From: an uncultured Helicobacteraceae bacterium
Lineage (GTDB): Bacteria > Campylobacterota > Campylobacteria > Campylobacterales > Helicobacteraceae
Reading direction: 5' to 3'
Assembly (NCBI GenBank): GCA_944323885.1
Contig: CALUUD010000001.1
Coordinates: forward strand, 186,001-250,000
Length of the DNA stretch: 64,000 nucleotides
The notes beneath the pieces were generated by a model. The model was not told where the DNA came from. It worked only from the letters and a program-made list of their open reading frames with translations, and ran no database searches. Shown one piece after another: positions 1 through 64,000 of this stretch; within the stretch, counting starts at the first letter, position 1; each line of letters starts with the position of its first letter. A program made the position numbers and the translations under genes.

Positions 1-1
1 G

Positions 2-184
2 TTAAACAATCAACTAATAAGTATAAATGGTGTTGAAGTAAAACCAAGTAGAATAGTAAGAATAGGAGATATTATTGAAATAAGATTTTTAGAATACTCT
101 AAAAAATATGAAGTATTAATGATACCTGAAACAAAAACAATACCAAAAAATAAAAAACAAGAATATGTAAGAGAAATTTTTTAA
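2..184 (+). CDS. S4-domain RNA-binding protein (Hsp15/HP1423-like), C-terminal part
   Basis: The first frame-consistent reading runs from base 2 to a TAA at 182-184 and is open at the window edge, so the N-terminus is missing. The visible 60 residues contain the second half of an S4 fold (INGVEVKPSRIVRIGDIIEI, then a basic tail ending KKQEYVREIF). S4 domains of this small, stand-alone type (Hsp15/RqcP-like; HP1423 in H. pylori) bind structured RNA or stalled 50S subunits. It lies 11 bp ahead of the DUF4149-type gene and probably shares its transcript. The family assignment rests on the partial domain only. Confidence 0.7.
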   Translation, partial: LNNQLISINGVEVKPSRIVRIGDIIEIRFLEYSKKYEVLMIPETKTIPKNKKQEYVREIF

Positions 185-195
185 GGAATTTTAAA

Positions 196-693
196 ATGAA
201 ATTTTTATTTTCAAAAACATTTATAAATATAGCTAGCGCATTATATATTTGGCTCATTGGTCTTACTATTGGGGCTTTAGTTGCATGTGGAGCATTTAGT
301 GCGAGTGTAATATTTAATGCTAATAATTTTGGCATAGAACTAAGTAAATTTCAAAGTGGAATCTTAATGACACAGATATTTTTAAAGCTAAATATATTGC
401 TAATTGCAGTATCTTTTATTATTACTATATTTGAAATTATTGCATTGCGTTTATCAAATCAAACAAAAATAATAAAAATAATATTATTCTTAAGTGGAGC
501 AATTAGTGTGATTTGTATCTTATTATTTAGCCTTTATTACACGCCATTTATTGTAGAACAACAAACTATAGGTCATATAGCAACACAATCTAGTAAATTT
601 GATGCAATGCATAAACAAAGTGAGATGGTTGCAAATATTATATTTTTCTCACTTAGCATTAATCTATTATTTAGATTAATCTATAGGAAATAA
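196..693 (+). CDS. DUF4149-type integral membrane protein
   Basis: A 165-residue protein of unknown function with four hydrophobic segments (about residues 15-37, 58-82, 93-115 and 147-163), a small polytopic inner-membrane protein. The N-terminal part with a conserved Gly/Ala-rich first helix (GLTIGALVACGAFSASVIF) and the short length fit the DUF4149 family. Translation starts at ATG 196, 11 bp after the S4-domain gene, and the stop is 3 bp before dapF, so the three genes look like one operon. No catalytic motif is visible; no function is assigned. Confidence 0.65.
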   Translation: MKFLFSKTFINIASALYIWLIGLTIGALVACGAFSASVIFNANNFGIELSKFQSGILMTQIFLKLNILLIAVSFIITIFEIIALRLSNQTKIIKIILFLSGAISVICILLFSLYYTPFIVEQQTIGHIATQSSKFDAMHKQSEMVANIIFFSLSINLLFRLIYRK

Positions 694-696
694 TCA

Positions 697-1464
697 ATGT
701 GGCTTACAAAATATAATGCAAGTGGAAATGATTTTTTAATATTCCACACATTTGGCAATATATTAGATTCTAATAAACGCTCTAATCTTGCAAAAAAAGT
801 ATGTAATAGGCATAGTGGGATTGGTGCTGATGGACTTGCAATCATATCTCCACATCATAAATATGCATACCAATGGGATTTTTATAATTCTGATGGAAGT
901 AAAGCAAATATGTGTGGTAATGCTAGTAGATGTGTAGCGCATTATGCATATAGCAACAAACTAGCACAAAAAAAACATTCTTTTCTAAGTGGTGCTGGAG
1001 AAATAAAAGTTTCAATTGATGAAACAAATAATGATATAGTAGAAGTAAACTTTGGACATATCAATATTGTAAAAAGCAATATAAAAGAATATGAATTAGA
1101 ATTTACACTTTTAGATTCTGGTGTGCCACATTTAGTAAACTTTACAAACAATCAATTACCAAAGCATAAAAGTGATATGATGAGACATTTAAGAGAAAAA
1201 TATAATGCAAATATAAATTTTGCAAAAATAAAAAATAAAAATACTATATATATCTCTACTTATGAAAGAGGAGTAGAAGATATCACACTTGCATGTGGCA
1301 CAGGAATGGCAGCTGTATATTATCTAGCATTAACACAAAATAAAATAACCAATAAAGCTACTCTTATACCACCAAGCATGGAAAATTTATATTTTAATAT
1401 GATTGATAATGAGGTCTATTACAAAGGAAAAGTAGAAAAAATATGTGATATTAAGCTCTCATAG
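697..1464 (+). CDS. dapF: diaminopimelate epimerase
   Basis: Converts LL- to meso-diaminopimelate in the cytoplasm, the last step before DAP enters peptidoglycan or is decarboxylated to lysine. The 255-residue protein has the two catalytic cysteines in their family motifs: Cys73 in NMCGNASRC and Cys200 in ACGTGMAA, with the conserved YNASGNDF at the N-terminus and ERGVEDITLACGTG near the end. Slightly shorter than the usual 270-280 residues, as expected for epsilonproteobacteria. It starts 3 bp after the upstream membrane gene. Its 3' end overlaps the convergent gene at 1451-2266 by 14 bp, leaving no room for a terminator between them. dapD of the same pathway lies at 15.7 kb. Confidence 0.95.
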   Translation: MWLTKYNASGNDFLIFHTFGNILDSNKRSNLAKKVCNRHSGIGADGLAIISPHHKYAYQWDFYNSDGSKANMCGNASRCVAHYAYSNKLAQKKHSFLSGAGEIKVSIDETNNDIVEVNFGHINIVKSNIKEYELEFTLLDSGVPHLVNFTNNQLPKHKSDMMRHLREKYNANINFAKIKNKNTIYISTYERGVEDITLACGTGMAAVYYLALTQNKITNKATLIPPSMENLYFNMIDNEVYYKGKVEKICDIKLS

Positions 1465-2266
1465 ATTCTGCAACAATATTAAAAAACCAATATAGTAATC
1501 CAATTGCATAAAAAAGCAAACTTGCATAGTACAGATTACATGTTTGTAGCAACTCCCAGCATAATACTATAACAATAAAACCTATAACTAAAATAGATAG
1601 ATTTATAATACTATAGAATGTTATAGATTTTCTAAGATTGAATGAAGTTTTTATAAATACTAATATACTAAAAGCAGATAAAGCAAAATCAATCATAGAT
1701 GATACGCTATAAAAATCATACACTCTAATGCTATATCCAAATAAAAATATAATACTTATATTAAGAGATGGTGCAATTTCTTTTATGTATGTTTTATAAA
1801 AATAATTATCAAACAATTTTCGTTTATAAAAAAAGCCAAGCATAGGAATAGTGATAAAATATATAAATACAAAACTATCAATTACTAGCTCTTTTGCACT
1901 GCTAGTAATAATATTACTATCTATGTAATACATATTTAATATTCCATCAACACTATTATGATTAGGTGATGACAAAATATTAATTAATAACAATGAAGAA
2001 AAAATAAAAATACCAAATAATAATATTGGAGTATACTTTTTTTGATATTTAAATCTATTCACCTGCATCAAATAAATAGATACACAAATTCCAATAAATA
2101 GTAAAACTCTTAATAACTTTGTAAATAACCCATCTTGACGAAGTATAATGCCAAGTAAATCTTCAAAATTACTGATAAACAATGATGATAGGATGGTTAT
2201 AAAAAAAAATGATGAAAAGAAAAAAAATATCAATGAAAATATAAATTCATTTTTTTGTTTAGTCAT
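1451..2266 (-). CDS. multi-pass membrane protein of unknown function
   Basis: A 271-residue protein with about seven or eight hydrophobic segments (roughly 8-30, 48-66, 79-98, 125-146, 168-186, 192-208, 217-240, 245-265) and almost no soluble loops, so an inner-membrane protein. I recognise no enzymatic motif. The ATG overlaps the amiA stop by one base (TGATG), indicating translational coupling to amiA, and the gene is the last of the minus-strand run from spoT. A role in cell-envelope metabolism is possible from its position but is only inference. Confidence 0.7.
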   Translation of the reverse strand: MTKQKNEFIFSLIFFFFSSFFFITILSSLFISNFEDLLGIILRQDGLFTKLLRVLLFIGICVSIYLMQVNRFKYQKKYTPILLFGIFIFSSLLLINILSSPNHNSVDGILNMYYIDSNIITSSAKELVIDSFVFIYFITIPMLGFFYKRKLFDNYFYKTYIKEIAPSLNISIIFLFGYSIRVYDFYSVSSMIDFALSAFSILVFIKTSFNLRKSITFYSIINLSILVIGFIVIVLCWELLQTCNLYYASLLFYAIGLLYWFFNIVAESMRA

Positions 2267-3438
2267 CAGAAATTCTTTAAAAAATAATTATCTATACCAT
2301 CTGCTATACCAATAGCAAGTTTTTCTTGATAGTTCTTTTTTTGTAATTTATCTAAATCACTATCATTTGACATATAACCAACTTCAACTAAAATTGAAGG
2401 CATTAGAGCACCAACCAAAACCCAAAAAGGCCCTTCTCTTACGCCACCATCTATGGTTTTACTATATAATTTTCGTGTATTTACAAGCATTCCATATTGA
2501 ACATCTATAGCAAGTTTATTTGATGCCAAAAGCCTCTGAGAATTAATAGAGTTTAAAAATGATAGTTTTGAAAAATAATTCATTACTTCTATATCATCTT
2601 TATTTTCTAACTCTGCAACTTTTCTAGCACGCTCACTTCTTGCTGTAGATAAAAAATATGTCTCAATTCCACTTGTAGTATGATAATTCTTAGAGCTTTT
2701 AGGAAGAGAGTTTGCATGGATTGATACAAATACATCAGCATTTTTATCATTTGCAAATTTTGTTCTATCTGTCAAACTTATATACTTATCACTATCTCTG
2801 GTAATAAATACTTTGTATCCTCTAGATTCTAAAATTTTTTTAGTAATTTTACCAATAGAGAGTGTAATGGTTTTTTCGCAAATTTTATTAGAATTTGCAC
2901 CACAATCTTTGCCACCATGTCCTGGATCCAAAACAACAATTCTAGTTGTATTTTTTTGTTCTGCATCTTTTCTAGCAGCTTGCTTAATATTTTGTGTTTT
3001 ATTTTTTTGGATAATATTTGAGTTATTATTATTTTCTGTAATTGAATTAAATAAATTTGAAATTTCGCTGTTATTTTGTTTTGAAACATTACTATTTTTT
3101 ACATTAAAACTAAGCAATAAAATATTTTTTTTAATTTCAAAATTTAGAGTATTGATTTTTTTGCTTTGTATTACAATCCTTGTTGTAGTTTTATTGTTCT
3201 GTGCAATAGTAATAAAATTTTCATTTTTCAATCTAAATGTATATTTTTTAAGTGTATATTCCGCCTTGATGTCATAATAAATCCCTGTGCTAATTTTATG
3301 TTTTTTAAAATATGAGGATTGTATATTTTTATTAAAAATAATACTAACTGCACCATTATTTTCTTTTAAATCAATAATCTTTAGTGGGGAACAAAATAAT
3401 AAAAATGGTATAAAAAATAAGAAAATAGATTTTATCAA
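2266..3438 (-). CDS. amiA: N-acetylmuramoyl-L-alanine amidase (Amidase_3)
   Basis: Zinc-dependent periplasmic hydrolase that cuts the amide bond between MurNAc and the stem peptide, needed for daughter-cell separation. Layout: signal peptide (residues 1-17), a beta-rich AMIN-like region (about 18-115), an Asn-rich low-complexity linker (about 118-165) and the catalytic domain (167-390). All four expected catalytic/zinc residues are present: His174 in DPGHGG, Glu188 in ICEKT, His241 in SIHAN and Glu352 in ILVEVGY. The stop is coupled to the downstream membrane gene. The degenerate EnvC-like LytM protein at 20.9-22.1 kb is a plausible activator. Confidence 0.93.
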   Translation of the reverse strand: MIKSIFLFFIPFLLFCSPLKIIDLKENNGAVSIIFNKNIQSSYFKKHKISTGIYYDIKAEYTLKKYTFRLKNENFITIAQNNKTTTRIVIQSKKINTLNFEIKKNILLLSFNVKNSNVSKQNNSEISNLFNSITENNNNSNIIQKNKTQNIKQAARKDAEQKNTTRIVVLDPGHGGKDCGANSNKICEKTITLSIGKITKKILESRGYKVFITRDSDKYISLTDRTKFANDKNADVFVSIHANSLPKSSKNYHTTSGIETYFLSTARSERARKVAELENKDDIEVMNYFSKLSFLNSINSQRLLASNKLAIDVQYGMLVNTRKLYSKTIDGGVREGPFWVLVGALMPSILVEVGYMSNDSDLDKLQKKNYQEKLAIGIADGIDNYFLKNF

Positions 3439-3439
3439 T

Positions 3440-4534
3440 CTATCTCCTAGTTAGTTCGTCTATAAGTTCTTTAACGCTTATTATCTTCTCAATCCTGTAT
3501 CCATTCGCACCTGTAAAATATAATCCTGTATCAAGATTACCATAACTAACATCACCAAGCCTATCAGCGATGCAGTATCCTACTTTTTTAGCCTCCATTC
3601 CTCTTTGACATGGGCTAACACAATTACTAACACAAGATATTTTGGGTGCATTACCTTCTTCTATAGCCTTTAAAACACCTCTATTAATAGCCCTAGCTGG
3701 ATAACCAACAGGAGATTTTATAAGTTTTATATCTTCTTTTTTTAAATTTGGCATAATATCCAAGTATGCTTTAGCATCACATTCATATGTTCCTAAAAAC
3801 CTAGTAGCCATTTGCACTCCAGAGGCCCCTAATTCTAAAAATTTATCAATATCATTTCTATCCCAGATTCCACCCGCTGCAATCACAGGAATATTACCTT
3901 GAGCTTTTGCTTCTTCTATTACACTTGGAATAATATTTTCTAATTGAAACTCTTCTTTAAAACAATCCTCGTATTTAAAGCCTTGATGACCACCACTTAA
4001 TGGACCTTCAACAATTACAGCATCTGGGATTCTATTATATCTATCTTTCCATCTCCTACAAATAATACGCAATGCCTTTGCAGATGAAACAATAGGAATA
4101 AGGGCCACATCAGGAAAGTTTTTTGTAAATTCTGGCATATTAGTAGGAAGACCGGCACCCGTAATAATAATATTTGCACCAGCCTCACAAGCATCTCTTA
4201 CAACCCTACCATACTCATTGATAGCATAAAGAATATTTGCTGCAAGAGGAACATTTCCACATATTTTCCTTGCATTCTTAAAAATTTCATTTAAAGCATT
4301 TTTAGAATAAAAATTAATTGCTTCAAATGGTTTAGAACGCACAATTCTATCTGCAAATTGCATTTTTCTATAATAACCAGTTCCAACACAGCTAATAGTT
4401 CCTAAAGCACCCTGCAGTGATACATTACCTGCTAATTCATCCCAACTGATTCCAACACCCATACCACCTTGTATAATTGGATATTTAATAGTATGTTTAC
4501 CAATTTTTAATGATTTAAATAATACATTATTCAT
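3440..4534 (-). CDS. nitronate monooxygenase family flavoprotein
   Basis: A 364-residue TIM-barrel FMN enzyme of the nitronate monooxygenase (former 2-nitropropane dioxygenase) family, which oxidises alkyl nitronates or propionate-3-nitronate. Family features seen: YPIIQGGMGVGIS at the N-terminus, NIIITGAGLPTNMPEF, the EGPLSGGHQG segment and the phosphate-binding IPVIAAGGIWD followed by GASGVQMATRFLGTYE. Three cysteines cluster in SCVSNCVSPC near residue 310. Its ATG overlaps the tyrS stop (ATGA), so it is co-translated with tyrS, an arrangement I recall from H. pylori (HP0773-HP0774). The physiological substrate cannot be told from sequence. Confidence 0.88.
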   Translation of the reverse strand: MNNVLFKSLKIGKHTIKYPIIQGGMGVGISWDELAGNVSLQGALGTISCVGTGYYRKMQFADRIVRSKPFEAINFYSKNALNEIFKNARKICGNVPLAANILYAINEYGRVVRDACEAGANIIITGAGLPTNMPEFTKNFPDVALIPIVSSAKALRIICRRWKDRYNRIPDAVIVEGPLSGGHQGFKYEDCFKEEFQLENIIPSVIEEAKAQGNIPVIAAGGIWDRNDIDKFLELGASGVQMATRFLGTYECDAKAYLDIMPNLKKEDIKLIKSPVGYPARAINRGVLKAIEEGNAPKISCVSNCVSPCQRGMEAKKVGYCIADRLGDVSYGNLDTGLYFTGANGYRIEKIISVKELIDELTRR

Positions 4535-5739
4535 TTTATAATAGCTCTCAAAAATTTTCTTTTACCAATTTGAATTACATATATACCTGATTTAAGCTTA
4601 AGATTCTCATCTAAAACTTTAGCACTATTAATTTTTATAGCACCTGCACGAATATCTCTTCTTGCTTGTGAACTAGAATGAGACAACTTGCTATCAACTA
4701 GTAGCTTACATATCCAAATGTTGGATTCTGCGGTAAATTCATCTAATTCCTTAGGAATAGAATCTTGACTAAAAATTAAATCAAAATTCTCTTTTGCATT
4801 TTTTGCATCATCTTTAGAGTGATATCTTTCAACTATTTCTAAAGCTAAATTTTCTTTTGCATTTTTTGGATGGATAACCCCATTTTTTACATCTTCTTTT
4901 AATCTATTAAGATTATCTATGCTAATGATACTTAATAGTTCATAATAACGCCACATCATTGTATCTGAAATACTTAGAATCTTTGCATACATATCATTTG
5001 GATTATCAGTTATGCCTATGTAATTACCAAGGCTTTTACTCATTTTATTTACACCATCAAGGCCTTCTAAAAGTGGCATCATTAAGACTGATTGCTCTTT
5101 GGCCAATCCATAAGCACGCTGCATACTTCTACCAACTAATAAATTAAATTTTTGATCATTTCCACCACATTCAATATCGCAATCAAGCATAACACTATCA
5201 TAGCCCTGTAGCAAAGGATATATAAATTCAACAATACTAATTGGTTGATTATCTCTGTATCGTTTTGAAAAATCATCTCTCTCAAGCATTCGTGCAACAG
5301 AAAATTTACCTGTAAGATTAAGCATGCCTTCACTACCTAATGCATTCAACCATTTAGAGTTGAAACAAACCTCTGTATATTCTGGTTTTAAAATTTTAAA
5401 TACCTGATTTTCATATGTTCTAGCATTTTTTAATACCTCTTCTTTACTTAAAACTTTTCTGGTTTCATTTTTACCGGTTGGATCACCAATTGTTGCTGTA
5501 AAATCACCAATTAAAAATTTTATATTTGCACCAAATTGTTGCAATATAGCAAGTTTTTGTAAAAGCACACTATGTCCTAAGTGAAGATCTGGAGCAGTTG
5601 GATCAAAACCAGCTTTTACAATAAATCGCTTCCCATTTTGGAAATAATTAGTAACTAAGTTTTTAATATATTCAATACCAATTATTTCACTAGCACCCCT
5701 TTGTATTTCATTTAATGCATTATTTATTTTAGATTCCAT
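4531..5739 (-). CDS. tyrS: tyrosyl-tRNA synthetase
   Basis: Class I aminoacyl-tRNA synthetase charging tRNA-Tyr. The HIGH-type motif is LHLGHS (in DPTAPDLHLGHS), the KMSKS loop is present as NKMSKSLGN, and a C-terminal S4-like RNA-binding region follows (SSQARRDIRAGAIKIN). I start at ATG 5739 (402 residues, MESKINN...) because AAGGA lies about 9 bases upstream; an upstream ATG at 5775 would add 12 residues and overlap spoT. The gene follows spoT by 22 bp and overlaps the nitronate monooxygenase start by 4 bp. Confidence 0.95.
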   Translation of the reverse strand: MESKINNALNEIQRGASEIIGIEYIKNLVTNYFQNGKRFIVKAGFDPTAPDLHLGHSVLLQKLAILQQFGANIKFLIGDFTATIGDPTGKNETRKVLSKEEVLKNARTYENQVFKILKPEYTEVCFNSKWLNALGSEGMLNLTGKFSVARMLERDDFSKRYRDNQPISIVEFIYPLLQGYDSVMLDCDIECGGNDQKFNLLVGRSMQRAYGLAKEQSVLMMPLLEGLDGVNKMSKSLGNYIGITDNPNDMYAKILSISDTMMWRYYELLSIISIDNLNRLKEDVKNGVIHPKNAKENLALEIVERYHSKDDAKNAKENFDLIFSQDSIPKELDEFTAESNIWICKLLVDSKLSHSSSQARRDIRAGAIKINSAKVLDENLKLKSGIYVIQIGKRKFLRAIIK

Positions 5740-5761
5740 AATATTCAATTCCTTATATGCT

Positions 5762-7927
5762 TTATGTATATGCATCTTTAAGATTTACAAAATCAATAAT
5801 CTTATATTTTTTAAGCAATATACTTTTTAATATCTTTGTATCATGAATTGGAGTTTCAAATAATATTTCGCAATTAGTCATAAATTGGTTTTTATAGCCA
5901 TTGTATGATACACCAATAACATTGCAATCATATTTTAAAAGCGTGCCTAAGAATTCTGCTAAAGTCCCTTTTTTACCCTCTAGAGCAACTATAACTTTAT
6001 ATGAAGAATTGATATCATCCTTCCAGTGAACAAAAACCATTCTAGCACCTTCTGATACCTCTAGAAATGCTCTTTCGCATAATTTATGATGTATAAAAAC
6101 CTTGGAATTATTTTTAATGGCTAAAACCTCATCATTATGTTTTGGACGACAACAATAATCAAATAATGTCTCTGATATAGTATGATTTGAATAAATAATA
6201 AGACTACCAAATTCTTGTTTTTTTAATTTTAACCTATCTAATTTGATTTTAGATAAAAAATTGACATTATTTTTTAGATGATTTTTTATCCTATTTTCTA
6301 ATTCTATAAGATAATCAAGCTCTTTTGATGCTCTCCATATCGTTTGAAAAAGATTATTTTCTCTCACAAAATTTTCTACTATATTCATATTTTGATCAAA
6401 AAATATTGTAGAAATTATATTAATTGCACTTTTTTGTTCTATGTCTTTTATTTTATGAGAACATTGTAATTTTAAATTACTTTTTGCTTTTGAAGTTTTT
6501 ACTGCATCAATCCAAGTACATTTAGGTACTATAGAATCATTTGTTATAATTTTTACTATATCTCCACTTTTTAAAGTTGTAAGTAGCGATACTTTTTGAT
6601 TATTTACATAAGCTTCTTTTGCACAACTTCCAAGTTTAGTATGGACTGCATATGCAAAATCAAGAGCTACAGCACCAACAGGTAATGTATATGTATCTCC
6701 TGCTGGTGAAAAAACAACAATATCCTCTCTATATAAATCATTTTTTGCTAATTCATAAAACTCTTCTATATTGTTATCTTGGTACTGCAGATTCGAAATC
6801 CAATCAGTAGATGGAATCATTCCTGTATTTTTATACTTCCAGTGTGCTGCTATACCAAATTCTGCAGAATGATGCATATTTAGCGTTCTTATTTGTACTT
6901 CAAAAATAGATGATTCATCAAAAACAGTAGTATGTATTGTTTGATAGCCATTTTCTTTTGGTAATGCTATATAGTCTTTAAATCTAGATACGATAGGCTT
7001 AAAATTAAGATGAATAATTCCTAGTATCTTATAACAATCAATATCATTATTAACTATAATTCTAATAGCAAGCAAATCTAGTATTTCATCTATACTAACA
7101 CCTTTTTTTTGCATCTTTAAAAAAATAGAATAAGGACGCTTTATTCTACTTTCTATTCTAAAATCAGAATCTGAAAATCCATCCTGCATTAGCAAAGAAG
7201 AAACTTTAGAAATAAATGTATTTAACTTTAACACTAGATTCTGACGATGTTCATTTAAATATTTATCAATTTTATTATATTCATCTCTAAAAATATAATA
7301 AAAACCCCTATCTTCTAACTCATTTTTAATAGATGATATACCAAGTCTATGAGCAATTGGAGCATATACTACAAGAGTTTCTTCTGAAATTCTCCTTTGT
7401 TTATCTTGCGGCAATACATCCAGAGTCATCATATTATGCAATCTATCACTTATTTTTATAACAAGAGCTCTGACATCTTTTATGGAAGCTAGCAACATTT
7501 TTCTAAATGATAAAGCAGATGCCACCAATTTCTCATTTGTATCAGATGGAAGTTCCTCTTTTCTAATATCAACTATTTTTGTCAAACAATCAACAAGAGA
7601 AGCTACATCACTACCAAACTCATCTCTAACCCAATCTATACTATAATCCGTATCCTCTACTACATCATGCAACAATGCAGCACATATCATAGATTCTTCA
7701 CCACCATAATATGCAACAATACAAGACACAAGTATAGGATGGATAGCATATGGGATGCCACTTTTTCTAATTTGACCATTATGTGCAACAATACAAAAAT
7801 GTAAAGCACTTCTAATTTTTGGAGACATAGAATAAAACAACACATTTTCTAATCTATCAGTTGCCTTTTCTATGGTATCAATATCAGAAAATGAAGAAAA
7901 TAGATTCATAATCTTAAAAAATATCAC
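5762..7927 (-). CDS. spoT: bifunctional (p)ppGpp synthetase/hydrolase, RelA/SpoT family
   Basis: Makes and degrades the stringent-response alarmone; epsilonproteobacteria usually carry this single enzyme. The N-terminal HD hydrolase domain is intact ([16 protein letters not shown] and [11 protein letters not shown], roughly residues 45-100), followed by the synthetase domain ([26 protein letters not shown]), a TGS domain ([26 protein letters not shown]) and a C-terminal ACT-like region. At 721 residues it is of normal length. The longest start is a GTG at 7927 overlapping the rpoZ stop by 4 bp; ATG 7909, six codons in, is an alternative and neither has an ideal ribosome binding site. Confidence 0.95.
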
Positions 7928-8142
7928 TCCATATTATCTATTCTATCTAATAAAATCTTACCTTCTGCAATTTCTTTCAAAGCTATATCTGCTAATTTAT
8001 ATCTTGTAACATCCATATTTACAAGTGGAGTTGCACCATCGCCTAACTCCTTAACCCTACTAAATACAAAACAAGATAATTTATATCTATCATTATCGAC
8101 TTTTTCTAATGCTTTCTCTAACACTTCTTCAATTCTATCCAT
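7924..8142 (-). CDS. rpoZ: RNA polymerase omega subunit
   Basis: Small subunit that helps beta-prime fold and assemble. The 72-residue protein has the omega pattern [17 protein letters not shown] followed by [21 protein letters not shown] start at ATG 8142 because an AAGGAG lies 11 bases before it; the GTG four codons upstream (8154) overlaps that ribosome binding site. It sits between pyrH and spoT, the same order as in H. pylori, and its stop overlaps the spoT start. Confidence 0.93.
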
Positions 8143-8163
8143 AATTTCAAACACTCCTTATAA

Positions 8164-8922
<759 letters not shown>

Positions 8923-8984
8923 TTAATATATTTAGAAAACTATATGAAAAATACTTGGGATTGTATATAACATATGCTTAAATT

Positions 8985-10277
8985 TCACATATTTAATTTA
9001 TATAAAATGTTTGTTAGAGCTTTTATAACAAAATCAACCTCATCTTTATTAATAACATATGGCGGCATAAAATATACAACATTACCTAGTGGTCTTATAA
9101 TCAAGCCTTCTTTTAATCCTAATTGTGAAATTTTTAAACTAATAGTTCTATCAAAATCAATGTTTAAATCAAAAGCAAATATCATACCTTTACATCTAAT
9201 ATCAGAAACTATATTTAAATTTTTTAATTCTTGAAATTTAGAGAATATGTAGTTACTAAGAATCTTATTATTTTCTATAGTATTTTCTAATTCAAAAATA
9301 TCAAGAGTTGCATTTGCACAAGCAATAGATAATGGGTTTCCTGTATAACTATGAGAATGTAAAAATGACCTACTATAATCTCCATAAAACATATCATAGA
9401 TTGTATTGCTAGTAACAACCACAGATAAAGGCAAGTAACCGCCTGTAATTCCTTTTGATAAACACAAGAAATCAGGTACAACCCTACATTCTTCTAATGC
9501 AAACATATTCCCACTTCTTCCAAATCCAACAGCAATTTCATCAAATATTACACATATATTATATTTTTTACATATACTTACTGCTTTAGATAGAAACTCC
9601 CTAGAATAAATCCTCATTCCACCAGCACATTGTATAAGAGGCTCTACTATAAAAGCACATATCTTATTTTCATTTTCCATAATTATAGATTCTAAATTAC
9701 AAATTGCAATCTCTATAGCAGTAGAACTAAAATCTTGTGGCAGCTTTGTTGTTATATTAGAAATTAAAATATCACTATATGTATTTTTATAAAGTCCTAT
9801 ATCACCAATACTTAAAGCACCTATTGTTTCTCCATGATATGAATTTTCTAATGACAAAAATATATTTCGCTTATTACCTTGCAGTAAATGGTAATGGAAA
9901 CTCATCTTCAATGCAATCTCAATTGCAGAACTTCCATTATCAGCATAAAAGCATTTATCTAATCCATCTGGAAGCTTTGAAATAAGTCTTTTGGAATATC
10001 TAACAATACCTTCATGTGTATATCCTGCAAAAATAACATGCTCCAATATATCAAGCTGTTCTTTTAATTTTAAATTTATATAATCATTACTATGTCCAAA
10101 TAAATTTACCCACCAAGAACTAATACAATCAATATATTTATTGTCATTAAAATCATATAGATAAACGCCTTTTCCTCGCTTGATTGGCATTAGTGGAAAA
10201 TCATACATATCTTTCATTTGAGTACATGGATGCCAAATAAATTCTAAATCATCACTAATTAAACTATTAATATTCAT
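8985..10277 (-). CDS. bioA: adenosylmethionine-8-amino-7-oxononanoate aminotransferase
   Basis: PLP-dependent class III aminotransferase making 7,8-diaminopelargonic acid in biotin synthesis with SAM as amino donor. Typical features: FIWHPCTQMKD at the N-terminus, GNKYIDCISSWW-like active-site entrance (here NKYIDCISSWWVN), IFDEIAVGFGRSG and the PLP lysine in LCLSKGITGGYLP. I start at ATG 10277 (430 residues), which has GAGG 12 bases upstream; the longer frame begins with a TTG at 10322 and adds residues not expected in the family. It is divergent from the ppiD-like gene. Confidence 0.94.
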   Translation of the reverse strand: MNINSLISDDLEFIWHPCTQMKDMYDFPLMPIKRGKGVYLYDFNDNKYIDCISSWWVNLFGHSNDYINLKLKEQLDILEHVIFAGYTHEGIVRYSKRLISKLPDGLDKCFYADNGSSAIEIALKMSFHYHLLQGNKRNIFLSLENSYHGETIGALSIGDIGLYKNTYSDILISNITTKLPQDFSSTAIEIAICNLESIIMENENKICAFIVEPLIQCAGGMRIYSREFLSKAVSICKKYNICVIFDEIAVGFGRSGNMFALEECRVVPDFLCLSKGITGGYLPLSVVVTSNTIYDMFYGDYSRSFLHSHSYTGNPLSIACANATLDIFELENTIENNKILSNYIFSKFQELKNLNIVSDIRCKGMIFAFDLNIDFDRTISLKISQLGLKEGLIIRPLGNVVYFMPPYVINKDEVDFVIKALTNILYKLNM

Positions 10278-10336
10278 GTAATATTGCAACCTCAATACAT
10301 TTTTGACAATGGAATCTAGCAAATTATACTCTTTTT

Positions 10337-10345
10337 TGCTAGAAT
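10337..10345 (+). promoter_or_regulatory. extended -10 promoter for the ppiD-like/ftsA/ftsZ group
   Basis: TGCTAGAAT is a good extended -10 element (TGn-TAnAAT), the main promoter feature recognised by epsilonproteobacterial sigma70, which depends little on a -35 box. A start site near 10352 would give a leader of about 60 bases before the ATG at 10413. Confidence 0.5.
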
Positions 10346-10412
10346 GGCATTTTTTTAATTATTTAGCAAGAATAATATTAAATTAGAGTGTATTAGGGAT
10401 TTGGTATAGATC

Positions 10413-11858
10413 ATGATTACTTGGATGCAAAAGCACAGAAAATACCTCATTGTTACTGTTTGGATAAGCAGTATCGCATTTATTGCTGCAACTATGGTTG
10501 GATGGGGTGCATATAATTTTTCTTCATCAACATCTAATGTTGCAAAAGTTGGCAATATCAAAATTAGTATTGATGATTTTAATAGGCAATATCAAAATAC
10601 TTACGAGCAATACAATAAAAAATACCAAGATACCCTAGGTCAACCTCTTGATGAAGAATTGGCAAAAAAATTGGGTTTAGAAAATGAAGTATTGCAAATA
10701 CTTATAAACAGAGCATTGCTTGAGAACTTTGCCATAGATTCTGGAATTAGAATAAGTAATGAAGACATAGCTATAGAATTGCAAAGTTATGATACATTTA
10801 AAGAGAATGGACAATTTAATAGAGCAAAATATGATGAATTTTTAAAACAAAGCAGGATAAAAGTATCGGAGTTTGAAGATTTAATAAAAAAAGATTTGTT
10901 GATAAAAAAAATAATTGATATAGTTCCTAACTTGTTAACACCACTAGAAAGAGAAGTATTTTTGTTACCAAGTAGATTAGAAGATAGAGTATCTATTGAA
11001 ATCATAGATAATGTAAAAATTAATATTACAGATGAAGACCTAAAAAAATATTATGATACACATAAAGATAAATATAAACAAGCAAAAGAATTTGAAGTAG
11101 AAGTTATTGAAACTAGCATAGAAGACATAGAAGCACCTGAAAATATGGTGCTTTCATATTATGAAGCAAACAAAGCTAACTATACCAAAGATGGGGTTTT
11201 ATTATCATTTGATGATGTAAAAAAAGATGTAAAAAAAGATTATCAAAAAAGAGAAGCACAAAAAAGTGCCTTAAGAGAATATAATGATTTCTTAAACAAC
11301 AAAATTAGTGGAAAGAAAATAGTTATATCAGAAGATAATACAAATAGTGAAATAATAGAAGCTATAGTTTCAACAAATGATGGAGATATCATTAAACCAA
11401 TATTTGATAATGATAAATTTATATCAATAAAAGTTATCAAAAAATATCCACAAGAAATAAAAAGTTTTGATGAAGTAAAAAATATTATAAAAGTTGACTA
11501 TGAAAAAATAGTAAAACAAGATATGCTAAAAAAAGAGGCTGAAATCAAAGTTAATGTATTCAAAGGTGAAGATATAGGGTTTATATCTATGGGCAATACA
11601 AGAAAGATTAAACATTTAAATGAATTTGAAGTGCAGCAATTATTAAGTAAAATGTTTACTTCAGAATCTAAAAGTGGATTTTTACTATTATCTGATAAAG
11701 TAGTTCTATATAAGATTACAGAACAAAGAATAGCAAATAAAGCATCTAATAGGGAAGTAGAAATATTGAATAATATAAAATATAATCTAATGGAAAATGC
11801 AATAATTGACTTTTTAAATAAGAAATATAAAACAATAAACTATATGAAAAAGGATTGA
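10413..11858 (+). CDS. membrane-anchored SurA/PpiD-like periplasmic chaperone
   Basis: A 481-residue protein with one N-terminal transmembrane anchor (about residues 12-32, preceded by basic QKHRKY) and a long periplasmic part. Residues 38-170 match the SurA_N/PpiD chaperone fold (VAKVGNIKISIDDFNRQYQ, LGLENEVLQILINRALLENFA, FNRAKYDEFLKQ). The following region is Lys/Glu-rich and helical; I do not see a clear parvulin active site, so foldase activity is uncertain. It probably helps outer-membrane protein folding. It precedes ftsA by only 4 bp, as HP0977 does in H. pylori. Confidence 0.85.
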   Translation: MITWMQKHRKYLIVTVWISSIAFIAATMVGWGAYNFSSSTSNVAKVGNIKISIDDFNRQYQNTYEQYNKKYQDTLGQPLDEELAKKLGLENEVLQILINRALLENFAIDSGIRISNEDIAIELQSYDTFKENGQFNRAKYDEFLKQSRIKVSEFEDLIKKDLLIKKIIDIVPNLLTPLEREVFLLPSRLEDRVSIEIIDNVKINITDEDLKKYYDTHKDKYKQAKEFEVEVIETSIEDIEAPENMVLSYYEANKANYTKDGVLLSFDDVKKDVKKDYQKREAQKSALREYNDFLNNKISGKKIVISEDNTNSEIIEAIVSTNDGDIIKPIFDNDKFISIKVIKKYPQEIKSFDEVKNIIKVDYEKIVKQDMLKKEAEIKVNVFKGEDIGFISMGNTRKIKHLNEFEVQQLLSKMFTSESKSGFLLLSDKVVLYKITEQRIANKASNREVEILNNIKYNLMENAIIDFLNKKYKTINYMKKD

Positions 11859-11862
11859 TATT

Positions 11863-13209
11863 TTGGAACAAATAATTCTTGGTATTGATATAGGATCTTC
11901 AAAAATTTGTTCCCTTATTGCAGAAATAAAGGGTGGTATACCACATATAATAGGTATGGGTATTAGACCAGCGCATGGAATAAGAAAAGGCACAATAACA
12001 AATATAGAACAAGCAAGTAAATCAATTAGAGAATCTGTTAGCGATGCAAAAAGAATAGCTGGTGTTAGCATATCACAAGCAATCATATCGATTTCTGGTG
12101 CCTATACAAAGAGCATAGATAGTCAAGCAATTACAAGCAGCTCTAACAAAGAAATAGGAATACAAGAAATAAGACGAGCTATGCATACGGCCCTATATAA
12201 TGCTGAAATACCAAATAACTATGAAATGCTGCACACTCTCCCATATTCATTTAAAGTAGATAGTGGAGAATACATAGATAACCCATTTGGAATGAATGGT
12301 GCAAGACTAGATGTATCAACTCACATTATTGCTGCACAAAAAAATGGACTTGAAAATCTAAAAAAAGCCGTAAGAAACGCTGGTATAGAAGTTAATGATG
12401 TTGTATTAAGCACATATGCATCATCGATTGCAGTTCTCACAAATGAAGAAAAAGAATTAGGTGTAGCTTGTATTGATATGGGTGCTAGTAGTTGCGATAT
12501 AATGATACATTGCGGCAATGCAATGCGATATGATTACTTCTTAGGTGTTGGATCGGCACATATTACAAAAGATATTGGAGCTGTCTTAAATATAAATCTT
12601 GCTACAGCTGAAGAATTAAAGAGAAAACATGTTACATTATATGATCTTACACAAGAGGATATATATTCTGTTCTTGAAATACCATCTGAAAACAAAAACA
12701 TTCCTTTAGAAACGCTGCATGGGGTTGTTACATCTCGTGTATCAGAAACCTTAATGTTGATAGAAGAAATTATAGAACATAGTGGATTAAGGAATAATCT
12801 TGGTGCAGGAGTTGTTATAACAGGTGGAATGTCTCATATGAAAGGCTTATCTGAAATGGCATTAAACATTTTTAAAGGATTACCTGTTAGAATAGCAAGC
12901 CCTAAAGATATAAATGGCTCATTTGATATACTAGATCCATCATATTCTACAGCAATAGGTCTAATATTATATGGTTCTGGGAAGTATACTAATTACGAAT
13001 TAGATGCAAATAAAAAGTTAAAGCATAGTCAAGAAAAAAGTATCGATCATACGAAACTATCGAATTTAAAAGAATATAATGATTTAAGTGATTTAAAGAA
13101 TATATCAACAGCAAGTGATAATACTAAACAACAAGAAAAAATTGATATCAAGCTTAAGAAAAATACTATTACAGAAAAAGCGATAGAATGGATAAAAAAT
13201 ATATTTTAA
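11863..13209 (+). CDS. ftsA: cell division protein FtsA
   Basis: Actin-like ATPase that tethers FtsZ to the membrane and recruits the late divisome. The N-terminal phosphate-binding segment (ILGIDIGSSKICSLIAEIKG), the SHS2/1C region (ISQAIISISGAYT), VACIDMGASSCDIM and the adenosine-binding GVVITGGMSHMKG are all visible. An acidic, Lys-rich spacer (about residues 385-435) leads to a C-terminal amphipathic helix ending AIEWIKNIF, the usual membrane-targeting tail. The start is TTG 11863, with AAAGG about 9 bases upstream. ftsZ follows closely. Confidence 0.95.
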   Translation: MEQIILGIDIGSSKICSLIAEIKGGIPHIIGMGIRPAHGIRKGTITNIEQASKSIRESVSDAKRIAGVSISQAIISISGAYTKSIDSQAITSSSNKEIGIQEIRRAMHTALYNAEIPNNYEMLHTLPYSFKVDSGEYIDNPFGMNGARLDVSTHIIAAQKNGLENLKKAVRNAGIEVNDVVLSTYASSIAVLTNEEKELGVACIDMGASSCDIMIHCGNAMRYDYFLGVGSAHITKDIGAVLNINLATAEELKRKHVTLYDLTQEDIYSVLEIPSENKNIPLETLHGVVTSRVSETLMLIEEIIEHSGLRNNLGAGVVITGGMSHMKGLSEMALNIFKGLPVRIASPKDINGSFDILDPSYSTAIGLILYGSGKYTNYELDANKKLKHSQEKSIDHTKLSNLKEYNDLSDLKNISTASDNTKQQEKIDIKLKKNTITEKAIEWIKNIF

Positions 13210-13222
13210 TGAGGGGTTGCAT

Positions 13223-14362
13223 ATGAATATAAATATAGAAGAAATAGAACAAAGTAATGAAGTAAAAATTACGGCTATTGGAGTTGGTGGAGGAGGAAGT
13301 AATGCAATAAACCATTTAAGCATTCATGGAATATATAATAATATTCAATTAATTGCTGTAAATACTGATAAACAACATTTAGATAGAACAGAATCTCATA
13401 AAAAAATCCTTATTGGAGAGAGAATTACTAGGGGATTTGGTGCAGGTATGGATCCTGCAGTTGGTAAAAAAAGTGCAGAAGAAAGCTATGATCAAATATT
13501 AGATGCTATAAAAGACTCAAATATTGTATTTATTGCTACTGGTCTTGGTGGTGGAACAGGAACTGGTGCAGCTCCAATAGTAGCAAAAGCAGCCCAAGAA
13601 TCTGGAGCTCTTACAATAGCAGTAGTTACAAAACCATTCAAACTTGAAGGAAAGAAAAAACAAGAAGTTGCAGAAGAAGGGGTGAAAGAATTAAAAGAGT
13701 ATGTAGATGCAATCATTGTTATACCAAATGAAAAATTACTTGCAACAGTGCATAAGCAGTTGGGTATGAGAGATGCATTTAAGTTAGTTGATAATGTGCT
13801 TGCTCAAGCAGTAAATGGAGTATCATCTATAATATTAAATAGCAGTAGTGGAGGTATTAATACTGACTATGCTGACTTAGAGAAAGTAATGCAACATAAA
13901 GGATTAGCATTAATTGGCATTGGAGATAAAAATGGAACAGATTCTGCTGTGGATGCTATAAGAGAAGCTTTAGAATCTCCTCTATTGGATAATATAAGCA
14001 TAAATGGAGCCAAAGGTGCAATTGCGTATTATGAAATCAATGAAAACTATCCAATTAATATGATAAATGATGCCAATGCTATAATAGAACAACAAATTGA
14101 TCCAAGTGCTACTTTTAAATTTGGAATAACTTATAATAATGAACTATCTGATAGCCAAGTGAAGGTAACTTTAGTTGTTACAGGTTTTGAGAAAGAACTT
14201 GTAGTGAAAGATACAAATGAAAATAATGTAACGATAAAACCAAATGCTAATTCACAAGGAATTAAATTAAGAAGAGTAAGCGGATCGAATGAAAGTTTAT
14301 TTGATTTGCATGATTTAGGTGACTTAGAAAGTCCATCATTTTTAAGAAATCAAAGAGATTAG
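13223..14362 (+). CDS. ftsZ: cell division GTPase FtsZ
   Basis: Tubulin homologue forming the cytokinetic ring. The GTP-binding region starts at ITAIGVGGGGSNAINH, the tubulin signature GGGTGTGAAP is at about residues 109-118, and the T7-loop region (INTDYADLEKVM) is present. The C-terminal peptide (SPSFLRNQRD) matches the FtsA-binding tail (D-x-P-x-FLRxQ type). I start at ATG 13223 with GAGGGG 6 bases upstream; an in-frame TTG at 13217 lies inside that site. Length is 379 residues, usual for the family. Confidence 0.97.
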   Translation: MNINIEEIEQSNEVKITAIGVGGGGSNAINHLSIHGIYNNIQLIAVNTDKQHLDRTESHKKILIGERITRGFGAGMDPAVGKKSAEESYDQILDAIKDSNIVFIATGLGGGTGTGAAPIVAKAAQESGALTIAVVTKPFKLEGKKKQEVAEEGVKELKEYVDAIIVIPNEKLLATVHKQLGMRDAFKLVDNVLAQAVNGVSSIILNSSSGGINTDYADLEKVMQHKGLALIGIGDKNGTDSAVDAIREALESPLLDNISINGAKGAIAYYEINENYPINMINDANAIIEQQIDPSATFKFGITYNNELSDSQVKVTLVVTGFEKELVVKDTNENNVTIKPNANSQGIKLRRVSGSNESLFDLHDLGDLESPSFLRNQRD

Positions 14363-14410
14363 TTTATATTTATTAAGTATTAATATATTTAATGCTTAAA
14401 AAGTATTTAA

Positions 14411-15031
14411 ATGAAATATACAATTTTTGCTGTATTAATAATATTAACATTCGTCATTACAGCTAAAAATGATAAATCAAACAATAAAAGCATATGCTCA
14501 CTCACTAACCAAAATCTGGTAACAATTGGAGATAGTCTTGCAAATGGATATGGTATAGATGCAAATGATAGCTTTGCAATCCAAACTGCAAAATTACTTA
14601 ATAAAAAACCTATCAAATTAGGTAAAAATGGGGAAACAACATCACAATTACTTCAAAGAATAGATAACACATTAAATAAGATTCAAAGCATAGCAGCTAT
14701 CATTATTTCAATTGGCGGGAATGACTTCCTAAGAAATGTAGATAAAAGAACTACAGAGGCAAATCTAGATAAAATAATAAATATTGCAAAAAAACATACA
14801 AGTTGTATTATATTACTTGGAACTCCAGGTGATATAAAAGATAATATATTAGGCAATGTTTCAACAATATACGCTAAAATAGCATCAAAGCATAATATAT
14901 TGCTAGAAAAAAAGAGCATGAATCAAATATTAAAAAGTAATAATCTAAAGATTGATCAAATACATCCAAATATTGAAGGTCATAATATAATTGCAAAAAA
15001 TATTGCACAATTAGTAAATCAATATAAATAA
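14411..15031 (+). CDS. secreted SGNH/GDSL-type esterase (TesA-like)
   Basis: A 206-residue protein with an N-terminal signal-like segment (residues 1-18) and all SGNH blocks: block I TIGDSLANGYG (catalytic Ser), block II Gly in KNGETTSQLL, block III GGNDFLR (Asn) and block V DQIHPN (Asp and His). These enzymes hydrolyse acyl esters or lysophospholipids in the periplasm. It follows ftsZ by 48 bp on the same strand and may share its transcript. The natural substrate is not predictable. Confidence 0.87.
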   Translation: MKYTIFAVLIILTFVITAKNDKSNNKSICSLTNQNLVTIGDSLANGYGIDANDSFAIQTAKLLNKKPIKLGKNGETTSQLLQRIDNTLNKIQSIAAIIISIGGNDFLRNVDKRTTEANLDKIINIAKKHTSCIILLGTPGDIKDNILGNVSTIYAKIASKHNILLEKKSMNQILKSNNLKIDQIHPNIEGHNIIAKNIAQLVNQYK

Positions 15032-15134
15032 TTTTTGCATTTAAGCAAACATTCAAAAAAAAAATGTTTATATTTCATTTACTTTTACTCTATTATATTT
15101 TTAGAGTTAAAGAATTTACTTTTTGGAGAATAAA

Positions 15135-15677
15135 ATGAAAAGAAGTGGTTTTTCAATGATAGAATTAGTATTTGTTATAGTAATTCTTGGAGTTTTAGCA
15201 GCTGTTGCTGTTCCTAGATTTGTAACAACAAGAACTGATGCACAAGTTGCAATGGCAAGAAGTGATATTGCTAGTGTATTAAAAGCAATTCCTGCAAGAA
15301 TCTTTGCTGAAAATATAGATCCTACACAATCTACTCCTCCTGGTTTTAGTAGTTGGGGTGAATGGATGATAGATACAGGTGGATTAGATAGAGGTAGATG
15401 GCAAGCTGGAACAGGTGGTGGTGGAGTAGGTGGCCCTGGAATTGCACCACTTGGTAATGTTGTAACACAAGGTGGACAAAATCAAACTGGTGCATGTGGA
15501 CATATTATTCAGTTAGATACAACTACAGGAAATCTAGTTTTTGATCCAAACCAAATAAGTGGTGTAGGCGGTGGTGGTGGAAATAGTGGAACATTCTGCA
15601 AAGCACTAAAAGAATCTTACCCAAGTGGAAGTAACAGAATAATACCTCTTGCAACAACTGGAGCTGTTAAGTTCTAA
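15135..15677 (+). CDS. type IV pilin / type II secretion pseudopilin-like protein
   Basis: The N-terminus is a class III prepilin signal: a short basic leader KRSG, cleavage site Gly5-Phe6, Glu at +5 (Glu10), then an unbroken hydrophobic helix (IELVFVIVILGVLAAVAVP). The remaining globular part (about 145 residues) is Gly-rich, with two glycine tracts and two cysteines (in GACGH and TFCKAL) that could form a C-terminal disulfide. I start at ATG 15135 with GGAG just upstream; TTG 15123 precedes that site. No assembly ATPase, prepilin peptidase or other pilin is in this window, so its machine is unknown. Confidence 0.85.
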   Translation: MKRSGFSMIELVFVIVILGVLAAVAVPRFVTTRTDAQVAMARSDIASVLKAIPARIFAENIDPTQSTPPGFSSWGEWMIDTGGLDRGRWQAGTGGGGVGGPGIAPLGNVVTQGGQNQTGACGHIIQLDTTTGNLVFDPNQISGVGGGGGNSGTFCKALKESYPSGSNRIIPLATTGAVKF

Positions 15678-15679
15678 GA

Positions 15680-15715
15680 AATCATAGTTTCTAGGTAACC
15701 CTAGAAACTATGATT
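15680..15715. terminator. perfect hairpin shared by the pilin-like gene and dapD
   Basis: A 16-bp perfect inverted repeat (AATCATAGTTTCTAGG and its complement) with a 4-base loop TAAC lies between the convergent pilin-like gene and dapD. It begins 2 bases after the pilin stop and its far arm runs into the dapD stop codon. No long U-tract follows on either side, so it may act as a bidirectional terminator or as a 3'-end RNA stabiliser. Confidence 0.7.
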
Positions 15716-16898
15716 AATGTAGATCTTTGTTTAACTCTATCTTTACTTTACTTCTAAAAGCTATCATTTTACCAGTTTTTGAATCACACCTAAAATGAAT
15801 ACCATTTTTACCAGATAATTCTCTTCCTTTATAAAGATTGTTTGCATTCATAGTAAAATCACTATTAATTTCTTGTATCTTCTTTGCTTCTTCTATATCT
15901 ATATAAAATATAGTTCCTGCAAGAACGGCTACTCCGCCATCAACAATACATCCATTACCAAGACTAATACCAGTAGAACTATTTACACCAAGCAAACAAT
16001 TTTCACCAATTGAGATTGGATCTGAATTACCACCACTAAGAACGCCTAAAATACTAGCACCACCACCTATATCACTGCCATTACCAACAATTACAGATGA
16101 TGAGATTCTACCCTCATTCATACAAGAACCAAGTACACCTGCATTAAAATTTACATAACTTGCACCAGGCATCTGAGTATAACCGCCTTTGCCTAGATAT
16201 GCACCAAATCTAGTTTTTGCAGAATCTAGTAACCTAATATTGTCATATTGAGGAATAACTTGCATCAAATATCTAGGGAATTTATCAACAAAATCAATAT
16301 GTGGATACAAACCATTAAGTTTTAAATAAATTTCATTATCTCTAAGATAGGATAATTCATAAGGCTTATTGCCACTCCAAGCTACATTCTCCAATAAACC
16401 AAAAATACCATCAAGCACCAAGCTTCGTAATTCTGCTTTACCAAGAGAAAGAGCTAAAAGTTTCATATATGAACTCTCTACGCTCTGGCATTTTACATCC
16501 TCATAAATCACAACAAATCTAAATGCAAAATCACTACCATTTAGATTATGCATTTTTTGTAATTCAAGCAATACTTGAATATTTTTATGTAATTTATTAT
16601 CATTTATAGCTTCTACTAAAAATGGATTAAATAATGTTAATGCTTCTTGAATAAAATCACTATCAATTTCAAATACAGCCTCACTATCACTTTTAGAAAT
16701 TATTTTTTTTGCAGCTTTAGAAAATACAGCATATGAGCCAAGATTTTCTCCACCCCAATTTAATACTGGATATGTAGCCTGTAATACATTATTTTTACTT
16801 CCTAGATCTACTCTACAAATACCAAAACCAAGTGGTTTTTTATTTATTTTACTTTCTTCTTCTACAAATTTTTTAAATTCATCTACACTATTAATCAT
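15714..16898 (-). CDS. dapD: 2,3,4,5-tetrahydropyridine-2,6-dicarboxylate N-succinyltransferase
   Basis: Succinylates tetrahydrodipicolinate in the succinylase branch of DAP/lysine synthesis. The C-terminal half shows the left-handed beta-helix hexapeptide pattern and active-site motifs (TRFGAYLGKGGYTQMPGASYVNFNAGV, GSDIGGGASILGVLSGGN, ISIGENCLLGVNS). At 394 residues it is of the long type seen in epsilonproteobacteria, not the 274-residue E. coli type. I start at ATG 16898 with AAAGGAG 5 bases before it; a GTG at 16904 overlaps that site. It follows the DUF2156 gene by 2 bp. Confidence 0.93.
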   Translation of the reverse strand: MINSVDEFKKFVEEESKINKKPLGFGICRVDLGSKNNVLQATYPVLNWGGENLGSYAVFSKAAKKIISKSDSEAVFEIDSDFIQEALTLFNPFLVEAINDNKLHKNIQVLLELQKMHNLNGSDFAFRFVVIYEDVKCQSVESSYMKLLALSLGKAELRSLVLDGIFGLLENVAWSGNKPYELSYLRDNEIYLKLNGLYPHIDFVDKFPRYLMQVIPQYDNIRLLDSAKTRFGAYLGKGGYTQMPGASYVNFNAGVLGSCMNEGRISSSVIVGNGSDIGGGASILGVLSGGNSDPISIGENCLLGVNSSTGISLGNGCIVDGGVAVLAGTIFYIDIEEAKKIQEINSDFTMNANNLYKGRELSGKNGIHFRCDSKTGKMIAFRSKVKIELNKDLH

Positions 16899-16900
16899 TA

Positions 16901-17794
16901 TCACTCCTTTAATACCGCTTCAAATTTTTCTACAAATCTAATAGGGTTATAAGTCATTTTAGCACGTCGCAAACCTTCAATACCTAAATCCTCTTCTCTA
17001 TTTACAAATTCCATTTCATTCCATTCATTGCATAAAAATTGTTGATTGATAGCTTGATAAATACCCTCATAAAATGTATTTGCTTTTTCTATATGTATAA
17101 CAACACTATTACTATTAATCTGCTCCCCTAAGGTAAATGCGGCTATTTTATTATCAATTTTTATAACACCGCCTTTCATATCAAGCAAATTAAAGTTTCT
17201 AAGAGTAGATTCTATACCTACAAATTCATTTCTTAATCCATCAGTGATATTTGGATTCTTATTAAACCATTCTACATAAGATTCAAAAACATCTATGGCA
17301 TTGCTAGAATCTATTCGTTCATATACAAAATTTGGATAAAGATTTAAAAACTTATTTAAATGATTTTTCTTGCTATGTAATTTTCTGCCATTTAAATTAA
17401 TCAAATCTGACACATTATAAATATAATCAAATCTATCTCTATTTGGAGATATATCAAATATATTAGGCATATTTTTTTCCAATTCATATTTTTGATACGG
17501 CTCAAGAGATTTGATAGCAAATTTCATATTATTTGATAAAAAGTAATCCATAACATCTTTTATAGTTTTTTGTCTATCACCAAGTCCAAGAGGATAAAAA
17601 ATAAATGGATATTTTTCATTAGGGAATTTAGTTTTAATAACTAAACAATCATTCAAAATCGCATAGCTTATATCCCTGCTAAAATGCCAAATATAAAGAT
17701 TGCCAAAAAGCATATCACTTGCTTCGATTCTTTGCATATTAAAAAAACTCTTGACAATATCTTTAGAATAAATATTAATTGGTAAAAACTGCAA
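16901..17794 (-). CDS. DUF2156-family protein (GNAT-like fold)
   Basis: A 297-residue soluble protein resembling the DUF2156 family, the GNAT-like fold also found in the catalytic part of MprF lysyl-phosphatidylglycerol synthases. Family marks are the Arg/Lys-rich segment RKLHSKKNHLNKF in the middle and NREEDLGIEGLRRAKMTYNP near the C-terminus. There is no membrane region, so it is not MprF itself; an aminoacyl- or acyl-transfer role is possible but unproven. Translation starts at TTG 17794, 1 bp after the stop of the upstream gene, with GGAGG directly ahead. It sits between flagellar genes and dapD. Confidence 0.75.
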   Translation of the reverse strand: MQFLPINIYSKDIVKSFFNMQRIEASDMLFGNLYIWHFSRDISYAILNDCLVIKTKFPNEKYPFIFYPLGLGDRQKTIKDVMDYFLSNNMKFAIKSLEPYQKYELEKNMPNIFDISPNRDRFDYIYNVSDLINLNGRKLHSKKNHLNKFLNLYPNFVYERIDSSNAIDVFESYVEWFNKNPNITDGLRNEFVGIESTLRNFNLLDMKGGVIKIDNKIAAFTLGEQINSNSVVIHIEKANTFYEGIYQAINQQFLCNEWNEMEFVNREEDLGIEGLRRAKMTYNPIRFVEKFEAVLKE

Positions 17795-18022
17795 TTACCC
17801 CTCCAAAAATACTCGAGTCTGCTTCAATTTTAAAATACCTTTATGCAATGCATCTTTTTCAAATTGAAGCTTTTTTATAAAATCTCTTACAATTTCTCTA
17901 GCACAAATTAAATCATCAATACTATCAAATTTTGGTAAATCATCTATTAAAAAAAGAACTTTTTCATCATCTTTATTTATTACTGCAATTTTTAACTCAT
18001 TTAACCATTGACTAGAGTTCAT
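17795..18022 (-). CDS. small FliT-like flagellar export chaperone
   Basis: A 75-residue, all-helical, charged protein (NELKIAVINKDDEKVLFLID, then DFIKKLQFEKDALHKGILKLKQTR). Its place directly after fliS, overlapping it by 11 bp, is that of the FliT-like proteins of Helicobacter and Campylobacter (HP0754-type), which bind export cargo such as FliD. Sequence similarity to enterobacterial FliT cannot be judged by eye; the call rests on position, size and helicity. Confidence 0.6.
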   Translation of the reverse strand: MNSSQWLNELKIAVINKDDEKVLFLIDDLPKFDSIDDLICAREIVRDFIKKLQFEKDALHKGILKLKQTRVFLEG

Positions 18023-18389
18023 ATTGATGTATCTCTCTCCATGCCTCTAATAATCCTCTGGTAACTTTAATAACAATATCTATTTTTTCTGTATTATTTT
18101 CTACATTAGCTTGGGTTAGAAATTTTATTTGTTGCATATAAAGACCTGTTAAATAGTGGGCAACATCTCCACCATTTTCATAATCCAATACATTTAAAAG
18201 TTCTGTAAAAATATCTGTAGTTCTATTTATATAATAAATCTTTTTTTCTATATCACCTACTTCGATCCCTCTTTTTGCTAGACTTGAAAATCTAAGTATT
18301 CCTTCGTATAACATTTCTATTAATTTTGATGGAGATTCTACTCTTGAATGAGTTTGCTGATATATATTATAAGCATTTTGACTATTCAT
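18012..18389 (-). CDS. fliS: flagellin export chaperone FliS
   Basis: Cytoplasmic chaperone that binds flagellin C-termini and prevents premature polymerisation. Family features: the N-terminal NAYNIYQQTHSRVESPSKLIEMLYEGIL followed by helices and DYENGGDVAHYLTGLYMQQ. I start at ATG 18389 (125 residues) because GAGGA lies 5 bases upstream; a TTG at 18401 overlaps that site. It lies between fliD (15 bp) and the fliT-like gene. Confidence 0.93.
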   Translation of the reverse strand: MNSQNAYNIYQQTHSRVESPSKLIEMLYEGILRFSSLAKRGIEVGDIEKKIYYINRTTDIFTELLNVLDYENGGDVAHYLTGLYMQQIKFLTQANVENNTEKIDIVIKVTRGLLEAWREIHQYEL

Positions 18390-18404
18390 AAAATTCCTCA
18401 ATCA

Positions 18405-20432
18405 TTAATTTTTCTTTTTATCTGCTATAGATTGTTCTATCATCATATTTAAGCTATTAAATGAATTATTAGCGCGTGCTATTTGACTATCATATGCTGC
18501 AAATCTATTTGCCATAATCTCATATCTACTATTTAATAACTCAAGATTTCTAGCTCTATCAGCTTTTAATCTTTTATCGTCATTTTTTATACTTTCTTCA
18601 AATAATTTTAATTTAGAGTTATCACCTGTAGTTAAATTATCTAATTCCTTTAAAACAAGACTAAAAATACCTTGAGTTTGGACTTCCTTGCCATTTATTG
18701 TTGTAACCCCACCTTTAAAAAAATCCATAATCTTATCTGGCTGCGCAGCTAAAGAACTCTGCAATTTACTTTCATCTAAAATAAGCAAACCATCATCATT
18801 AAAACTAAGACCATAATCAATAATACTCTCATATTTGCCATCAAAAAAGCTTGTGTTTGCCAACGCCTTATGCAGTGATCCCTTTATGGTCCTAATATCA
18901 CCTACTCCATTAAAAATTCCAGCTATCTTTGTATCTTCATCATATCTAGTAAGCTCATTTAATTTTGGTATTAACTGATTATAACCATCAACAAAAGCCT
19001 TTATCTCTTCTACAATCAAGCTGTTATTTCTTGTAATACTTACATTTATATCTTTATCACTAGGTGATAAAAGTTCAAATGTTATGCCTCCTACAACATC
19101 ATCAATAGTATTTTTTGGGCGGTTTATGCTAACTCCATTGTAAGTAATATTTGCATTTGATGCCCTTTGTATATTTGTTATATTTAGTTTTTTTGCAAGA
19201 ATACTCCAGTCCATAAACTTTCCAGATTCTAAACCTATCTTTTTTAATGTTTCTCTATTGTCTTCTGAAGCTTTAATATTTACCTCGCCATTACTTGTAT
19301 TAATTGTTAAATAACCATCTTGATTTAATTTTGCATAATAACCATTAATAGCATTAATAGCATTAATTATGGCTGTCTCATTCATTTCTTTAGTGTTATC
19401 TGTTGCAGTAATCATAGATAAGTCTAAATTCTTATTACCTATAGTAATAACACCTGTAATAAGTCCAGATGGAATATGAGACTTACTAACTACTGTATCA
19501 TCTTCAGAAATACCTCTATTTGTAAAAAGTTGATTTGATTTTGTGCCATCTATACTAATACCAAAACCCCGCTTATCATTTAAAATAAGCCTTTTACCAT
19601 CACCACTAACATCAATACTAATATCTCCATTATCAAGTAACTTCGCCATATCCGCATCTTGCCTGATAGTAGATATAATTGCCTCTTTCAATATATTTGC
19701 ATTTTGTTTAGATTCTGTATTTTCATTAGATAAATTAATTTTGAATGTTTTACTTACACCATTAGAATCCATCATAGTAATACTTAAATCACCATCAACA
19801 AGACTTAAAGCACCATTAGCAACATCATTTGAAACTAAAGTATTGCCAAAATATATATTATTATCAATACCTGTATCTTTTGAATTAATCATAAGAGAAT
19901 ATGCACTATCACCTTCCCCTGTTTTCATAATAGAAGCATTAACTTCACCATTTGTTTCATCAATAATTTTTTGAGCAACATCACCCAATGTATCTGTAGC
20001 AGATATTTTAATATTGTAATTTTTACCATTAACATAAAATTTTATCATGGTATCTGCATTAGAAAACAAATCATCTCTTGAAGCAAATTTCAAACCAACT
20101 TCATTAATAGAGTTTTTTGCAATTTCATTAACCCTAATAGATAAATCCTGAACAGGAACACCAGCATTTACACTGACTTTTAGAGAGCTTTCGTTGCTTG
20201 ATGTGACATTTCGTTCAAGATATGATGAATAATCAGCAACCTTTCTTGAGCTATTTTTTATGGTATCAAGCATCGTTTTTAAACCTACAAGCTCAGTTTG
20301 TTTATTAATGTTTTCTTGGAGTTTTTTATCAATTGGTGCTATTTGTGCGTTTTCATCGGCTTTTTTAAGCTTATCAATAACATCATAGTTCAATACACCA
20401 CTACCAACTCCAAGCGAGCTCAATGCATTCAT
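18405..20432 (-). CDS. fliD: flagellar hook-associated protein 2 (filament cap)
   Basis: Secreted cap protein that promotes flagellin polymerisation at the filament tip. At 675 residues it has the length of Helicobacter FliD rather than the shorter enterobacterial one. Helical N- and C-terminal domains flank a large beta-rich middle part: N-terminus LGVGSGVLNYDVIDKLKKADE, then a long exposed region rich in Asn/Asp/Ser, and a C-terminus of heptad type (ARNLELLNSRYEIMANRFAAYDSQIARANNSFNSLN). AAAGG stands about 8 bases before its ATG. It belongs to the flaG-fliD-fliS-fliT-like unit behind a sigma28-type promoter. Confidence 0.95.
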   Translation of the reverse strand: MNALSSLGVGSGVLNYDVIDKLKKADENAQIAPIDKKLQENINKQTELVGLKTMLDTIKNSSRKVADYSSYLERNVTSSNESSLKVSVNAGVPVQDLSIRVNEIAKNSINEVGLKFASRDDLFSNADTMIKFYVNGKNYNIKISATDTLGDVAQKIIDETNGEVNASIMKTGEGDSAYSLMINSKDTGIDNNIYFGNTLVSNDVANGALSLVDGDLSITMMDSNGVSKTFKINLSNENTESKQNANILKEAIISTIRQDADMAKLLDNGDISIDVSGDGKRLILNDKRGFGISIDGTKSNQLFTNRGISEDDTVVSKSHIPSGLITGVITIGNKNLDLSMITATDNTKEMNETAIINAINAINGYYAKLNQDGYLTINTSNGEVNIKASEDNRETLKKIGLESGKFMDWSILAKKLNITNIQRASNANITYNGVSINRPKNTIDDVVGGITFELLSPSDKDINVSITRNNSLIVEEIKAFVDGYNQLIPKLNELTRYDEDTKIAGIFNGVGDIRTIKGSLHKALANTSFFDGKYESIIDYGLSFNDDGLLILDESKLQSSLAAQPDKIMDFFKGGVTTINGKEVQTQGIFSLVLKELDNLTTGDNSKLKLFEESIKNDDKRLKADRARNLELLNSRYEIMANRFAAYDSQIARANNSFNSLNMMIEQSIADKKKN

Positions 20433-20445
20433 AAAATTACCTTTT

Positions 20446-20826
20446 TTAACCTTGAGTATCTAATATAACACTTACAATATCACGCATTTTTTTCATTAAT
20501 TCCATTGCCTCATCAGTTGGAATCTGCCTTATTACCTTACCACTTTCTTTTTGTTTAATTGTTAAAACCAAAGATGAGATAGAATCATCATAATCAAACA
20601 TCAAATCCGTATTTATAGACTCCATTTCTTTGTTTAATTCTTTTGCTAAATCAAGCAGTTGTCGTTCCAAATCATCTCTTTCTTGCTTGCTTAAATTATG
20701 AAGTTTAGAATCCTCAACTTTTAGCTTAGTAGTATAAATATTTTGTTGCAATGAAGCATCATAATTACTTTCTTGTAGCACACTATATTGTGCTTGAGAT
20801 CCGATATTTTGTATAGTTGCATCCAT
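20446..20826 (-). CDS. flaG: FlaG-family flagellar protein
   Basis: A 126-residue protein with the conserved FlaG core: RDDLERQLLDLAKELNKEMESINTDLMFDYDDSISSLVLTIKQKESGKVIRQIPTDEAMELMKKM. FlaG proteins affect filament length; in Helicobacter and Campylobacter flaG precedes fliD, as here (13 bp apart). The N-terminal third is polar and unstructured. A ribosome binding site AGGGAGC is 9 bases from the ATG, and a sigma28-type promoter lies about 40 bases upstream. Confidence 0.9.
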   Translation of the reverse strand: MDATIQNIGSQAQYSVLQESNYDASLQQNIYTTKLKVEDSKLHNLSKQERDDLERQLLDLAKELNKEMESINTDLMFDYDDSISSLVLTIKQKESGKVIRQIPTDEAMELMKKMRDIVSVILDTQG

Positions 20827-20865
20827 AAAAAATAGCTCCCTTTTTATTATGAAAATATTATTTAA

Positions 20866-20892
20866 AAATCGACATAGTTTTTGTTTTATTTA
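20866..20892 (-). promoter_or_regulatory. sigma28 (FliA)-type promoter of flaG-fliD-fliS
   Basis: On the minus strand TAAA (20889-20892) is followed by exactly 15 bases and then GTCGATTT (20866-20873), close to the FliA consensus TAAA-N15-GCCGATAA. It points at flaG, about 40 bases downstream. The TAAA includes the TAA stop codon of the upstream envC-like gene, so division and flagellar genes are back to back but separately controlled. Confidence 0.75.
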
Positions 20893-22116
20893 TTTTATAT
20901 AAACAAAATCAAGCGGATTTATATGTTTATCTTTTTGCGTAACCTCAAAGTTTAACTTATCAGACACATATGCTATTGTGCTGCCTTTTTTTACTCTAGT
21001 GCCTACCTTAATATTACTTGGTATTTCATCAAGATATGAATAAATGGTATGAATGCCATTACTATGTTCAATTATTACTACCATTTTTAACATAGCTGTA
21101 CTCTTTGCAAATACGACCTTTCCATCAAGAACACTTAAAACCGCACTTCGTCTTTTTACACCAAAAGTTACAAATTCATTAAAAACTTTTATTTTATATA
21201 CAGGATCAAAATATGGTCCATATTTGGTTTCAATAGTATAATCTTTAAGAGGTGCAATAGTTTTTTTCCCAGTGTATCGTGCAGTACTTACATTTCTATA
21301 TGAACTACCAATCTGCCTTACTTCAATTGGTGCAATATTGTTTCCAATTGAAGGAGCATTTTTATCATCCTTCTGTAATTTTTCACGCTTTGATTCTTGG
21401 TTTTCTAATTCTTTCTTTTGTAATATATTTAAATCAACCAAGATTTGTTGAATCTGTGTCCTTTCATTATCTAATTTTTCTATCTCATCATTATAAGATT
21501 CTATTTCATCTTTCATACGCTTAGCCAAAGCTTGTTGCTCTAATTTTGAGTTTTCAAGTTTTATTTTTTTCTCTTTTTGAGCGACGATAACCATTCTTGC
21601 ATTATTAATTTTTTCTTGTGCAAGTTTAATATTTACTTGAAGTCTTTCTCTTTCTTTTATTAACATAGCAACTTTTTCTTTTGCAGAATCACTTAAATGT
21701 TTTAAAATTTCTTCATTAATAATAGATTCTTCACTTAGCGGTTCTTTAAAATTTAAAATCATAGCAATAGTAAGATCTTTTAATATAATACCTATAAGCT
21801 CATTTTGCAATACATCCAATCTATCTGTCAAAATATTTAGTTGCTTTTGAGAATTATCAAATATCTTTTCTTGTTCAAGATATAATTTTTCATTTAGTTC
21901 TATAGATTTTTGTAATGCTTTTATCTGTTTATCAAGATCATTAATTTTTGTATTTTTATCATTGATACTATCACCAATATCTTTTAATTTTTTACTAAGT
22001 GCAGTTTTTTTAGAAGTTATAGTATTTAATCTTTCTTCATTGCGTTGAATCCTAGATGCTGTATCAGCAAATGCAAAATTTAATAATAAAAATAAAGAAA
22101 TAAATAAAATACGCAT
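20890..22116 (-). CDS. EnvC-like coiled-coil protein with a degenerate LytM (M23) domain
   Basis: A 408-residue periplasmic protein: signal peptide (LFISLFLLLNFAFA), a long coiled coil (about 20-255) and a C-terminal LytM/M23 domain (about 290-408). The M23 zinc motifs are lost: no HxxxD-type entry is seen, the usual TxYxHL reads TIYSYL and the usual HLHFEV reads KLNFEV. It should therefore be catalytically dead, like E. coli EnvC, which is recruited by FtsEX and activates amidases. Its ATG 22116 overlaps the ftsX stop (TGATG), and ftsE-ftsX lie just upstream, supporting this role. An upstream start at 22173 would lengthen the leader and bury the signal peptide. Confidence 0.88.
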   Translation of the reverse strand: MRILFISLFLLLNFAFADTASRIQRNEERLNTITSKKTALSKKLKDIGDSINDKNTKINDLDKQIKALQKSIELNEKLYLEQEKIFDNSQKQLNILTDRLDVLQNELIGIILKDLTIAMILNFKEPLSEESIINEEILKHLSDSAKEKVAMLIKERERLQVNIKLAQEKINNARMVIVAQKEKKIKLENSKLEQQALAKRMKDEIESYNDEIEKLDNERTQIQQILVDLNILQKKELENQESKREKLQKDDKNAPSIGNNIAPIEVRQIGSSYRNVSTARYTGKKTIAPLKDYTIETKYGPYFDPVYKIKVFNEFVTFGVKRRSAVLSVLDGKVVFAKSTAMLKMVVIIEHSNGIHTIYSYLDEIPSNIKVGTRVKKGSTIAYVSDKLNFEVTQKDKHINPLDFVYIK

Positions 22117-22928
22117 CAAGGTTCTTTTTGAAATAAAATAACCACTAATACCGAACTTATCGATATGGCACATGCTATAAATAAAAGTATAAAAAAGTCT
22201 ATTATAAAAGTCGAAGTATTAAATATATCAATACCAAGCATAGAAACAATGGATGAAATTTTACTTGTATTGATGACAAAAGCAATAATAACAATAACAA
22301 CTAATGCAGCTAATAATGAATTAATAAGTGCTAGGCGATACAATGGAGCATTTTTTAACTTTGATTGAGCACCTAAATAAGTCATAATCTCCATTCTTTC
22401 ACTATGTTCAAAACGCCACACTTCAATTTGTTTGACCATCAAAAACAGACTTATTATAAAAATAATTCCAGATAAAACAATAATACATCCTTTTAATAAT
22501 ACAAGTAACCTATAAGTTTGATCATGTGTTTTACTAAATAACTCAATCCTTGTAATACCAGAAAAAGATGCAAGGCTTGTTTCAATTTGTTTAATTTTAC
22601 TTTGACTTGGAAAAGAATTGAGAGTGATTGCATAAAAAAATGGTAATGATTTTTTTAAATCATCAATATTAGAATCTTTAAATTTTGCATCAATTTCACT
22701 TAAAACAATATTGGTATCTAGTAACCTAATAGAATAAATATCACTAATAGCCTGCTTTAGTTCATCTTCTTTAATTTCACTTTGACTAACAACGACTATT
22801 GAATAATTTTTTCCAATAAGATTTTCATGACTTTCAACAGCACGATTAATAAGAAATATACTCTCAATTCCAATAAGTAATGCAATAAGAGGAATAAGTA
22901 AAGATAAATATTGTCTAAACCATATCAT
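22116..22928 (-). CDS. ftsX: cell division ABC-type permease FtsX
   Basis: A 270-residue inner-membrane protein with the FtsX layout: first membrane segment (about 5-27), a periplasmic domain (about 30-135) and three C-terminal segments (about 150-172, 200-225 and 240-266). With FtsE it forms a transporter-like complex that passes ATPase-driven signals to periplasmic EnvC-type activators of peptidoglycan hydrolases. I start at ATG 22928, which has AAGG 6 bases upstream; a TTG at 22946 lies before that site. It overlaps ftsE by 14 bp and the envC-like gene by 1 bp. Confidence 0.92.
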   Translation of the reverse strand: MIWFRQYLSLLIPLIALLIGIESIFLINRAVESHENLIGKNYSIVVVSQSEIKEDELKQAISDIYSIRLLDTNIVLSEIDAKFKDSNIDDLKKSLPFFYAITLNSFPSQSKIKQIETSLASFSGITRIELFSKTHDQTYRLLVLLKGCIIVLSGIIFIISLFLMVKQIEVWRFEHSERMEIMTYLGAQSKLKNAPLYRLALINSLLAALVVIVIIAFVINTSKISSIVSMLGIDIFNTSTFIIDFFILLFIACAISISSVLVVILFQKEP

Positions 22929-23589
22929 AGACGACCTTATTTTCAATATATAAATGCCTATAATTCATATCTATCTTATCTGGCATTCTATGAGTGACAA
23001 CAACAATTGTAATTTTTAGTTGTTCATTTACGCCTCTTAAAAGATTCCAAATCATATCACTACTATAATCATCAAGATTCCCTGTTGGTTCATCGGCAAA
23101 TATAATTTTTGGATTTCCGGCTAATGCACGAGCAAGTGCCACTCTCTGCTGCTCTCCACCACTTAATTCAAGTGGATATTTATTTGATTTATGATCTAAT
23201 TTTATATGTTTTAATAGACGCTCTGTCTTTATTTTGTATGTATTTTTAGGAAAACCATTTATTATCATTGGAAACATAATATTTTTTTCTATATTCCATT
23301 CTTTAATAAGCTTATAATCCTGAAAAACTATACCTATTTGGCGTCTTAATTTCATAATATTTGATTTATTTGAATTATGAAGATTAAATCCACATATATT
23401 TAAATGACCATCACGGATCGATAAATTTCCATACATAGACCTAAGCAATGTCGATTTACCACTACCACTTACACCTGTAATAAATGTAAAATCACCCTCT
23501 TTAATTTGGAATGTCGCATTTGTGATAACAAGTGGATCTTTATTGTATCCAAGATTAAGATTTGATGCTGTAATTATTGCTTGTTTCAA
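22915..23589 (-). CDS. ftsE: cell division ATP-binding protein FtsE
   Basis: A 224-residue ABC ATPase with all motifs: Walker [10 protein letters not shown] (residues 39-47), Q-loop [10 protein letters not shown], signature [15 protein letters not shown], Walker B IIFADEP with D-loop GNLDD and switch His in VVTHR. It partners with FtsX at the septum. The start is TTG 23589 with GGAG 8 bases upstream. The trmB gene ends 1 bp before it, so trmB-ftsE-ftsX-envC-like appear to be one transcription unit. Confidence 0.95.
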
Positions 23590-23590
23590 C

Positions 23591-24757
23591 TTATTTGCTC
23601 CACTTTTTCATTAGTTGCAATGCTTGCATATTTATTTGAGTGTTTATAATATTACCTAATACTTCTATACTGCCGTTATCATTAACTAATAAATAAATCT
23701 TACTTGGTGCATTAAAAGCTCCAAATAAAATAAACAATATATATCCATCTTTAAATTTATAAATATGTTTTATATGCAAAAAATATTTATCACCTAATAA
23801 TTTTAAATCATTAGAATTAATAATTTTATGAATATCAACACTAGTAAAATCAAAATTAGATTCTACAATATCTATAAAATCTTTAAAATTATTTAAAATA
23901 AATTTAGCCTCATAAATATCTTTATTTTGTCTTTGCCATCTTGCTTCATATTTACTAATAATTGATGTTTGAGAATTTATAGAAGTATGAATTTCAAATG
24001 CATTGAAATCATTTGAGATATCTATTGCATAATCAAAATATTCCTTGCTGTCACTTCGTAATTCTAAAAATCCACCAACTTTTAAAATACGCTCACATTC
24101 CTTTAAAAACTCTCTGCTAAAAACACGCTTTTGAGGATTTTTATCCCAAGGAACTGGAAAATGTAAATATATAGAATCTATACTATGCGAATCTAAAATA
24201 TTAAACAAGATTCTACAATCTGCATTAATAATATATAAATTATCTAAATTTAATAGCTGAATCTGATTTAAAACTTGTGATATTGCTGGATTATAAATTT
24301 CAATACCTAAAAAAACTATATCTTTATTTTTTTGTGCTAAATCCAATAAATGCCTGCCAGAACCAAAACCAATTTCAATAGAAATACGCTTAGATTGTTT
24401 GTAAAGTTTTGAGATACTCTCTTTATTTGGTGATAAAAGATATGAGTTAGTGGATTTTTTATTTTTTTTCGTATTTAAGTTATGAAATAAAACATCTGCA
24501 TTACATAACTCCATATAAGTTTGCAATGCCATCTTAATATCATTTATTGAGTGATATTGAAGATGTTTATTATATTTTACCAATACCCTATCACCTCTAT
24601 TTTGCTGCATAAAGAAAAAATAAGAATCCATATACCTCATCAAAATTAAATCATCATTATCATATTTTATATTCCTAGCAACACAAGACAATAAAAAGCC
24701 ATCTTTGCTAACTGGATATGAGATATGATCTATTTTTTTTGCGTAAAAATGAGGCAT
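23591..24757 (-). CDS. trmB: tRNA (guanine-N7-)-methyltransferase, long form
   Basis: SAM-dependent enzyme forming m7G46 in tRNA variable loops. The SAM site ISIEIGFGSGRHLLDLA, FLGIEIYNPAISQVL, NADCRILF and the substrate motif YLHFPVPWDKNPQKRVFS are visible in the middle (about residues 130-230). The protein has 388 residues because of extra N- and C-terminal regions, as in other epsilonproteobacterial TrmB proteins. It stands between the FN3 lipoprotein gene and ftsE with 1-6 bp gaps. Confidence 0.92.
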   Translation of the reverse strand: MPHFYAKKIDHISYPVSKDGFLLSCVARNIKYDNDDLILMRYMDSYFFFMQQNRGDRVLVKYNKHLQYHSINDIKMALQTYMELCNADVLFHNLNTKKNKKSTNSYLLSPNKESISKLYKQSKRISIEIGFGSGRHLLDLAQKNKDIVFLGIEIYNPAISQVLNQIQLLNLDNLYIINADCRILFNILDSHSIDSIYLHFPVPWDKNPQKRVFSREFLKECERILKVGGFLELRSDSKEYFDYAIDISNDFNAFEIHTSINSQTSIISKYEARWQRQNKDIYEAKFILNNFKDFIDIVESNFDFTSVDIHKIINSNDLKLLGDKYFLHIKHIYKFKDGYILFILFGAFNAPSKIYLLVNDNGSIEVLGNIINTQINMQALQLMKKWSK

Positions 24758-24763
24758 ATTATT

Positions 24764-25954
24764 TTATTTGATTTGCAAAGTAATCTCTTGAGATCTTTTA
24801 GATTCTATACCAAATTCATCCACAGCCACAACATAATATTTATATTCCTTATTATTTGACATATCATTATCTACGAAATATGTATTATTTACTTTAAACT
24901 TGGAAACACTACCAAAAAAACCACTTGATCTATAAACAATGTAATATTTTGCATTAACATTCCCACTCCACTCTATCCTAGCTTTATTGCCATCAATATA
25001 ACCCCTAGTAATATTTGGAGATTTGAGTAATTCTTTAGTGCTGCCTCTAACTTCACTACTTGGCAAACTCTCAATATTTGCGTAATCTATACCACTAACT
25101 CTATAAAAATACTCTGAATTTGGTGATTTTGAAGCATCAATAAACTTTGTATCCTTTGTACTTCCAATTTGATTATACTTTCCATTACTTTTATCCGAAC
25201 GATAAATTTTGTAACTAGAAATATTTAATTGTGATGTCCATTGTAATTCAATTCTATCTATATAATTATTCGAAGCAATTAAATTGATATTAAGAGATGG
25301 CCTATCTTTTGTTTTAGCTACTACGATCTTGCTTGGCCGTGATGGTGTGCCTAAAAAATCAACTGCTATAATTCTGTATTTATAAGAACTTGCATCATCT
25401 AAATTATCATCAAAATACTCAACAGATAATCTATTATCAATTGTTGCAATTGTTTTAAAATTATTATTATTATCACCCCTTTGTATAAGATAATGTGAAA
25501 TTGATGGGTTTGGATGAGGATTCCAAAGTAATTTTACTTTTCTTGGGTAATCATTTGAAGCATAAAGATTTACAACTGGATCTATATAAGATGTTTTTAT
25601 ATTAACAATATCACTTCTATCTGAATACGAATCCTTACTAATAGTGTGAAAATAATAACTATACTCTCTTTCTGGAACCAAATAAGTATCAACATAATGA
25701 CTTGTAAGTGGATTTGCAATATGTGCTATTTCTTTATATCCATCACCACTATTTCTATATACAAGATATCCTTTTACATTTGGATCTGTTATCATATCCC
25801 ATTCAAATGCAACAGAACTAACACCAACTATGGTTTTAATATTTTTTATTTTTGGAATATTATTATTCACCCCATTTAATTGTGACAAAGTGCTAGAACA
25901 CGCACTAAATATCATTAATAAGATTACTAAATGAAAGATTTGAAAGAATCTCAC
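24764..25954 (-). CDS. lipoprotein with four fibronectin type III domains
   Basis: A 396-residue envelope protein. The first 19 residues form a lipoprotein signal with lipobox FSAC; the rest is four FN3-type repeats (about 36-128, 130-222, 225-312, 315-396), each with Trp/Tyr landmarks such as VAFEWDMITDPNVKGYLVYR, VKLLWNPHPNPSISHYLIQR and IELQWTSQLNISSYKIYR. Such proteins usually bind protein or glycan partners; no ligand can be predicted. The start is GTG 25954 with GGAG 7 bases upstream, inside the end of the pseudouridine synthase gene (50-bp overlap). HP0746-like by position. Confidence 0.82.
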   Translation of the reverse strand: MRFFQIFHLVILLMIFSACSSTLSQLNGVNNNIPKIKNIKTIVGVSSVAFEWDMITDPNVKGYLVYRNSGDGYKEIAHIANPLTSHYVDTYLVPEREYSYYFHTISKDSYSDRSDIVNIKTSYIDPVVNLYASNDYPRKVKLLWNPHPNPSISHYLIQRGDNNNNFKTIATIDNRLSVEYFDDNLDDASSYKYRIIAVDFLGTPSRPSKIVVAKTKDRPSLNINLIASNNYIDRIELQWTSQLNISSYKIYRSDKSNGKYNQIGSTKDTKFIDASKSPNSEYFYRVSGIDYANIESLPSSEVRGSTKELLKSPNITRGYIDGNKARIEWSGNVNAKYYIVYRSSGFFGSVSKFKVNNTYFVDNDMSNNKEYKYYVVAVDEFGIESKRSQEITLQIK

Positions 25955-26852
25955 TTATCATCTCCATATCAAAATTATTTTCTAGATAAGATTTCATATC
26001 ATCAAAGATATTGGCAAAAAATGATATTTTACCATTTTTTGGATGCTCTAAATATAAAAAATATGAATGCAGCATCACTCTCATATCTTTACCTTTATAT
26101 CCATATAGACTATCTCCTAAAATATGTCTATTAATACTCTCTAGGTGTGCTCTTATCTGATGCGTTCTACCTGTATATAATTTGGCAAGAATTAATTCTG
26201 TCTTAGAATCCTTGCTTAGCAGTAGTTTATAAAATCTACTTTTTGAATACCTACCAACAGCTGATTTTGATATCTTTAAGCGATTCTTTATATTTCTAGA
26301 TAAATTACATTCTATAAGCATATCGCTTTTTAATGGTGCATCAATAACAGCAATATAAAATCTTCCCATTGTCTTATTTTGTAATTGCAAACTTAATAAT
26401 GAATGTGAGACATTATTTTTAGCAATCACCATAGCGCCACTTGTTTGTTTATCAAGACGATGAACTATGCCCTCTCTTTTTTCTCCACTGATATTTGATA
26501 ATTGTTTATTGTTAGCCTTTAGCCAATCAACAATACTGCTTTCTTTTAGTGATGGTGCGCCATGTGTAGCAATATATGGAGGCTTATTAATTACTAATAT
26601 ATCATCATCTTCATATATAATTTCAATATCAAAATCAACACTATATGATAGATTATCATCTAATGCAAGCGTATCTACCTTGATAATATCATTTTCTTTT
26701 ATTATTACACCAGCTTTTTTTGCAACATTACCATTGATAGTAATTAATTGATGTTTTATTAAATTTAGAATCTGGCTTCTTGAAATATGTAGATAAGAAC
26801 TTAAAAATATATCAAGCCTTACTTGAGAGTTAGCACTATATTTAATTTCCAA
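25905..26852 (-). CDS. RluA/RluD-family 23S rRNA or tRNA pseudouridine synthase
   Basis: A 315-residue enzyme isomerising specific uridines in structured RNA. It has an N-terminal S4 domain (VRLDIFLSSYLHISRSQILNLI, residues about 9-60) and the catalytic motif GIVHRLDKQTSGAMVIAK with the invariant Asp, plus LYTGRTHQIRAHL and LGDSLYG. The presence of the S4 domain favours the RluD/RluC side of the family, but the target cannot be fixed. The start appears to be TTG 26852 with only a weak ribosome binding site, so the exact N-terminus is uncertain. Its 3' end overlaps the FN3 gene by 50 bp. Confidence 0.88.
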   Translation of the reverse strand: MEIKYSANSQVRLDIFLSSYLHISRSQILNLIKHQLITINGNVAKKAGVIIKENDIIKVDTLALDDNLSYSVDFDIEIIYEDDDILVINKPPYIATHGAPSLKESSIVDWLKANNKQLSNISGEKREGIVHRLDKQTSGAMVIAKNNVSHSLLSLQLQNKTMGRFYIAVIDAPLKSDMLIECNLSRNIKNRLKISKSAVGRYSKSRFYKLLLSKDSKTELILAKLYTGRTHQIRAHLESINRHILGDSLYGYKGKDMRVMLHSYFLYLEHPKNGKISFFANIFDDMKSYLENNFDMEMISEILSNLSFSNLINDI

Positions 26853-26877
26853 TATTAAGTCACTTTGGTTAGTTTTT

Positions 26878-26886
26878 TGATAGAAT
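26878..26886 (+). promoter_or_regulatory. extended -10 promoter of rodA
   Basis: TGATAGAAT is an extended -10 hexamer (TGn-TAGAAT) 30 bases before the rodA start, preceded by an AT-rich stretch. It sits in the 63-bp gap between the divergent pseudouridine synthase gene and rodA. Confidence 0.5.
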
Positions 26887-26915
26887 TTTAGCTAAATTAA
26901 TTTTAAGGATTCTCA

Positions 26916-28043
26916 TTGCTAAACATAAACAGAAGGATTATTGCACATTTTGATTATTTAATCATATTAACAACATTGCCAATTATTCTTATATCCTTAA
27001 AATTAATATATGAGATAAATCCAAATCTAACAATAAAGCAAATAATTTATATGTCTGTTACGCTTTTTATTAGTGCAATAATCTTTATATTGCCAATAAA
27101 AAGATTTTTTTGGCTTATACCATTTTATTATTGGGGCTCCATTATACTACTTATTTGTGTTGAGTTTTTTGGTGTAAAAAAATTTGGAGCACAAAGATGG
27201 ATTGAAATACCATTTATTGGGCTATCACTTCAACCAAGTGAAATTATAAAAAGTGCTTTAATATTGATGTTGGCATATAGTATAAACAATGATCCACCAC
27301 CAAAAGATGGATATAATATAAAAGGATTCTTAAAGTTTTCATTTTTAATATTACTACCTGTTGTATTAGTAAAAATTCAACCAGATTTAGGGACTTCAAT
27401 ATTGATTTTTATAATGGGATATGGAATATTATTTTTAATTGGTATCCATAAAAAAATTATAATAACAATAAGTGCAATAGTAGCATTTATACTTCTTGCA
27501 ATTCCAATTGCAATTCCAATTATTTACAACCATTTTAATGAATATCAATTAGATAGAATAGAACAGTTTTTAGATCCCAAGCCACAATATCAAGTCCAAC
27601 AATCAATGATAGCAATAGGAAGTGGGGGGTTATTTGGAAAAGAATTAGAAAATGCAACACAAGCACAACTAAAATTTTTACCTGTCCCTGAAAGTGATTT
27701 TATATTTCCATATCTTGTGGAGAGATTTGGTTTAGCTGGTGCCATGGTGGTATTATTTTTATATGGATTATTGATATTACATCTACTTATTTTAAGTCAT
27801 TCAAATAAAAAAGATAGAATGCTACAAGTATTAAGTGCTTCAATTGCATTTTTATTATTCATACATGTATCTGTTAATATCTTAATGACTACAAAACTAG
27901 CACCTGTAACTGGAATCCCATTACCATTTCTTAGCTATGGTGGAAGCAGTTTTTTAACATTTGGCATATTATTTGCATTACTTCAAAATCTACTTGCTTT
28001 TAGGTTTATCTTTGAGTATAATTCGTTTCCTTTTACTAAATGA
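26916..28043 (+). CDS. rodA: rod-shape SEDS glycosyltransferase RodA
   Basis: Polytopic SEDS-family peptidoglycan polymerase of the elongasome, with about nine or ten membrane segments over 375 residues. Family landmarks: FGAQRWIEIPFIGLSLQPSEIIKSALI, VKIQPDLGTSILIF, the loop LPVPESDFIFPYLVERFG, and the C-terminal TGIPLPFLSYGGSSFLTFG. The start is TTG 26916 with AAGGA 6 bases upstream. The tRNA gene follows 1 bp after the stop. Confidence 0.93.
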   Translation: MLNINRRIIAHFDYLIILTTLPIILISLKLIYEINPNLTIKQIIYMSVTLFISAIIFILPIKRFFWLIPFYYWGSIILLICVEFFGVKKFGAQRWIEIPFIGLSLQPSEIIKSALILMLAYSINNDPPPKDGYNIKGFLKFSFLILLPVVLVKIQPDLGTSILIFIMGYGILFLIGIHKKIIITISAIVAFILLAIPIAIPIIYNHFNEYQLDRIEQFLDPKPQYQVQQSMIAIGSGGLFGKELENATQAQLKFLPVPESDFIFPYLVERFGLAGAMVVLFLYGLLILHLLILSHSNKKDRMLQVLSASIAFLLFIHVSVNILMTTKLAPVTGIPLPFLSYGGSSFLTFGILFALLQNLLAFRFIFEYNSFPFTK

Positions 28044-28044
28044 T

Positions 28045-28121
28045 GGACCTTTAGCTCAGCTGGTTAGAGCTATCGGCTCATAACCGATAGGTCGCAGGTT
28101 CGAGTCCTGCAAGGTCCACCA
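28045..28121 (+). tRNA. tRNA with CAU anticodon (tRNA-Ile2 likely, or elongator tRNA-Met)
   Basis: A 77-base cloverleaf with encoded CCA: acceptor GGACCTT/AAGGTCC (28045-28051 with 28111-28117), D-arm AGCTCAGCTGGTTAGAGCT, anticodon stem TATCGG/CCGATA with loop CTCATAA (anticodon 28079-28081), and T-arm GCAGGTTCGAGTCCTGC. A GG-CC first acceptor pair excludes the initiator type. The GGACCTT acceptor resembles lysidine-modified tRNA-Ile2 of other bacteria as I remember it, so that identity is preferred, but Met cannot be excluded without comparing all CAU tRNAs in the genome. The accessory region starts at its 3' end. Confidence 0.95.
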
Positions 28122-28446
28122 CAATTACAGTATTTTCCCAAAAAATATATACTTCAGAGTTTAATACTTCTCAAAAGTAACTAAAAAATAACAGATTTTA
28201 TACTAAAGCTTATGCTCTTACTTTTTCAGTAAATACAATATAAAATACATTACCCAAATATAACCAATATGGAGATGGATTCTAACCATTTCAAGCCCAT
28301 ACAAACATAGTTTTTTCTTGCTTTTTTGGCTGTTTTAATATTCCTCAATATAGAGTTGAGTAAAAAATTTACCTAGTTTCACTATTGCTTATCTACTAAA
28401 CTTGTAGTTTCAAAACTAGAGGATATAAAGAAAAAATATTTGCATA

Positions 28447-28820
28447 TTAACAATTTACTCCAATACTAAAAAACTTATTACCATCACACTCTTTGCTAAA
28501 GTAATCCAAAACCTAGCTAACTCCTTCTCTAATCCCTAAGAATGCAGTACATCCTTGAGGTAAAGAACCAAATCTTAAATTCTTTTGTAATACTTAAAAT
28601 GTCGCTTTATTGATGATATTAATTTTTTCATCCTTTAATTACATTGGTTGAATATAAAAAAACTCTAAACAAAATACCATCAGCGTATGAAGCAAAAGTC
28701 AAAGGAAATATTTTGACATAGCATTCCTTATACTTCTCATTGACCTTTTTTCTCTAAACCCTGAAGACTTTTAGAAGTCACATAAATGTAAAAATTTATC
28801 ACACACCCTCAAAGATATTC
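28447..28820 (-). pseudogene. decayed coding remnant of unknown family
   Basis: The region 28122-29362 has no intact gene. On the minus strand, coding-like pieces can be read between stops and frameshifts: INFYIYVTSKSLQGLEKK, then in a second frame VNEKYKECYVKIFPLTFASY, then LRFGSLPQGCTAFLGIREG, an in-frame TAG, and VLDYFSKECDGNKFFSIGVN before a TAA at 28447-28449. The frame changes at an AAAAAAGG run. Composition and residue pattern are clearly protein-like, but I do not recognise the family. It may be the C-terminal part of the remnant at 28841-29123. From 28122 to 28446 only a further short minus-strand open stretch (about 28260-28380) is seen. Confidence 0.5.
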
Positions 28821-28840
28821 CTGATAGTTTCTTTGTTAGC

Positions 28841-29123
28841 TTATTCAATCTTTCGGACTTCCAATTCTACCTCATAGCCATTGGCGTAATCAATAAGCAG
28901 AGAATTGCCTTCTTCACTGATTGCTACTTCAAAGCTTGGATATTCCTCGTTTGTTTGAGAGAAGAGGATTGTGGGGTTTTCTTCTCATCATCTAAGAAGA
29001 TAAAGCATTATCCTCGTTTTTATCCACCAAAAAGAGATAATTAGTGTCTGTAATGACTGACTTGATTGCTTCAATTTGCTCTATAAGATCCGCAGAATTG
29101 AAAACTTAGATTTTTTCTAGCAT
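28841..29123 (-). pseudogene. decayed coding remnant, N-terminal part
   Basis: Minus-strand remnant starting with ATG at 29123 (MLEKI then a stop), continuing in a second frame as NSADLIEQIEAIKSVITDTN and LFLVDKNEDNALSS, a stop, and in a third frame as LFSQTNEEYPSFEVAISEEG and NSLLIDYANGYEVELEVRKI before a stop at 28841. At least two frameshifts or stops interrupt it, so it cannot make a full protein. No family is recognised. Its position between the tRNA and the restriction-modification genes marks it as debris of an older insertion. Confidence 0.5.
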
Positions 29124-29317
29124 ATTTACTCATTGAATCAAATTATATAGCCTATTTAACGATACTTAAAGGTTGTAATATATACATGAGCTAGGATGAA
29201 AAAGTTTATGATAAGAAAAATAGTCAAAATGACATATATTGACAACAATAATTTTATATACAATATACAAAATTCCATTCACCTGCAATCTACCTTGTAA
29301 AAGATTAGAAAAGAACT

Positions 29318-29323
29318 TATAAT
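29318..29323 (+). promoter_or_regulatory. -10 box upstream of mod
   Basis: A consensus TATAAT lies 39 bases before the mod ATG; the gene itself has AAAGGA 7 bases before its start. No clear -35 is seen, which is normal for this group. Confidence 0.4.
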
Positions 29324-29362
29324 TTTTCACCTATTGCCAACAAAAAATCAAAGGATAATCAA

Positions 29363-31232
29363 ATGACAAAGCACAAATTGCTAGAAGATCTTAAATCGCA
29401 TTTTGAGACAATTGGAGCAATTAGAAATTTAGCTCAAGAATGCAGTCAAGAACTAATTGATTTTTTACTCAAGGATAGTCAATATAGCAATGAATACAAA
29501 AGTAGGTTTTTCTTGGAGTCTGCGGGAATAATTATTTTTAAGCAACAAGACTTTCTTACATTTTTAGATTTAAAAAATTTGGGTGGAAGCTTCACTTCAT
29601 ATGCAAGTAAAATTGGATTATCATCTAAGACTAGAGGCTTGCTAAAAGCATCTAATGAAGTTGTATTGAACTTTGCTTACAAAGACGGGGTTTTAAAAGG
29701 TGGACAAAGCAAAGATGAGGAAAAACAAGACGAAATCTTTTTTAATGAAATTTTAGCAAAAGATGAGATTGATACACTTTTTGAACCAAAAGCCCTTCAT
29801 AATTTTGAGGCCATAGGCGATGAAAGCTTGGAAAAACTTATCGCAGAAGAATCAAACATCCTCATAAAAGGCAACAATCTCTTAGCACTTCACTCTCTCA
29901 AAAAGAAATACCAAGGTAAAGTGAAACTCATCTATATTGATCCTCCCTACAATACGGGTGGCGATAGCTTCAAATATAACGATAAGTTTAATCACTCCAC
30001 TTGGCTTACTTTTATGAAAAATCGACTTGAAATAGCTAGGGAGTTTTTAAGGGATGATGGTGTGATTTTTGTTCAATGTGATGATAATGAACAAGCTTAT
30101 CTCAAAGTATTGATGGATGAGATTTTTGGGAGAGAAAAATTTATTGGTTGTTTTATGTGGATGAAAACTTCCACACCTCCAAGCTTAAGCAGATATATAA
30201 GAAGAAAATTGGAATATATACTTTGCTTTAAAAAAAATGAACTACTTGGATTGAATGGTGGTGTTACTAATGGTGGTGATATGCCATTGCTAAACTCTGG
30301 AAACTCTATTGATACTCTCATTTTTCCTCCAAATTCTGTACGTTTTTCTACACCAGATGGCACATATCACCCCGAAGTCAAAGATAGGGTGGAATTGCTT
30401 GAGGAACTTTTGGTGAAAGACGGTAGAAATGCAACACCTTTAAAACTGAAGGGAGAGTTTAAATGGAAGCAAGATACACTATTGGATGAGATAGAGAATG
30501 GAACAGATTTTATTATCAAAACCGAAAAATTTGCCATTAGATACATGCGAGATGGTGAACGAATTAAGCGTCCATCAAACCTTATTTCAAAAAGAGAATG
30601 TGGAGTTGGAACAAACGAGGATGCACAAAAAGAATTGTTGGACTTATTTGGAATGAAGGTATTTGACTATCCCAAGCCCGAAAACCTATCGTCTTAATAT
30701 AATAGAGATGGTTACTCAACAAAACGACCTTGTTATGGATTTCTTTGCGGGTAGTGGAACCACTCTTGCCGTTGCTCACAAAATGGGTAGAAAATGGATT
30801 GGAATTGAGCAAATGGACTACATCCAAGACATCACAAAAGAAAGATTGAAAAAAGTTATTGATGGCGAACAAGGGGGTATTAGCAAGGCAGTAGAATGGA
30901 AAGGTGGGGGTAGCTTTGTGTATGCAGAGCTTATGCCTTTTAATGCAATATATCGAGAGAGAATTGAAGCCTCACAAGATGAAAAAGAATTGGAGGCAAT
31001 TTACAAAGATTTGGAAGAAAAAGCCTTTTTGGACTATCGCGTAGATTTACAAGAGATTCTTGCAGATCAAGACTTCAAAAATATGTCTCTTGAGGATAAG
31101 AAAGAAACCTTGTGTCTAATATTGGATGAGAATATGGACTATGTTCCCCTCGGAGATATTGAAGATAAAACTTATGGTATTGATGAAGATACAATAAGAC
31201 TAAACAAAATGTTTTATGGGGAAGGGCAATGA
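29363..31232 (+). pseudogene. mod: type III DNA methyltransferase (Mod), split by one frameshift
   Basis: Modification and recognition subunit of a type III restriction system, an adenine-N6 methyltransferase of the beta class. The first part (29363-30697, 444 residues) carries the catalytic motif IDPPYNTGGDSFKYND and the target-recognition region; the second (30663-31232) carries the SAM-binding motif DFFAGSGTTLAVAHKMGRKW. Together they make the expected gene of about 620 codons, but the frame changes by one base between KPENL and IIEMVTQQ (about 30690-30705). No repeat tract occurs there, so this is not the usual phase-variation switch. Loss of the FxGxG motif from the first product should destroy activity unless the shift is a sequencing error. 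It overlaps res by 4 bp. Confidence 0.88.
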
Positions 31233-33774
31233 GGAAGCTTTGTGAAAAACTTGAGGGGGCATTAGAATACGCAGATGTAGAGATCCCTAGCCATATTATT
31301 GATAATCTAAGCAAGGAGCTAAGAGTCTATCAAGAAACTGCACTCAAGCACTATTTGCTCCAGCGCAAAAACCCTCAAACAAATCACTTGATGTTTAATA
31401 TGGCAACAGGGAGCGGAAAAACTCTTATGATGGCTTCTTTGATTTTGGATTGCTATCAGAGGGGATATAGAGATTTTATTTTCTTTGTTGATAGAAAACA
31501 AATTGTTGAAAAAACAAAAGCAAATTTTACAGAAAAAAGTTCTAGCAAATATCTTTTTAAAGAACAAATCATCATTAACAGTTCAAAAGTTGATGTAAAT
31601 ACTATTAAAACATTTGATGAAAGCCAAGAGGACTGTATCAATATTCTTTTCACAACCATTCAATCTCTCGCACCCATGCTTAAGATTGATGAAGAAAATT
31701 CTATTTCCCTTGAAGATTTCAAGGACAGAAAGATTGTTTTTCTTGCGGATGAAGCCCATCACCTCAATAGTGATACCAAAAAGAAATCATCAACACAAGA
31801 ACAAGAGGCCAAGGACGATGGATGGGAAACAGTTGTTCAAAAAGCCTTTAAGAGCCATCCTAATAATCTATTGTTTGAATTCACTGCAACAATCCCGCAA
31901 GAAAAAAATGTTTTAGAGAAATATCAAGATAAGATCGTTTTTGAATATGATCTTGCAAAATTCTGTAAAGATGGCTACTCAAAGCGAATCTTTGTAATGA
32001 AATATGAAAATAACACATTACAAGTTCGTTTCTTGGGGGCGATTCTTATGAGCTTATTTAGAGAGTTATTGGCTCAAGAATATGGAATATTTATAAAGCC
32101 TGTTGTATTGTTTAAAAGTGAGCTAACCAAAGATTCAAACACTAATAGAGAGCTTTTTATCGAATTTTTGGAAAACTTAGATACAGATCAAATTCAAGAC
32201 TTCTACAAAAATATCAACCCTAGTGAGAGTGAATTTTTATCAAAAAGCCATTCTTTTTTCAAAAAAAAGTTTGGTGAAAACTACTTGAGTAATATTGCAA
32301 GAAGCCTCAAAAACAACTTCAAAAATAGCTTTATCATTAACACAAATGATGATAGTGAGCTAGAGAAAAATCAATTTCTTCTCAACACACTTGAAGATCC
32401 ATCAAATGATATAAGGGTCATTTTTACTGTTGAAAAACTTAATGAGGGCTGGGATGTACTTAATCTATTTGATATTGTTCGACTTGGATCTCAATCTACA
32501 ACAAAGATAGCCACCAAAGAAGTGCAACTCATCGGTAGAGGAGCAAGATATTGTCCATTTGAAAGCAGTAAAGAGGAATACAGATTTGATCCTGACTTTA
32601 TGTTTAAGCGAAAATTTGATGCTGATTGCAATAATGATCTAAGCATTCTAGAGCGTTTAACTTATCACACACTCAATGATGTCGAGTTCATTAGAAAACT
32701 TAATGAGGGAATGATAAATCAAGGACTTTTACCAGATGATCCAAAACAAAGGATTGATTTGGTTCCCAACAAGAAACTAAAACACATCATTGAAAATAAT
32801 CAGATCTATTACGCAAAGAATGAGCGAATCCGAAAAGAAAAATTGCTTAACTACCAAATCTCTGCTAACAAAATAATCCATGAGATAAAAAGCTTGTTGT
32901 GCCACATATTTCAAAAGGAGTTAAAGAGAGTGAGGAGAATTTCGAAAAAATCAAAGAGGATAGTAATTTTCAAAATTACGGCGAAATTGGAAAAATTATC
33001 CCCTCAAAATATCTTCTTAAGGCAATGAATATGCTTGGATTGAACTTTCAAGATTTAAATGAGAATTTTTCTTTTGATAGCAAGGAGCAATTTATTAAAG
33101 AATTTTTGAATGGAATTACAATCCGTTTCTCAAAACAACAAGAGTTTAATGCACAGAATTGCTTGGCTATGGCTATTTATGTCTTGGAGAACTTCAAATC
33201 AATTAAACAGAGTATTAGAAGAGAATATGAGGTTACAGATTTTAGAACACATCGCTTAATTTTAGGGCAACGCATAATTTTTAGAGATGAAGATAAGATT
33301 GTAGAGAAAGACTATGCTTGGCTTTTTTACAATACATTCTCTAAAGATAGCGATCTTGAACTAGAGTTTCTTGACTTTGTTGAAGCAAACAAAAAGAATA
33401 TTGATGAGAAATTTTCTCAATGGTTTATTGTGAGAAACGATGGTTTTTTGGAATTTAAGCTTTACGATAACCGCACTGATATGCCAAGCTACGGTGAGGG
33501 CTTTGAGCCTGATTTTATATTCTTTGGGAAGCAGAGAAATGAAGAAAAAGACTTTATGAGTATTGAATGCTTTATTGAAGCCAAGGGAGAGCATTTAGTA
33601 GAGAAAGACAAATGGAAAGAAGACTTTTTGGCTACCATCAACAACACAGAACATTTGGTAAAAATAAACGACAAGCTCACTCTACGCTCACTCCCATTTT
33701 TTAGATGCAAAATTAAAAGCCATGATGCAAATACAAGGTTTGAAGATGCTTTCAAAAACTTCATTGAGAGATAA
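31229..33774 (+). pseudogene. res: type III restriction endonuclease (Res), split by one frameshift
   Basis: Restriction subunit: a superfamily 2 helicase/translocase plus nuclease. The first reading frame (31229-33028) has Walker A MATGSGKT, DEAD-box-like LADEAHH, FTATIPQ and the motif VI region VQLIGRGARYCPF. The second frame (readable from 32899 to 33774) has the PD-(D/E)xK nuclease EPDFIFFGK...IECFIEAKG. The frames join near 32890-32905 (EIKSL to PHISKG) by a one-base loss, after which the first frame runs about 40 nonsense residues to a stop. The truncated product keeps the motor but lacks the nuclease. Total length fits a normal Res of about 845 residues. Confidence 0.88.
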
Positions 33775-33785
33775 AAGCATATTTT

Positions 33786-33805
33786 CAATGGAGTTGCTCC
33801 CATTG
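33786..33805 (+). terminator. possible hairpin between res and the Hachiman-like pair
   Basis: CAATGGAG-TTG-CTCCCATTG can fold into an 8-bp stem with one bulged C, followed by TTAAAAAATC rather than a clean U-tract. It lies 11 bases after the res stop. A TATAAA at 33818-33823 just beyond could serve as -10 box for the next gene, so the two systems may be transcribed separately. Confidence 0.35.
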
Positions 33806-33860
33806 TTAAAAAATCAGTATAAAATATAAAGATATTTTTTAGAAATACAAATAAAGAGAA

Positions 33861-34814
33861 ATGGAATACAAATTGAAGAATACCTTTACCTCATTTGACT
33901 ATGACAATATTGATTTTGAAGTTCTTTTTGATAATCTAATTGAAAACAAAGATTCATACATGCTTCTCTCTTTAATCAATGATTTTGAAAGTGGCATGTG
34001 GAAAACTGATGATTTTACAGACTTTATGCTAAGCAATATGGCAGAAACTGCTCTCACTTTTAAAGAAAGAGAGGCACTTGGTGAAAAAGCTTCAAACAAT
34101 ATTAGAACATGTTGCAAGAGGATAGCCACAATACAAAAAAATGATACTAGCAAGAACAAAGGAGAGGGAGGAGAGTTTGGCGAAGCTTTTTTACATGGCA
34201 TACTCAAAAAATATTACAAAGCCTTCCCCATCAATCCCAAAATTTTCTACAAACAAAACATAAATGACAATCCAAAAGGTGCTGATAGCGTTCATATAAC
34301 ACAAGACAATGAGGGCAATTTTCATCTTTGGCTTGGCGAATCAAAGTTTTATACAAACTTATCAAGTGCTATTTCAAAAGCCGTTCAGTCTATTGAAGAC
34401 CTTTTCAGTGATGAAAAACTAAAAAAAGAAAAAAGTCTAATTATGGGGATTAGTGATTTGAGGCAATATGCAGAGAAAAATAATCTTCTTGACAATGAAA
34501 AATATCAAGACTTAGAAAAAATTCTTAAATATAAAACTTCTCTTGATGAATTAAAAAAGATACTCCATATTCCAATATCGATTATTTATGAATGTAAAAA
34601 TACTCAAAACACACAAGAAATTTCAGAAGAATACAAAGAAAATATTAAAAATTTTCATTATGCAGAAGCAAAAAATATTAAAACAAAACTAAATCAAGCA
34701 TTAAGTGGAGTTTATGGAATCAATAATGTGAAATTCCATGTGATACTCTTCCCAATCCCCAACAAACACGAAGCTATGGAAAAGCTAACAAAAGTAATTA
34801 AGGCATACTCATGA
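33861..34814 (+). CDS. HamA/AbpA-like DUF1837 nuclease of a Hachiman-type defence system
   Basis: A 317-residue cytoplasmic protein with the pattern of DUF1837 proteins: an N-terminal part, a conserved GEGGEFGEAFLHGIL helix (residues 101-115), then KGADSVHI (Asp142) and FHLWLGESKFY with Glu160 and Lys162, the arrangement of a PD-(D/E)xK-type nuclease site. The HamA protein of Hachiman systems is a DNase held in check by its helicase partner until phage infection. Here the stop overlaps the helicase gene ATG (ATGA), as expected for an obligate pair. The catalytic residues look intact. AbpA of the AbpAB system is related and an equally good name. Confidence 0.78.
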   Translation: MEYKLKNTFTSFDYDNIDFEVLFDNLIENKDSYMLLSLINDFESGMWKTDDFTDFMLSNMAETALTFKEREALGEKASNNIRTCCKRIATIQKNDTSKNKGEGGEFGEAFLHGILKKYYKAFPINPKIFYKQNINDNPKGADSVHITQDNEGNFHLWLGESKFYTNLSSAISKAVQSIEDLFSDEKLKKEKSLIMGISDLRQYAEKNNLLDNEKYQDLEKILKYKTSLDELKKILHIPISIIYECKNTQNTQEISEEYKENIKNFHYAEAKNIKTKLNQALSGVYGINNVKFHVILFPIPNKHEAMEKLTKVIKAYS

Positions 34815-36922
34815 CAAATGAAGAAATTTTTGAAAAATGCGTAGAAATTTATCATCTTCCAACAGATAATGAAAAAACAGAAAAACTATATCCTCTCCTC
34901 CAAGAACTCAAAGATAAAAATATAGAAGACTATCCCTTTGTTCTTAATCACTTGATTAGAGAACTTGGACTATATCCCTATATGAGTGGAGAAAACATTA
35001 TTTTTGAAGATAGATTTGCTAGAGAATATTTTACAGAAGATGTCGGAGAGAAACAACCTTGTGTCTTGCATAGAGAACAAGCAAGAATCTTGCATAAGCT
35101 ACTTAAAGGGGAAAATCTTGCAGTATCTGCTCCTACAAGTTTTGGGGAAAGCTTTGTCATTGATGCACTTATTGCTATCAAAAAACCAAAAAATATTTTA
35201 ATCATTGTTCCAACCCTCTCCTTAATGGATGAAATGAGAAGAAAAATTACTAGAAAATTTAGTAACACATATCGCATCATCACACAAACAGAAGAAAAAA
35301 TACAAAAAAACTATAGACATATTCTTATATTTCCTGCGGAAAGAGCCAGTCAATATTTAAGCGACTTAAGCAATGAGGGGTTGGATCTTTTTATACTTGA
35401 TGAATTTTATAAAATTACTAATCATGCAAATAACTCGGATAAAAGAGTTTATATCCTACAAAATGTCGTTCATAAAATCAAAAAAATTGCAAAACAAACT
35501 TATTTTTTGTGTCCAAATATTTCAGAAATAACTGAAAGCAAGAAAACGAATTTTCTTGAAAATATGGAAAAAATTACATTGGATTTTAAAACTGTTGCAT
35601 TAAATATTTTTGACTACGCCAAGATTAATAAAGATAGTAAGTTTCAAAAACTTCAAGAGATTTTGGGGAAATGCAAAAATGATAAGAATCTCATATACTT
35701 TAAAAGTAAGAAAGAACTTAAAAAACAATATGAGAAACTTGGAATATCATCGAGCAATAAAGAAAATCAAGTACTACAAGCATTTGGTACATGGATTGGA
35801 CACCATTACTCTGATGATTGGGATTTTTGTCAATATATTTCTTTTGGATTTGGACAGCACCATGCCGATCTTCATCGTTTTATTCAACAAATACAAATTA
35901 AACTCTATGAAGAAATCCCAAGCTTCAACAATATGCTGACTACAACATCTCTAATTGAGGGTGTAAATACATCTGCAAAAAATGTCATCTTGTGGGACAA
36001 TTATGTTGCAACTAATAAAATGACAAGTTTCACATATAAAAATATCATAGGCAGAAGTGGAAGAATGTTTCGATATTTTGTAGGCAATATCTATTTGCTT
36101 GCAGAAAAGCCTAATGAAGAACAAGAAAAAATGATGATTGAAGCTGAAGATGAATTCCTATATAGAAAAGAACAAGGAGAATGGCAAACAGAAAAACAAA
36201 AGGATGCCGAAACAATCTTAAAAGAGAAATATGGATCAGATAAATTAGCTTTAATAAAAGAAAAAATTACAAACTATGAAATACTCATGTCAATTGAAGA
36301 AATTTCATCTTTAGTTAAGCAAGACAAATTTGTGGAATATGTCAATACTCTCAAATATTTAAATGGAGATAGCCAAGGTTTTAAAAAAGCTTCAATCTTA
36401 TATTGCAAACTTTTGTCAAGGCTGATAAAAAGTGGCACACAAGGACTTGATAAAATATACCTCACAGAAATAATCAAATCTTTTAGTCAAAATTACAAGA
36501 AAAATATTCGTGAGATTGCAAATGGGTTAAATATCGATATTTATACTTATTGTGCATTAGAAAAAAATATTGTCTATGAAGGGAGCAAATTTTTAAATGA
36601 TTTTAATAATCTTCAAAAAATTCTTTTTCGCGATGAAAGTATAGATATTTCCTCATTTACCGTTAAAATGTCCCATGCATTTTTGCCAAAAAATATATTT
36701 TACCTTGAAGAATGGGGATTGCCAAGAATGGTAAGTAAAAAGATTCATCAATCAGGGGTTATTAATCTTGAAGACGATAACATTCCTTTTGAAAATATCA
36801 TTACCAAATTTAAGACAAAGATTGACAAAGCTTTCCTAATCAATACTCTCAAAAACAAAGGAAGTTTTTTTGAATTTGATGATCAGTTTATTAAGCACTT
36901 CTATGAAGGATTAGGAATTTAG
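34811..36922 (+). CDS. HamB/AbpB-like superfamily 2 helicase with an altered Walker A
   Basis: A 703-residue helicase partner of the DUF1837 protein. Motif I is SAPTSFGES (residues 106-114): the position of the Walker A lysine is Glu113 (GAA at 35147-35149), one base change from AAA. Motif II reads ILDEFYKI (DEFY rather than DEAH), motif V TTSLIEGVNTSAKN and motif VI IIGRSGRMFR (near residue 414) are well kept. In Hachiman/AbpAB systems the helicase senses DNA and restrains or releases the nuclease; the lysine is needed for ATP binding in P-loop enzymes, so this copy is probably impaired. The reading frame is otherwise open and full length. Confidence 0.8.
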   Translation: MTNEEIFEKCVEIYHLPTDNEKTEKLYPLLQELKDKNIEDYPFVLNHLIRELGLYPYMSGENIIFEDRFAREYFTEDVGEKQPCVLHREQARILHKLLKGENLAVSAPTSFGESFVIDALIAIKKPKNILIIVPTLSLMDEMRRKITRKFSNTYRIITQTEEKIQKNYRHILIFPAERASQYLSDLSNEGLDLFILDEFYKITNHANNSDKRVYILQNVVHKIKKIAKQTYFLCPNISEITESKKTNFLENMEKITLDFKTVALNIFDYAKINKDSKFQKLQEILGKCKNDKNLIYFKSKKELKKQYEKLGISSSNKENQVLQAFGTWIGHHYSDDWDFCQYISFGFGQHHADLHRFIQQIQIKLYEEIPSFNNMLTTTSLIEGVNTSAKNVILWDNYVATNKMTSFTYKNIIGRSGRMFRYFVGNIYLLAEKPNEEQEKMMIEAEDEFLYRKEQGEWQTEKQKDAETILKEKYGSDKLALIKEKITNYEILMSIEEISSLVKQDKFVEYVNTLKYLNGDSQGFKKASILYCKLLSRLIKSGTQGLDKIYLTEIIKSFSQNYKKNIREIANGLNIDIYTYCALEKNIVYEGSKFLNDFNNLQKILFRDESIDISSFTVKMSHAFLPKNIFYLEEWGLPRMVSKKIHQSGVINLEDDNIPFENIITKFKTKIDKAFLINTLKNKGSFFEFDDQFIKHFYEGLGI

Positions 36923-37431
36923 TCTGTATTCTTTTATTTCCCCATCTTTCTTCTTTCAAAACTAAGACGTACATAGTTTTCATAGATTTTTTAAAAAGAT
37001 TTGGTTGCACAGTTCTATTGTCATCAAATGTATTTTTGAAATTTGTAAGACCACTTAATTTTACTTAAAATCAATAATGCAAAAGATTGGGTAAAACTGG
37101 GCAAAGTCTTTGCCAAACCTACATCTCCCTCCACTGCGCTTATAGAAGCTAATTGGGTAAATTGGGTAGTAGAAGTCCAAGATCTTTTCTATTTTCCTAG
37201 TCTTAAAGAAAAAAGAGAAGATGTAAATTAGAGTATAGAAAAGTAGAAGAATAGAAATAATTTTCACTTCCATGGGCTTATTTTACCCAATACATTCAAC
37301 TCACCTATCCTCAGGGGGATGAAGTTAGATAAAGTCTTTACCTAGCTCTGCCCTACTCTATCTTGATTTCTCTTACTTCTAAAGATAATCAACCATTGCA
37401 TCAGTTCTCTTCTCTCTTGTAATCTCACCGA
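36923..37431. other. gene-free stretch with degraded coding fragments
   Basis: No intact gene is seen. On the minus strand (about 36935-37060) SGLTNFKNTFDDNRTVQPNL can be read, continuing after a frame change in a poly-A run as KIYENYVRLSFERRKMGK before a stop, a convincing C-terminus. On the plus strand (about 37072-37230) NNAKDWVKLGKVFAKPTSPS and ANWVNWVVEVQDLFYFPSL are readable up to a TAG; WVKLGKV is reminiscent of type I HsdS repeats, but this is weak. A 15-base palindrome GGCAAAGTCTTTGCC (37100-37114) lies within that piece. These are remains of genes replaced or eroded at the island end. Confidence 0.5.
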
Positions 37432-37719
37432 ATGACTACAGGAAGCTTTCACTATAGCAAAATGCTTGAAATAGATTTTAAAACTTTTTCTATCAGAACA
37501 ATGAAAACAAGATGGGGGAGTTGCAAGATTGACAAAGCTCATATTACCTTAAATCTTGAGCTTATCAAAAAATCTAAAAAAGCCATAGAATATGTAATCT
37601 TGCATGAATTGGCCCATCTAAAATATCCGTATCACAATCAAGCATTTTATAACTTTTTAGATTTATATATGCCTGATTGGAAAAAGATAAAACTAGAAAT
37701 CCTTGAAAATAATAACTAA
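37432..37719 (+). pseudogene. truncated DUF45/YgjP-like zinc metallopeptidase
   Basis: The 95-codon frame matches the C-terminal half of DUF45 (M48-like, YgjP/SprT-type) proteins: RTMKTRWGSCKIDKAHITLN, then the zinc motif VILHELAHLKYPYHNQAF and MPDWKKIKLEIL. Intact family members have about 220-250 residues, so roughly 130 N-terminal residues are missing and the sequence just upstream does not encode them. In many genomes this gene neighbours type I restriction genes, so it may be the last remnant of such a locus. It ends 1 bp before the convergent heme-binding-like gene, the first core gene after the island. Confidence 0.65.
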
Positions 37720-37720
37720 T

Positions 37721-38206
37721 TTACTCCCCTAAAAACATTTGAATACTATCAATACCAACTTGAGCACATTTCTCATCTAAATGACCCCCTGGAGCTCCAC
37801 CTACACCTACACCACCAACAACTATATCATCAAATTTTATTGGCAATCCTCCGCCTAAAAATACAAAATTATCATTAAGATTTATAAGTCCTTCTGGTGC
37901 CTTTCCCTCTGCAATATTTTGAGCAATATTTGCTGTAGAATTTTTCATTGATGCAGCAGTAAATGCTTTCCTAAAGCTTGCTTGCACAGTATGAGGACCA
38001 CTTTCTTCATTTCTAGCTACTGCTAAAATTACTCCCTTATTATCTACCACAGTTACACTTACATTATAACCATCATTTTTACATTGTTTCATTGCTTCAT
38101 TTGCAATCTTGACTGCTAGCTCTCCTGTAAGAATTGGCATTTGAGGCAATACAGCAAATAATAAATTGGATAAACAAAAACTTATTAAAATTAAAAACTT
38201 AGTCAT
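37721..38206 (-). CDS. secreted GlcG/HbpS-family protein
   Basis: A 161-residue protein with a signal peptide (residues 1-18, ILISFCLSNLLFA) and the GlcG/HbpS (DUF336) fold: VTVVDNKGVILAVARN, the central SFRKAFTAASMKNST segment and the glycine-rich core FLGGGLPIKF followed by VVGGVGVGGAPGGHLDEKCA. HbpS-type members bind haem or cobalamin and act in iron or stress sensing; others have unknown function. With the leader it should be periplasmic. It is monocistronic, convergent with the island end and divergent from the gene at 38444. Confidence 0.82.
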   Translation of the reverse strand: MTKFLILISFCLSNLLFAVLPQMPILTGELAVKIANEAMKQCKNDGYNVSVTVVDNKGVILAVARNEESGPHTVQASFRKAFTAASMKNSTANIAQNIAEGKAPEGLINLNDNFVFLGGGLPIKFDDIVVGGVGVGGAPGGHLDEKCAQVGIDSIQMFLGE

Positions 38207-38236
38207 TTATATCCTTATTATGTAAGATAAACAAAC

Positions 38237-38242
38237 ATTATA
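38237..38242 (-). promoter_or_regulatory. -10 box of the GlcG/HbpS-like gene
   Basis: TATAAT on the minus strand, 31 bases upstream of the start at 38206, in an AT-rich divergent intergenic region of 237 bp. AAGGA precedes the ATG. Confidence 0.45.
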
Positions 38243-38443
38243 AAGCAATTTTTTTGATTTGCAATATTTATTCAATACTTTTTAAAAAATGTGTTCATTT
38301 TGTTGCAAAACTAATACAGCTTGTATCTTTTATAGTATTTGTGGCAAAATTGCATCACCCATACCATATAATAAAAATACATTTTCTAAGTATTACAAGA
38401 TTCTATAAGTCTTGGCAAAGCTTATTATTTAGCAAGGTAAGAA

Positions 38444-39616
38444 ATGAATAAAATAATCCTTTTGTTAATTAGTTTTTTTATAAACATTAATGCTAATATC
38501 ATTGAATTATCTCCGCTTAGTGCAATCATAAAAGATGATAATATAAAAGATGCTTTAATAACGATAAATCCAAAAAGCAATAAAGAAAAACCATTTACAT
38601 ATAAAACAACAAATACAACAATCTCAAAATATGGCGGAATACCTATATTTGGCTTATATGAAGATTTTAATAATAAAATTGATATAGAGTATCAATTAAA
38701 CAACAAAACAAAAAAAGATACTTATTTTTTGCAAACAAAAAAAGTAACAGATAAAAAAATAAAAATTCTAAGCAATGATGAAAAATTTGATAATAGACTT
38801 TATCTTGTTATTGATGAAGATTCTGCATTTATGATAGATATCATGGGTAATATAAGATGGTTTGCAAATATCGATAAAACAAGTTTTGTTGAAAAGCCTA
38901 ATAGTAAACTATTTATAATAAATAACAAAGCAATTGATATTGTAAATGGTAAAATATTTACGATTAATACAAAAGATTCTACTAGAATCTTAGGTATAAA
39001 TGATAATATTTTTACAATAGATAAAAGCATCATAACACTAGTCAATAAAGATAATAAAATCATACAAAAATGGACATTTCCATTTGAAATTAACACATTT
39101 AATAATATCTCAAGCCTAGATTATAGTGATGCACTATTAGTAAGTTATAATGATTCTATTATTAAATTAAATAAAAAAAGCAACATAGTATGGATTTTTG
39201 GTGGCAATAGCAATGTATTTAGATTAGTTGATGAAACAGGAAGTAAAATACTATGTGATACCTGTGAACTAAAGAATGTTAAAAATGCACAAAAAATAAG
39301 GTTTTTAAGCATTAAAGATAGAATCTATATAATAACATTTGATAATAGCATAAATGCAAAAGTACAAATACATAAATTAGATGAAAGACTTTTGACAAAT
39401 GAGATTCTGTGGGAATATCAGATAAAAGATGAGGTATTAAATGGAACAGCATTATATAAAGAAGACTTTCACTCTATTTTTATTAATTACAAAGATGTAA
39501 ATGGAAATTTAAATATATCAGAATTTATATGGGGACAAAATACACCAATAATAAATATTGATATAGAAAATGCCACATTTGCAATTCCATTTAATTTTGA
39601 TAACTTTTTGCAGTAA
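38444..39616 (+). CDS. secreted beta-propeller-like protein, possibly aryl-sulfate sulfotransferase-related
   Basis: A 390-residue protein with a signal peptide (LLLISFFININA), an N-terminal beta domain ending SKYGGIPIFGLYEDFNNKIDIEY and then blade-like repeats (YLVIDEDSAFMIDIMGNIRWF, IITLVNKDNKIIQKWTFPFE, DSIIKLNKKSNIVWIFGGN). The early part recalls the N-terminal domain of periplasmic arylsulfate sulfotransferase AssT, and the repeats its propeller. However, it is about 200 residues shorter than AssT and I cannot point to the catalytic histidine, so activity is doubtful. Two cysteines (CDTC) stand near residue 275. A -10-like TATAAG lies near 38403. Confidence 0.55.
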   Translation: MNKIILLLISFFININANIIELSPLSAIIKDDNIKDALITINPKSNKEKPFTYKTTNTTISKYGGIPIFGLYEDFNNKIDIEYQLNNKTKKDTYFLQTKKVTDKKIKILSNDEKFDNRLYLVIDEDSAFMIDIMGNIRWFANIDKTSFVEKPNSKLFIINNKAIDIVNGKIFTINTKDSTRILGINDNIFTIDKSIITLVNKDNKIIQKWTFPFEINTFNNISSLDYSDALLVSYNDSIIKLNKKSNIVWIFGGNSNVFRLVDETGSKILCDTCELKNVKNAQKIRFLSIKDRIYIITFDNSINAKVQIHKLDERLLTNEILWEYQIKDEVLNGTALYKEDFHSIFINYKDVNGNLNISEFIWGQNTPIINIDIENATFAIPFNFDNFLQ

Positions 39617-40564
39617 TTATTTAAATTGATTCCATTCTTTTTGTGCAGAATAAAATTTGCTATCAAATAATGGATCTTCATTTTTTAAAGTTGCTTTAAG
39701 GCTATTTAAACAATCTATACTCACATCCTCTAAAACTTGCATAACAAGAGTATTAAAATATATATTGTCATCTTCATAAATAGCTTTTTTGAACAATGCC
39801 AAATATCTCTCATAATCTTCTTTATTTTTTTGCTCATCAATTTCTTTTTGTTTAATTGATGTCAAAATATCAATCAAATCTTCTTTTGTCATATCATTAA
39901 GTTGTTTATTAGAATATACATTACTTATTTTTTTTAATTGTGAAATTAATTCTTGCTTATCCTTAGAATGTGAAAAAAAATGCTTATACTCAATTTCTAA
40001 GTCATTTGGCATAAAATTACTGATGATATATTTTTTTATATTTGTGATTTTACTAATATTTGAACTAACCTTAGAATCTTGTAATTGAAATAATATATTT
40101 TTTAAAAACTTGATATCATCTCTTTTACTTTCAACAAAATTAATAAAACCTTCTGCCTCTTCATCTGGCATAATATTCATTCTTTTTGTTATATCTTCTA
40201 ATAATATCTCTTGAAATTGTCTGTATTTTATTTCTAATATCAACAATGTTTTTTCAACAATCTTACTATCCATACTATTAAATACTACATCATAAATATC
40301 ATCAAATGAATATTTTTGCAAAAGGTCATAAAAAGTATCATAGAGATTCTTGGAATTGACTAATTGTGTTTTTATGATTTGTTCCGTATCATCAACATTT
40401 ATATTTTTTACATCTCTTGTGCCACTATTATAAGCAACAACATTAGAAACCCATTCTTTACTTATCTCATAAAACATATCTTGCAACTCATCTTTGCTTA
40501 GATGCGATATATTTCTTTTGCCATGATTTTCTAATTGCTGCAACAATAATTCTTTTTGATTCAA
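39617..40564 (-). CDS. conserved epsilonproteobacterial helical protein (HP1233-like position)
   Basis: A 315-residue, highly charged, helical cytoplasmic protein without signal peptide or membrane segment. An N-terminal piece (LLLQQLENHGKRNISHLSKD) and a similar one near residue 225 (KQLNDMTKEDLIDILTSIKQK) look like SAP/Rho-N-type short helical modules, which often contact nucleic acids. It overlaps folP by 4 bp (ATGA) and ends the lysC-hobA-holB-folP run, in the place of HP1233 in H. pylori. No known function; a nucleic-acid link is only inference. Confidence 0.7.
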   Translation of the reverse strand: MNQKELLLQQLENHGKRNISHLSKDELQDMFYEISKEWVSNVVAYNSGTRDVKNINVDDTEQIIKTQLVNSKNLYDTFYDLLQKYSFDDIYDVVFNSMDSKIVEKTLLILEIKYRQFQEILLEDITKRMNIMPDEEAEGFINFVESKRDDIKFLKNILFQLQDSKVSSNISKITNIKKYIISNFMPNDLEIEYKHFFSHSKDKQELISQLKKISNVYSNKQLNDMTKEDLIDILTSIKQKEIDEQKNKEDYERYLALFKKAIYEDDNIYFNTLVMQVLEDVSIDCLNSLKATLKNEDPLFDSKFYSAQKEWNQFK

Positions 40565-41673
40565 GAAAGAGCCTTTAGCACCTTTAACATATCTATATGC
40601 TCCATCACATCATGCACCCTAATAATGCTTGCACCATTATTGATAGCAAATTGATGTATGCTTAAAGTCCCACTTAATCTATCTTTTGTATCTTTTTGTG
40701 TAATATCCCCTATGCTTCTTTTTCTACTAGCACCAACCAAAATTTCATACCCAAAATAAGAAAAATGTGCTAGATTTTTGATTAATTCTAGATTCTGTGA
40801 TAAATCTTTACCAAAGCCAAATCCAATATCAAGTATTACATCATCTACGCCATATTTATGAATAATTTCTAATTTTTCATTAAAAAACTTATCAAGTTCT
40901 AAAATAATATTATCACATTTATGTGGGTATATCCAACTATTATGCATAAGCACTAGGCGTGCTTTATAGTCTTTTGCAAGAGAGATTATATTTTCATCTT
41001 TTAAAGAATACACATCATTTATTATTTTAAAACCTCTATCAAGGCAAAATTTTATAGTATTAAAATTGTAACTATCAATACTAAAAATTGCACTATCTGT
41101 TATTTTAAGAGCATAAAGTTCATTTATTGCATCTTTGATTCTAGATATCTCTATACTAGAATCTACAAATTCACTTCCAGGGCGTGTAGAGGCACCACCA
41201 ATGTCAATAATATCCACACCAATATCAATCCACTGATTAACTCTTGCAATAATATCATCTATGTGCTTTACTCTAGAATCTGAATAAAAAGAATCTTCCG
41301 TAATATTTATAATTCCCATAATCTTTGGCCGAAAATTATTTTTATTAATATGTAATTCCAAGTGTTTTGCTATATCTTTTAGACCAAATGGTTGAATTTT
41401 ACACTTTTGTATTATTCTCTCTAACTGAAGTAATGTAGCAACCAAGATTCCACTATATGATTTTTCTTTAAATAATATTGCCTCTTTTGGTGTTATAAAA
41501 TCACCACCAACACTAACACACTCCTGCTTTAAGATCTGGACTGCTGAAACATTTAAATCAATAATTTTAAAATAAAATAATGATCCTTTTTTAAAAGCCA
41601 ATTCATTTGCATATTTTGTTGCACATATTTCATCTAAACTTGAAAGATTTTCCAACCTATAAATTTCTGCCAA
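40561..41673 (-). CDS. folP: dihydropteroate synthase
   Basis: Condenses p-aminobenzoate with 6-hydroxymethyl-dihydropterin pyrophosphate in folate synthesis; target of sulfonamides. The TIM-barrel part begins at KIMGIINITEDSFYSDSR (about residue 117) and contains DIGGASTRPGSE, FSIDSYNF, INDVYSL, LVLMHN and LDIGFGFGKDLSQNLELI. About 110 residues precede the barrel, an N-terminal extension typical of Helicobacter and Campylobacter FolP. It overlaps holB by 17 bp and the downstream gene by 4 bp. Confidence 0.94.
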   Translation of the reverse strand: MAEIYRLENLSSLDEICATKYANELAFKKGSLFYFKIIDLNVSAVQILKQECVSVGGDFITPKEAILFKEKSYSGILVATLLQLERIIQKCKIQPFGLKDIAKHLELHINKNNFRPKIMGIINITEDSFYSDSRVKHIDDIIARVNQWIDIGVDIIDIGGASTRPGSEFVDSSIEISRIKDAINELYALKITDSAIFSIDSYNFNTIKFCLDRGFKIINDVYSLKDENIISLAKDYKARLVLMHNSWIYPHKCDNIILELDKFFNEKLEIIHKYGVDDVILDIGFGFGKDLSQNLELIKNLAHFSYFGYEILVGASRKRSIGDITQKDTKDRLSGTLSIHQFAINNGASIIRVHDVMEHIDMLKVLKALS

Positions 41674-42298
41674 AATTATTATTCCTTCTTTTATTTTCTA
41701 AAATCATAAGCAATAATACCAAGAATATGTATTTTGCATTTCCGCCACTTTCAGCCTGACTGATAGCATTGCTAAAACAATCTAATTCAACACTATTTAA
41801 TCTAATATTTAATTTTTTCACACTAAATAAGAGATCTTCTATTTTTGCTCTCGTATCTTCTTTTGATAAATAATTTAAATCCTTTATATAATCCCTAATT
41901 AAAGCTAAATTAATATTTTTTAAATCAAGATCAAAATCTTCTCTTTCAATAGCAGTTTTTCTATTTACAATAATCATACGAGATAAAATTGTAGGCAATA
42001 TGGAATTTTTAGACTTTGCAATTAATATAAACTTAATATTTAATGGAGGCTCTTCTAGCACCTTTAAGAGTGTATTTTGTGCTTGTATATTAAAACTATC
42101 TCCAGCAATCACTATACACTTAAGTGTATTTGAAGAAATGTAACATTCATCAATCACGGCTCTTGCATTATCTATCTTAAAATTACTCTCAAAATAAATT
42201 CTATGATTTTGGTATTTTAATTTTATATTTTCAATTTCAAAAACAATATCATTTGTTAGAATGATTTCACCTATATTTCTAGACAAAGTATCCATCAT
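41657..42298 (-). CDS. holB: DNA polymerase III delta-prime-like subunit
   Basis: Clamp-loader subunit. The protein (about 213 residues) is short and lacks a Walker A loop, as in H. pylori HP1231; visible landmarks are CIVIAGDSFNIQAQNTLLKV, LEEPPLNIKFILIAKS and the SRC-like ILPTILSRM. It is placed between hobA and folP, which supports the assignment. The N-terminus is uncertain: ATGs at 42298 and 42295 and an ATG at 42307 (after a TTG at 42310) are all possible; 42298 has GAG a few bases upstream. The reading frame overlaps the hobA end. Confidence 0.82.
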   Translation of the reverse strand: MMDTLSRNIGEIILTNDIVFEIENIKLKYQNHRIYFESNFKIDNARAVIDECYISSNTLKCIVIAGDSFNIQAQNTLLKVLEEPPLNIKFILIAKSKNSILPTILSRMIIVNRKTAIEREDFDLDLKNINLALIRDYIKDLNYLSKEDTRAKIEDLLFSVKKLNIRLNSVELDCFSNAISQAESGGNAKYIFLVLLLMILENKRRNNNFGRNL

Positions 42299-42824
42299 TG
42301 ATCTCATCAAACATTATTGCATCAATTGTTTTATTTAAAATCTTAAATAACTGCAATAACTTAATATCTGAATTAATATCATCTGATTTTAAATTAAATG
42401 CAGTATGCAAATTACCATCAAATGCCCATATAAAGCTACTTTGATGATTTGTAGCAAGTTTTACTAATTTATTATTTGCATGCCCTATATACCAAATAGT
42501 ATATTTATCTCCAAATGAAATATTTAGCATATCCTCAACAAGCATCAAGTCAAAATTAGTATCTAATGGAAGCATAGATTCTAAGCTTATAATGGGGATT
42601 AGAGGTCTATCAGTATTAATATTTATTGTTTGCATAGCATACTCACAAAACCACTTTTTCTGTAAATCAGTACATATAATAATAGTGCTGCCACCTATGA
42701 TATCGCGCGTAAATCTATATGCGATCTGGCACCAATCAAATCTACGCTCCTCAAACCAACCCATAGCAATACCATCTTTACGGGCTAATTCTAGAGTCCA
42801 GTTTGCAAAGCTTAAATCATTCAT
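42279..42824 (-). CDS. hobA: HobA, DnaA-binding initiation factor
   Basis: A 181-residue protein matching HobA (HP1230), the epsilonproteobacterial counterpart of DiaA that tetramerises and binds DnaA domain I to organise the orisome. Recognisable segments: SFANWTLELARKDGIAMGWF, EERRFDWCQIAYRFTRDII and FICTDLQKKWF-like IIICTDLQKKWFCEYA. It lies between lysC (4-bp overlap) and holB, the gene order I recall for H. pylori. This gene is one of the strongest taxonomic markers in the window. Confidence 0.9.
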   Translation of the reverse strand: MNDLSFANWTLELARKDGIAMGWFEERRFDWCQIAYRFTRDIIGGSTIIICTDLQKKWFCEYAMQTININTDRPLIPIISLESMLPLDTNFDLMLVEDMLNISFGDKYTIWYIGHANNKLVKLATNHQSSFIWAFDGNLHTAFNLKSDDINSDIKLLQLFKILNKTIDAIMFDEINDGYFV

Positions 42825-44026
42825 TTATCTAATTCATAAGCAGAATGCAAGGCACGAACTGCTAATTCAGCATATTTCAAGTCTATAATCATAGATATTT
42901 TAATCTCACTTGTGCTAATCATAGCAATATTTATATTTTCTTTAGCCATTGTGCTAAAAGTTTTACTTGCTACACCAGAATGACTTTTCATTCCAAGTCC
43001 TACAATAGAAACTTTTGCTATATTTTCATCAAATTCTATGCTTTGTGTAGATTGTTTAAAATTATTCAAAATTGTTTTTGCAAGCGCTAAATCTGTTTTT
43101 GGAATAGTAAAGTCAATATCAGTCTTACCATCTCTACCTATCGTTTGAACTATCATATCGACATTTATATTAGAGTTAGCAAGTGAAGTAAATAATTCAG
43201 CTGCAATTCCAGGCTTATCATCTACATTTACCATACTAATTCTTGCCTGATTTTTATCAAGTGCAATGCCTGATATTATAGGCTTTTCCATAATCTCCTC
43301 CTCATTTGTAATTAGTGTGCCTTCATTATTATTAAATGAATTTCTAGTTATTATTTTTACATTTAGTTTTTTTGCCATCTCAACGGATCTATTCAAAAGC
43401 ACTTTTGCACCAAGTGATGCAAGCTCTAGCATCTCATCATAACTAATTTTATCAATCTTTTTTGCATGCTGTTCTATTCTTGGATCTGTAGTAAATACTC
43501 CATCTACATCTGTATATATTTCACACAAATCAGCATTTAATGCTCCCGCTATTGCAACGGCAGATAAATCGCTTCCTCCTCTACCTAAAGTAGTAACATC
43601 ACCATTTTTATTTCTACCTTGAAAACCAGCAATAACAACAATATAATCATCCATTAAGTATTGATTTATATTTTCACAATTCACCTTTTCTATTTTTGCT
43701 TTTGTGTGAATACAATCAGTAATAACACCTGCTTGACTACCGCTTAATCCAACAGCTTTAAATCCAAGATTTTGCAATGCTATAGCAAGGAGTGAACTAG
43801 TTACTATCTCTCCTGTACTTATAACTTTATCAACCTCTCTCTCATCTGGAATCTCATTAAAATATTTTGTATATTCTATTAGTTTATCTGTTTCTCCACT
43901 CATAGCAGAAACTACTACTACAACACCATGTCCTTGTTTTTTTACTTTTGCAACACGATTGGCTACATTCTCTATCCTAGCACAATCGCCCATACTAGTT
44001 CCGCCATATTTTTGGACTATTAGCAT
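42821..44026 (-). CDS. lysC: aspartokinase
   Basis: Phosphorylates aspartate, the first step to DAP, lysine, threonine and methionine. N-terminal kinase domain begins MLIVQKYGGTSMGD and contains FQGRNKNGDVTTLGRGGSDL and EIYTDVDGVFTTDPRI; two ACT domains follow (ARISMVNVDDKPGIAAELF and VSIVGLGMKSHSGVASKTF), so feedback inhibition by lysine and/or threonine is expected. 401 residues is usual. It overlaps rppH by 1 bp and hobA by 4 bp. dapD, dapF and thrB of linked pathways are also in this window. Confidence 0.95.
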   Translation of the reverse strand: MLIVQKYGGTSMGDCARIENVANRVAKVKKQGHGVVVVVSAMSGETDKLIEYTKYFNEIPDEREVDKVISTGEIVTSSLLAIALQNLGFKAVGLSGSQAGVITDCIHTKAKIEKVNCENINQYLMDDYIVVIAGFQGRNKNGDVTTLGRGGSDLSAVAIAGALNADLCEIYTDVDGVFTTDPRIEQHAKKIDKISYDEMLELASLGAKVLLNRSVEMAKKLNVKIITRNSFNNNEGTLITNEEEIMEKPIISGIALDKNQARISMVNVDDKPGIAAELFTSLANSNINVDMIVQTIGRDGKTDIDFTIPKTDLALAKTILNNFKQSTQSIEFDENIAKVSIVGLGMKSHSGVASKTFSTMAKENINIAMISTSEIKISMIIDLKYAELAVRALHSAYELDK

Positions 44027-44508
44027 TAGATGTATCCTTCTTTTTTAAAATATTCAAGCACTTTCTTATAAATTGGCCGCTTAAAGTAAATAGTATTATG
44101 AAAAATCCTATCATATTTTACAAATTTATATTTAACAAATTCAGGAATTGGAGTATTAAGATCTATGCTTGAAGTTTCTCTTAATTTAACTAAAAAATAT
44201 TTTTGTTTTTGCCCCCTAAATGGATACATTTTTTTGCTTATTACACCTGTTGGAAAATCATATGTAAGCCAATATGGATATTCAGATATAACTTCTATAT
44301 CATCAGTTCCAATTTCTTCTTTTAACTCTCGGTAAAGAGCACATATTGGTGTTTCACCATCATCAATTCCACCCTGTGGAAATTGCCAAATATTGCGTGC
44401 ATTTTTTATATCACTTCGCTTTGCAATAAAAAATTCACACACTTCTGGGTATCTTGCTGACAATATTATAGCTGCGACATTTGGACGATATTGTTCTAAA
44501 TCATGCAT
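44026..44508 (-). CDS. rppH: RNA pyrophosphohydrolase (Nudix)
   Basis: Removes pyrophosphate from 5'-triphosphate RNA (starting decay) and hydrolyses dinucleoside polyphosphates; the Helicobacter protein was formerly called InvA/NudH. The Nudix box is complete: GGIDDGETPICALYRELKEE followed by IG. I start at ATG 44508 (160 residues, MHDLEQYRPNVAAII), with AGGG 6 bases upstream; the open frame extends to a TTG at 44541 but without family support. It is the first gene of the minus-strand lysC cluster. Confidence 0.92.
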   Translation of the reverse strand: MHDLEQYRPNVAAIILSARYPEVCEFFIAKRSDIKNARNIWQFPQGGIDDGETPICALYRELKEEIGTDDIEVISEYPYWLTYDFPTGVISKKMYPFRGQKQKYFLVKLRETSSIDLNTPIPEFVKYKFVKYDRIFHNTIYFKRPIYKKVLEYFKKEGYI

Positions 44509-44609
44509 ATTCAACCCTAATATATTAATTTGCTTAAGCAAAGATAAATGTGAATTTTATAAAAAATTGTATAAAAACTAACTTTCAAATAATGCCATGG
44601 AGAAAAGCT

Positions 44610-45638
44610 GTGCTACTTTATATTCATATTCCATTTTGTGATTCTAAGTGTGGATACTGCGGTTTTAATTCACTTACAAATATGATTGGATTTAAAGATG
44701 AATACTTAAATGCATTAAAAAATGACATAAAACATTCTTTGCAAGATATGAAAACATTAGATTCTATATTTTTTGGAGGTGGTACACCAAATACACTAAG
44801 CCCAAAAGATTATGAAGAAATATTCATTATTTTAAAACCATATATAAATACAAATACAGAAATAACAATGGAGTTAAACCCAAATAGGGATATTAATTCA
44901 ATAAATGAATTTAAAAATTTAGGGGTAAATAGATTTAGCATAGGAGTGCAAAGCTTTAGAGAGGACAAACTAAAACTTTTAGAAAGAAATCATAATCCTA
45001 AAATAGCTTTTGAATTTATAAACAATGCAGTAGAAAGTGGAGCACAAGTAAGTATTGATCTTATATATGATACAAAACTAGATACAAAAGAAAGCCTTAT
45101 ATTAGAGTTAAAAGAAGCAGATAAACTTAACATAGGTCATATATCATGCTATGCTTTGAGTATTGATGAAGATTCTAGATTCTACAAAAAAAACAAAAAC
45201 CCAACTATAGATAATACGCTATGTTACATACTTAAAAATACATTGGATGAATATGGTTTTTATCAATACGAAGTATCAAATTATACAAAAAATCATAAGA
45301 GCAAACACAATCTTGGATATTGGCAATCTAAAGAATATATAGGAACTGGGCTTAGTGCAGTAGGCAGAATAAACAATAAAAGAATTTACAAACAAAACGA
45401 TTTTAATAAATATATAAAAAATCCTACAAAATGTAATACAGAAATCTTAAGTAGTGATGATTTGCGATTAGAGAGAATTTTTCTAGGGCTTAGAAGTGAA
45501 GTTGGTGTAGAAATTAATGATATAAATAAAGAAAAATTAGAAATTTTGCTTAAAGAAGAGAAATGTTTTAAAAAAGATAATAGAATCTACTCTACAAATT
45601 ATTTCATAAGTGATGAATTAGCACTATGGCTTACATAA
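44610..45638 (+). CDS. hemW: HemW-like radical SAM haem chaperone
   Basis: Radical SAM protein of the HemN/HemW group. The 4Fe-4S motif is CDSKCGYC in LLYIHIPFCDSKCGYCGF, followed by DSIFFGGGTPNTL, FSIGVQSFRE, SIDLIYD and YEVSNYTKNHKSKHNLGYW. The absence of the extra N-terminal region of true HemN favours HemW, which inserts haem into respiratory proteins. The best start is GTG 44610 with GGAG 7 bases upstream (342 residues); an ATG at 44592 and a longer frame from 44550 lack a ribosome binding site. Divergent from rppH. Confidence 0.88.
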   Translation: MLLYIHIPFCDSKCGYCGFNSLTNMIGFKDEYLNALKNDIKHSLQDMKTLDSIFFGGGTPNTLSPKDYEEIFIILKPYINTNTEITMELNPNRDINSINEFKNLGVNRFSIGVQSFREDKLKLLERNHNPKIAFEFINNAVESGAQVSIDLIYDTKLDTKESLILELKEADKLNIGHISCYALSIDEDSRFYKKNKNPTIDNTLCYILKNTLDEYGFYQYEVSNYTKNHKSKHNLGYWQSKEYIGTGLSAVGRINNKRIYKQNDFNKYIKNPTKCNTEILSSDDLRLERIFLGLRSEVGVEINDINKEKLEILLKEEKCFKKDNRIYSTNYFISDELALWLT

Positions 45639-45658
45639 TACAATATTAAAGAAGATAA

Positions 45659-46099
45659 ATGATTGAATTTACAAACCAAACAAATATAACAATAGAAGAT
45701 GAGATTATTGATTTTTTACATAAAATAAAAAAGGAAATAACAAAACAAGAAGTAGAATTAATAGTGGTAGATAAAAATGAAATAAGAAGACTGAATAAAG
45801 AATTTTTAAATAAAGATTACGAAACTGATGTATTGTCTTTTGGTCTTAATTTTGATGGTATAAATATAAAAAATCCACCACTTGGAAGCATTGTAATATC
45901 AATAGATTCTGCTATAAAGATTGCAAATGAATTAAATCATTCACTAAAAGAAGAATTTGCAATATTATTTACACATGCAATATTACATTTACTTGGATTT
46001 GATCATGAATTAGATAATGGAGAACATAGAAAAAAAGAGACAGAAATACTAAGTAAATTTGGAATAAATAACCCACTTATAGAAAGAAATATATGCTAG
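45659..46099 (+). CDS. ybeY: endoribonuclease YbeY
   Basis: Single-strand-specific metal-dependent RNase for 16S rRNA 3'-end maturation and ribosome quality control. The zinc-binding HxxxHxxxxxH motif is HAILHLLGFDH, preceded by the conserved DVLSFGLNFDG and PLGSIVISIDSA. 146 residues is typical. It follows hemW by 20 bp and overlaps the next gene by 7 bp. Confidence 0.95.
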   Translation: MIEFTNQTNITIEDEIIDFLHKIKKEITKQEVELIVVDKNEIRRLNKEFLNKDYETDVLSFGLNFDGINIKNPPLGSIVISIDSAIKIANELNHSLKEEFAILFTHAILHLLGFDHELDNGEHRKKETEILSKFGINNPLIERNIC

Positions 46100-46503
46100 A
46101 TTTATACACAGCAATACTTATAGTCATTATATATGCAATGCTAGAAATATTTGAAATTATAAAAACTAGTAAAGGCGACAACTTGTATGAATACATCTTA
46201 AATAATATCAAAGTATATAGATTATCCTATTTAAAATTTTTATTTAATCATATAAGCTTTATTTATCTTTTATTTATTATCTTTATGTTTGAATTTTATC
46301 AAACTAGTATTATTTTGGCTGCAATTTGTAAATTTCTAGATATTGCAACAAAACTTTATTTTGTAAATAAAATAGATTATTTAGAACATATAAAACCATA
46401 TTTAAGAGAAATCAAACTTACGCTACTAATAAAATCTATAAATCCAATGATATATATCTTATTATTTAGTTTTGGAATATATTCCATAGCCAAATACTCA
46501 TAA
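46093..46503 (+). CDS. small integral membrane protein of unknown function
   Basis: A 136-residue protein with about four hydrophobic segments (roughly 4-20, 46-66, 70-92 and 114-132) separated by short Lys-rich loops. It overlaps the end of ybeY by 7 bp, so it is probably co-translated with it. No motif is recognised. It has no in-frame stop or other sign of decay. Confidence 0.65.
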   Translation: MLDLYTAILIVIIYAMLEIFEIIKTSKGDNLYEYILNNIKVYRLSYLKFLFNHISFIYLLFIIFMFEFYQTSIILAAICKFLDIATKLYFVNKIDYLEHIKPYLREIKLTLLIKSINPMIYILLFSFGIYSIAKYS

Positions 46504-46508
46504 TAGTG

Positions 46509-46514
46509 TATAAT
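46509..46514 (+). promoter_or_regulatory. -10 box of speA
   Basis: Consensus TATAAT, 35 bases before the speA ATG; AAGGA stands 5 bases ahead of the start. The upstream gene ends at 46503, so speA probably has its own promoter. Confidence 0.5.
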
Positions 46515-46549
46515 AAACACATTTAACTGCATACAAATTAAGGATAAAA

Positions 46550-48397
46550 ATGTTTGATTATGGTATAGATTTTTGGTCAAAAGGTGATTTTATAATCGAA
46601 GATGGCAAGGTAAAATTAGGAGCAAATCCAAAAATAGCAATAATTGATATTGTCAATAAAGCAAGAGAAAGTGGATACAAAGGTCCTTTGCTAATAAGAT
46701 TTCCTCACCTTATACAAAAACAAATTGATAAATTATTCAATTCATTTCACTCATCAATCAAGCAATATAAATACAAAGGCAAATTTAGAGCAGTATTTCC
46801 ACTAAAGGTTAATCAATTCCCAAATTTTATATTACCACTTGTTGAAGCATCTATGGATAAGGATTATGGATTAGAAGCAGGTAGTAAAGCAGAATTGATT
46901 ATTGCCATGGCTTACACAAATATAAAATCTCCAATAACAGTAAATGGTTTTAAAGATAAAGAAATGATTCAATTAGGGTTTATTGCATCAAATATGGGGC
47001 ACAATATAACATTAACAATTGAAGGATTAAATGAACTTGAAACAATAATAGAAGTAGCAAAAGATATGAATCCACCTTACCCAAATATTGGTCTTAGAAT
47101 AAGACTGCATTCTATGGGTAGTGGAATATGGGCCAAAAGTGGTGGTATTAATTCAAAATTTGGACTTACTTCAAATGAACTTTTAGAAGCTATAAATTTA
47201 TTAAAAGATTCAAATTTAATATCACAATTTACAATGATTCATTTTCATATAGGAAGTCAAATAAGTGATATATCTCCGCTAAAAAAAGCCCTTAGAGAAG
47301 CAGGAAACATATATGCAGAACTTAGAAAAATGGGATGCGAAAACCTGAGCATAGTAAATATTGGTGGTGGTCTTGCGGTAGAATACACACAACATGCTGG
47401 ACATAATAACAAAAACTATACATTGGCTGAATTTAGTGCTGATGTTGTATTTGGATTAAAAGAAATTGCAAAAAATAAAAAAGAGAAAGAACCTGATATC
47501 TTTATTGAAAGTGGAAGATTCATTGCCGCATCTCATGCAGTGCTTATTGCACCTGTTTTAGAATTATTTTCGCAAGAATACGATGAAGATAGCTTAAGAT
47601 TAAAAGAAAAAAATCCTATGCTAATAGAAGAACTTTTAGATTTATATAAAAATATAAATGAAAGATATGCTATAGAATATTTACATGATAGTTTAGATCA
47701 TATGGAATCTTTGCTAACTTTATTTGAACTTGGGTATATTGATTTACAAGATAGAAGCAATTCTGAGGTGCTAGTGCATTTAATAATAAAAAAAGTAATT
47801 GATACACTAAAGCATAAAAATCATAATGAAATATTAAGAATTCAAGAACAAATTCAAGAAAGATACTTACTAAATTGCAGTTTCTTTCAAAGCATGCCAG
47901 ACTATTGGGGATTGGGACAAAATTTTCCTGTAATGCCATTAAATAAATTAAATATAAGGCCAACAAGAAGTGCTAGTCTTTGGGATATAACCTGTGATAG
48001 TGATGGGGAAATAAGTTTTAATAAAAATATGCCACTCTTCTTACATGATGTGGATATAAAGCAAGAAGAATATTTTTTAGGGTTTTTTCTTGTTGGAGCA
48101 TATCAAGAAGTACTTGGTATGAAACATAATTTATTTACACACCCAACAGAATTTAGCGTAATATTTGATGATGAGGAAGATTGTGGATATATAATTGAAA
48201 ATCTACTTGAAGCACAAAATATATTAGATGTACTAGATGATTTAGACTATGATACAAAAGATATAGAAAGACGCTTAAAACAAAGAATAGATGAAGCACA
48301 AGATCTAAATGATGAAAGCAAAAAAGAAGTACTAGGACAACTTTATATAATGCTTAGTGAAAATGGATATTTAAGGACCATAAGGAAAAATCCTTAA
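46550..48397 (+). CDS. speA: biosynthetic arginine decarboxylase
   Basis: PLP-dependent fold-III decarboxylase converting arginine to agmatine for polyamine synthesis. The 615 residues carry the PLP-lysine motif FPLKVNQFPNF, SAGSKAEL-like EAGSKAELI, the glycine-rich IVNIGGGLAVEYTQ and IESGRFIAASHAVLI, and a C-terminal catalytic segment CDSDGEIS. Length and features match SpeA, not the shorter LysA or NspC enzymes. No agmatinase or agmatine deiminase gene is nearby. Confidence 0.95.
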   Translation: MFDYGIDFWSKGDFIIEDGKVKLGANPKIAIIDIVNKARESGYKGPLLIRFPHLIQKQIDKLFNSFHSSIKQYKYKGKFRAVFPLKVNQFPNFILPLVEASMDKDYGLEAGSKAELIIAMAYTNIKSPITVNGFKDKEMIQLGFIASNMGHNITLTIEGLNELETIIEVAKDMNPPYPNIGLRIRLHSMGSGIWAKSGGINSKFGLTSNELLEAINLLKDSNLISQFTMIHFHIGSQISDISPLKKALREAGNIYAELRKMGCENLSIVNIGGGLAVEYTQHAGHNNKNYTLAEFSADVVFGLKEIAKNKKEKEPDIFIESGRFIAASHAVLIAPVLELFSQEYDEDSLRLKEKNPMLIEELLDLYKNINERYAIEYLHDSLDHMESLLTLFELGYIDLQDRSNSEVLVHLIIKKVIDTLKHKNHNEILRIQEQIQERYLLNCSFFQSMPDYWGLGQNFPVMPLNKLNIRPTRSASLWDITCDSDGEISFNKNMPLFLHDVDIKQEEYFLGFFLVGAYQEVLGMKHNLFTHPTEFSVIFDDEEDCGYIIENLLEAQNILDVLDDLDYDTKDIERRLKQRIDEAQDLNDESKKEVLGQLYIMLSENGYLRTIRKNP

Positions 48398-48415
48398 TAT
48401 TGTAAAAGGCTTAAT

Positions 48416-49111
48416 ATGGGAATTATTAGCGATATAAAAGAAGACTTTTTAAGCATTAAAAAGAATGATCCAGCAATAAAATCAAATATAGAATTATTTT
48501 TCAATTATCCGGGATTAATTGCAATAGTTAATTACAGAATAGCAAACAAACTATATAAAAGAAATTTTAGAGTTCTAGCAAGAATTATCATGGGATTTAC
48601 TCAATTTATAACAAATATTGATATTCATCCAGCATGCAAAATTGGAAAGGGTATATTTATAGATCATGGGATTGGTGTTGTTATTGGAGAGACTGCGATA
48701 TTGCATGATAATATAACGATATATCAAGGTGTTACACTTGGTGGAGTCACACTAGAGAGCACAAAACGACATCCAACTATTAAAAGTGGTGTAACCATAG
48801 GTGCAGGTGCAAAGATTTTAGGCAACATTACCATAGGAGAAAATGTAAAAATAGGTGCAAATTCTGTAGTAATTAGAGATGTGCCAGATAATGCAACAGC
48901 AGTTGGAATTCCAGCAAGAGTAATAAAAAAAGGAAGAACAAAAGAATCTAATGCAATGAATAAGATTCCAGATATTGATAGGCAATTATTCAACTATATG
49001 TTAAAAAGAATGCAAATACTAGAATCTAAAATTATCTGCAATAAAAATAAAAAGGAATTAGAAGATCTAGATAAATTATATGATAGTTTCTTAAAGTCAA
49101 TAAAAGATTAA
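48416..49111 (+). CDS. cysE: serine O-acetyltransferase
   Basis: Acetylates serine with acetyl-CoA, first step of cysteine synthesis. The left-handed beta-helix is evident (IHPACKIGKGIFIDHGIGVV, IGETAILHDNITIYQGVTLG, GVTIGAGAKILGNITIGENV), with the catalytic His-Asp region DHG and the CoA-binding IGANSVVIRDVPDNATAVG. 231 residues with a helical C-terminal extension. It starts 18 bp after speA and overlaps the convergent glycosyltransferase gene by 4 bp. Confidence 0.93.
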   Translation: MGIISDIKEDFLSIKKNDPAIKSNIELFFNYPGLIAIVNYRIANKLYKRNFRVLARIIMGFTQFITNIDIHPACKIGKGIFIDHGIGVVIGETAILHDNITIYQGVTLGGVTLESTKRHPTIKSGVTIGAGAKILGNITIGENVKIGANSVVIRDVPDNATAVGIPARVIKKGRTKESNAMNKIPDIDRQLFNYMLKRMQILESKIICNKNKKELEDLDKLYDSFLKSIKD

Positions 49112-50076
49112 TCAATAATAGAATCTATAAAATATCTAGGGCGATTTTTTGTTTCTTTATAGATTTTGCCTATATACTCGCCAAGTATGCCAAGCCCAAG
49201 AATCTGCAATCCACCTAAAAAATACATTGGAACAACAACAGAAGTCCAACCACTAATTGTCTTGCCCATAAAATATGTAATCAAAGCCCAAATTCCAAAT
49301 ATCAAGCTAGCTAGACTAATTGTAGCACCTATTATACTAAGCATTCTAAGTGGCTGCACACTAAAACTAGTGATACCATCTAGTGCGAAACTAAGCATTT
49401 TAAAAAATGGATATTTACTCTCACCTGCAACCCTAATATTTCTTTTGTAATATAAATTACAAGACTTATACCCAAGTAATGGGACAATGCCTCGCAAAAA
49501 TAAATTAGCTTCCCTAAAAGATAAAAGTGACCTTAAAGCGCGATTACTAAGCGCTCTATAGTCAGCATGATTTCTAATAATATTAACACCTAAAATCTTC
49601 ATAATATCATAAAAACCCTCTGCACTAAAGCGTTTAAAAAAAGTATCACTACTTCTATCATCTCTAACACCATATATTACTTCATAACCATCTCTAAATC
49701 TAGAAATCATAGAATCTATTAAATTTACATCATCTTGTAAATCACAATCAAGACTAATCACACAATCACATTTATCCAAACTATATTCTAAACCTGCAAT
49801 AAGAGCATTTTGATGACCACAATTCGCACTCAAATTTATAATTACAATTTTTTCATTTTTTATTTTTTTTAAAATATCTAATGTTTTATCTGTTGAGCCA
49901 TCATTTACAAAAACAATTTTGCTTGCTGGATTGATAAGATTGCCATTGATTAATGATAACACCTTAGATTCTAAAACTTCCACACTTATTTGTATGATTT
50001 CTTCCTCATTATAACAAGGTAATACAAGGTAAATAATAGGGCTTAGATTCTCAATATTCTGCATTTTAATAACCAT
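49108..50076 (-). CDS. family 2 glycosyltransferase, GtrB/DPM1-like, membrane-anchored
   Basis: Probably transfers a sugar from a nucleotide sugar to a polyprenyl phosphate on the cytoplasmic face. The GT2 core shows YLVLPCYNEEE, KIVFVNDGSTDKTL, NCGHQNALIAGLEYS and the metal-binding ISLDCDLQDD, followed by NHADYRALSNRAL. Two membrane helices close to the C-terminus (LSIIGATISLASLIFGIWAL and YFLGGLQILGLGILGEYIG) are the hallmark of GtrB/ArnC/DPM1-type enzymes. Start uncertain: ATG 50076 or ATG 50064, neither with a clear ribosome binding site; the longer frame begins with TTG 50103. Confidence 0.87.
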   Translation of the reverse strand: MVIKMQNIENLSPIIYLVLPCYNEEEIIQISVEVLESKVLSLINGNLINPASKIVFVNDGSTDKTLDILKKIKNEKIVIINLSANCGHQNALIAGLEYSLDKCDCVISLDCDLQDDVNLIDSMISRFRDGYEVIYGVRDDRSSDTFFKRFSAEGFYDIMKILGVNIIRNHADYRALSNRALRSLLSFREANLFLRGIVPLLGYKSCNLYYKRNIRVAGESKYPFFKMLSFALDGITSFSVQPLRMLSIIGATISLASLIFGIWALITYFMGKTISGWTSVVVPMYFLGGLQILGLGILGEYIGKIYKETKNRPRYFIDSIID

Positions 50077-50154
50077 AGATAAAATTTCAATAGATTGTAA
50101 CAAAAAAATTCACAAAAATTTCACATCATTTATACTAAAATCATAATACAAAAC

Positions 50155-50160
50155 TATAAT
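50155..50160 (+). promoter_or_regulatory. -10 box of the efflux operon
   Basis: TATAAT 33 bases upstream of the ATG at 50193, followed by TTGAGGA as ribosome binding site. It is in the 116-bp gap to the divergent glycosyltransferase gene. Confidence 0.45.
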
Positions 50161-50192
50161 AATCATTCTTAATTTGAGGATAAAATTATAAA

Positions 50193-51542
50193 ATGAATTT
50201 CTTATACCTTATCTCAATTGCATTAATTCTTGCATCTTGTGCATCACCATACACGCAACAACAAATAAATAGTGAATTCAAACTTGATAATTTTAAAAAT
50301 AACTACGACTTATTAAGTCAAAAAACAGATTCATTATTTGAAATTTTTAATGATAATGAATTAAAAAAACTAATTAAAACAGCTTTAGAAAAAAATAGTG
50401 ATATCTTTATATATGATAGTAGATTGAAAGTTGCAGAATCACAAGTAAAAATAGCCACATCTAAACTACTACCAAATATTAATGCTGATATAGGATATAG
50501 ATTTAATGGAAACTCATCTATAGATACCAACCTAATGGCTTCCTGGGAGTTAGATTTATTTGGCAAATACTCACAATCAAAAAATGCATATGAAGAGCAA
50601 CTAAATATTGCAAGTCAGAATCTTGATTTTTTTAAAATATCTCTAATTAGCGATATAACGCTTGCATATTTTAATCTAAAATACTTACAAACAGATATTT
50701 CGCTCACAAAAGAAAGAATTAAAAATTATACAGAGCTAGTTGAAACGATGCAAAATATGTATGAAAGTGGATTTATAAATTTTAGTGACTTTATGGAAAA
50801 TAAAGCACTTTTGCAAAGTGAGGAACAAAGCTTAAATACACTTTTAAATAATTATGAAAATAAAAAAAATGAAATTAGAGTGTTGATTAATAACAAAGAT
50901 TATGAATTTGAAAATTCAAATTATGAATTTAATATCCCAAAATTTAATGTAAATTTAGAAAATAGTGCAGATATTATATTAAATAGACCAGATATAAAAT
51001 CACAAATCTCTAATTTAAATGCTGCTATATATAACTTAAATTCTGCAAAAGCAAGCGCATATCCTAGTATATCTATAAGTGGTTCAATTGGAAAGACCTT
51101 GTTGTCACCCAATGGAATAACAGATTTAGCATATCAAATATTAAGTTCCCTTACTTTACCGCTTTTCTCAAGAATAGAAATATATGAAAATATTAAGATT
51201 AGCGATTATATGCGACTTGAGGCATTCTATACATTAGAAAAATCTATAAATACAGCATTAAGTGAAATAGAAAATGCTATATACGCAGTAAAAACAAATA
51301 AAAATACGCTGCATACAAGTTTGCAAATGCTAGAAGATAATAAAGAGATATTAGAAACACTAAAACAAAGTTATGAAATTGGATTAATAGATTTTACTGA
51401 ATACATAAAAGCAATAAATAGCAATCTATTGATGATCAAAAATAATAATGAATCATATTTCAATACTATCAGCGCAACAATATACTTATATCGCTCTATT
51501 GGTGGAAATATAAATGACATTACTACAAAGGAAATTAAATGA
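50193..51542 (+). CDS. TolC/NodT-family outer-membrane efflux lipoprotein
   Basis: A 449-residue outer-membrane channel subunit with lipoprotein signal (LILAS-Cys16) and the two-fold OEP repeat: MASWELDLFGKYSQSKNAYE followed by helical segments, and SASYPSISISGSIG-type strand (AYPSISISGSIGKT) in the second half, with long coiled helices (ENAIYAVKTNKNTLHTSLQM). It forms the exit duct for the pump encoded by the next three genes; its stop overlaps the adaptor ATG (ATGA). Confidence 0.9.
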   Translation: MNFLYLISIALILASCASPYTQQQINSEFKLDNFKNNYDLLSQKTDSLFEIFNDNELKKLIKTALEKNSDIFIYDSRLKVAESQVKIATSKLLPNINADIGYRFNGNSSIDTNLMASWELDLFGKYSQSKNAYEEQLNIASQNLDFFKISLISDITLAYFNLKYLQTDISLTKERIKNYTELVETMQNMYESGFINFSDFMENKALLQSEEQSLNTLLNNYENKKNEIRVLINNKDYEFENSNYEFNIPKFNVNLENSADIILNRPDIKSQISNLNAAIYNLNSAKASAYPSISISGSIGKTLLSPNGITDLAYQILSSLTLPLFSRIEIYENIKISDYMRLEAFYTLEKSINTALSEIENAIYAVKTNKNTLHTSLQMLEDNKEILETLKQSYEIGLIDFTEYIKAINSNLLMIKNNNESYFNTISATIYLYRSIGGNINDITTKEIK

Positions 51543-52822
51543 ATGAAGTCTACAATAACATAAAACAGCAAAAAAGAAACAAATTAAAATTAATCATTAC
51601 AATAATCATAGCAATAATCATAGCTTTGGCTGGAATATTGGCATGGTTTATGCTAAATAGAAAAGAAGATATATATATCACACAGAATCCTATTATACAG
51701 GATATTTCACAAGATGTTAGCGCCACAGGTACATTATCGCCAACAGACACAGTTGAAGTAGGAAGTCAAATCTCAGGAACTTTGCTAGAAGTGCTAGTAG
51801 ATGTAAATGATGAAGTAAAAAAGGGGCAAACAATAGCAATAATAGATCCAGAAAAGCTAAATCAATCAGTGGATAATTTTATAGCACAATTACAATCTGC
51901 AAAAGCTGAATTATATAGTGCTGAGGTGCAATTAGAAAACAAACAATGGAATTATGAAAACTACCTTGAATTATATAACAAAACAAATGGAAAATCACCA
52001 TCTAAAATGCAGTTAAAAACATCGGAATTAGAATATAAAAGTGCAAAAGCAGATATAGAAATAAAAAAAGCCGCAATTAAGCAACTTGAAACATCTCTAA
52101 ATTCTGCAAAAATTGATGTTAAAAATTCAATAATTACAAGTCCTACAAATGGAATTATATTATCAAGAAATATTGAGCCAGGACAAACTGTAGCTGCAAG
52201 TTTTTCTACACCAACACTATTTACTATAGCAAAAGATTTATCAAAAATGAAATTAATATCAAATGTTTTAGAAGCAGATATTGGGAAAGTAAAAGTTGGC
52301 CAAGATGTAATATTTAGTGTAGATTCATATCCAAATGAAGAATTTAATGCAAAGGTGGCAAAGGTAAATTATGCAGACTCATCATCTACATCATCTAGTA
52401 GTTCATCATCTAGTTCTAGCGGTTCATCATCTAACTCCAACTCAACAAACATAGTAAGCTATGAAGTAACAACATATATTAATAATGATAAATTGCTGCT
52501 ACGACCTGGAATGAGTGCCACTGCAACAATAAAAACAGAAGTCCAAAAAAACGCATTGACTATACCATATCAGGCATTACTATTTAAACCAATAAAGGAT
52601 ACAAAAAAGGAAAGCAGTGGCTTTATAATGGGTGGGCCTCCTAAAAGAGAAAAAAAATCATATTCAGAAATTGGTTCAACGGGGAAAATATGGATTTTGC
52701 AAGATGGTATCCCAAAAGAAATAGAAGTAGAAATTGGAATTTCAAATGGTAGAAATGTCCAAATATTATCAAACAATATAAATACAAATACACAAGTTAT
52801 ATTGCAAACTCAGACAAAATAG
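51539..52822 (+). CDS. macA: MacA-like periplasmic adaptor with a polyserine insert
   Basis: Membrane-fusion protein linking the ABC transporter to the outer-membrane channel. One N-terminal helix (about 15-38), then the lipoyl/barrel-sandwich half (VEVGSQISGTLLEVLVDVND and SIITSPTNGIILSRNIEPGQ), a coiled-coil hairpin (LQSAKAELYSAEVQLENKQW), and a beta-barrel domain. Between FNAKVAKVNYAD and VSYEVTTYINN there is a stretch of about 24 residues made almost only of Ser with Asn/Gly/Thr (52379-52449), absent from ordinary MacA proteins. The rest is normal length, 427 residues. Confidence 0.9.
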   Translation: MNEVYNNIKQQKRNKLKLIITIIIAIIIALAGILAWFMLNRKEDIYITQNPIIQDISQDVSATGTLSPTDTVEVGSQISGTLLEVLVDVNDEVKKGQTIAIIDPEKLNQSVDNFIAQLQSAKAELYSAEVQLENKQWNYENYLELYNKTNGKSPSKMQLKTSELEYKSAKADIEIKKAAIKQLETSLNSAKIDVKNSIITSPTNGIILSRNIEPGQTVAASFSTPTLFTIAKDLSKMKLISNVLEADIGKVKVGQDVIFSVDSYPNEEFNAKVAKVNYADSSSTSSSSSSSSSSGSSSNSNSTNIVSYEVTTYINNDKLLLRPGMSATATIKTEVQKNALTIPYQALLFKPIKDTKKESSGFIMGGPPKREKKSYSEIGSTGKIWILQDGIPKEIEVEIGISNGRNVQILSNNINTNTQVILQTQTK

Positions 52823-52832
52823 AGATCTAATA

Positions 52833-53516
52833 ATGTTTATAGAGTTATCAAATATTACAAAATATTATGGTGAAGGAAGTAGTATATTTCAAGCACTTAA
52901 GGGTGTAAATTTAACAATAGAAAAAGGTGATTTTATTGCATTAATGGGACCTAGTGGTTCTGGAAAAAGTACTATGTCAAATATACTTGGCTGTCTTGAT
53001 GTTGCCACAAGTGGAAAATATATATTTGATGGCGTAGATGTATTTAGTCTCAATAGAAATGAAAGAGCTATGCTAAGAAGATTCTATATAGGTTTTATAT
53101 TTCAAGGATTTAACTTACTTCCTAGAACTACTGCATTAGAGAATGTAGAGTTACCACTTTTGTATCGTGGCATACAAAAAACAAAAAGGAGAAAACTAGC
53201 AATTGAAGCACTAGAAATGGTTGGGCTTAAAGGATGGGAAAATAATACATCAAATAAATTAAGCGGAGGACAGCAACAAAGAGTAGCTATTGCTAGAGCT
53301 ATTGCAAGCAAACCATTATTTCTACTTGCTGATGAACCAACAGGAAATCTTGACACAAAAAGAAGTATAGAGATTATGAATATTTTAAAATGGTTAAATA
53401 CAGATCTGAAGATCACTATATTAATGGTTACACATGAAAGTGAAATGGCAAGTTTTGCAAAAAAAGAAATACATTTTTTAGATGGTAATATTGACTACAC
53501 AAAAGGAAGACACTAA
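52833..53516 (+). CDS. MacB-type ABC transporter ATP-binding protein
   Basis: A 227-residue LolD/MacB-class ATPase with Walker A MGPSGSGKST, Q-loop IGFIFQGFNLLPRTTALENV, signature NKLSGGQQQRVAIARAI, Walker [12 protein letters not shown] and switch His MVTHES. In E. coli MacB this domain is fused to the permease; here it is a separate gene overlapping the permease start by 1 bp (TAATG), an arrangement common in epsilonproteobacteria. Confidence 0.93.
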   Translation: MFIELSNITKYYGEGSSIFQALKGVNLTIEKGDFIALMGPSGSGKSTMSNILGCLDVATSGKYIFDGVDVFSLNRNERAMLRRFYIGFIFQGFNLLPRTTALENVELPLLYRGIQKTKRRKLAIEALEMVGLKGWENNTSNKLSGGQQQRVAIARAIASKPLFLLADEPTGNLDTKRSIEIMNILKWLNTDLKITILMVTHESEMASFAKKEIHFLDGNIDYTKGRH

Positions 53517-54745
53517 TGATATTTAATGCTTTCTTACTTGCATTTAGACAAATTAGAAGAAATCTACTAAGAGCATTCCTCACTATGCTTGGTATTATTA
53601 TTGGTACAGGAAGTGTTATAGTGATGATTAGTTTAGGTAATGGAACAACACAACAAATAAGAGATGATATATCAAGTCTTGGGAGCAATATATTGATGCT
53701 AATGCCTTCAAGAGGTCTTGATACATCAGGACAAAGCCTAAGAAGATATTTTAATCAGCAAGAAGTAGATTTAATAAGAGATAGAATCTATGGGATAAGA
53801 GCATTATCACCAATGGGTGATGGCAGTGCGCTAATACAATATAAACAAAACTCTAAAGAGACAGAAACTTATGGCGTTACTAGTGATTATTTTATTGCTG
53901 GAAATTGGAGTATGGCTCAAGGAAGAGAATTTAGGGATGATGAATATAAAAGTGGTGCAAATGTATGCATAATAGGAGATAGTGTAAGAAAATCATTATT
54001 TAATAATAATGAACCCCTTGGTGCAAAAATAAAAGTAGGAAACAAAGAAGGAAGTATTATTTGTGAATGTGTTGGGGTATTAGATGCAAAGGGTCAAGGT
54101 GCAATGGGAAATGATCAAGATGATATAATTATTTTTCCACTTAAATCATATCTTAGAACATTAGGAAGAGAAAAAACATCAATCAATAATATTACAAGAA
54201 TTATAATCTCTCTTGAAGATGGAGTAGATTCAAAACAAAAAACACAAGAAATCAAGCAAGTATTAAACGAGATAAGAAATATTAAAGATTCCAAAAATAG
54301 TAATTTTGAAATAAAAGATACAAAGCAAATAGAAGAAACATTGTCAAATACAACAAGAATGTTAACATTATTTCTTGGTTCTATAGCTGGTGTGAGCTTG
54401 ATAGTTGGAGGAATTGGTATTATGAATATCATGCTTGTATCAGTTACTGAACGAACAAAAGAAATAGGAACAAGGCTTGCTATTGGCGCATTGGAAAGTG
54501 AGGTGTTGTTGCAATTTTTAATAGAAGCTATAGTTATTAGTTCAATTGGTGGATTGATTGGTATAGTATTATCATTTTTTGTTTCTTTTGGACTTGCTAA
54601 TGCATTTGGATTACCATTTGTTTACAATATGTATGTTGCAATAACTGCATTTTTATTTTCTGCTTTTATTGGAGTATTATTTGGTTATCTACCTGCAAGA
54701 AGAGCATCTAAACTAAATCCTATAGATGCACTAAGACATGAATAA
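53516..54745 (+). CDS. MacB-type ABC transporter permease
   Basis: A 409-residue four-helix permease of the mechanotransducing MacB/LolCE/FtsX superfamily: first membrane segment about 20-42, a large periplasmic domain (about 45-275), then three segments (about 283-308, 330-360 and 370-395). The conserved MacB signatures MLGIIIGTGSVIVMISLGNG and LVSVTERTKEIGTRLAIGA are present. With the ATPase, adaptor and TolC-like protein it forms a tripartite pump, likely for macrolides, peptides or a siderophore-like product; the substrate is not predictable. Confidence 0.93.
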   Translation: MIFNAFLLAFRQIRRNLLRAFLTMLGIIIGTGSVIVMISLGNGTTQQIRDDISSLGSNILMLMPSRGLDTSGQSLRRYFNQQEVDLIRDRIYGIRALSPMGDGSALIQYKQNSKETETYGVTSDYFIAGNWSMAQGREFRDDEYKSGANVCIIGDSVRKSLFNNNEPLGAKIKVGNKEGSIICECVGVLDAKGQGAMGNDQDDIIIFPLKSYLRTLGREKTSINNITRIIISLEDGVDSKQKTQEIKQVLNEIRNIKDSKNSNFEIKDTKQIEETLSNTTRMLTLFLGSIAGVSLIVGGIGIMNIMLVSVTERTKEIGTRLAIGALESEVLLQFLIEAIVISSIGGLIGIVLSFFVSFGLANAFGLPFVYNMYVAITAFLFSAFIGVLFGYLPARRASKLNPIDALRHE

Positions 54746-54748
54746 CTT

Positions 54749-55114
54749 CTATTTACATCTATAGACTAGACCAACAATACTAGTCTCATTTGTTGCTACA
54801 CTAGATGAATCTAGCACCACAACGCCTCTGTCATTAGAAATATATGATGTTTTTTGAATATTTGACAAAAAATATAATGTATCTCCACCTATTTTATAAG
54901 CTTCATTCTTTGCATTGTTTATTGCACCTTGCATACGCTTGGAATCATTCAATGAAGAACCTGATTGATAACCATAAACCTCTCCTAGATATTCACAATT
55001 ATCTGGCTCATTAGTTACAATTCTTACATATCTAGCTTCACTATCAAGCAAAATAATACCTTGCATGCAGCCTGTAAACAAGATAGAAACAAAAAACAAA
55101 GATATATATTGCAT
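54749..55114 (-). CDS. DUF4156-type lipoprotein
   Basis: A 121-residue lipoprotein: signal with lipobox LFTGC, then VRIVTNEPDNCEYLGEVYG, a helix MQGAINNAKNEAYKIGGDTL and a final beta part, the pattern of DUF4156 proteins related to YfjS/RcsF-like folds. Two cysteines (in DNCEYL and the C-terminal YRCK) could form a disulfide. Unknown function. It is convergent with the efflux operon (3-bp gap) and follows the ferredoxin gene by 1 bp. Confidence 0.8.
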   Translation of the reverse strand: MQYISLFFVSILFTGCMQGIILLDSEARYVRIVTNEPDNCEYLGEVYGYQSGSSLNDSKRMQGAINNAKNEAYKIGGDTLYFLSNIQKTSYISNDRGVVVLDSSSVATNETSIVGLVYRCK

Positions 55115-55115
55115 A

Positions 55116-55367
55116 TTAATCTTTTTGTGATAACTTTTGAAACTTATATTTTAACTCATCAATACTTTCCATATTATCTGGATCTGAAACTATTGCATCT
55201 ACCGGACACACACTTATGCAAGCTGGCTCATCGTAATAACCAACACATTCAGTACATTTATCTGGATCTATTATATATATTGGATCCCCTTCATCAATGG
55301 CCTCATTTGGACATTCTTCCCTGCAAGCATCACAAGCTATACATTCATCATTTATCATTAAAGACAT
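55116..55367 (-). CDS. fdx: 2[4Fe-4S] ferredoxin, YfhL/Alvin type
   Basis: An 83-residue ferredoxin with two clusters: Cys9, 12, 15 and 19 in CIACDACREECP, and Cys38, 41, 50 and 54 in CTECVGYYDEPACISVCP, where the eight-residue loop between the second and third Cys is the mark of Allochromatium-type ferredoxins. Helicobacter uses a related low-potential ferredoxin (HP0277) as electron carrier, for example for pyruvate oxidoreductase. The ATG 55367 has AAAGGAG 11 bases upstream. Confidence 0.9.
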   Translation of the reverse strand: MSLMINDECIACDACREECPNEAIDEGDPIYIIDPDKCTECVGYYDEPACISVCPVDAIVSDPDNMESIDELKYKFQKLSQKD

Positions 55368-55527
55368 AATCTACACATCTCCTTTCAAATTTTGTGTTTG
55401 GATTTTTAGCATAAAAAATAGAAAAATCTCTAAAGCAATGCATAAATTTTTAAAATAAAGAGATAAAATGATACTAACTTACAATATAATAATACAATCT
55501 AAAGTATTGCAATAGATGAAGAATAAG

Positions 55528-56763
55528 CTACTTTTTTAAGCATTGTTTTATCTGTTCTATATGATTTTTTATCTCTTTTTCATTATCAATGATTTCTTTT
55601 GGAATCTTATTTATCACATCAAAAGCTTCATTGCATTTATTTAATTTATAATACCCCCAAGCAAGAGAATCTATATATGCAGGATTATTTGGTTCTTCAT
55701 TTAATGCATTTTTAACATATTGAATGCCTTCATTAATATCTATATCATAATCAATTAATAAATATCCCAAATAATTTTCAAAAAGTGGATAACTATTAGC
55801 CTTTAGAGCTAATTTAAAATTTGATATAACACTATCTATAACAGATTCTTTGTTTTCTGCTTCCTCAAAATCAATTATAGCCATAACGCCATAATAATAA
55901 TCATCATCTTTTTTATTAATCAATTGTTCCAAGATAGCTCTAGCATTTTTATAATCTTTCATTGACAAATATTTATCAACAACAATCTCTAAATTAAGGT
56001 TATATTTGTAAGCCAAATCTAATGCATCATCAAAATTAGCATCAATAACATAAACTCTAAATAAATTGTTTGCATTAATTTCATTTGGATATTTATCATA
56101 ATAGTAAATAAATAAAGATTCTATATCATCTAAATTTTTATTATTAAATGATAATTGAGTAATTACTTGAGCGAAATCATCATCAATCTCTTCTTCAAAA
56201 TATTCTTTTATAAGAGATACACTATGGTTAAAATCATCTAAAGATATATCAACTGATGCAATAAGCAATAATGTATGCATATCTTTTTCTATAGCATATG
56301 ACCGTATAAGATATTTTTTTGCACTATCAAAATCTTTTTTTAGTGCATATAAACCACCTAATGTTTTTAGATTGACTTTATTTGAAAAATCTTTATCTTC
56401 TAGTTTTATAATTTCTTCATATGTTGCAATTGCATTATTTGTATCTTTTAATGTTATATATATGTTTGCAAGAATATATTTAATTTTTAAATTTTTATTA
56501 TCAACATCTTGATATTCTCTAATATATTGTAATGTATTATTAGTATCTCCTATGCCAGCAGATAGTTTAATAATTTCTTCTAAATACTTAAGATTATTAG
56601 TAGTTTTATAAAGTTCATTATATATATCTATTGCACTTCTATAATCACCTATATCAATAAATGATAAAGCCTCAAAAATTTTATCATCTTCAATATTTTG
56701 TGCATACATAAAAGCTATAAAACAAAATAATAGCGATATTATTTTTTTACTACACCAATACAT
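55528..56763 (-). CDS. periplasmic TPR-repeat protein
   Basis: A 411-residue protein with an N-terminal signal peptide (ISLLFCFIAFMYA) and repeated tetratricopeptide-like helical pairs over nearly the whole length (e.g. YRSAIDIYNELYKTTNNLKY, NAIATYEEIIKLEDKDFSNK, GIQYVKNALNEEPNNPAYID, LAWGYYKLNKCNEAFDVINK). TPR proteins scaffold complexes; no specific partner is evident. It overlaps the upstream Cys-cluster gene by 25 bp, with AAGGAG 11 bases before its ATG. Confidence 0.82.
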   Translation of the reverse strand: MYWCSKKIISLLFCFIAFMYAQNIEDDKIFEALSFIDIGDYRSAIDIYNELYKTTNNLKYLEEIIKLSAGIGDTNNTLQYIREYQDVDNKNLKIKYILANIYITLKDTNNAIATYEEIIKLEDKDFSNKVNLKTLGGLYALKKDFDSAKKYLIRSYAIEKDMHTLLLIASVDISLDDFNHSVSLIKEYFEEEIDDDFAQVITQLSFNNKNLDDIESLFIYYYDKYPNEINANNLFRVYVIDANFDDALDLAYKYNLNLEIVVDKYLSMKDYKNARAILEQLINKKDDDYYYGVMAIIDFEEAENKESVIDSVISNFKLALKANSYPLFENYLGYLLIDYDIDINEGIQYVKNALNEEPNNPAYIDSLAWGYYKLNKCNEAFDVINKIPKEIIDNEKEIKNHIEQIKQCLKK

Positions 56764-57098
56764 TCTCTAAAAGCTCCTTGTGGATTTTTTTTAAAAATAT
56801 CCCAAAATGGAAAACTAGCGCAGTTCTTAGGTCTGTATTCATAGATACTACATTGTTTATTAGAATCTAAAAAAATACAATCTAAATTATCATTATTTTC
56901 TTTTAATGCATATCTATTACCAATTCTGCGTAAATAATTCATTCCAAATTCATCAAGTGTAATATTTAAATAATCTGCAATTTTTTGTGCTTCATCTACC
57001 TCTAAAAATACATATCCATCACCAATACAACACTTTCCCCCACATTCTACACATTTACTTTCATCAAATACAAAATCAAATCCATCTTTTTCTATCAC
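56739..57098 (-). CDS. YkgJ-family cysteine-cluster protein
   Basis: A 119-residue protein with the YkgJ (zinc/iron-chelating) pattern: Cys16, 19, 23 and 24 in CVECGGKCC, then DCIFLDSNKQCSIYEYRPKNC and RECIG. Such proteins bind a metal, perhaps a zinc ion or an Fe-S cluster; function unknown. Its GTG/ATG start lies at 57098 overlapping the methyltransferase stop by 4 bp; it is co-translated with its neighbours on both sides. Confidence 0.85.
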   Translation of the reverse strand: MIEKDGFDFVFDESKCVECGGKCCIGDGYVFLEVDEAQKIADYLNITLDEFGMNYLRRIGNRYALKENNDNLDCIFLDSNKQCSIYEYRPKNCASFPFWDIFKKNPQGAFRECIGVVKK

Positions 57099-57814
57099 AA
57101 TATTTGCTCCAAACTTGATATTTTAATGCTACAAGTGTTACAAAACTTGAAAATTTCTTTTACATCTTTTGAATTTTCTCCATCAATAAAATTATATAAT
57201 GGAGGAATTATCTTTGTCTGGTTTTTAGAATTTCTACACATTACCATAACTAAATTTGCATATTTATTTTCATTTGGATGCACAAATTGCATTTCATCAA
57301 TATTGAAACCAATCTCCAAAATAGCACTAAACACGCTTTTTATTTCTTTTGCATCATAACAAAATATAAATTTACCATCTGGTTTTAGTGCAGATCTAAC
57401 AAAATTAAGAAGTTGCTGCAAAGGCAAATTGTTACTCTGTCGAGCTAAAAATAAAAATTCATTTTTAGAATCAATAATATCTTTTCTATAAAATGGAGGA
57501 TTTGAAATAATAAAATCAAATCCCTTTGCATTAGATTCTAAAATATCACCAAAAATCATATCACAAACAATTCCATTATTTTTAGCATTAGCTAGTGCTA
57601 TCTTTGCCATGGTATCATTTATCTCATTTAGACTAAGCTGTATTGTGAAATCTCTAGCACACAAAAGTCCCAAAATTCCGCAACCTGCACCAATATCAAG
57701 TAACTTTATATTATTTTTTATAAATCTTCTAGCAAATGAATAAAGAAATAAACTATCACTATTGTAGCAATAGCCATTTTCTAATTGATATAAATCTAAT
57801 CTTTTTGTATCCAT
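57095..57814 (-). CDS. TrmN6-like N6-adenine tRNA methyltransferase
   Basis: A 239-residue SAM-dependent methyltransferase. The SAM motif LLDIGAGCGILGLLCAR and the catalytic NPPF tetrapeptide in FIISNPPFYRKD identify the small-domain N6-adenine group; similarity is closest to tRNA1(Val) A37 methyltransferase (TrmN6/YfiC), although other targets are possible. Its start overlaps the ribD end by 19 bp. Confidence 0.82.
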   Translation of the reverse strand: MDTKRLDLYQLENGYCYNSDSLFLYSFARRFIKNNIKLLDIGAGCGILGLLCARDFTIQLSLNEINDTMAKIALANAKNNGIVCDMIFGDILESNAKGFDFIISNPPFYRKDIIDSKNEFLFLARQSNNLPLQQLLNFVRSALKPDGKFIFCYDAKEIKSVFSAILEIGFNIDEMQFVHPNENKYANLVMVMCRNSKNQTKIIPPLYNFIDGENSKDVKEIFKFCNTCSIKISSLEQIL

Positions 57815-58797
57815 AATACAACATCCTTGCCAATACGCATAGAATGAATAATTCTACCATTAAAATCACTAACAAAATTCCTTCCTTGTTGCATATTTGG
57901 AGATAAAAAAACAAGCAAACAATCTATTCTATCTTTTATTGCATCAAATAATGTGGATCCACCCTCTATAATATTAAAGCCAGATATGGATATATCATCT
58001 AAATTGCTTACAAAACTTACCTTTCTATTTGCTTTAAAAATATTTAATCCATTATGCAATCTATTTTTTCTACCAACAACAATAACATTTGGTGCCCTGC
58101 CACAAACAAGCCTAGAATCTAGCAATGGATTATCATCTAAAACAGTCTTTTGAGATATTATAATATTATCTGCGATAGATCTCATTTGATGTGAATAAAT
58201 CATAGAATTTCTACTTGAAATAATGCCATTTTCAAAACTACCATTTAATCTTTGTGCAATCTTGTATATAGTAAATGAAGCCTGATTGCAAATACATAAA
58301 AATGGATAAAGCAAATCTCTACCTTTATTTTCCAAGATTCCATATGTAACTTTTATGCCACTTGATTTTAATATTTCAATACCACCACTTGCAAATTTAT
58401 TAACATCCCTATGAGATATAATTACTTCACTAGGTTTTAATTCACTAAGCAAAGCAGCACAAGATGGGGTTTTGCCACTATGAGCACAAGGCTCAAGTGT
58501 AACAAAAATTTTTGTATTATAAAAACACCCATTATGGTTTTTAATCAAATAATCATAAATTTCAAATGGATTTGTAATTGTTTCTATATCTCTATTCCTG
58601 TTAAAATAAATAAATGCAGATTTTATAGCACTCAATTCAGCGTGACAACCACCAAAAACCTCATGAGCGCTTAAAGCAACAATTGCATTATTAGAATCTA
58701 AAATTAAAGCCCCAACAGATGGATTTGGTAAAGTTAAAGCTTGAAACTCCCAAGCTTTTGATATGGCAATATCCATATAAAAATCATAATTTACCAC
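57796..58797 (-). CDS. ribD: bifunctional riboflavin deaminase/reductase
   Basis: Carries out deamination of the pyrimidine intermediate and reduction of the ribose side chain in riboflavin synthesis. The zinc-dependent deaminase domain (1-150) has NPSVGALIL, GGCHAELSAI and EPCAHSGKTPSCAALL; the reductase domain (150-333) has a weak dihydrofolate-reductase-like pattern (GSFENGIISSRNSMI, IIEGGSTLFDAI). At 333 residues it is slightly short in the reductase part. It overlaps rimP by 7 bp. Confidence 0.92.
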   Translation of the reverse strand: MVNYDFYMDIAISKAWEFQALTLPNPSVGALILDSNNAIVALSAHEVFGGCHAELSAIKSAFIYFNRNRDIETITNPFEIYDYLIKNHNGCFYNTKIFVTLEPCAHSGKTPSCAALLSELKPSEVIISHRDVNKFASGGIEILKSSGIKVTYGILENKGRDLLYPFLCICNQASFTIYKIAQRLNGSFENGIISSRNSMIYSHQMRSIADNIIISQKTVLDDNPLLDSRLVCGRAPNVIVVGRKNRLHNGLNIFKANRKVSFVSNLDDISISGFNIIEGGSTLFDAIKDRIDCLLVFLSPNMQQGRNFVSDFNGRIIHSMRIGKDVVLWIQKD

Positions 58798-59216
58798 TCA
58801 AAAACACTCTTAGCTTTTTTAATATCGCTATACTTGTAGTATGTAGAATCTAAATAAAAACCTTCATCATCACTATTGCATAAAATACCTATAATTTTTG
58901 TTTTATCTAGTAACTTTATTTCAATTTTATCACCAATTGATAATTTAAAATGATTTGGCTTTTTTAAAACCCTCTCTAATCCAGGCGAACTAATCTCTAA
59001 AAAATACTCTCCATCAATTGGGTCATAAACATCAAGCAAAGGTGATATTAAATCATTTATCTTTTGACAATCTTCATGATTGATACCATCTTTTGAAGTG
59101 ATAGAAATACGAAAAATAAATAAATCATTTTCTCTTAAAATCTCAATATCATATAAGGAGTAGCCATTGTTCTCTACAATTTTTGTAATTTGAGATTCTA
59201 ATTCATTATTAATCAT
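58791..59216 (-). CDS. rimP: ribosome maturation factor RimP
   Basis: Assists 30S assembly. A 141-residue protein with the RimP pattern: IVENNGYSLYDIEILRENDL, FRISITSKDGINHEDCQKIN, the conserved EISSPGLERVLKKPNHFKLS and a C-terminal Sm-like domain. It is third in the infB-rbfA-rimP order on this strand and overlaps rbfA by 8 bp. Confidence 0.93.
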   Translation of the reverse strand: MINNELESQITKIVENNGYSLYDIEILRENDLFIFRISITSKDGINHEDCQKINDLISPLLDVYDPIDGEYFLEISSPGLERVLKKPNHFKLSIGDKIEIKLLDKTKIIGILCNSDDEGFYLDSTYYKYSDIKKAKSVFEW

Positions 59217-59565
59217 TATTATCCTTTTTATGAATTTGTTTGAATATAGAATCCAATCTATTTAAAGTTTGCATTTCTTTATCAAATTCATAACTCAAAT
59301 TTGGAGCTTTATACCAATTAAGAGAATTTTGCAGCTGCTCCTTTATAAAATTATTAGCTTTTTTTAAAAGTTTTAATATTTCTTTTTGCTCATGTTCTTC
59401 GATACCTGTCATATCAAAAAATACTTTTGCATGTTCTTTACCTTTCTTGCACTCAACTCTAGTGATACTTAAACTATTTAACCTTGTATCATTAAGTTCA
59501 AAAAAAGCCTCTTGCAAACATTCTTTTAGCAAAGATTGCGTTTTTAATAATTTTATATTATTCAT
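59209..59565 (-). CDS. rbfA: ribosome-binding factor A
   Basis: Cold-shock and 16S maturation factor with a KH-like fold. The 118 residues include SLLKECLQEAFFELNDTRLN, SITRVECKKGKEHAKVFFD and the helix LKKANNFIKEQLQNSLNWYK with the downstream PNLSYEFDKEM strand. The start at 59565 overlaps the infB stop by 4 bp. Confidence 0.92.
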   Translation of the reverse strand: MNNIKLLKTQSLLKECLQEAFFELNDTRLNSLSITRVECKKGKEHAKVFFDMTGIEEHEQKEILKLLKKANNFIKEQLQNSLNWYKAPNLSYEFDKEMQTLNRLDSIFKQIHKKDNND

Positions 59566-62165
59566 ATTTTTTGCTGTCTTGCAACCTCTTTTATTACTTC
59601 TATGTTATCACCAACTTTAATATCATTAAATGAGTCAATCATAATACCACACTCATAACCTTTTGTTACCTCTTTTACATCATCTTTAAAGCGTTTTAAT
59701 GAAGAAATATTGCCTGTATGCAATAACTTATTATTTCTATATAAGTTAATTTTTGAATTTCTAACTATTGCACCATCTAATACAAAACAACCAGCAATAA
59801 TGTTACCCTTCCCTATACTAAATATATCTCTAACTTCAAGATTTCCAACAACTTCTTCCTCTATGATAGGAGACATCATATTTGAAATAATCACCTTTAC
59901 ATCATCAATAAGATTATAAATAATTGAATAACTATTAATGCTTACATTATGCTCTTTTGCTTTTGATTTTAGTATAGAAAGAGGTTTAACATTGAATCCT
60001 AAAATATAACAATTGCTAGAACTTGCAGCAATATCAATATCACTCTCTGTAATGTTACCAACTGAAGAAATAATAATATTAACCTTTACCTCATCATTAC
60101 TTAGTGCTTCCAATGAAACCTTTATTGCTTCAAGAGATCCTTGAGTATCAGCTTTTAAGATAATTCTAAGTGGTTTTAATCTACCCTCTGCTACAACACT
60201 ACTTAATTCATCAAATGAAACTTTTGTACTTTTTGATAGCTCTTTTGTCCTAAGATAAGATTTTCTCTTGTTTGCATATTCTTTGGCTATAGAATCACTA
60301 TCCACGCTAACTAAAATAGACCCTGCGCTTGGAACTTCATTTAAACCAACCAATAACGCAATTTCTGATGGATGTAATTCATTTGTATTTTGACCATTGT
60401 CTTTTATCAATGCCCTAACTTTACCATATGCTGTATCAGCAACAATACTACTGCCTACCTTTAGTTTGCCTTCTTGAACAATTACAGTTACTACTGGACC
60501 TTTCCCTTTATCAAGACTTCCTTCTAGCACAACAGCCTTTGCTTTAGAAGCAACATTTGCTTTTAACTCCATAATTTCAGCTTGTAGCAATATAGTATCT
60601 AATAAATCATCTACACCCTCACCAGTTTTTGCACTAACTGGAACAAAGTCGTATTCTCCACCCCAATCAGCAGGATTATATCCAAGCTCTGCCATCTCAG
60701 CTTTTAGCCTATCTGGATTGGCATCTTCTTTATCCATTTTATTCATAGCAATAATAATTTGCACATTAGAATCTTTTGCATGCGCTAAAGCTTCTTTTGT
60801 TTGCTGTTTTACTCCATCATCTGCAGCAATTACAATAATTGCAATATCTGTTACTTGAGCACCACGAGAACGCATATTAGCAAATGCTTCATGCCCTGGG
60901 GTATCAATAAATGTAATATCTTTGCCATTTTTATTTACCATATATGCACCAATATGCTGCGTAATTCCACCATGCTCTGTCTTTGTAACCCTCGAGTTTC
61001 TAATATAATCAAGCAATGAAGTTTTACCATGATCAACATGCCCCATAATGGTTACAACAGGTGCTCTATGGATTAACTCTTTTTCCATATCTTCATTAGA
61101 ATGCAAATATTCTAATTCTTGGATAGCCTTTGATATTTCTATTTTTAGATCAAATTCTTGAGCTAATATTTCTATTGTCGTGGCATCTAAAAAATCATTT
61201 TTTGTCACCATCTCACCCATTTTAAAGAGCTTTGTGATAATATCAGCAACCCTTATATTTACCTTGTCTGCAAATTCATACACTCTAATTTCATCAGGAA
61301 TACTTATAACACTCTTAGTGCTATCTGTAGTAGAAGTATTATTAGTATTTTGATTATCTTTTCTATAGTTTTTATTTTTACTTTTCTTTCTATCTCTGCC
61401 TATGTTGTCTGAAAACCAAGGATTGGCGCGCTGAATTCTAATTCTATCTGTTATTTTTTCTTCTTTTTCTTCATCACTTTTATTATCAGTTTGATTAATA
61501 TCAAACATCATTACTTCTTCTTCATCATCATCGATTCTAGTATCACCTAAATTTCTATTAATATCAACTTTTTGTTCATTACCTTTATGGCTTTGAACTT
61601 TCCTATGCTCTTTAGACTTTTTCTTTATCTTTACCTCTGGCTTTGGGATATCTATTGGATGCAGTATATTGTCTTTTGCTTCTTTTGCTTTTTCTATATT
61701 TTCTATCTTTTGTTCTTCTGATATATCATCTTTAACATTATTTTTAGAAACAATAATTATTTTTCTTACTTCTGGAGTTTTAATAGATGGTTGATCATTG
61801 ATATCGGCTTTCAAATCTTGTTGTTTAAATTCATCATTTTTGTTTCTTTCCTTAATAATACTATCATTAACCACTTTATCTATTTTATCTTTTTGCACTT
61901 TTGTAGATGTTCTTTTTACTTTTTTCTTTTCTGGTTCAATTCCATTATTAGACACATCTTTAGTTATTTTGGTTGCCGTTGCAGGAATTACACCTTGTGC
62001 TATATAATTATAGATATCTTCTGCTTTGTTTTGCTCAACGCTACTATTTACACTTTTTATTTCAATGCCAATCTCATTTGCTTTAAGCAAAACATCTTTT
62101 GCTTTAATGCCTAGTTCACTTGCAATTTGGGATACTTTAACTTTTGGTAGTTGTTCTTTTGCCAT
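59562..62165 (-). CDS. infB: translation initiation factor IF-2
   Basis: GTPase that places initiator tRNA on the 30S subunit. The 867-residue protein has an N-terminal IF2-N domain (VSQIASELGIKAKDVLLKAN), a long charged, Lys/Glu/Asn-rich linker (about 70-285), a second IF2-N-like helical part, then G1 MGHVDHGKTS, G3 DTPGHEAF, G4 NKMDKED and G5 SAKTGEG, followed by domains II-IV. The ATG 62165 has GGAG 11 bases upstream and lies within the ylxR reading frame (55-bp overlap). Confidence 0.97.
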   Translation of the reverse strand: MAKEQLPKVKVSQIASELGIKAKDVLLKANEIGIEIKSVNSSVEQNKAEDIYNYIAQGVIPATATKITKDVSNNGIEPEKKKVKRTSTKVQKDKIDKVVNDSIIKERNKNDEFKQQDLKADINDQPSIKTPEVRKIIIVSKNNVKDDISEEQKIENIEKAKEAKDNILHPIDIPKPEVKIKKKSKEHRKVQSHKGNEQKVDINRNLGDTRIDDDEEEVMMFDINQTDNKSDEEKEEKITDRIRIQRANPWFSDNIGRDRKKSKNKNYRKDNQNTNNTSTTDSTKSVISIPDEIRVYEFADKVNIRVADIITKLFKMGEMVTKNDFLDATTIEILAQEFDLKIEISKAIQELEYLHSNEDMEKELIHRAPVVTIMGHVDHGKTSLLDYIRNSRVTKTEHGGITQHIGAYMVNKNGKDITFIDTPGHEAFANMRSRGAQVTDIAIIVIAADDGVKQQTKEALAHAKDSNVQIIIAMNKMDKEDANPDRLKAEMAELGYNPADWGGEYDFVPVSAKTGEGVDDLLDTILLQAEIMELKANVASKAKAVVLEGSLDKGKGPVVTVIVQEGKLKVGSSIVADTAYGKVRALIKDNGQNTNELHPSEIALLVGLNEVPSAGSILVSVDSDSIAKEYANKRKSYLRTKELSKSTKVSFDELSSVVAEGRLKPLRIILKADTQGSLEAIKVSLEALSNDEVKVNIIISSVGNITESDIDIAASSSNCYILGFNVKPLSILKSKAKEHNVSINSYSIIYNLIDDVKVIISNMMSPIIEEEVVGNLEVRDIFSIGKGNIIAGCFVLDGAIVRNSKINLYRNNKLLHTGNISSLKRFKDDVKEVTKGYECGIMIDSFNDIKVGDNIEVIKEVARQQKI

Positions 62166-62395
62166 TTATAAGACATCTCCTTAAAAAAATTCACTAACTT
62201 TTCATCATTTTTTATCTTAAAAGTTTTACTAATTATATTGACTAATTTCACTTGCACTATACAACTTTGACAAACATAAAAACTCCTGCCATTCATAGTA
62301 TATAAACATAATATTCCATTTTTTATTTGTAATCTTAGAAGAGAATCTTGCAAGAATCTTTCTCTGCAACAAATACACATTCTTATCTTTATCAT
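62111..62395 (-). CDS. ylxR: YlxR-family RNA-binding protein (DUF448)
   Basis: A 94-residue basic protein ahead of infB, where YlxR is usually found. The N-terminal MCICCRERFLQDSLLRLQ matches the DUF448 motif (R-x-C-x-x-C-R), followed by GRSFYVCQSCIVQ. YlxR proteins bind RNA and affect transcription and RNase P; details vary. Its 3' part overlaps the infB N-terminus by 55 bp, which is unusually long but allows translational coupling. M6 (62380) is an alternative start. Confidence 0.85.
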   Translation of the reverse strand: MIKIRMCICCRERFLQDSLLRLQIKNGILCLYTMNGRSFYVCQSCIVQVKLVNIISKTFKIKNDEKLVNFFKEMSYKWQKNNYQKLKYPKLQVN

Positions 62396-62407
62396 TATAT
62401 CAAAAGC

Positions 62408-63286
62408 CTATTCTATAAAAAATCCATTATTATCAAACTCTAATTCCAATACTTTAAATTCTCTAAATCTATCACTTAAATGCCTTGCAATTCTAAATGC
62501 ATCATCTCTGTAGCATATATTTAAAAATGTAGAACCACTACCTGATAAAACACTCATTAAAGCACCTTTTTTCATTGCTTCTTTGCGCACTGAAAATAAA
62601 GCAGGCAACATCATCATTCGCCTATCTTGATGAATCTTATCTTCAGCTGCTATCTTTAACAGATTCCATCTTCTTGATAAAAATATTCCAGCAATCATAG
62701 ATGATCTAGATATATTAAACACTGCATCTTGCAAACTATAATGCTTTGGCAAAGTTTTTCTTGAATAACGAGTAGACATAGATTTATCTGGAATTACAAC
62801 AACTGCTTTAATATCACTTGAAATTTTATGTTTAATATAAAATACTTTTGAATTTTTTACCATAGCGATATTAAAACCACCATTTACTGCAGGAGTAATA
62901 TTGTCTGGGTGCTTTTCGTACTTTATAGCTCTAGATAGTATCATATCTCTTGTATAGGGTATTCTTAAAATTTCATAAGCAGAAACAATAGCTCCAACTA
63001 CAACAGCAGAGCTGCTGCCAAGACCACGAGAAATAGGAATTTCATTTTTCAAATAAAAACTAAACTCTCTACGCTCTCCACTCAATTCATAATACACATC
63101 TTTAAAAATTCTTATAAAATTATTATCTCTTAAAAGTTTTGGAATATGGCAGCCTTGTCCATCAATCTTAATACTTTGCAATATTGATGGTGAAATATTA
63201 AATCTATTATACAAACTAAGAGATAATCCAAGAGTATCAAATCCAGGACCTAAATTTGCACTTGTGGCAGGAACCCTTACTATCAA
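62408..63286 (-). CDS. thrB: homoserine kinase
   Basis: GHMP-family kinase that phosphorylates homoserine in threonine synthesis. N-terminus VRVPATSANLGPGFDTLGLS, ATP loop PISRGLGSSSAVVVGAI and C-terminal MSVLSGSGSTFLNIC are the three GHMP motifs. At 292 residues it has normal length. It starts 8 bp after the TsaB-like gene and is 12 bp from ylxR. Confidence 0.95.
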   Translation of the reverse strand: MIVRVPATSANLGPGFDTLGLSLSLYNRFNISPSILQSIKIDGQGCHIPKLLRDNNFIRIFKDVYYELSGERREFSFYLKNEIPISRGLGSSSAVVVGAIVSAYEILRIPYTRDMILSRAIKYEKHPDNITPAVNGGFNIAMVKNSKVFYIKHKISSDIKAVVVIPDKSMSTRYSRKTLPKHYSLQDAVFNISRSSMIAGIFLSRRWNLLKIAAEDKIHQDRRMMMLPALFSVRKEAMKKGALMSVLSGSGSTFLNICYRDDAFRIARHLSDRFREFKVLELEFDNNGFFIE

Positions 63287-63294
63287 TCAAACTC

Positions 63295-63756
63295 CTATAC
63301 AGCAGGTAAAACATAAAGTGGAAAACAAGAATTACTAAATTTTGCAGAATCAATTATGTCAGGTAACTCAAATACTGCACTTTTTTTGACCTCTAATTTT
63401 ATTGTTTTTATATCATTATTTTCTTTAAAGAAATGGATTCTACCATAAGCCTCTATAAAGTTATCTTTAGTAAAGTAAAAAGAATCCACGCAAAATAGTT
63501 CTACATCTTCTATTATTTTTAATGTTTGCAAAAAAATATGAGTAAGCTTAATAGAGCTAAAATTTCCTGGACCATTGGCATAAAATATCCTAGATATACT
63601 ATACTCACTCATAATATCAAAAAATACATCAAATAAAACATCACTTGTCTTACCAGAGGTCTCAAACTTTTTTAATAATTTATTATTAATATATATACCA
63701 AGTAAAATTGGTGATGAAACACTAACTAGTATAATATCACACTTTTGTCGTTGCAT
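63295..63756 (-). CDS. short TsaB-like protein (t6A modification)
   Basis: A 153-residue protein similar to TsaB, a pseudo-kinase partner of TsaD in N6-threonylcarbamoyl-adenosine synthesis. Visible: IILVSVSSPILLGIYINNKL at the start and YANGPGNFSSIKLTHIFLQT, the TsaB GPGSFTGLRIG segment in divergent form. E. coli TsaB has 231 residues; this one ends just after the N-terminal domain and lacks the C-terminal part, as in Helicobacter orthologues (HP1051-like position). Overlaps lpxC by 20 bp. Confidence 0.72.
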   Translation of the reverse strand: MQRQKCDIILVSVSSPILLGIYINNKLLKKFETSGKTSDVLFDVFFDIMSEYSISRIFYANGPGNFSSIKLTHIFLQTLKIIEDVELFCVDSFYFTKDNFIEAYGRIHFFKENNDIKTIKLEVKKSAVFELPDIIDSAKFSNSCFPLYVLPAV

Positions 63757-64000
63757 ATTGAAGATTCTCTTCTTTTATACCATCTTCTAAAGTAACAATC
63801 TCAAATGCATCACTTTGTGATAATATTTTTTTAGTTAAAAAGTGATTTAACTTATGGCTACCAGCAAATGATATATATGTTCCAATAAGAGGCATACCAA
63901 GAATACTCATATCACCAATAGCATCTAATATTTTATGCCTTACAAACTCTTCTTTATATCTAAGACCCTCTTTATTTAGAATGCCACTTTCATCAAGTAC
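63737..64000 (-). CDS. lpxC: UDP-3-O-acyl-N-acetylglucosamine deacetylase, C-terminal part
   Basis: The last 87 codons of lpxC run off the window end. Present are RHKILDAIGDMSILGMPLIG and FAGSHKLNHFLT, which contain the zinc ligands of the second domain (His in RHK and Asp in DAIGD) and the general acid/base His in GSHKLN. LpxC commits UDP-GlcNAc to lipid A. Its TGA lies inside the TsaB-like gene start, so the pair is translationally coupled. Confidence 0.93.
   Translation of the reverse strand, partial: VLDESGILNKEGLRYKEEFVRHKILDAIGDMSILGMPLIGTYISFAGSHKLNHFLTKKILSQSDAFEIVTLEDGIKEENLQYATTKV

Follow-up and report, generated by a model that had tools for sequence, protein, structure and literature searches.

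The stretch of DNA analysed here (the window, 64,000 nucleotides from an uncultured Helicobacteraceae bacterium) carries a true Hachiman operon in which the helicase HamB has probably been inactivated by a missense change of its Walker A lysine to glutamate. We put at roughly three in four the probability that this is a loss-of-function allele in a decaying, horizontally gained island. Loss of function is favored because the glutamate is unique among the HamB sequences compared, the corresponding E. coli mutant, AbpB K128A, is defence-dead, and the surrounding island is decaying. The allele would then reflect relaxed or negative selection on Hachiman.

Both genes were matched to Hachiman by their profiles. 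The PADLOC models HamA1 and HamB1 hit the two proteins with E=2.4e-97 and E=1.5e-172, respectively, and Pfam identified HamB as a DEAD helicase and HamA as HamA (DUF1837) (PF08878, E=1.4e-49). The nuclease gene hamA (33861–34814, + strand; 317 aa, complete) lies directly before hamB (34811–36922, + strand) and overlaps it by four bases (34811–34814). Its D-(E)xK catalytic residues D142, E160, and K162 are present and align with those of relatives. The hamB frame runs over 703 aa with zero internal stops and encodes an SF2 Ski2-like helicase with an N-terminal helical region, as indicated by the HamB1 profile and by fold. The AlphaFold2 model of the window HamB (input alignment of 34 sequences, mean pLDDT 81) had as its top solved-structure match 8zue_B, the E. 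coli Hachiman helicase AbpB (Foldseek E=3.3e-21), with a VIA-align Z of 28.2 and an rmsd of 3.5 over 588 residues. The E. coli system (HamAB/AbpAB, PDB 8zue) has in common with the window the hamA-hamB operon, the Ski2-like HamB, the N-terminal helices, and the motif DEFYK, whereas the two helicases are 23% identical over the structural alignment and differ at Walker A, with Lys128 in AbpB and glutamate in the window. Fold matching also found E. coli ECOR31 HamAB (8vxa), of the same nuclease-helicase two-component mechanism family, although its HamB differs in its 1139-residue chain in the structure, its DEGH motif II, and its distant sequence. The window operon is genuine Hachiman (HamAB/AbpAB) by descent, and the PADLOC and fold matches bear out the Hachiman/AbpAB assignment in a preliminary description of this DNA.

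What the window HamB lacks is the Walker A lysine of Hachiman helicases, which is present in all other loci examined. Its motif I (residues 107–114; 35129–35152, + strand) reads APTSFGES, within SAPTSFGESF at residues 106–115, and Glu113 (codon GAA, 35147–35149, + strand) stands where relatives all have lysine, encoded by AAA or AAG. In the phmmer alignment, E113 falls onto Lys128 of E. coli AbpB. Motif II (DEFYK, residues 197–201; 35399–35413, + strand) and motif VI (GRSGRM, residues 414–419; 36050–36067, + strand) are intact, and the protein keeps D197/E198 of motif II, E383 of motif V, and R415/R418 of motif VI. The preliminary description was exact as to the residue, codon, and coordinates of this substitution, and it had correctly found motifs V and VI and the partner nuclease site to be intact. 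A true P-loop elsewhere in HamB was ruled out by the alignment of relatives and by the predicted model, in which motif I forms a normal P-loop (strand 103–107, loop, helix 114–124).

HamB relatives were collected from searches of 59 to 397 genomes each, from 80 loci in genome_contigs, and from IMG/VR; scanning genome_contigs with a single sequence returned zero relatives, and an alignment query was needed to find them. Motif I is spanned by 118 other locus rows, some of which are one place fetched twice, and the deduplicated full-length set comprises 85 relatives. The Walker A column is lysine in 118/118 of these rows, including the 85 distinct full-length proteins (AAA in 88 rows, AAG in 30), and glutamate in two rows, both of them the window itself. 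The closest HamB proteins, about 44–46% identical to that of the window, are those of Helicobacter muridarum (L045/G094) and of the Campylobacter-like genomes G163 and G198. They share its group in the HamB tree (SH-aLRT 97) and, unlike the window with its glutamate, combine GKS with an intact HamA.

These counts bear on whether HamB-E113 could be a functional variant, a clamp or DNA-state sensor that works independently of nucleotide and keeps HamA under control without ATP. Such a protein would account for the complete hamA and hamB frames, the intact HamA site, and the other intact helicase motifs, and HamAB has been reported to degrade plasmid even without added ATP when SSB was absent (PMC12278908). 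However, a hypothetical ATP-independent HamB subfamily, with a non-lysine residue recurring in a clade, is represented in 0/118 other locus rows, and the motifs that serve in using ATP (II, V, and VI) remain, as though inherited from an ATPase. The defence-dead phenotype of the equivalent AbpB lysine mutant (PMC10732053) and the decaying surroundings also speak against a functional variant, which we regard as highly improbable. Even less credible is a purely DNA-binding Hachiman in which HamB-E113 has been retained as an ATP-independent regulator holding or sensing for HamA. The preliminary description had offered two readings, an inactivated copy or a nucleotide-independent inhibitor or sensor, and had proposed looking for Glu113 in a clade of HamB homologues. 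No such recurrence was seen in the 118 rows, which leaves the inhibitor or sensor unsupported, and the uniqueness of the glutamate, the K128A phenotype, and the island decay favor the inactivated copy.

A different concern is that the codon may be a consensus error in the assembly, in which case the real residue would be lysine and the system may work. One base decides the matter, K113E being a one-base change at hamB codon 113. The window sequence GGGGAAAGC differs from GGGAAAAGC of some relatives by one base, at a homopolymer boundary only, equivalent to a boundary shift between GGGG followed by AAA and GGG followed by AAAA. Homopolymer boundaries are error-prone sites for some sequencing methods. 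The genome searches found no second copy or close strain of the window hamB for comparison, and the finding was chosen for its oddness, which favors errors. Against this, the window's long core genes have unbroken open frames, GKT or GKS stands in the remaining helicase P-loops detected in the source genome, the frameshifts in the neighboring restriction-modification (R-M) genes lie away from long homopolymers, and the signs of relaxed constraint in HamA and HamB, described below, are independent of the base at codon 113. We therefore consider an assembly error unlikely. Searches of plasmids and phages returned distant HamB only and no close DNA copy, and a 35-base pattern, exact except that both bases were accepted at the codon, had zero matches in viral_contigs. 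A second intact hamB in the source genome was ruled out by the single match there.

If the codon is real, its expected effect can be drawn from published mutants. In a working Hachiman, as published, HamA is held by HamB, and ATP-driven movement of HamB on single-stranded or broken DNA activates the HamA nuclease. Glutamate places a negative charge at the phosphate-binding position, and a Glu113 HamB would lose both the proper binding of ATP phosphates and ATP hydrolysis, with HamA then silent within the complex. E. coli AbpB K128A, like D208A and E209A, lost T4 defence when paired with AbpA, and T4 grew normally on lawns of cells carrying AbpA and AbpB K128A (PMC10732053). Defence was also lost in HamAB-D431A, uncoupling mutations at the HamA-HamB interface left cells viable, and DNA-damage activation of Hachiman requires both catalytic activities (PMC12278908). 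By analogy with AbpB K128A, ATP-dependent HamA activation and phage defence would be lost in the window system, and E113 HamB is predicted to be inert, its partner HamA remaining silent. From K128A and HamB D431A together, we infer that the window Hachiman would provide neither defence nor killing. The extrapolation runs from Lys-to-Ala in AbpB to Lys-to-Glu in the window, the effect of Lys-to-Glu in HamB itself being predicted by analogy. As a broken copy, the operon would carry little mechanistic weight: it would be a naturally occurring equivalent of the Walker A mutant made in the laboratory and would agree with HamA being harmless unless driven by HamB. It also serves as a warning that profile-based defence annotation (here PADLOC, both genes with E below 1e-96) can count a system as present even when it is catalytically dead.

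The preliminary description had further argued that an uncontrolled HamA could be toxic, making the survival of an intact nuclease frame notable. The viability of published helicase-dead and uncoupled mutants leaves this argument unsupported. Moreover, three other genomes have a broken hamB adjoining a hamA frame (G115, L053, and L102, the HamA frame of L102 being shorter, at 266 aa), so surprise at the intact hamA frame is unfounded. In L053 (Pseudoduganella flava) and L102 (a Serratia MAG), hamB lies in two frames next to hamA; these are candidate natural losses or assembly errors. The reading frames of both hamA and hamB are complete in the window, suggesting either that the lesion is recent or that the proteins are still of some use.

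Beyond codon 113, both proteins depart from their families at conserved positions. Where the other sequences are at least 97% conserved, the window HamB differs at 10 of 115 columns, more than any other of the 86 sequences (the next two differ at 6, the majority at 0), and the window HamA at 7 of 46, the highest count among 83 sequences, while D142, E160, and K162 are kept. The terminal branch of the window HamB is the longest in the tree, with 1.03 changes per column where the median is 0.093, and its distances to outgroups are about 0.4–0.5 above those of its nearest relatives. Genome-wide fast evolution as the sole cause was ruled out by tyrS of the same genome, which is without acceleration, although the host rate may contribute, infB being long-branched across the whole genus. 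Since the further HamB changes are mostly conservative and some of the divergence may have arisen before the operon entered the source genome, the divergence of HamA and HamB is taken as supporting, not decisive, evidence of relaxed constraint.

The operon sits in an island of about 10.3 kb (28122–38443) that follows a tRNA-Met gene (28045–28121, + strand) at its left edge. Two sister species of the same genus (G004 and G003) lack it: there the gene found at 38444 in the window comes directly after the tRNA. The G+C content of 28122–37719 is 31.6% compared with 28.1% elsewhere in the window, exceeding that of any equal-sized stretch outside. The island ends show no convincing attachment-site repeats, and no integrase was found. 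Upstream of hamA, a type III R-M system is split by frameshifts outside long homopolymers in both subunits: the methylase gene mod (29363–31232, + strand; frames 29363–30697 and 30663–31232) near 30.68 kb, and the restriction subunit gene res (31229–33774, + strand; frames 31229–33028 and 32899–33774) near 32.9 kb, where relatives have a single frame of about 846–862 codons. Downstream of hamB, the last 40% of a YgjP-like metallopeptidase gene is left as a C-terminal remnant (37432–37719, + strand; profile positions 122–203 of 207). Within the R-M and Hachiman set, hamA alone is without a visible lesion. The island was most likely gained horizontally and is now decaying. Scraps of another decayed gene lie at 28844–29105 (− strand), and a complete HbpS-like gene of the haem-degrading family occupies 37721–38206 (− strand) inside the right end.

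Lesions were also found in related Hachiman loci. Four of the six close Helicobacteraceae loci carry one, all different, compared with 0/14 in other Campylobacterota by the same criteria (Fisher p=0.003, in a small sample and with a test picked after the data were seen). Natural inactivation in Helicobacteraceae is therefore unremarkable; the literature yielded nothing specific about Hachiman being lost in nature or about the Hachiman of Helicobacter. Besides hamB K113E of the window, hamB of G115 (L213, 2114–12357) has a frameshift near residue 400 and is interrupted over about 8 kb by prophage-like genes, named by eye as terminase-like and lysozyme-like, with hamA intact. In G112 (L005), a TGA replaces the conserved Trp157 codon of hamA, and in G027 (L041/L003, Helicobacter sp. 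TUL), hamA has a one-base deletion about 20 bases upstream of the Trp157 codon; hamB is intact in both.

Four different lesions in six loci could mean that silencing is selected, the missense being favored because an active Hachiman kills on DNA damage or incoming DNA, with helicase or nuclease mutations recurrently selected in Helicobacteraceae. Hachiman does sensitise cells to DNA-damaging drugs (PMC12278908). The sample is small and the test post hoc, however, and neutral decay after the need was lost predicts the same lesions, making selected silencing quite improbable; it departs from the preferred reading, a loss-of-function allele in a decaying island, in the cause of loss only. The lesions seen in most of this handful of close Helicobacteraceae loci nonetheless offer a lead on the cost of genome-integrity sensors. 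The hamA lesions of G112 and G027 fall within about 20 bases of each other, near the active site.
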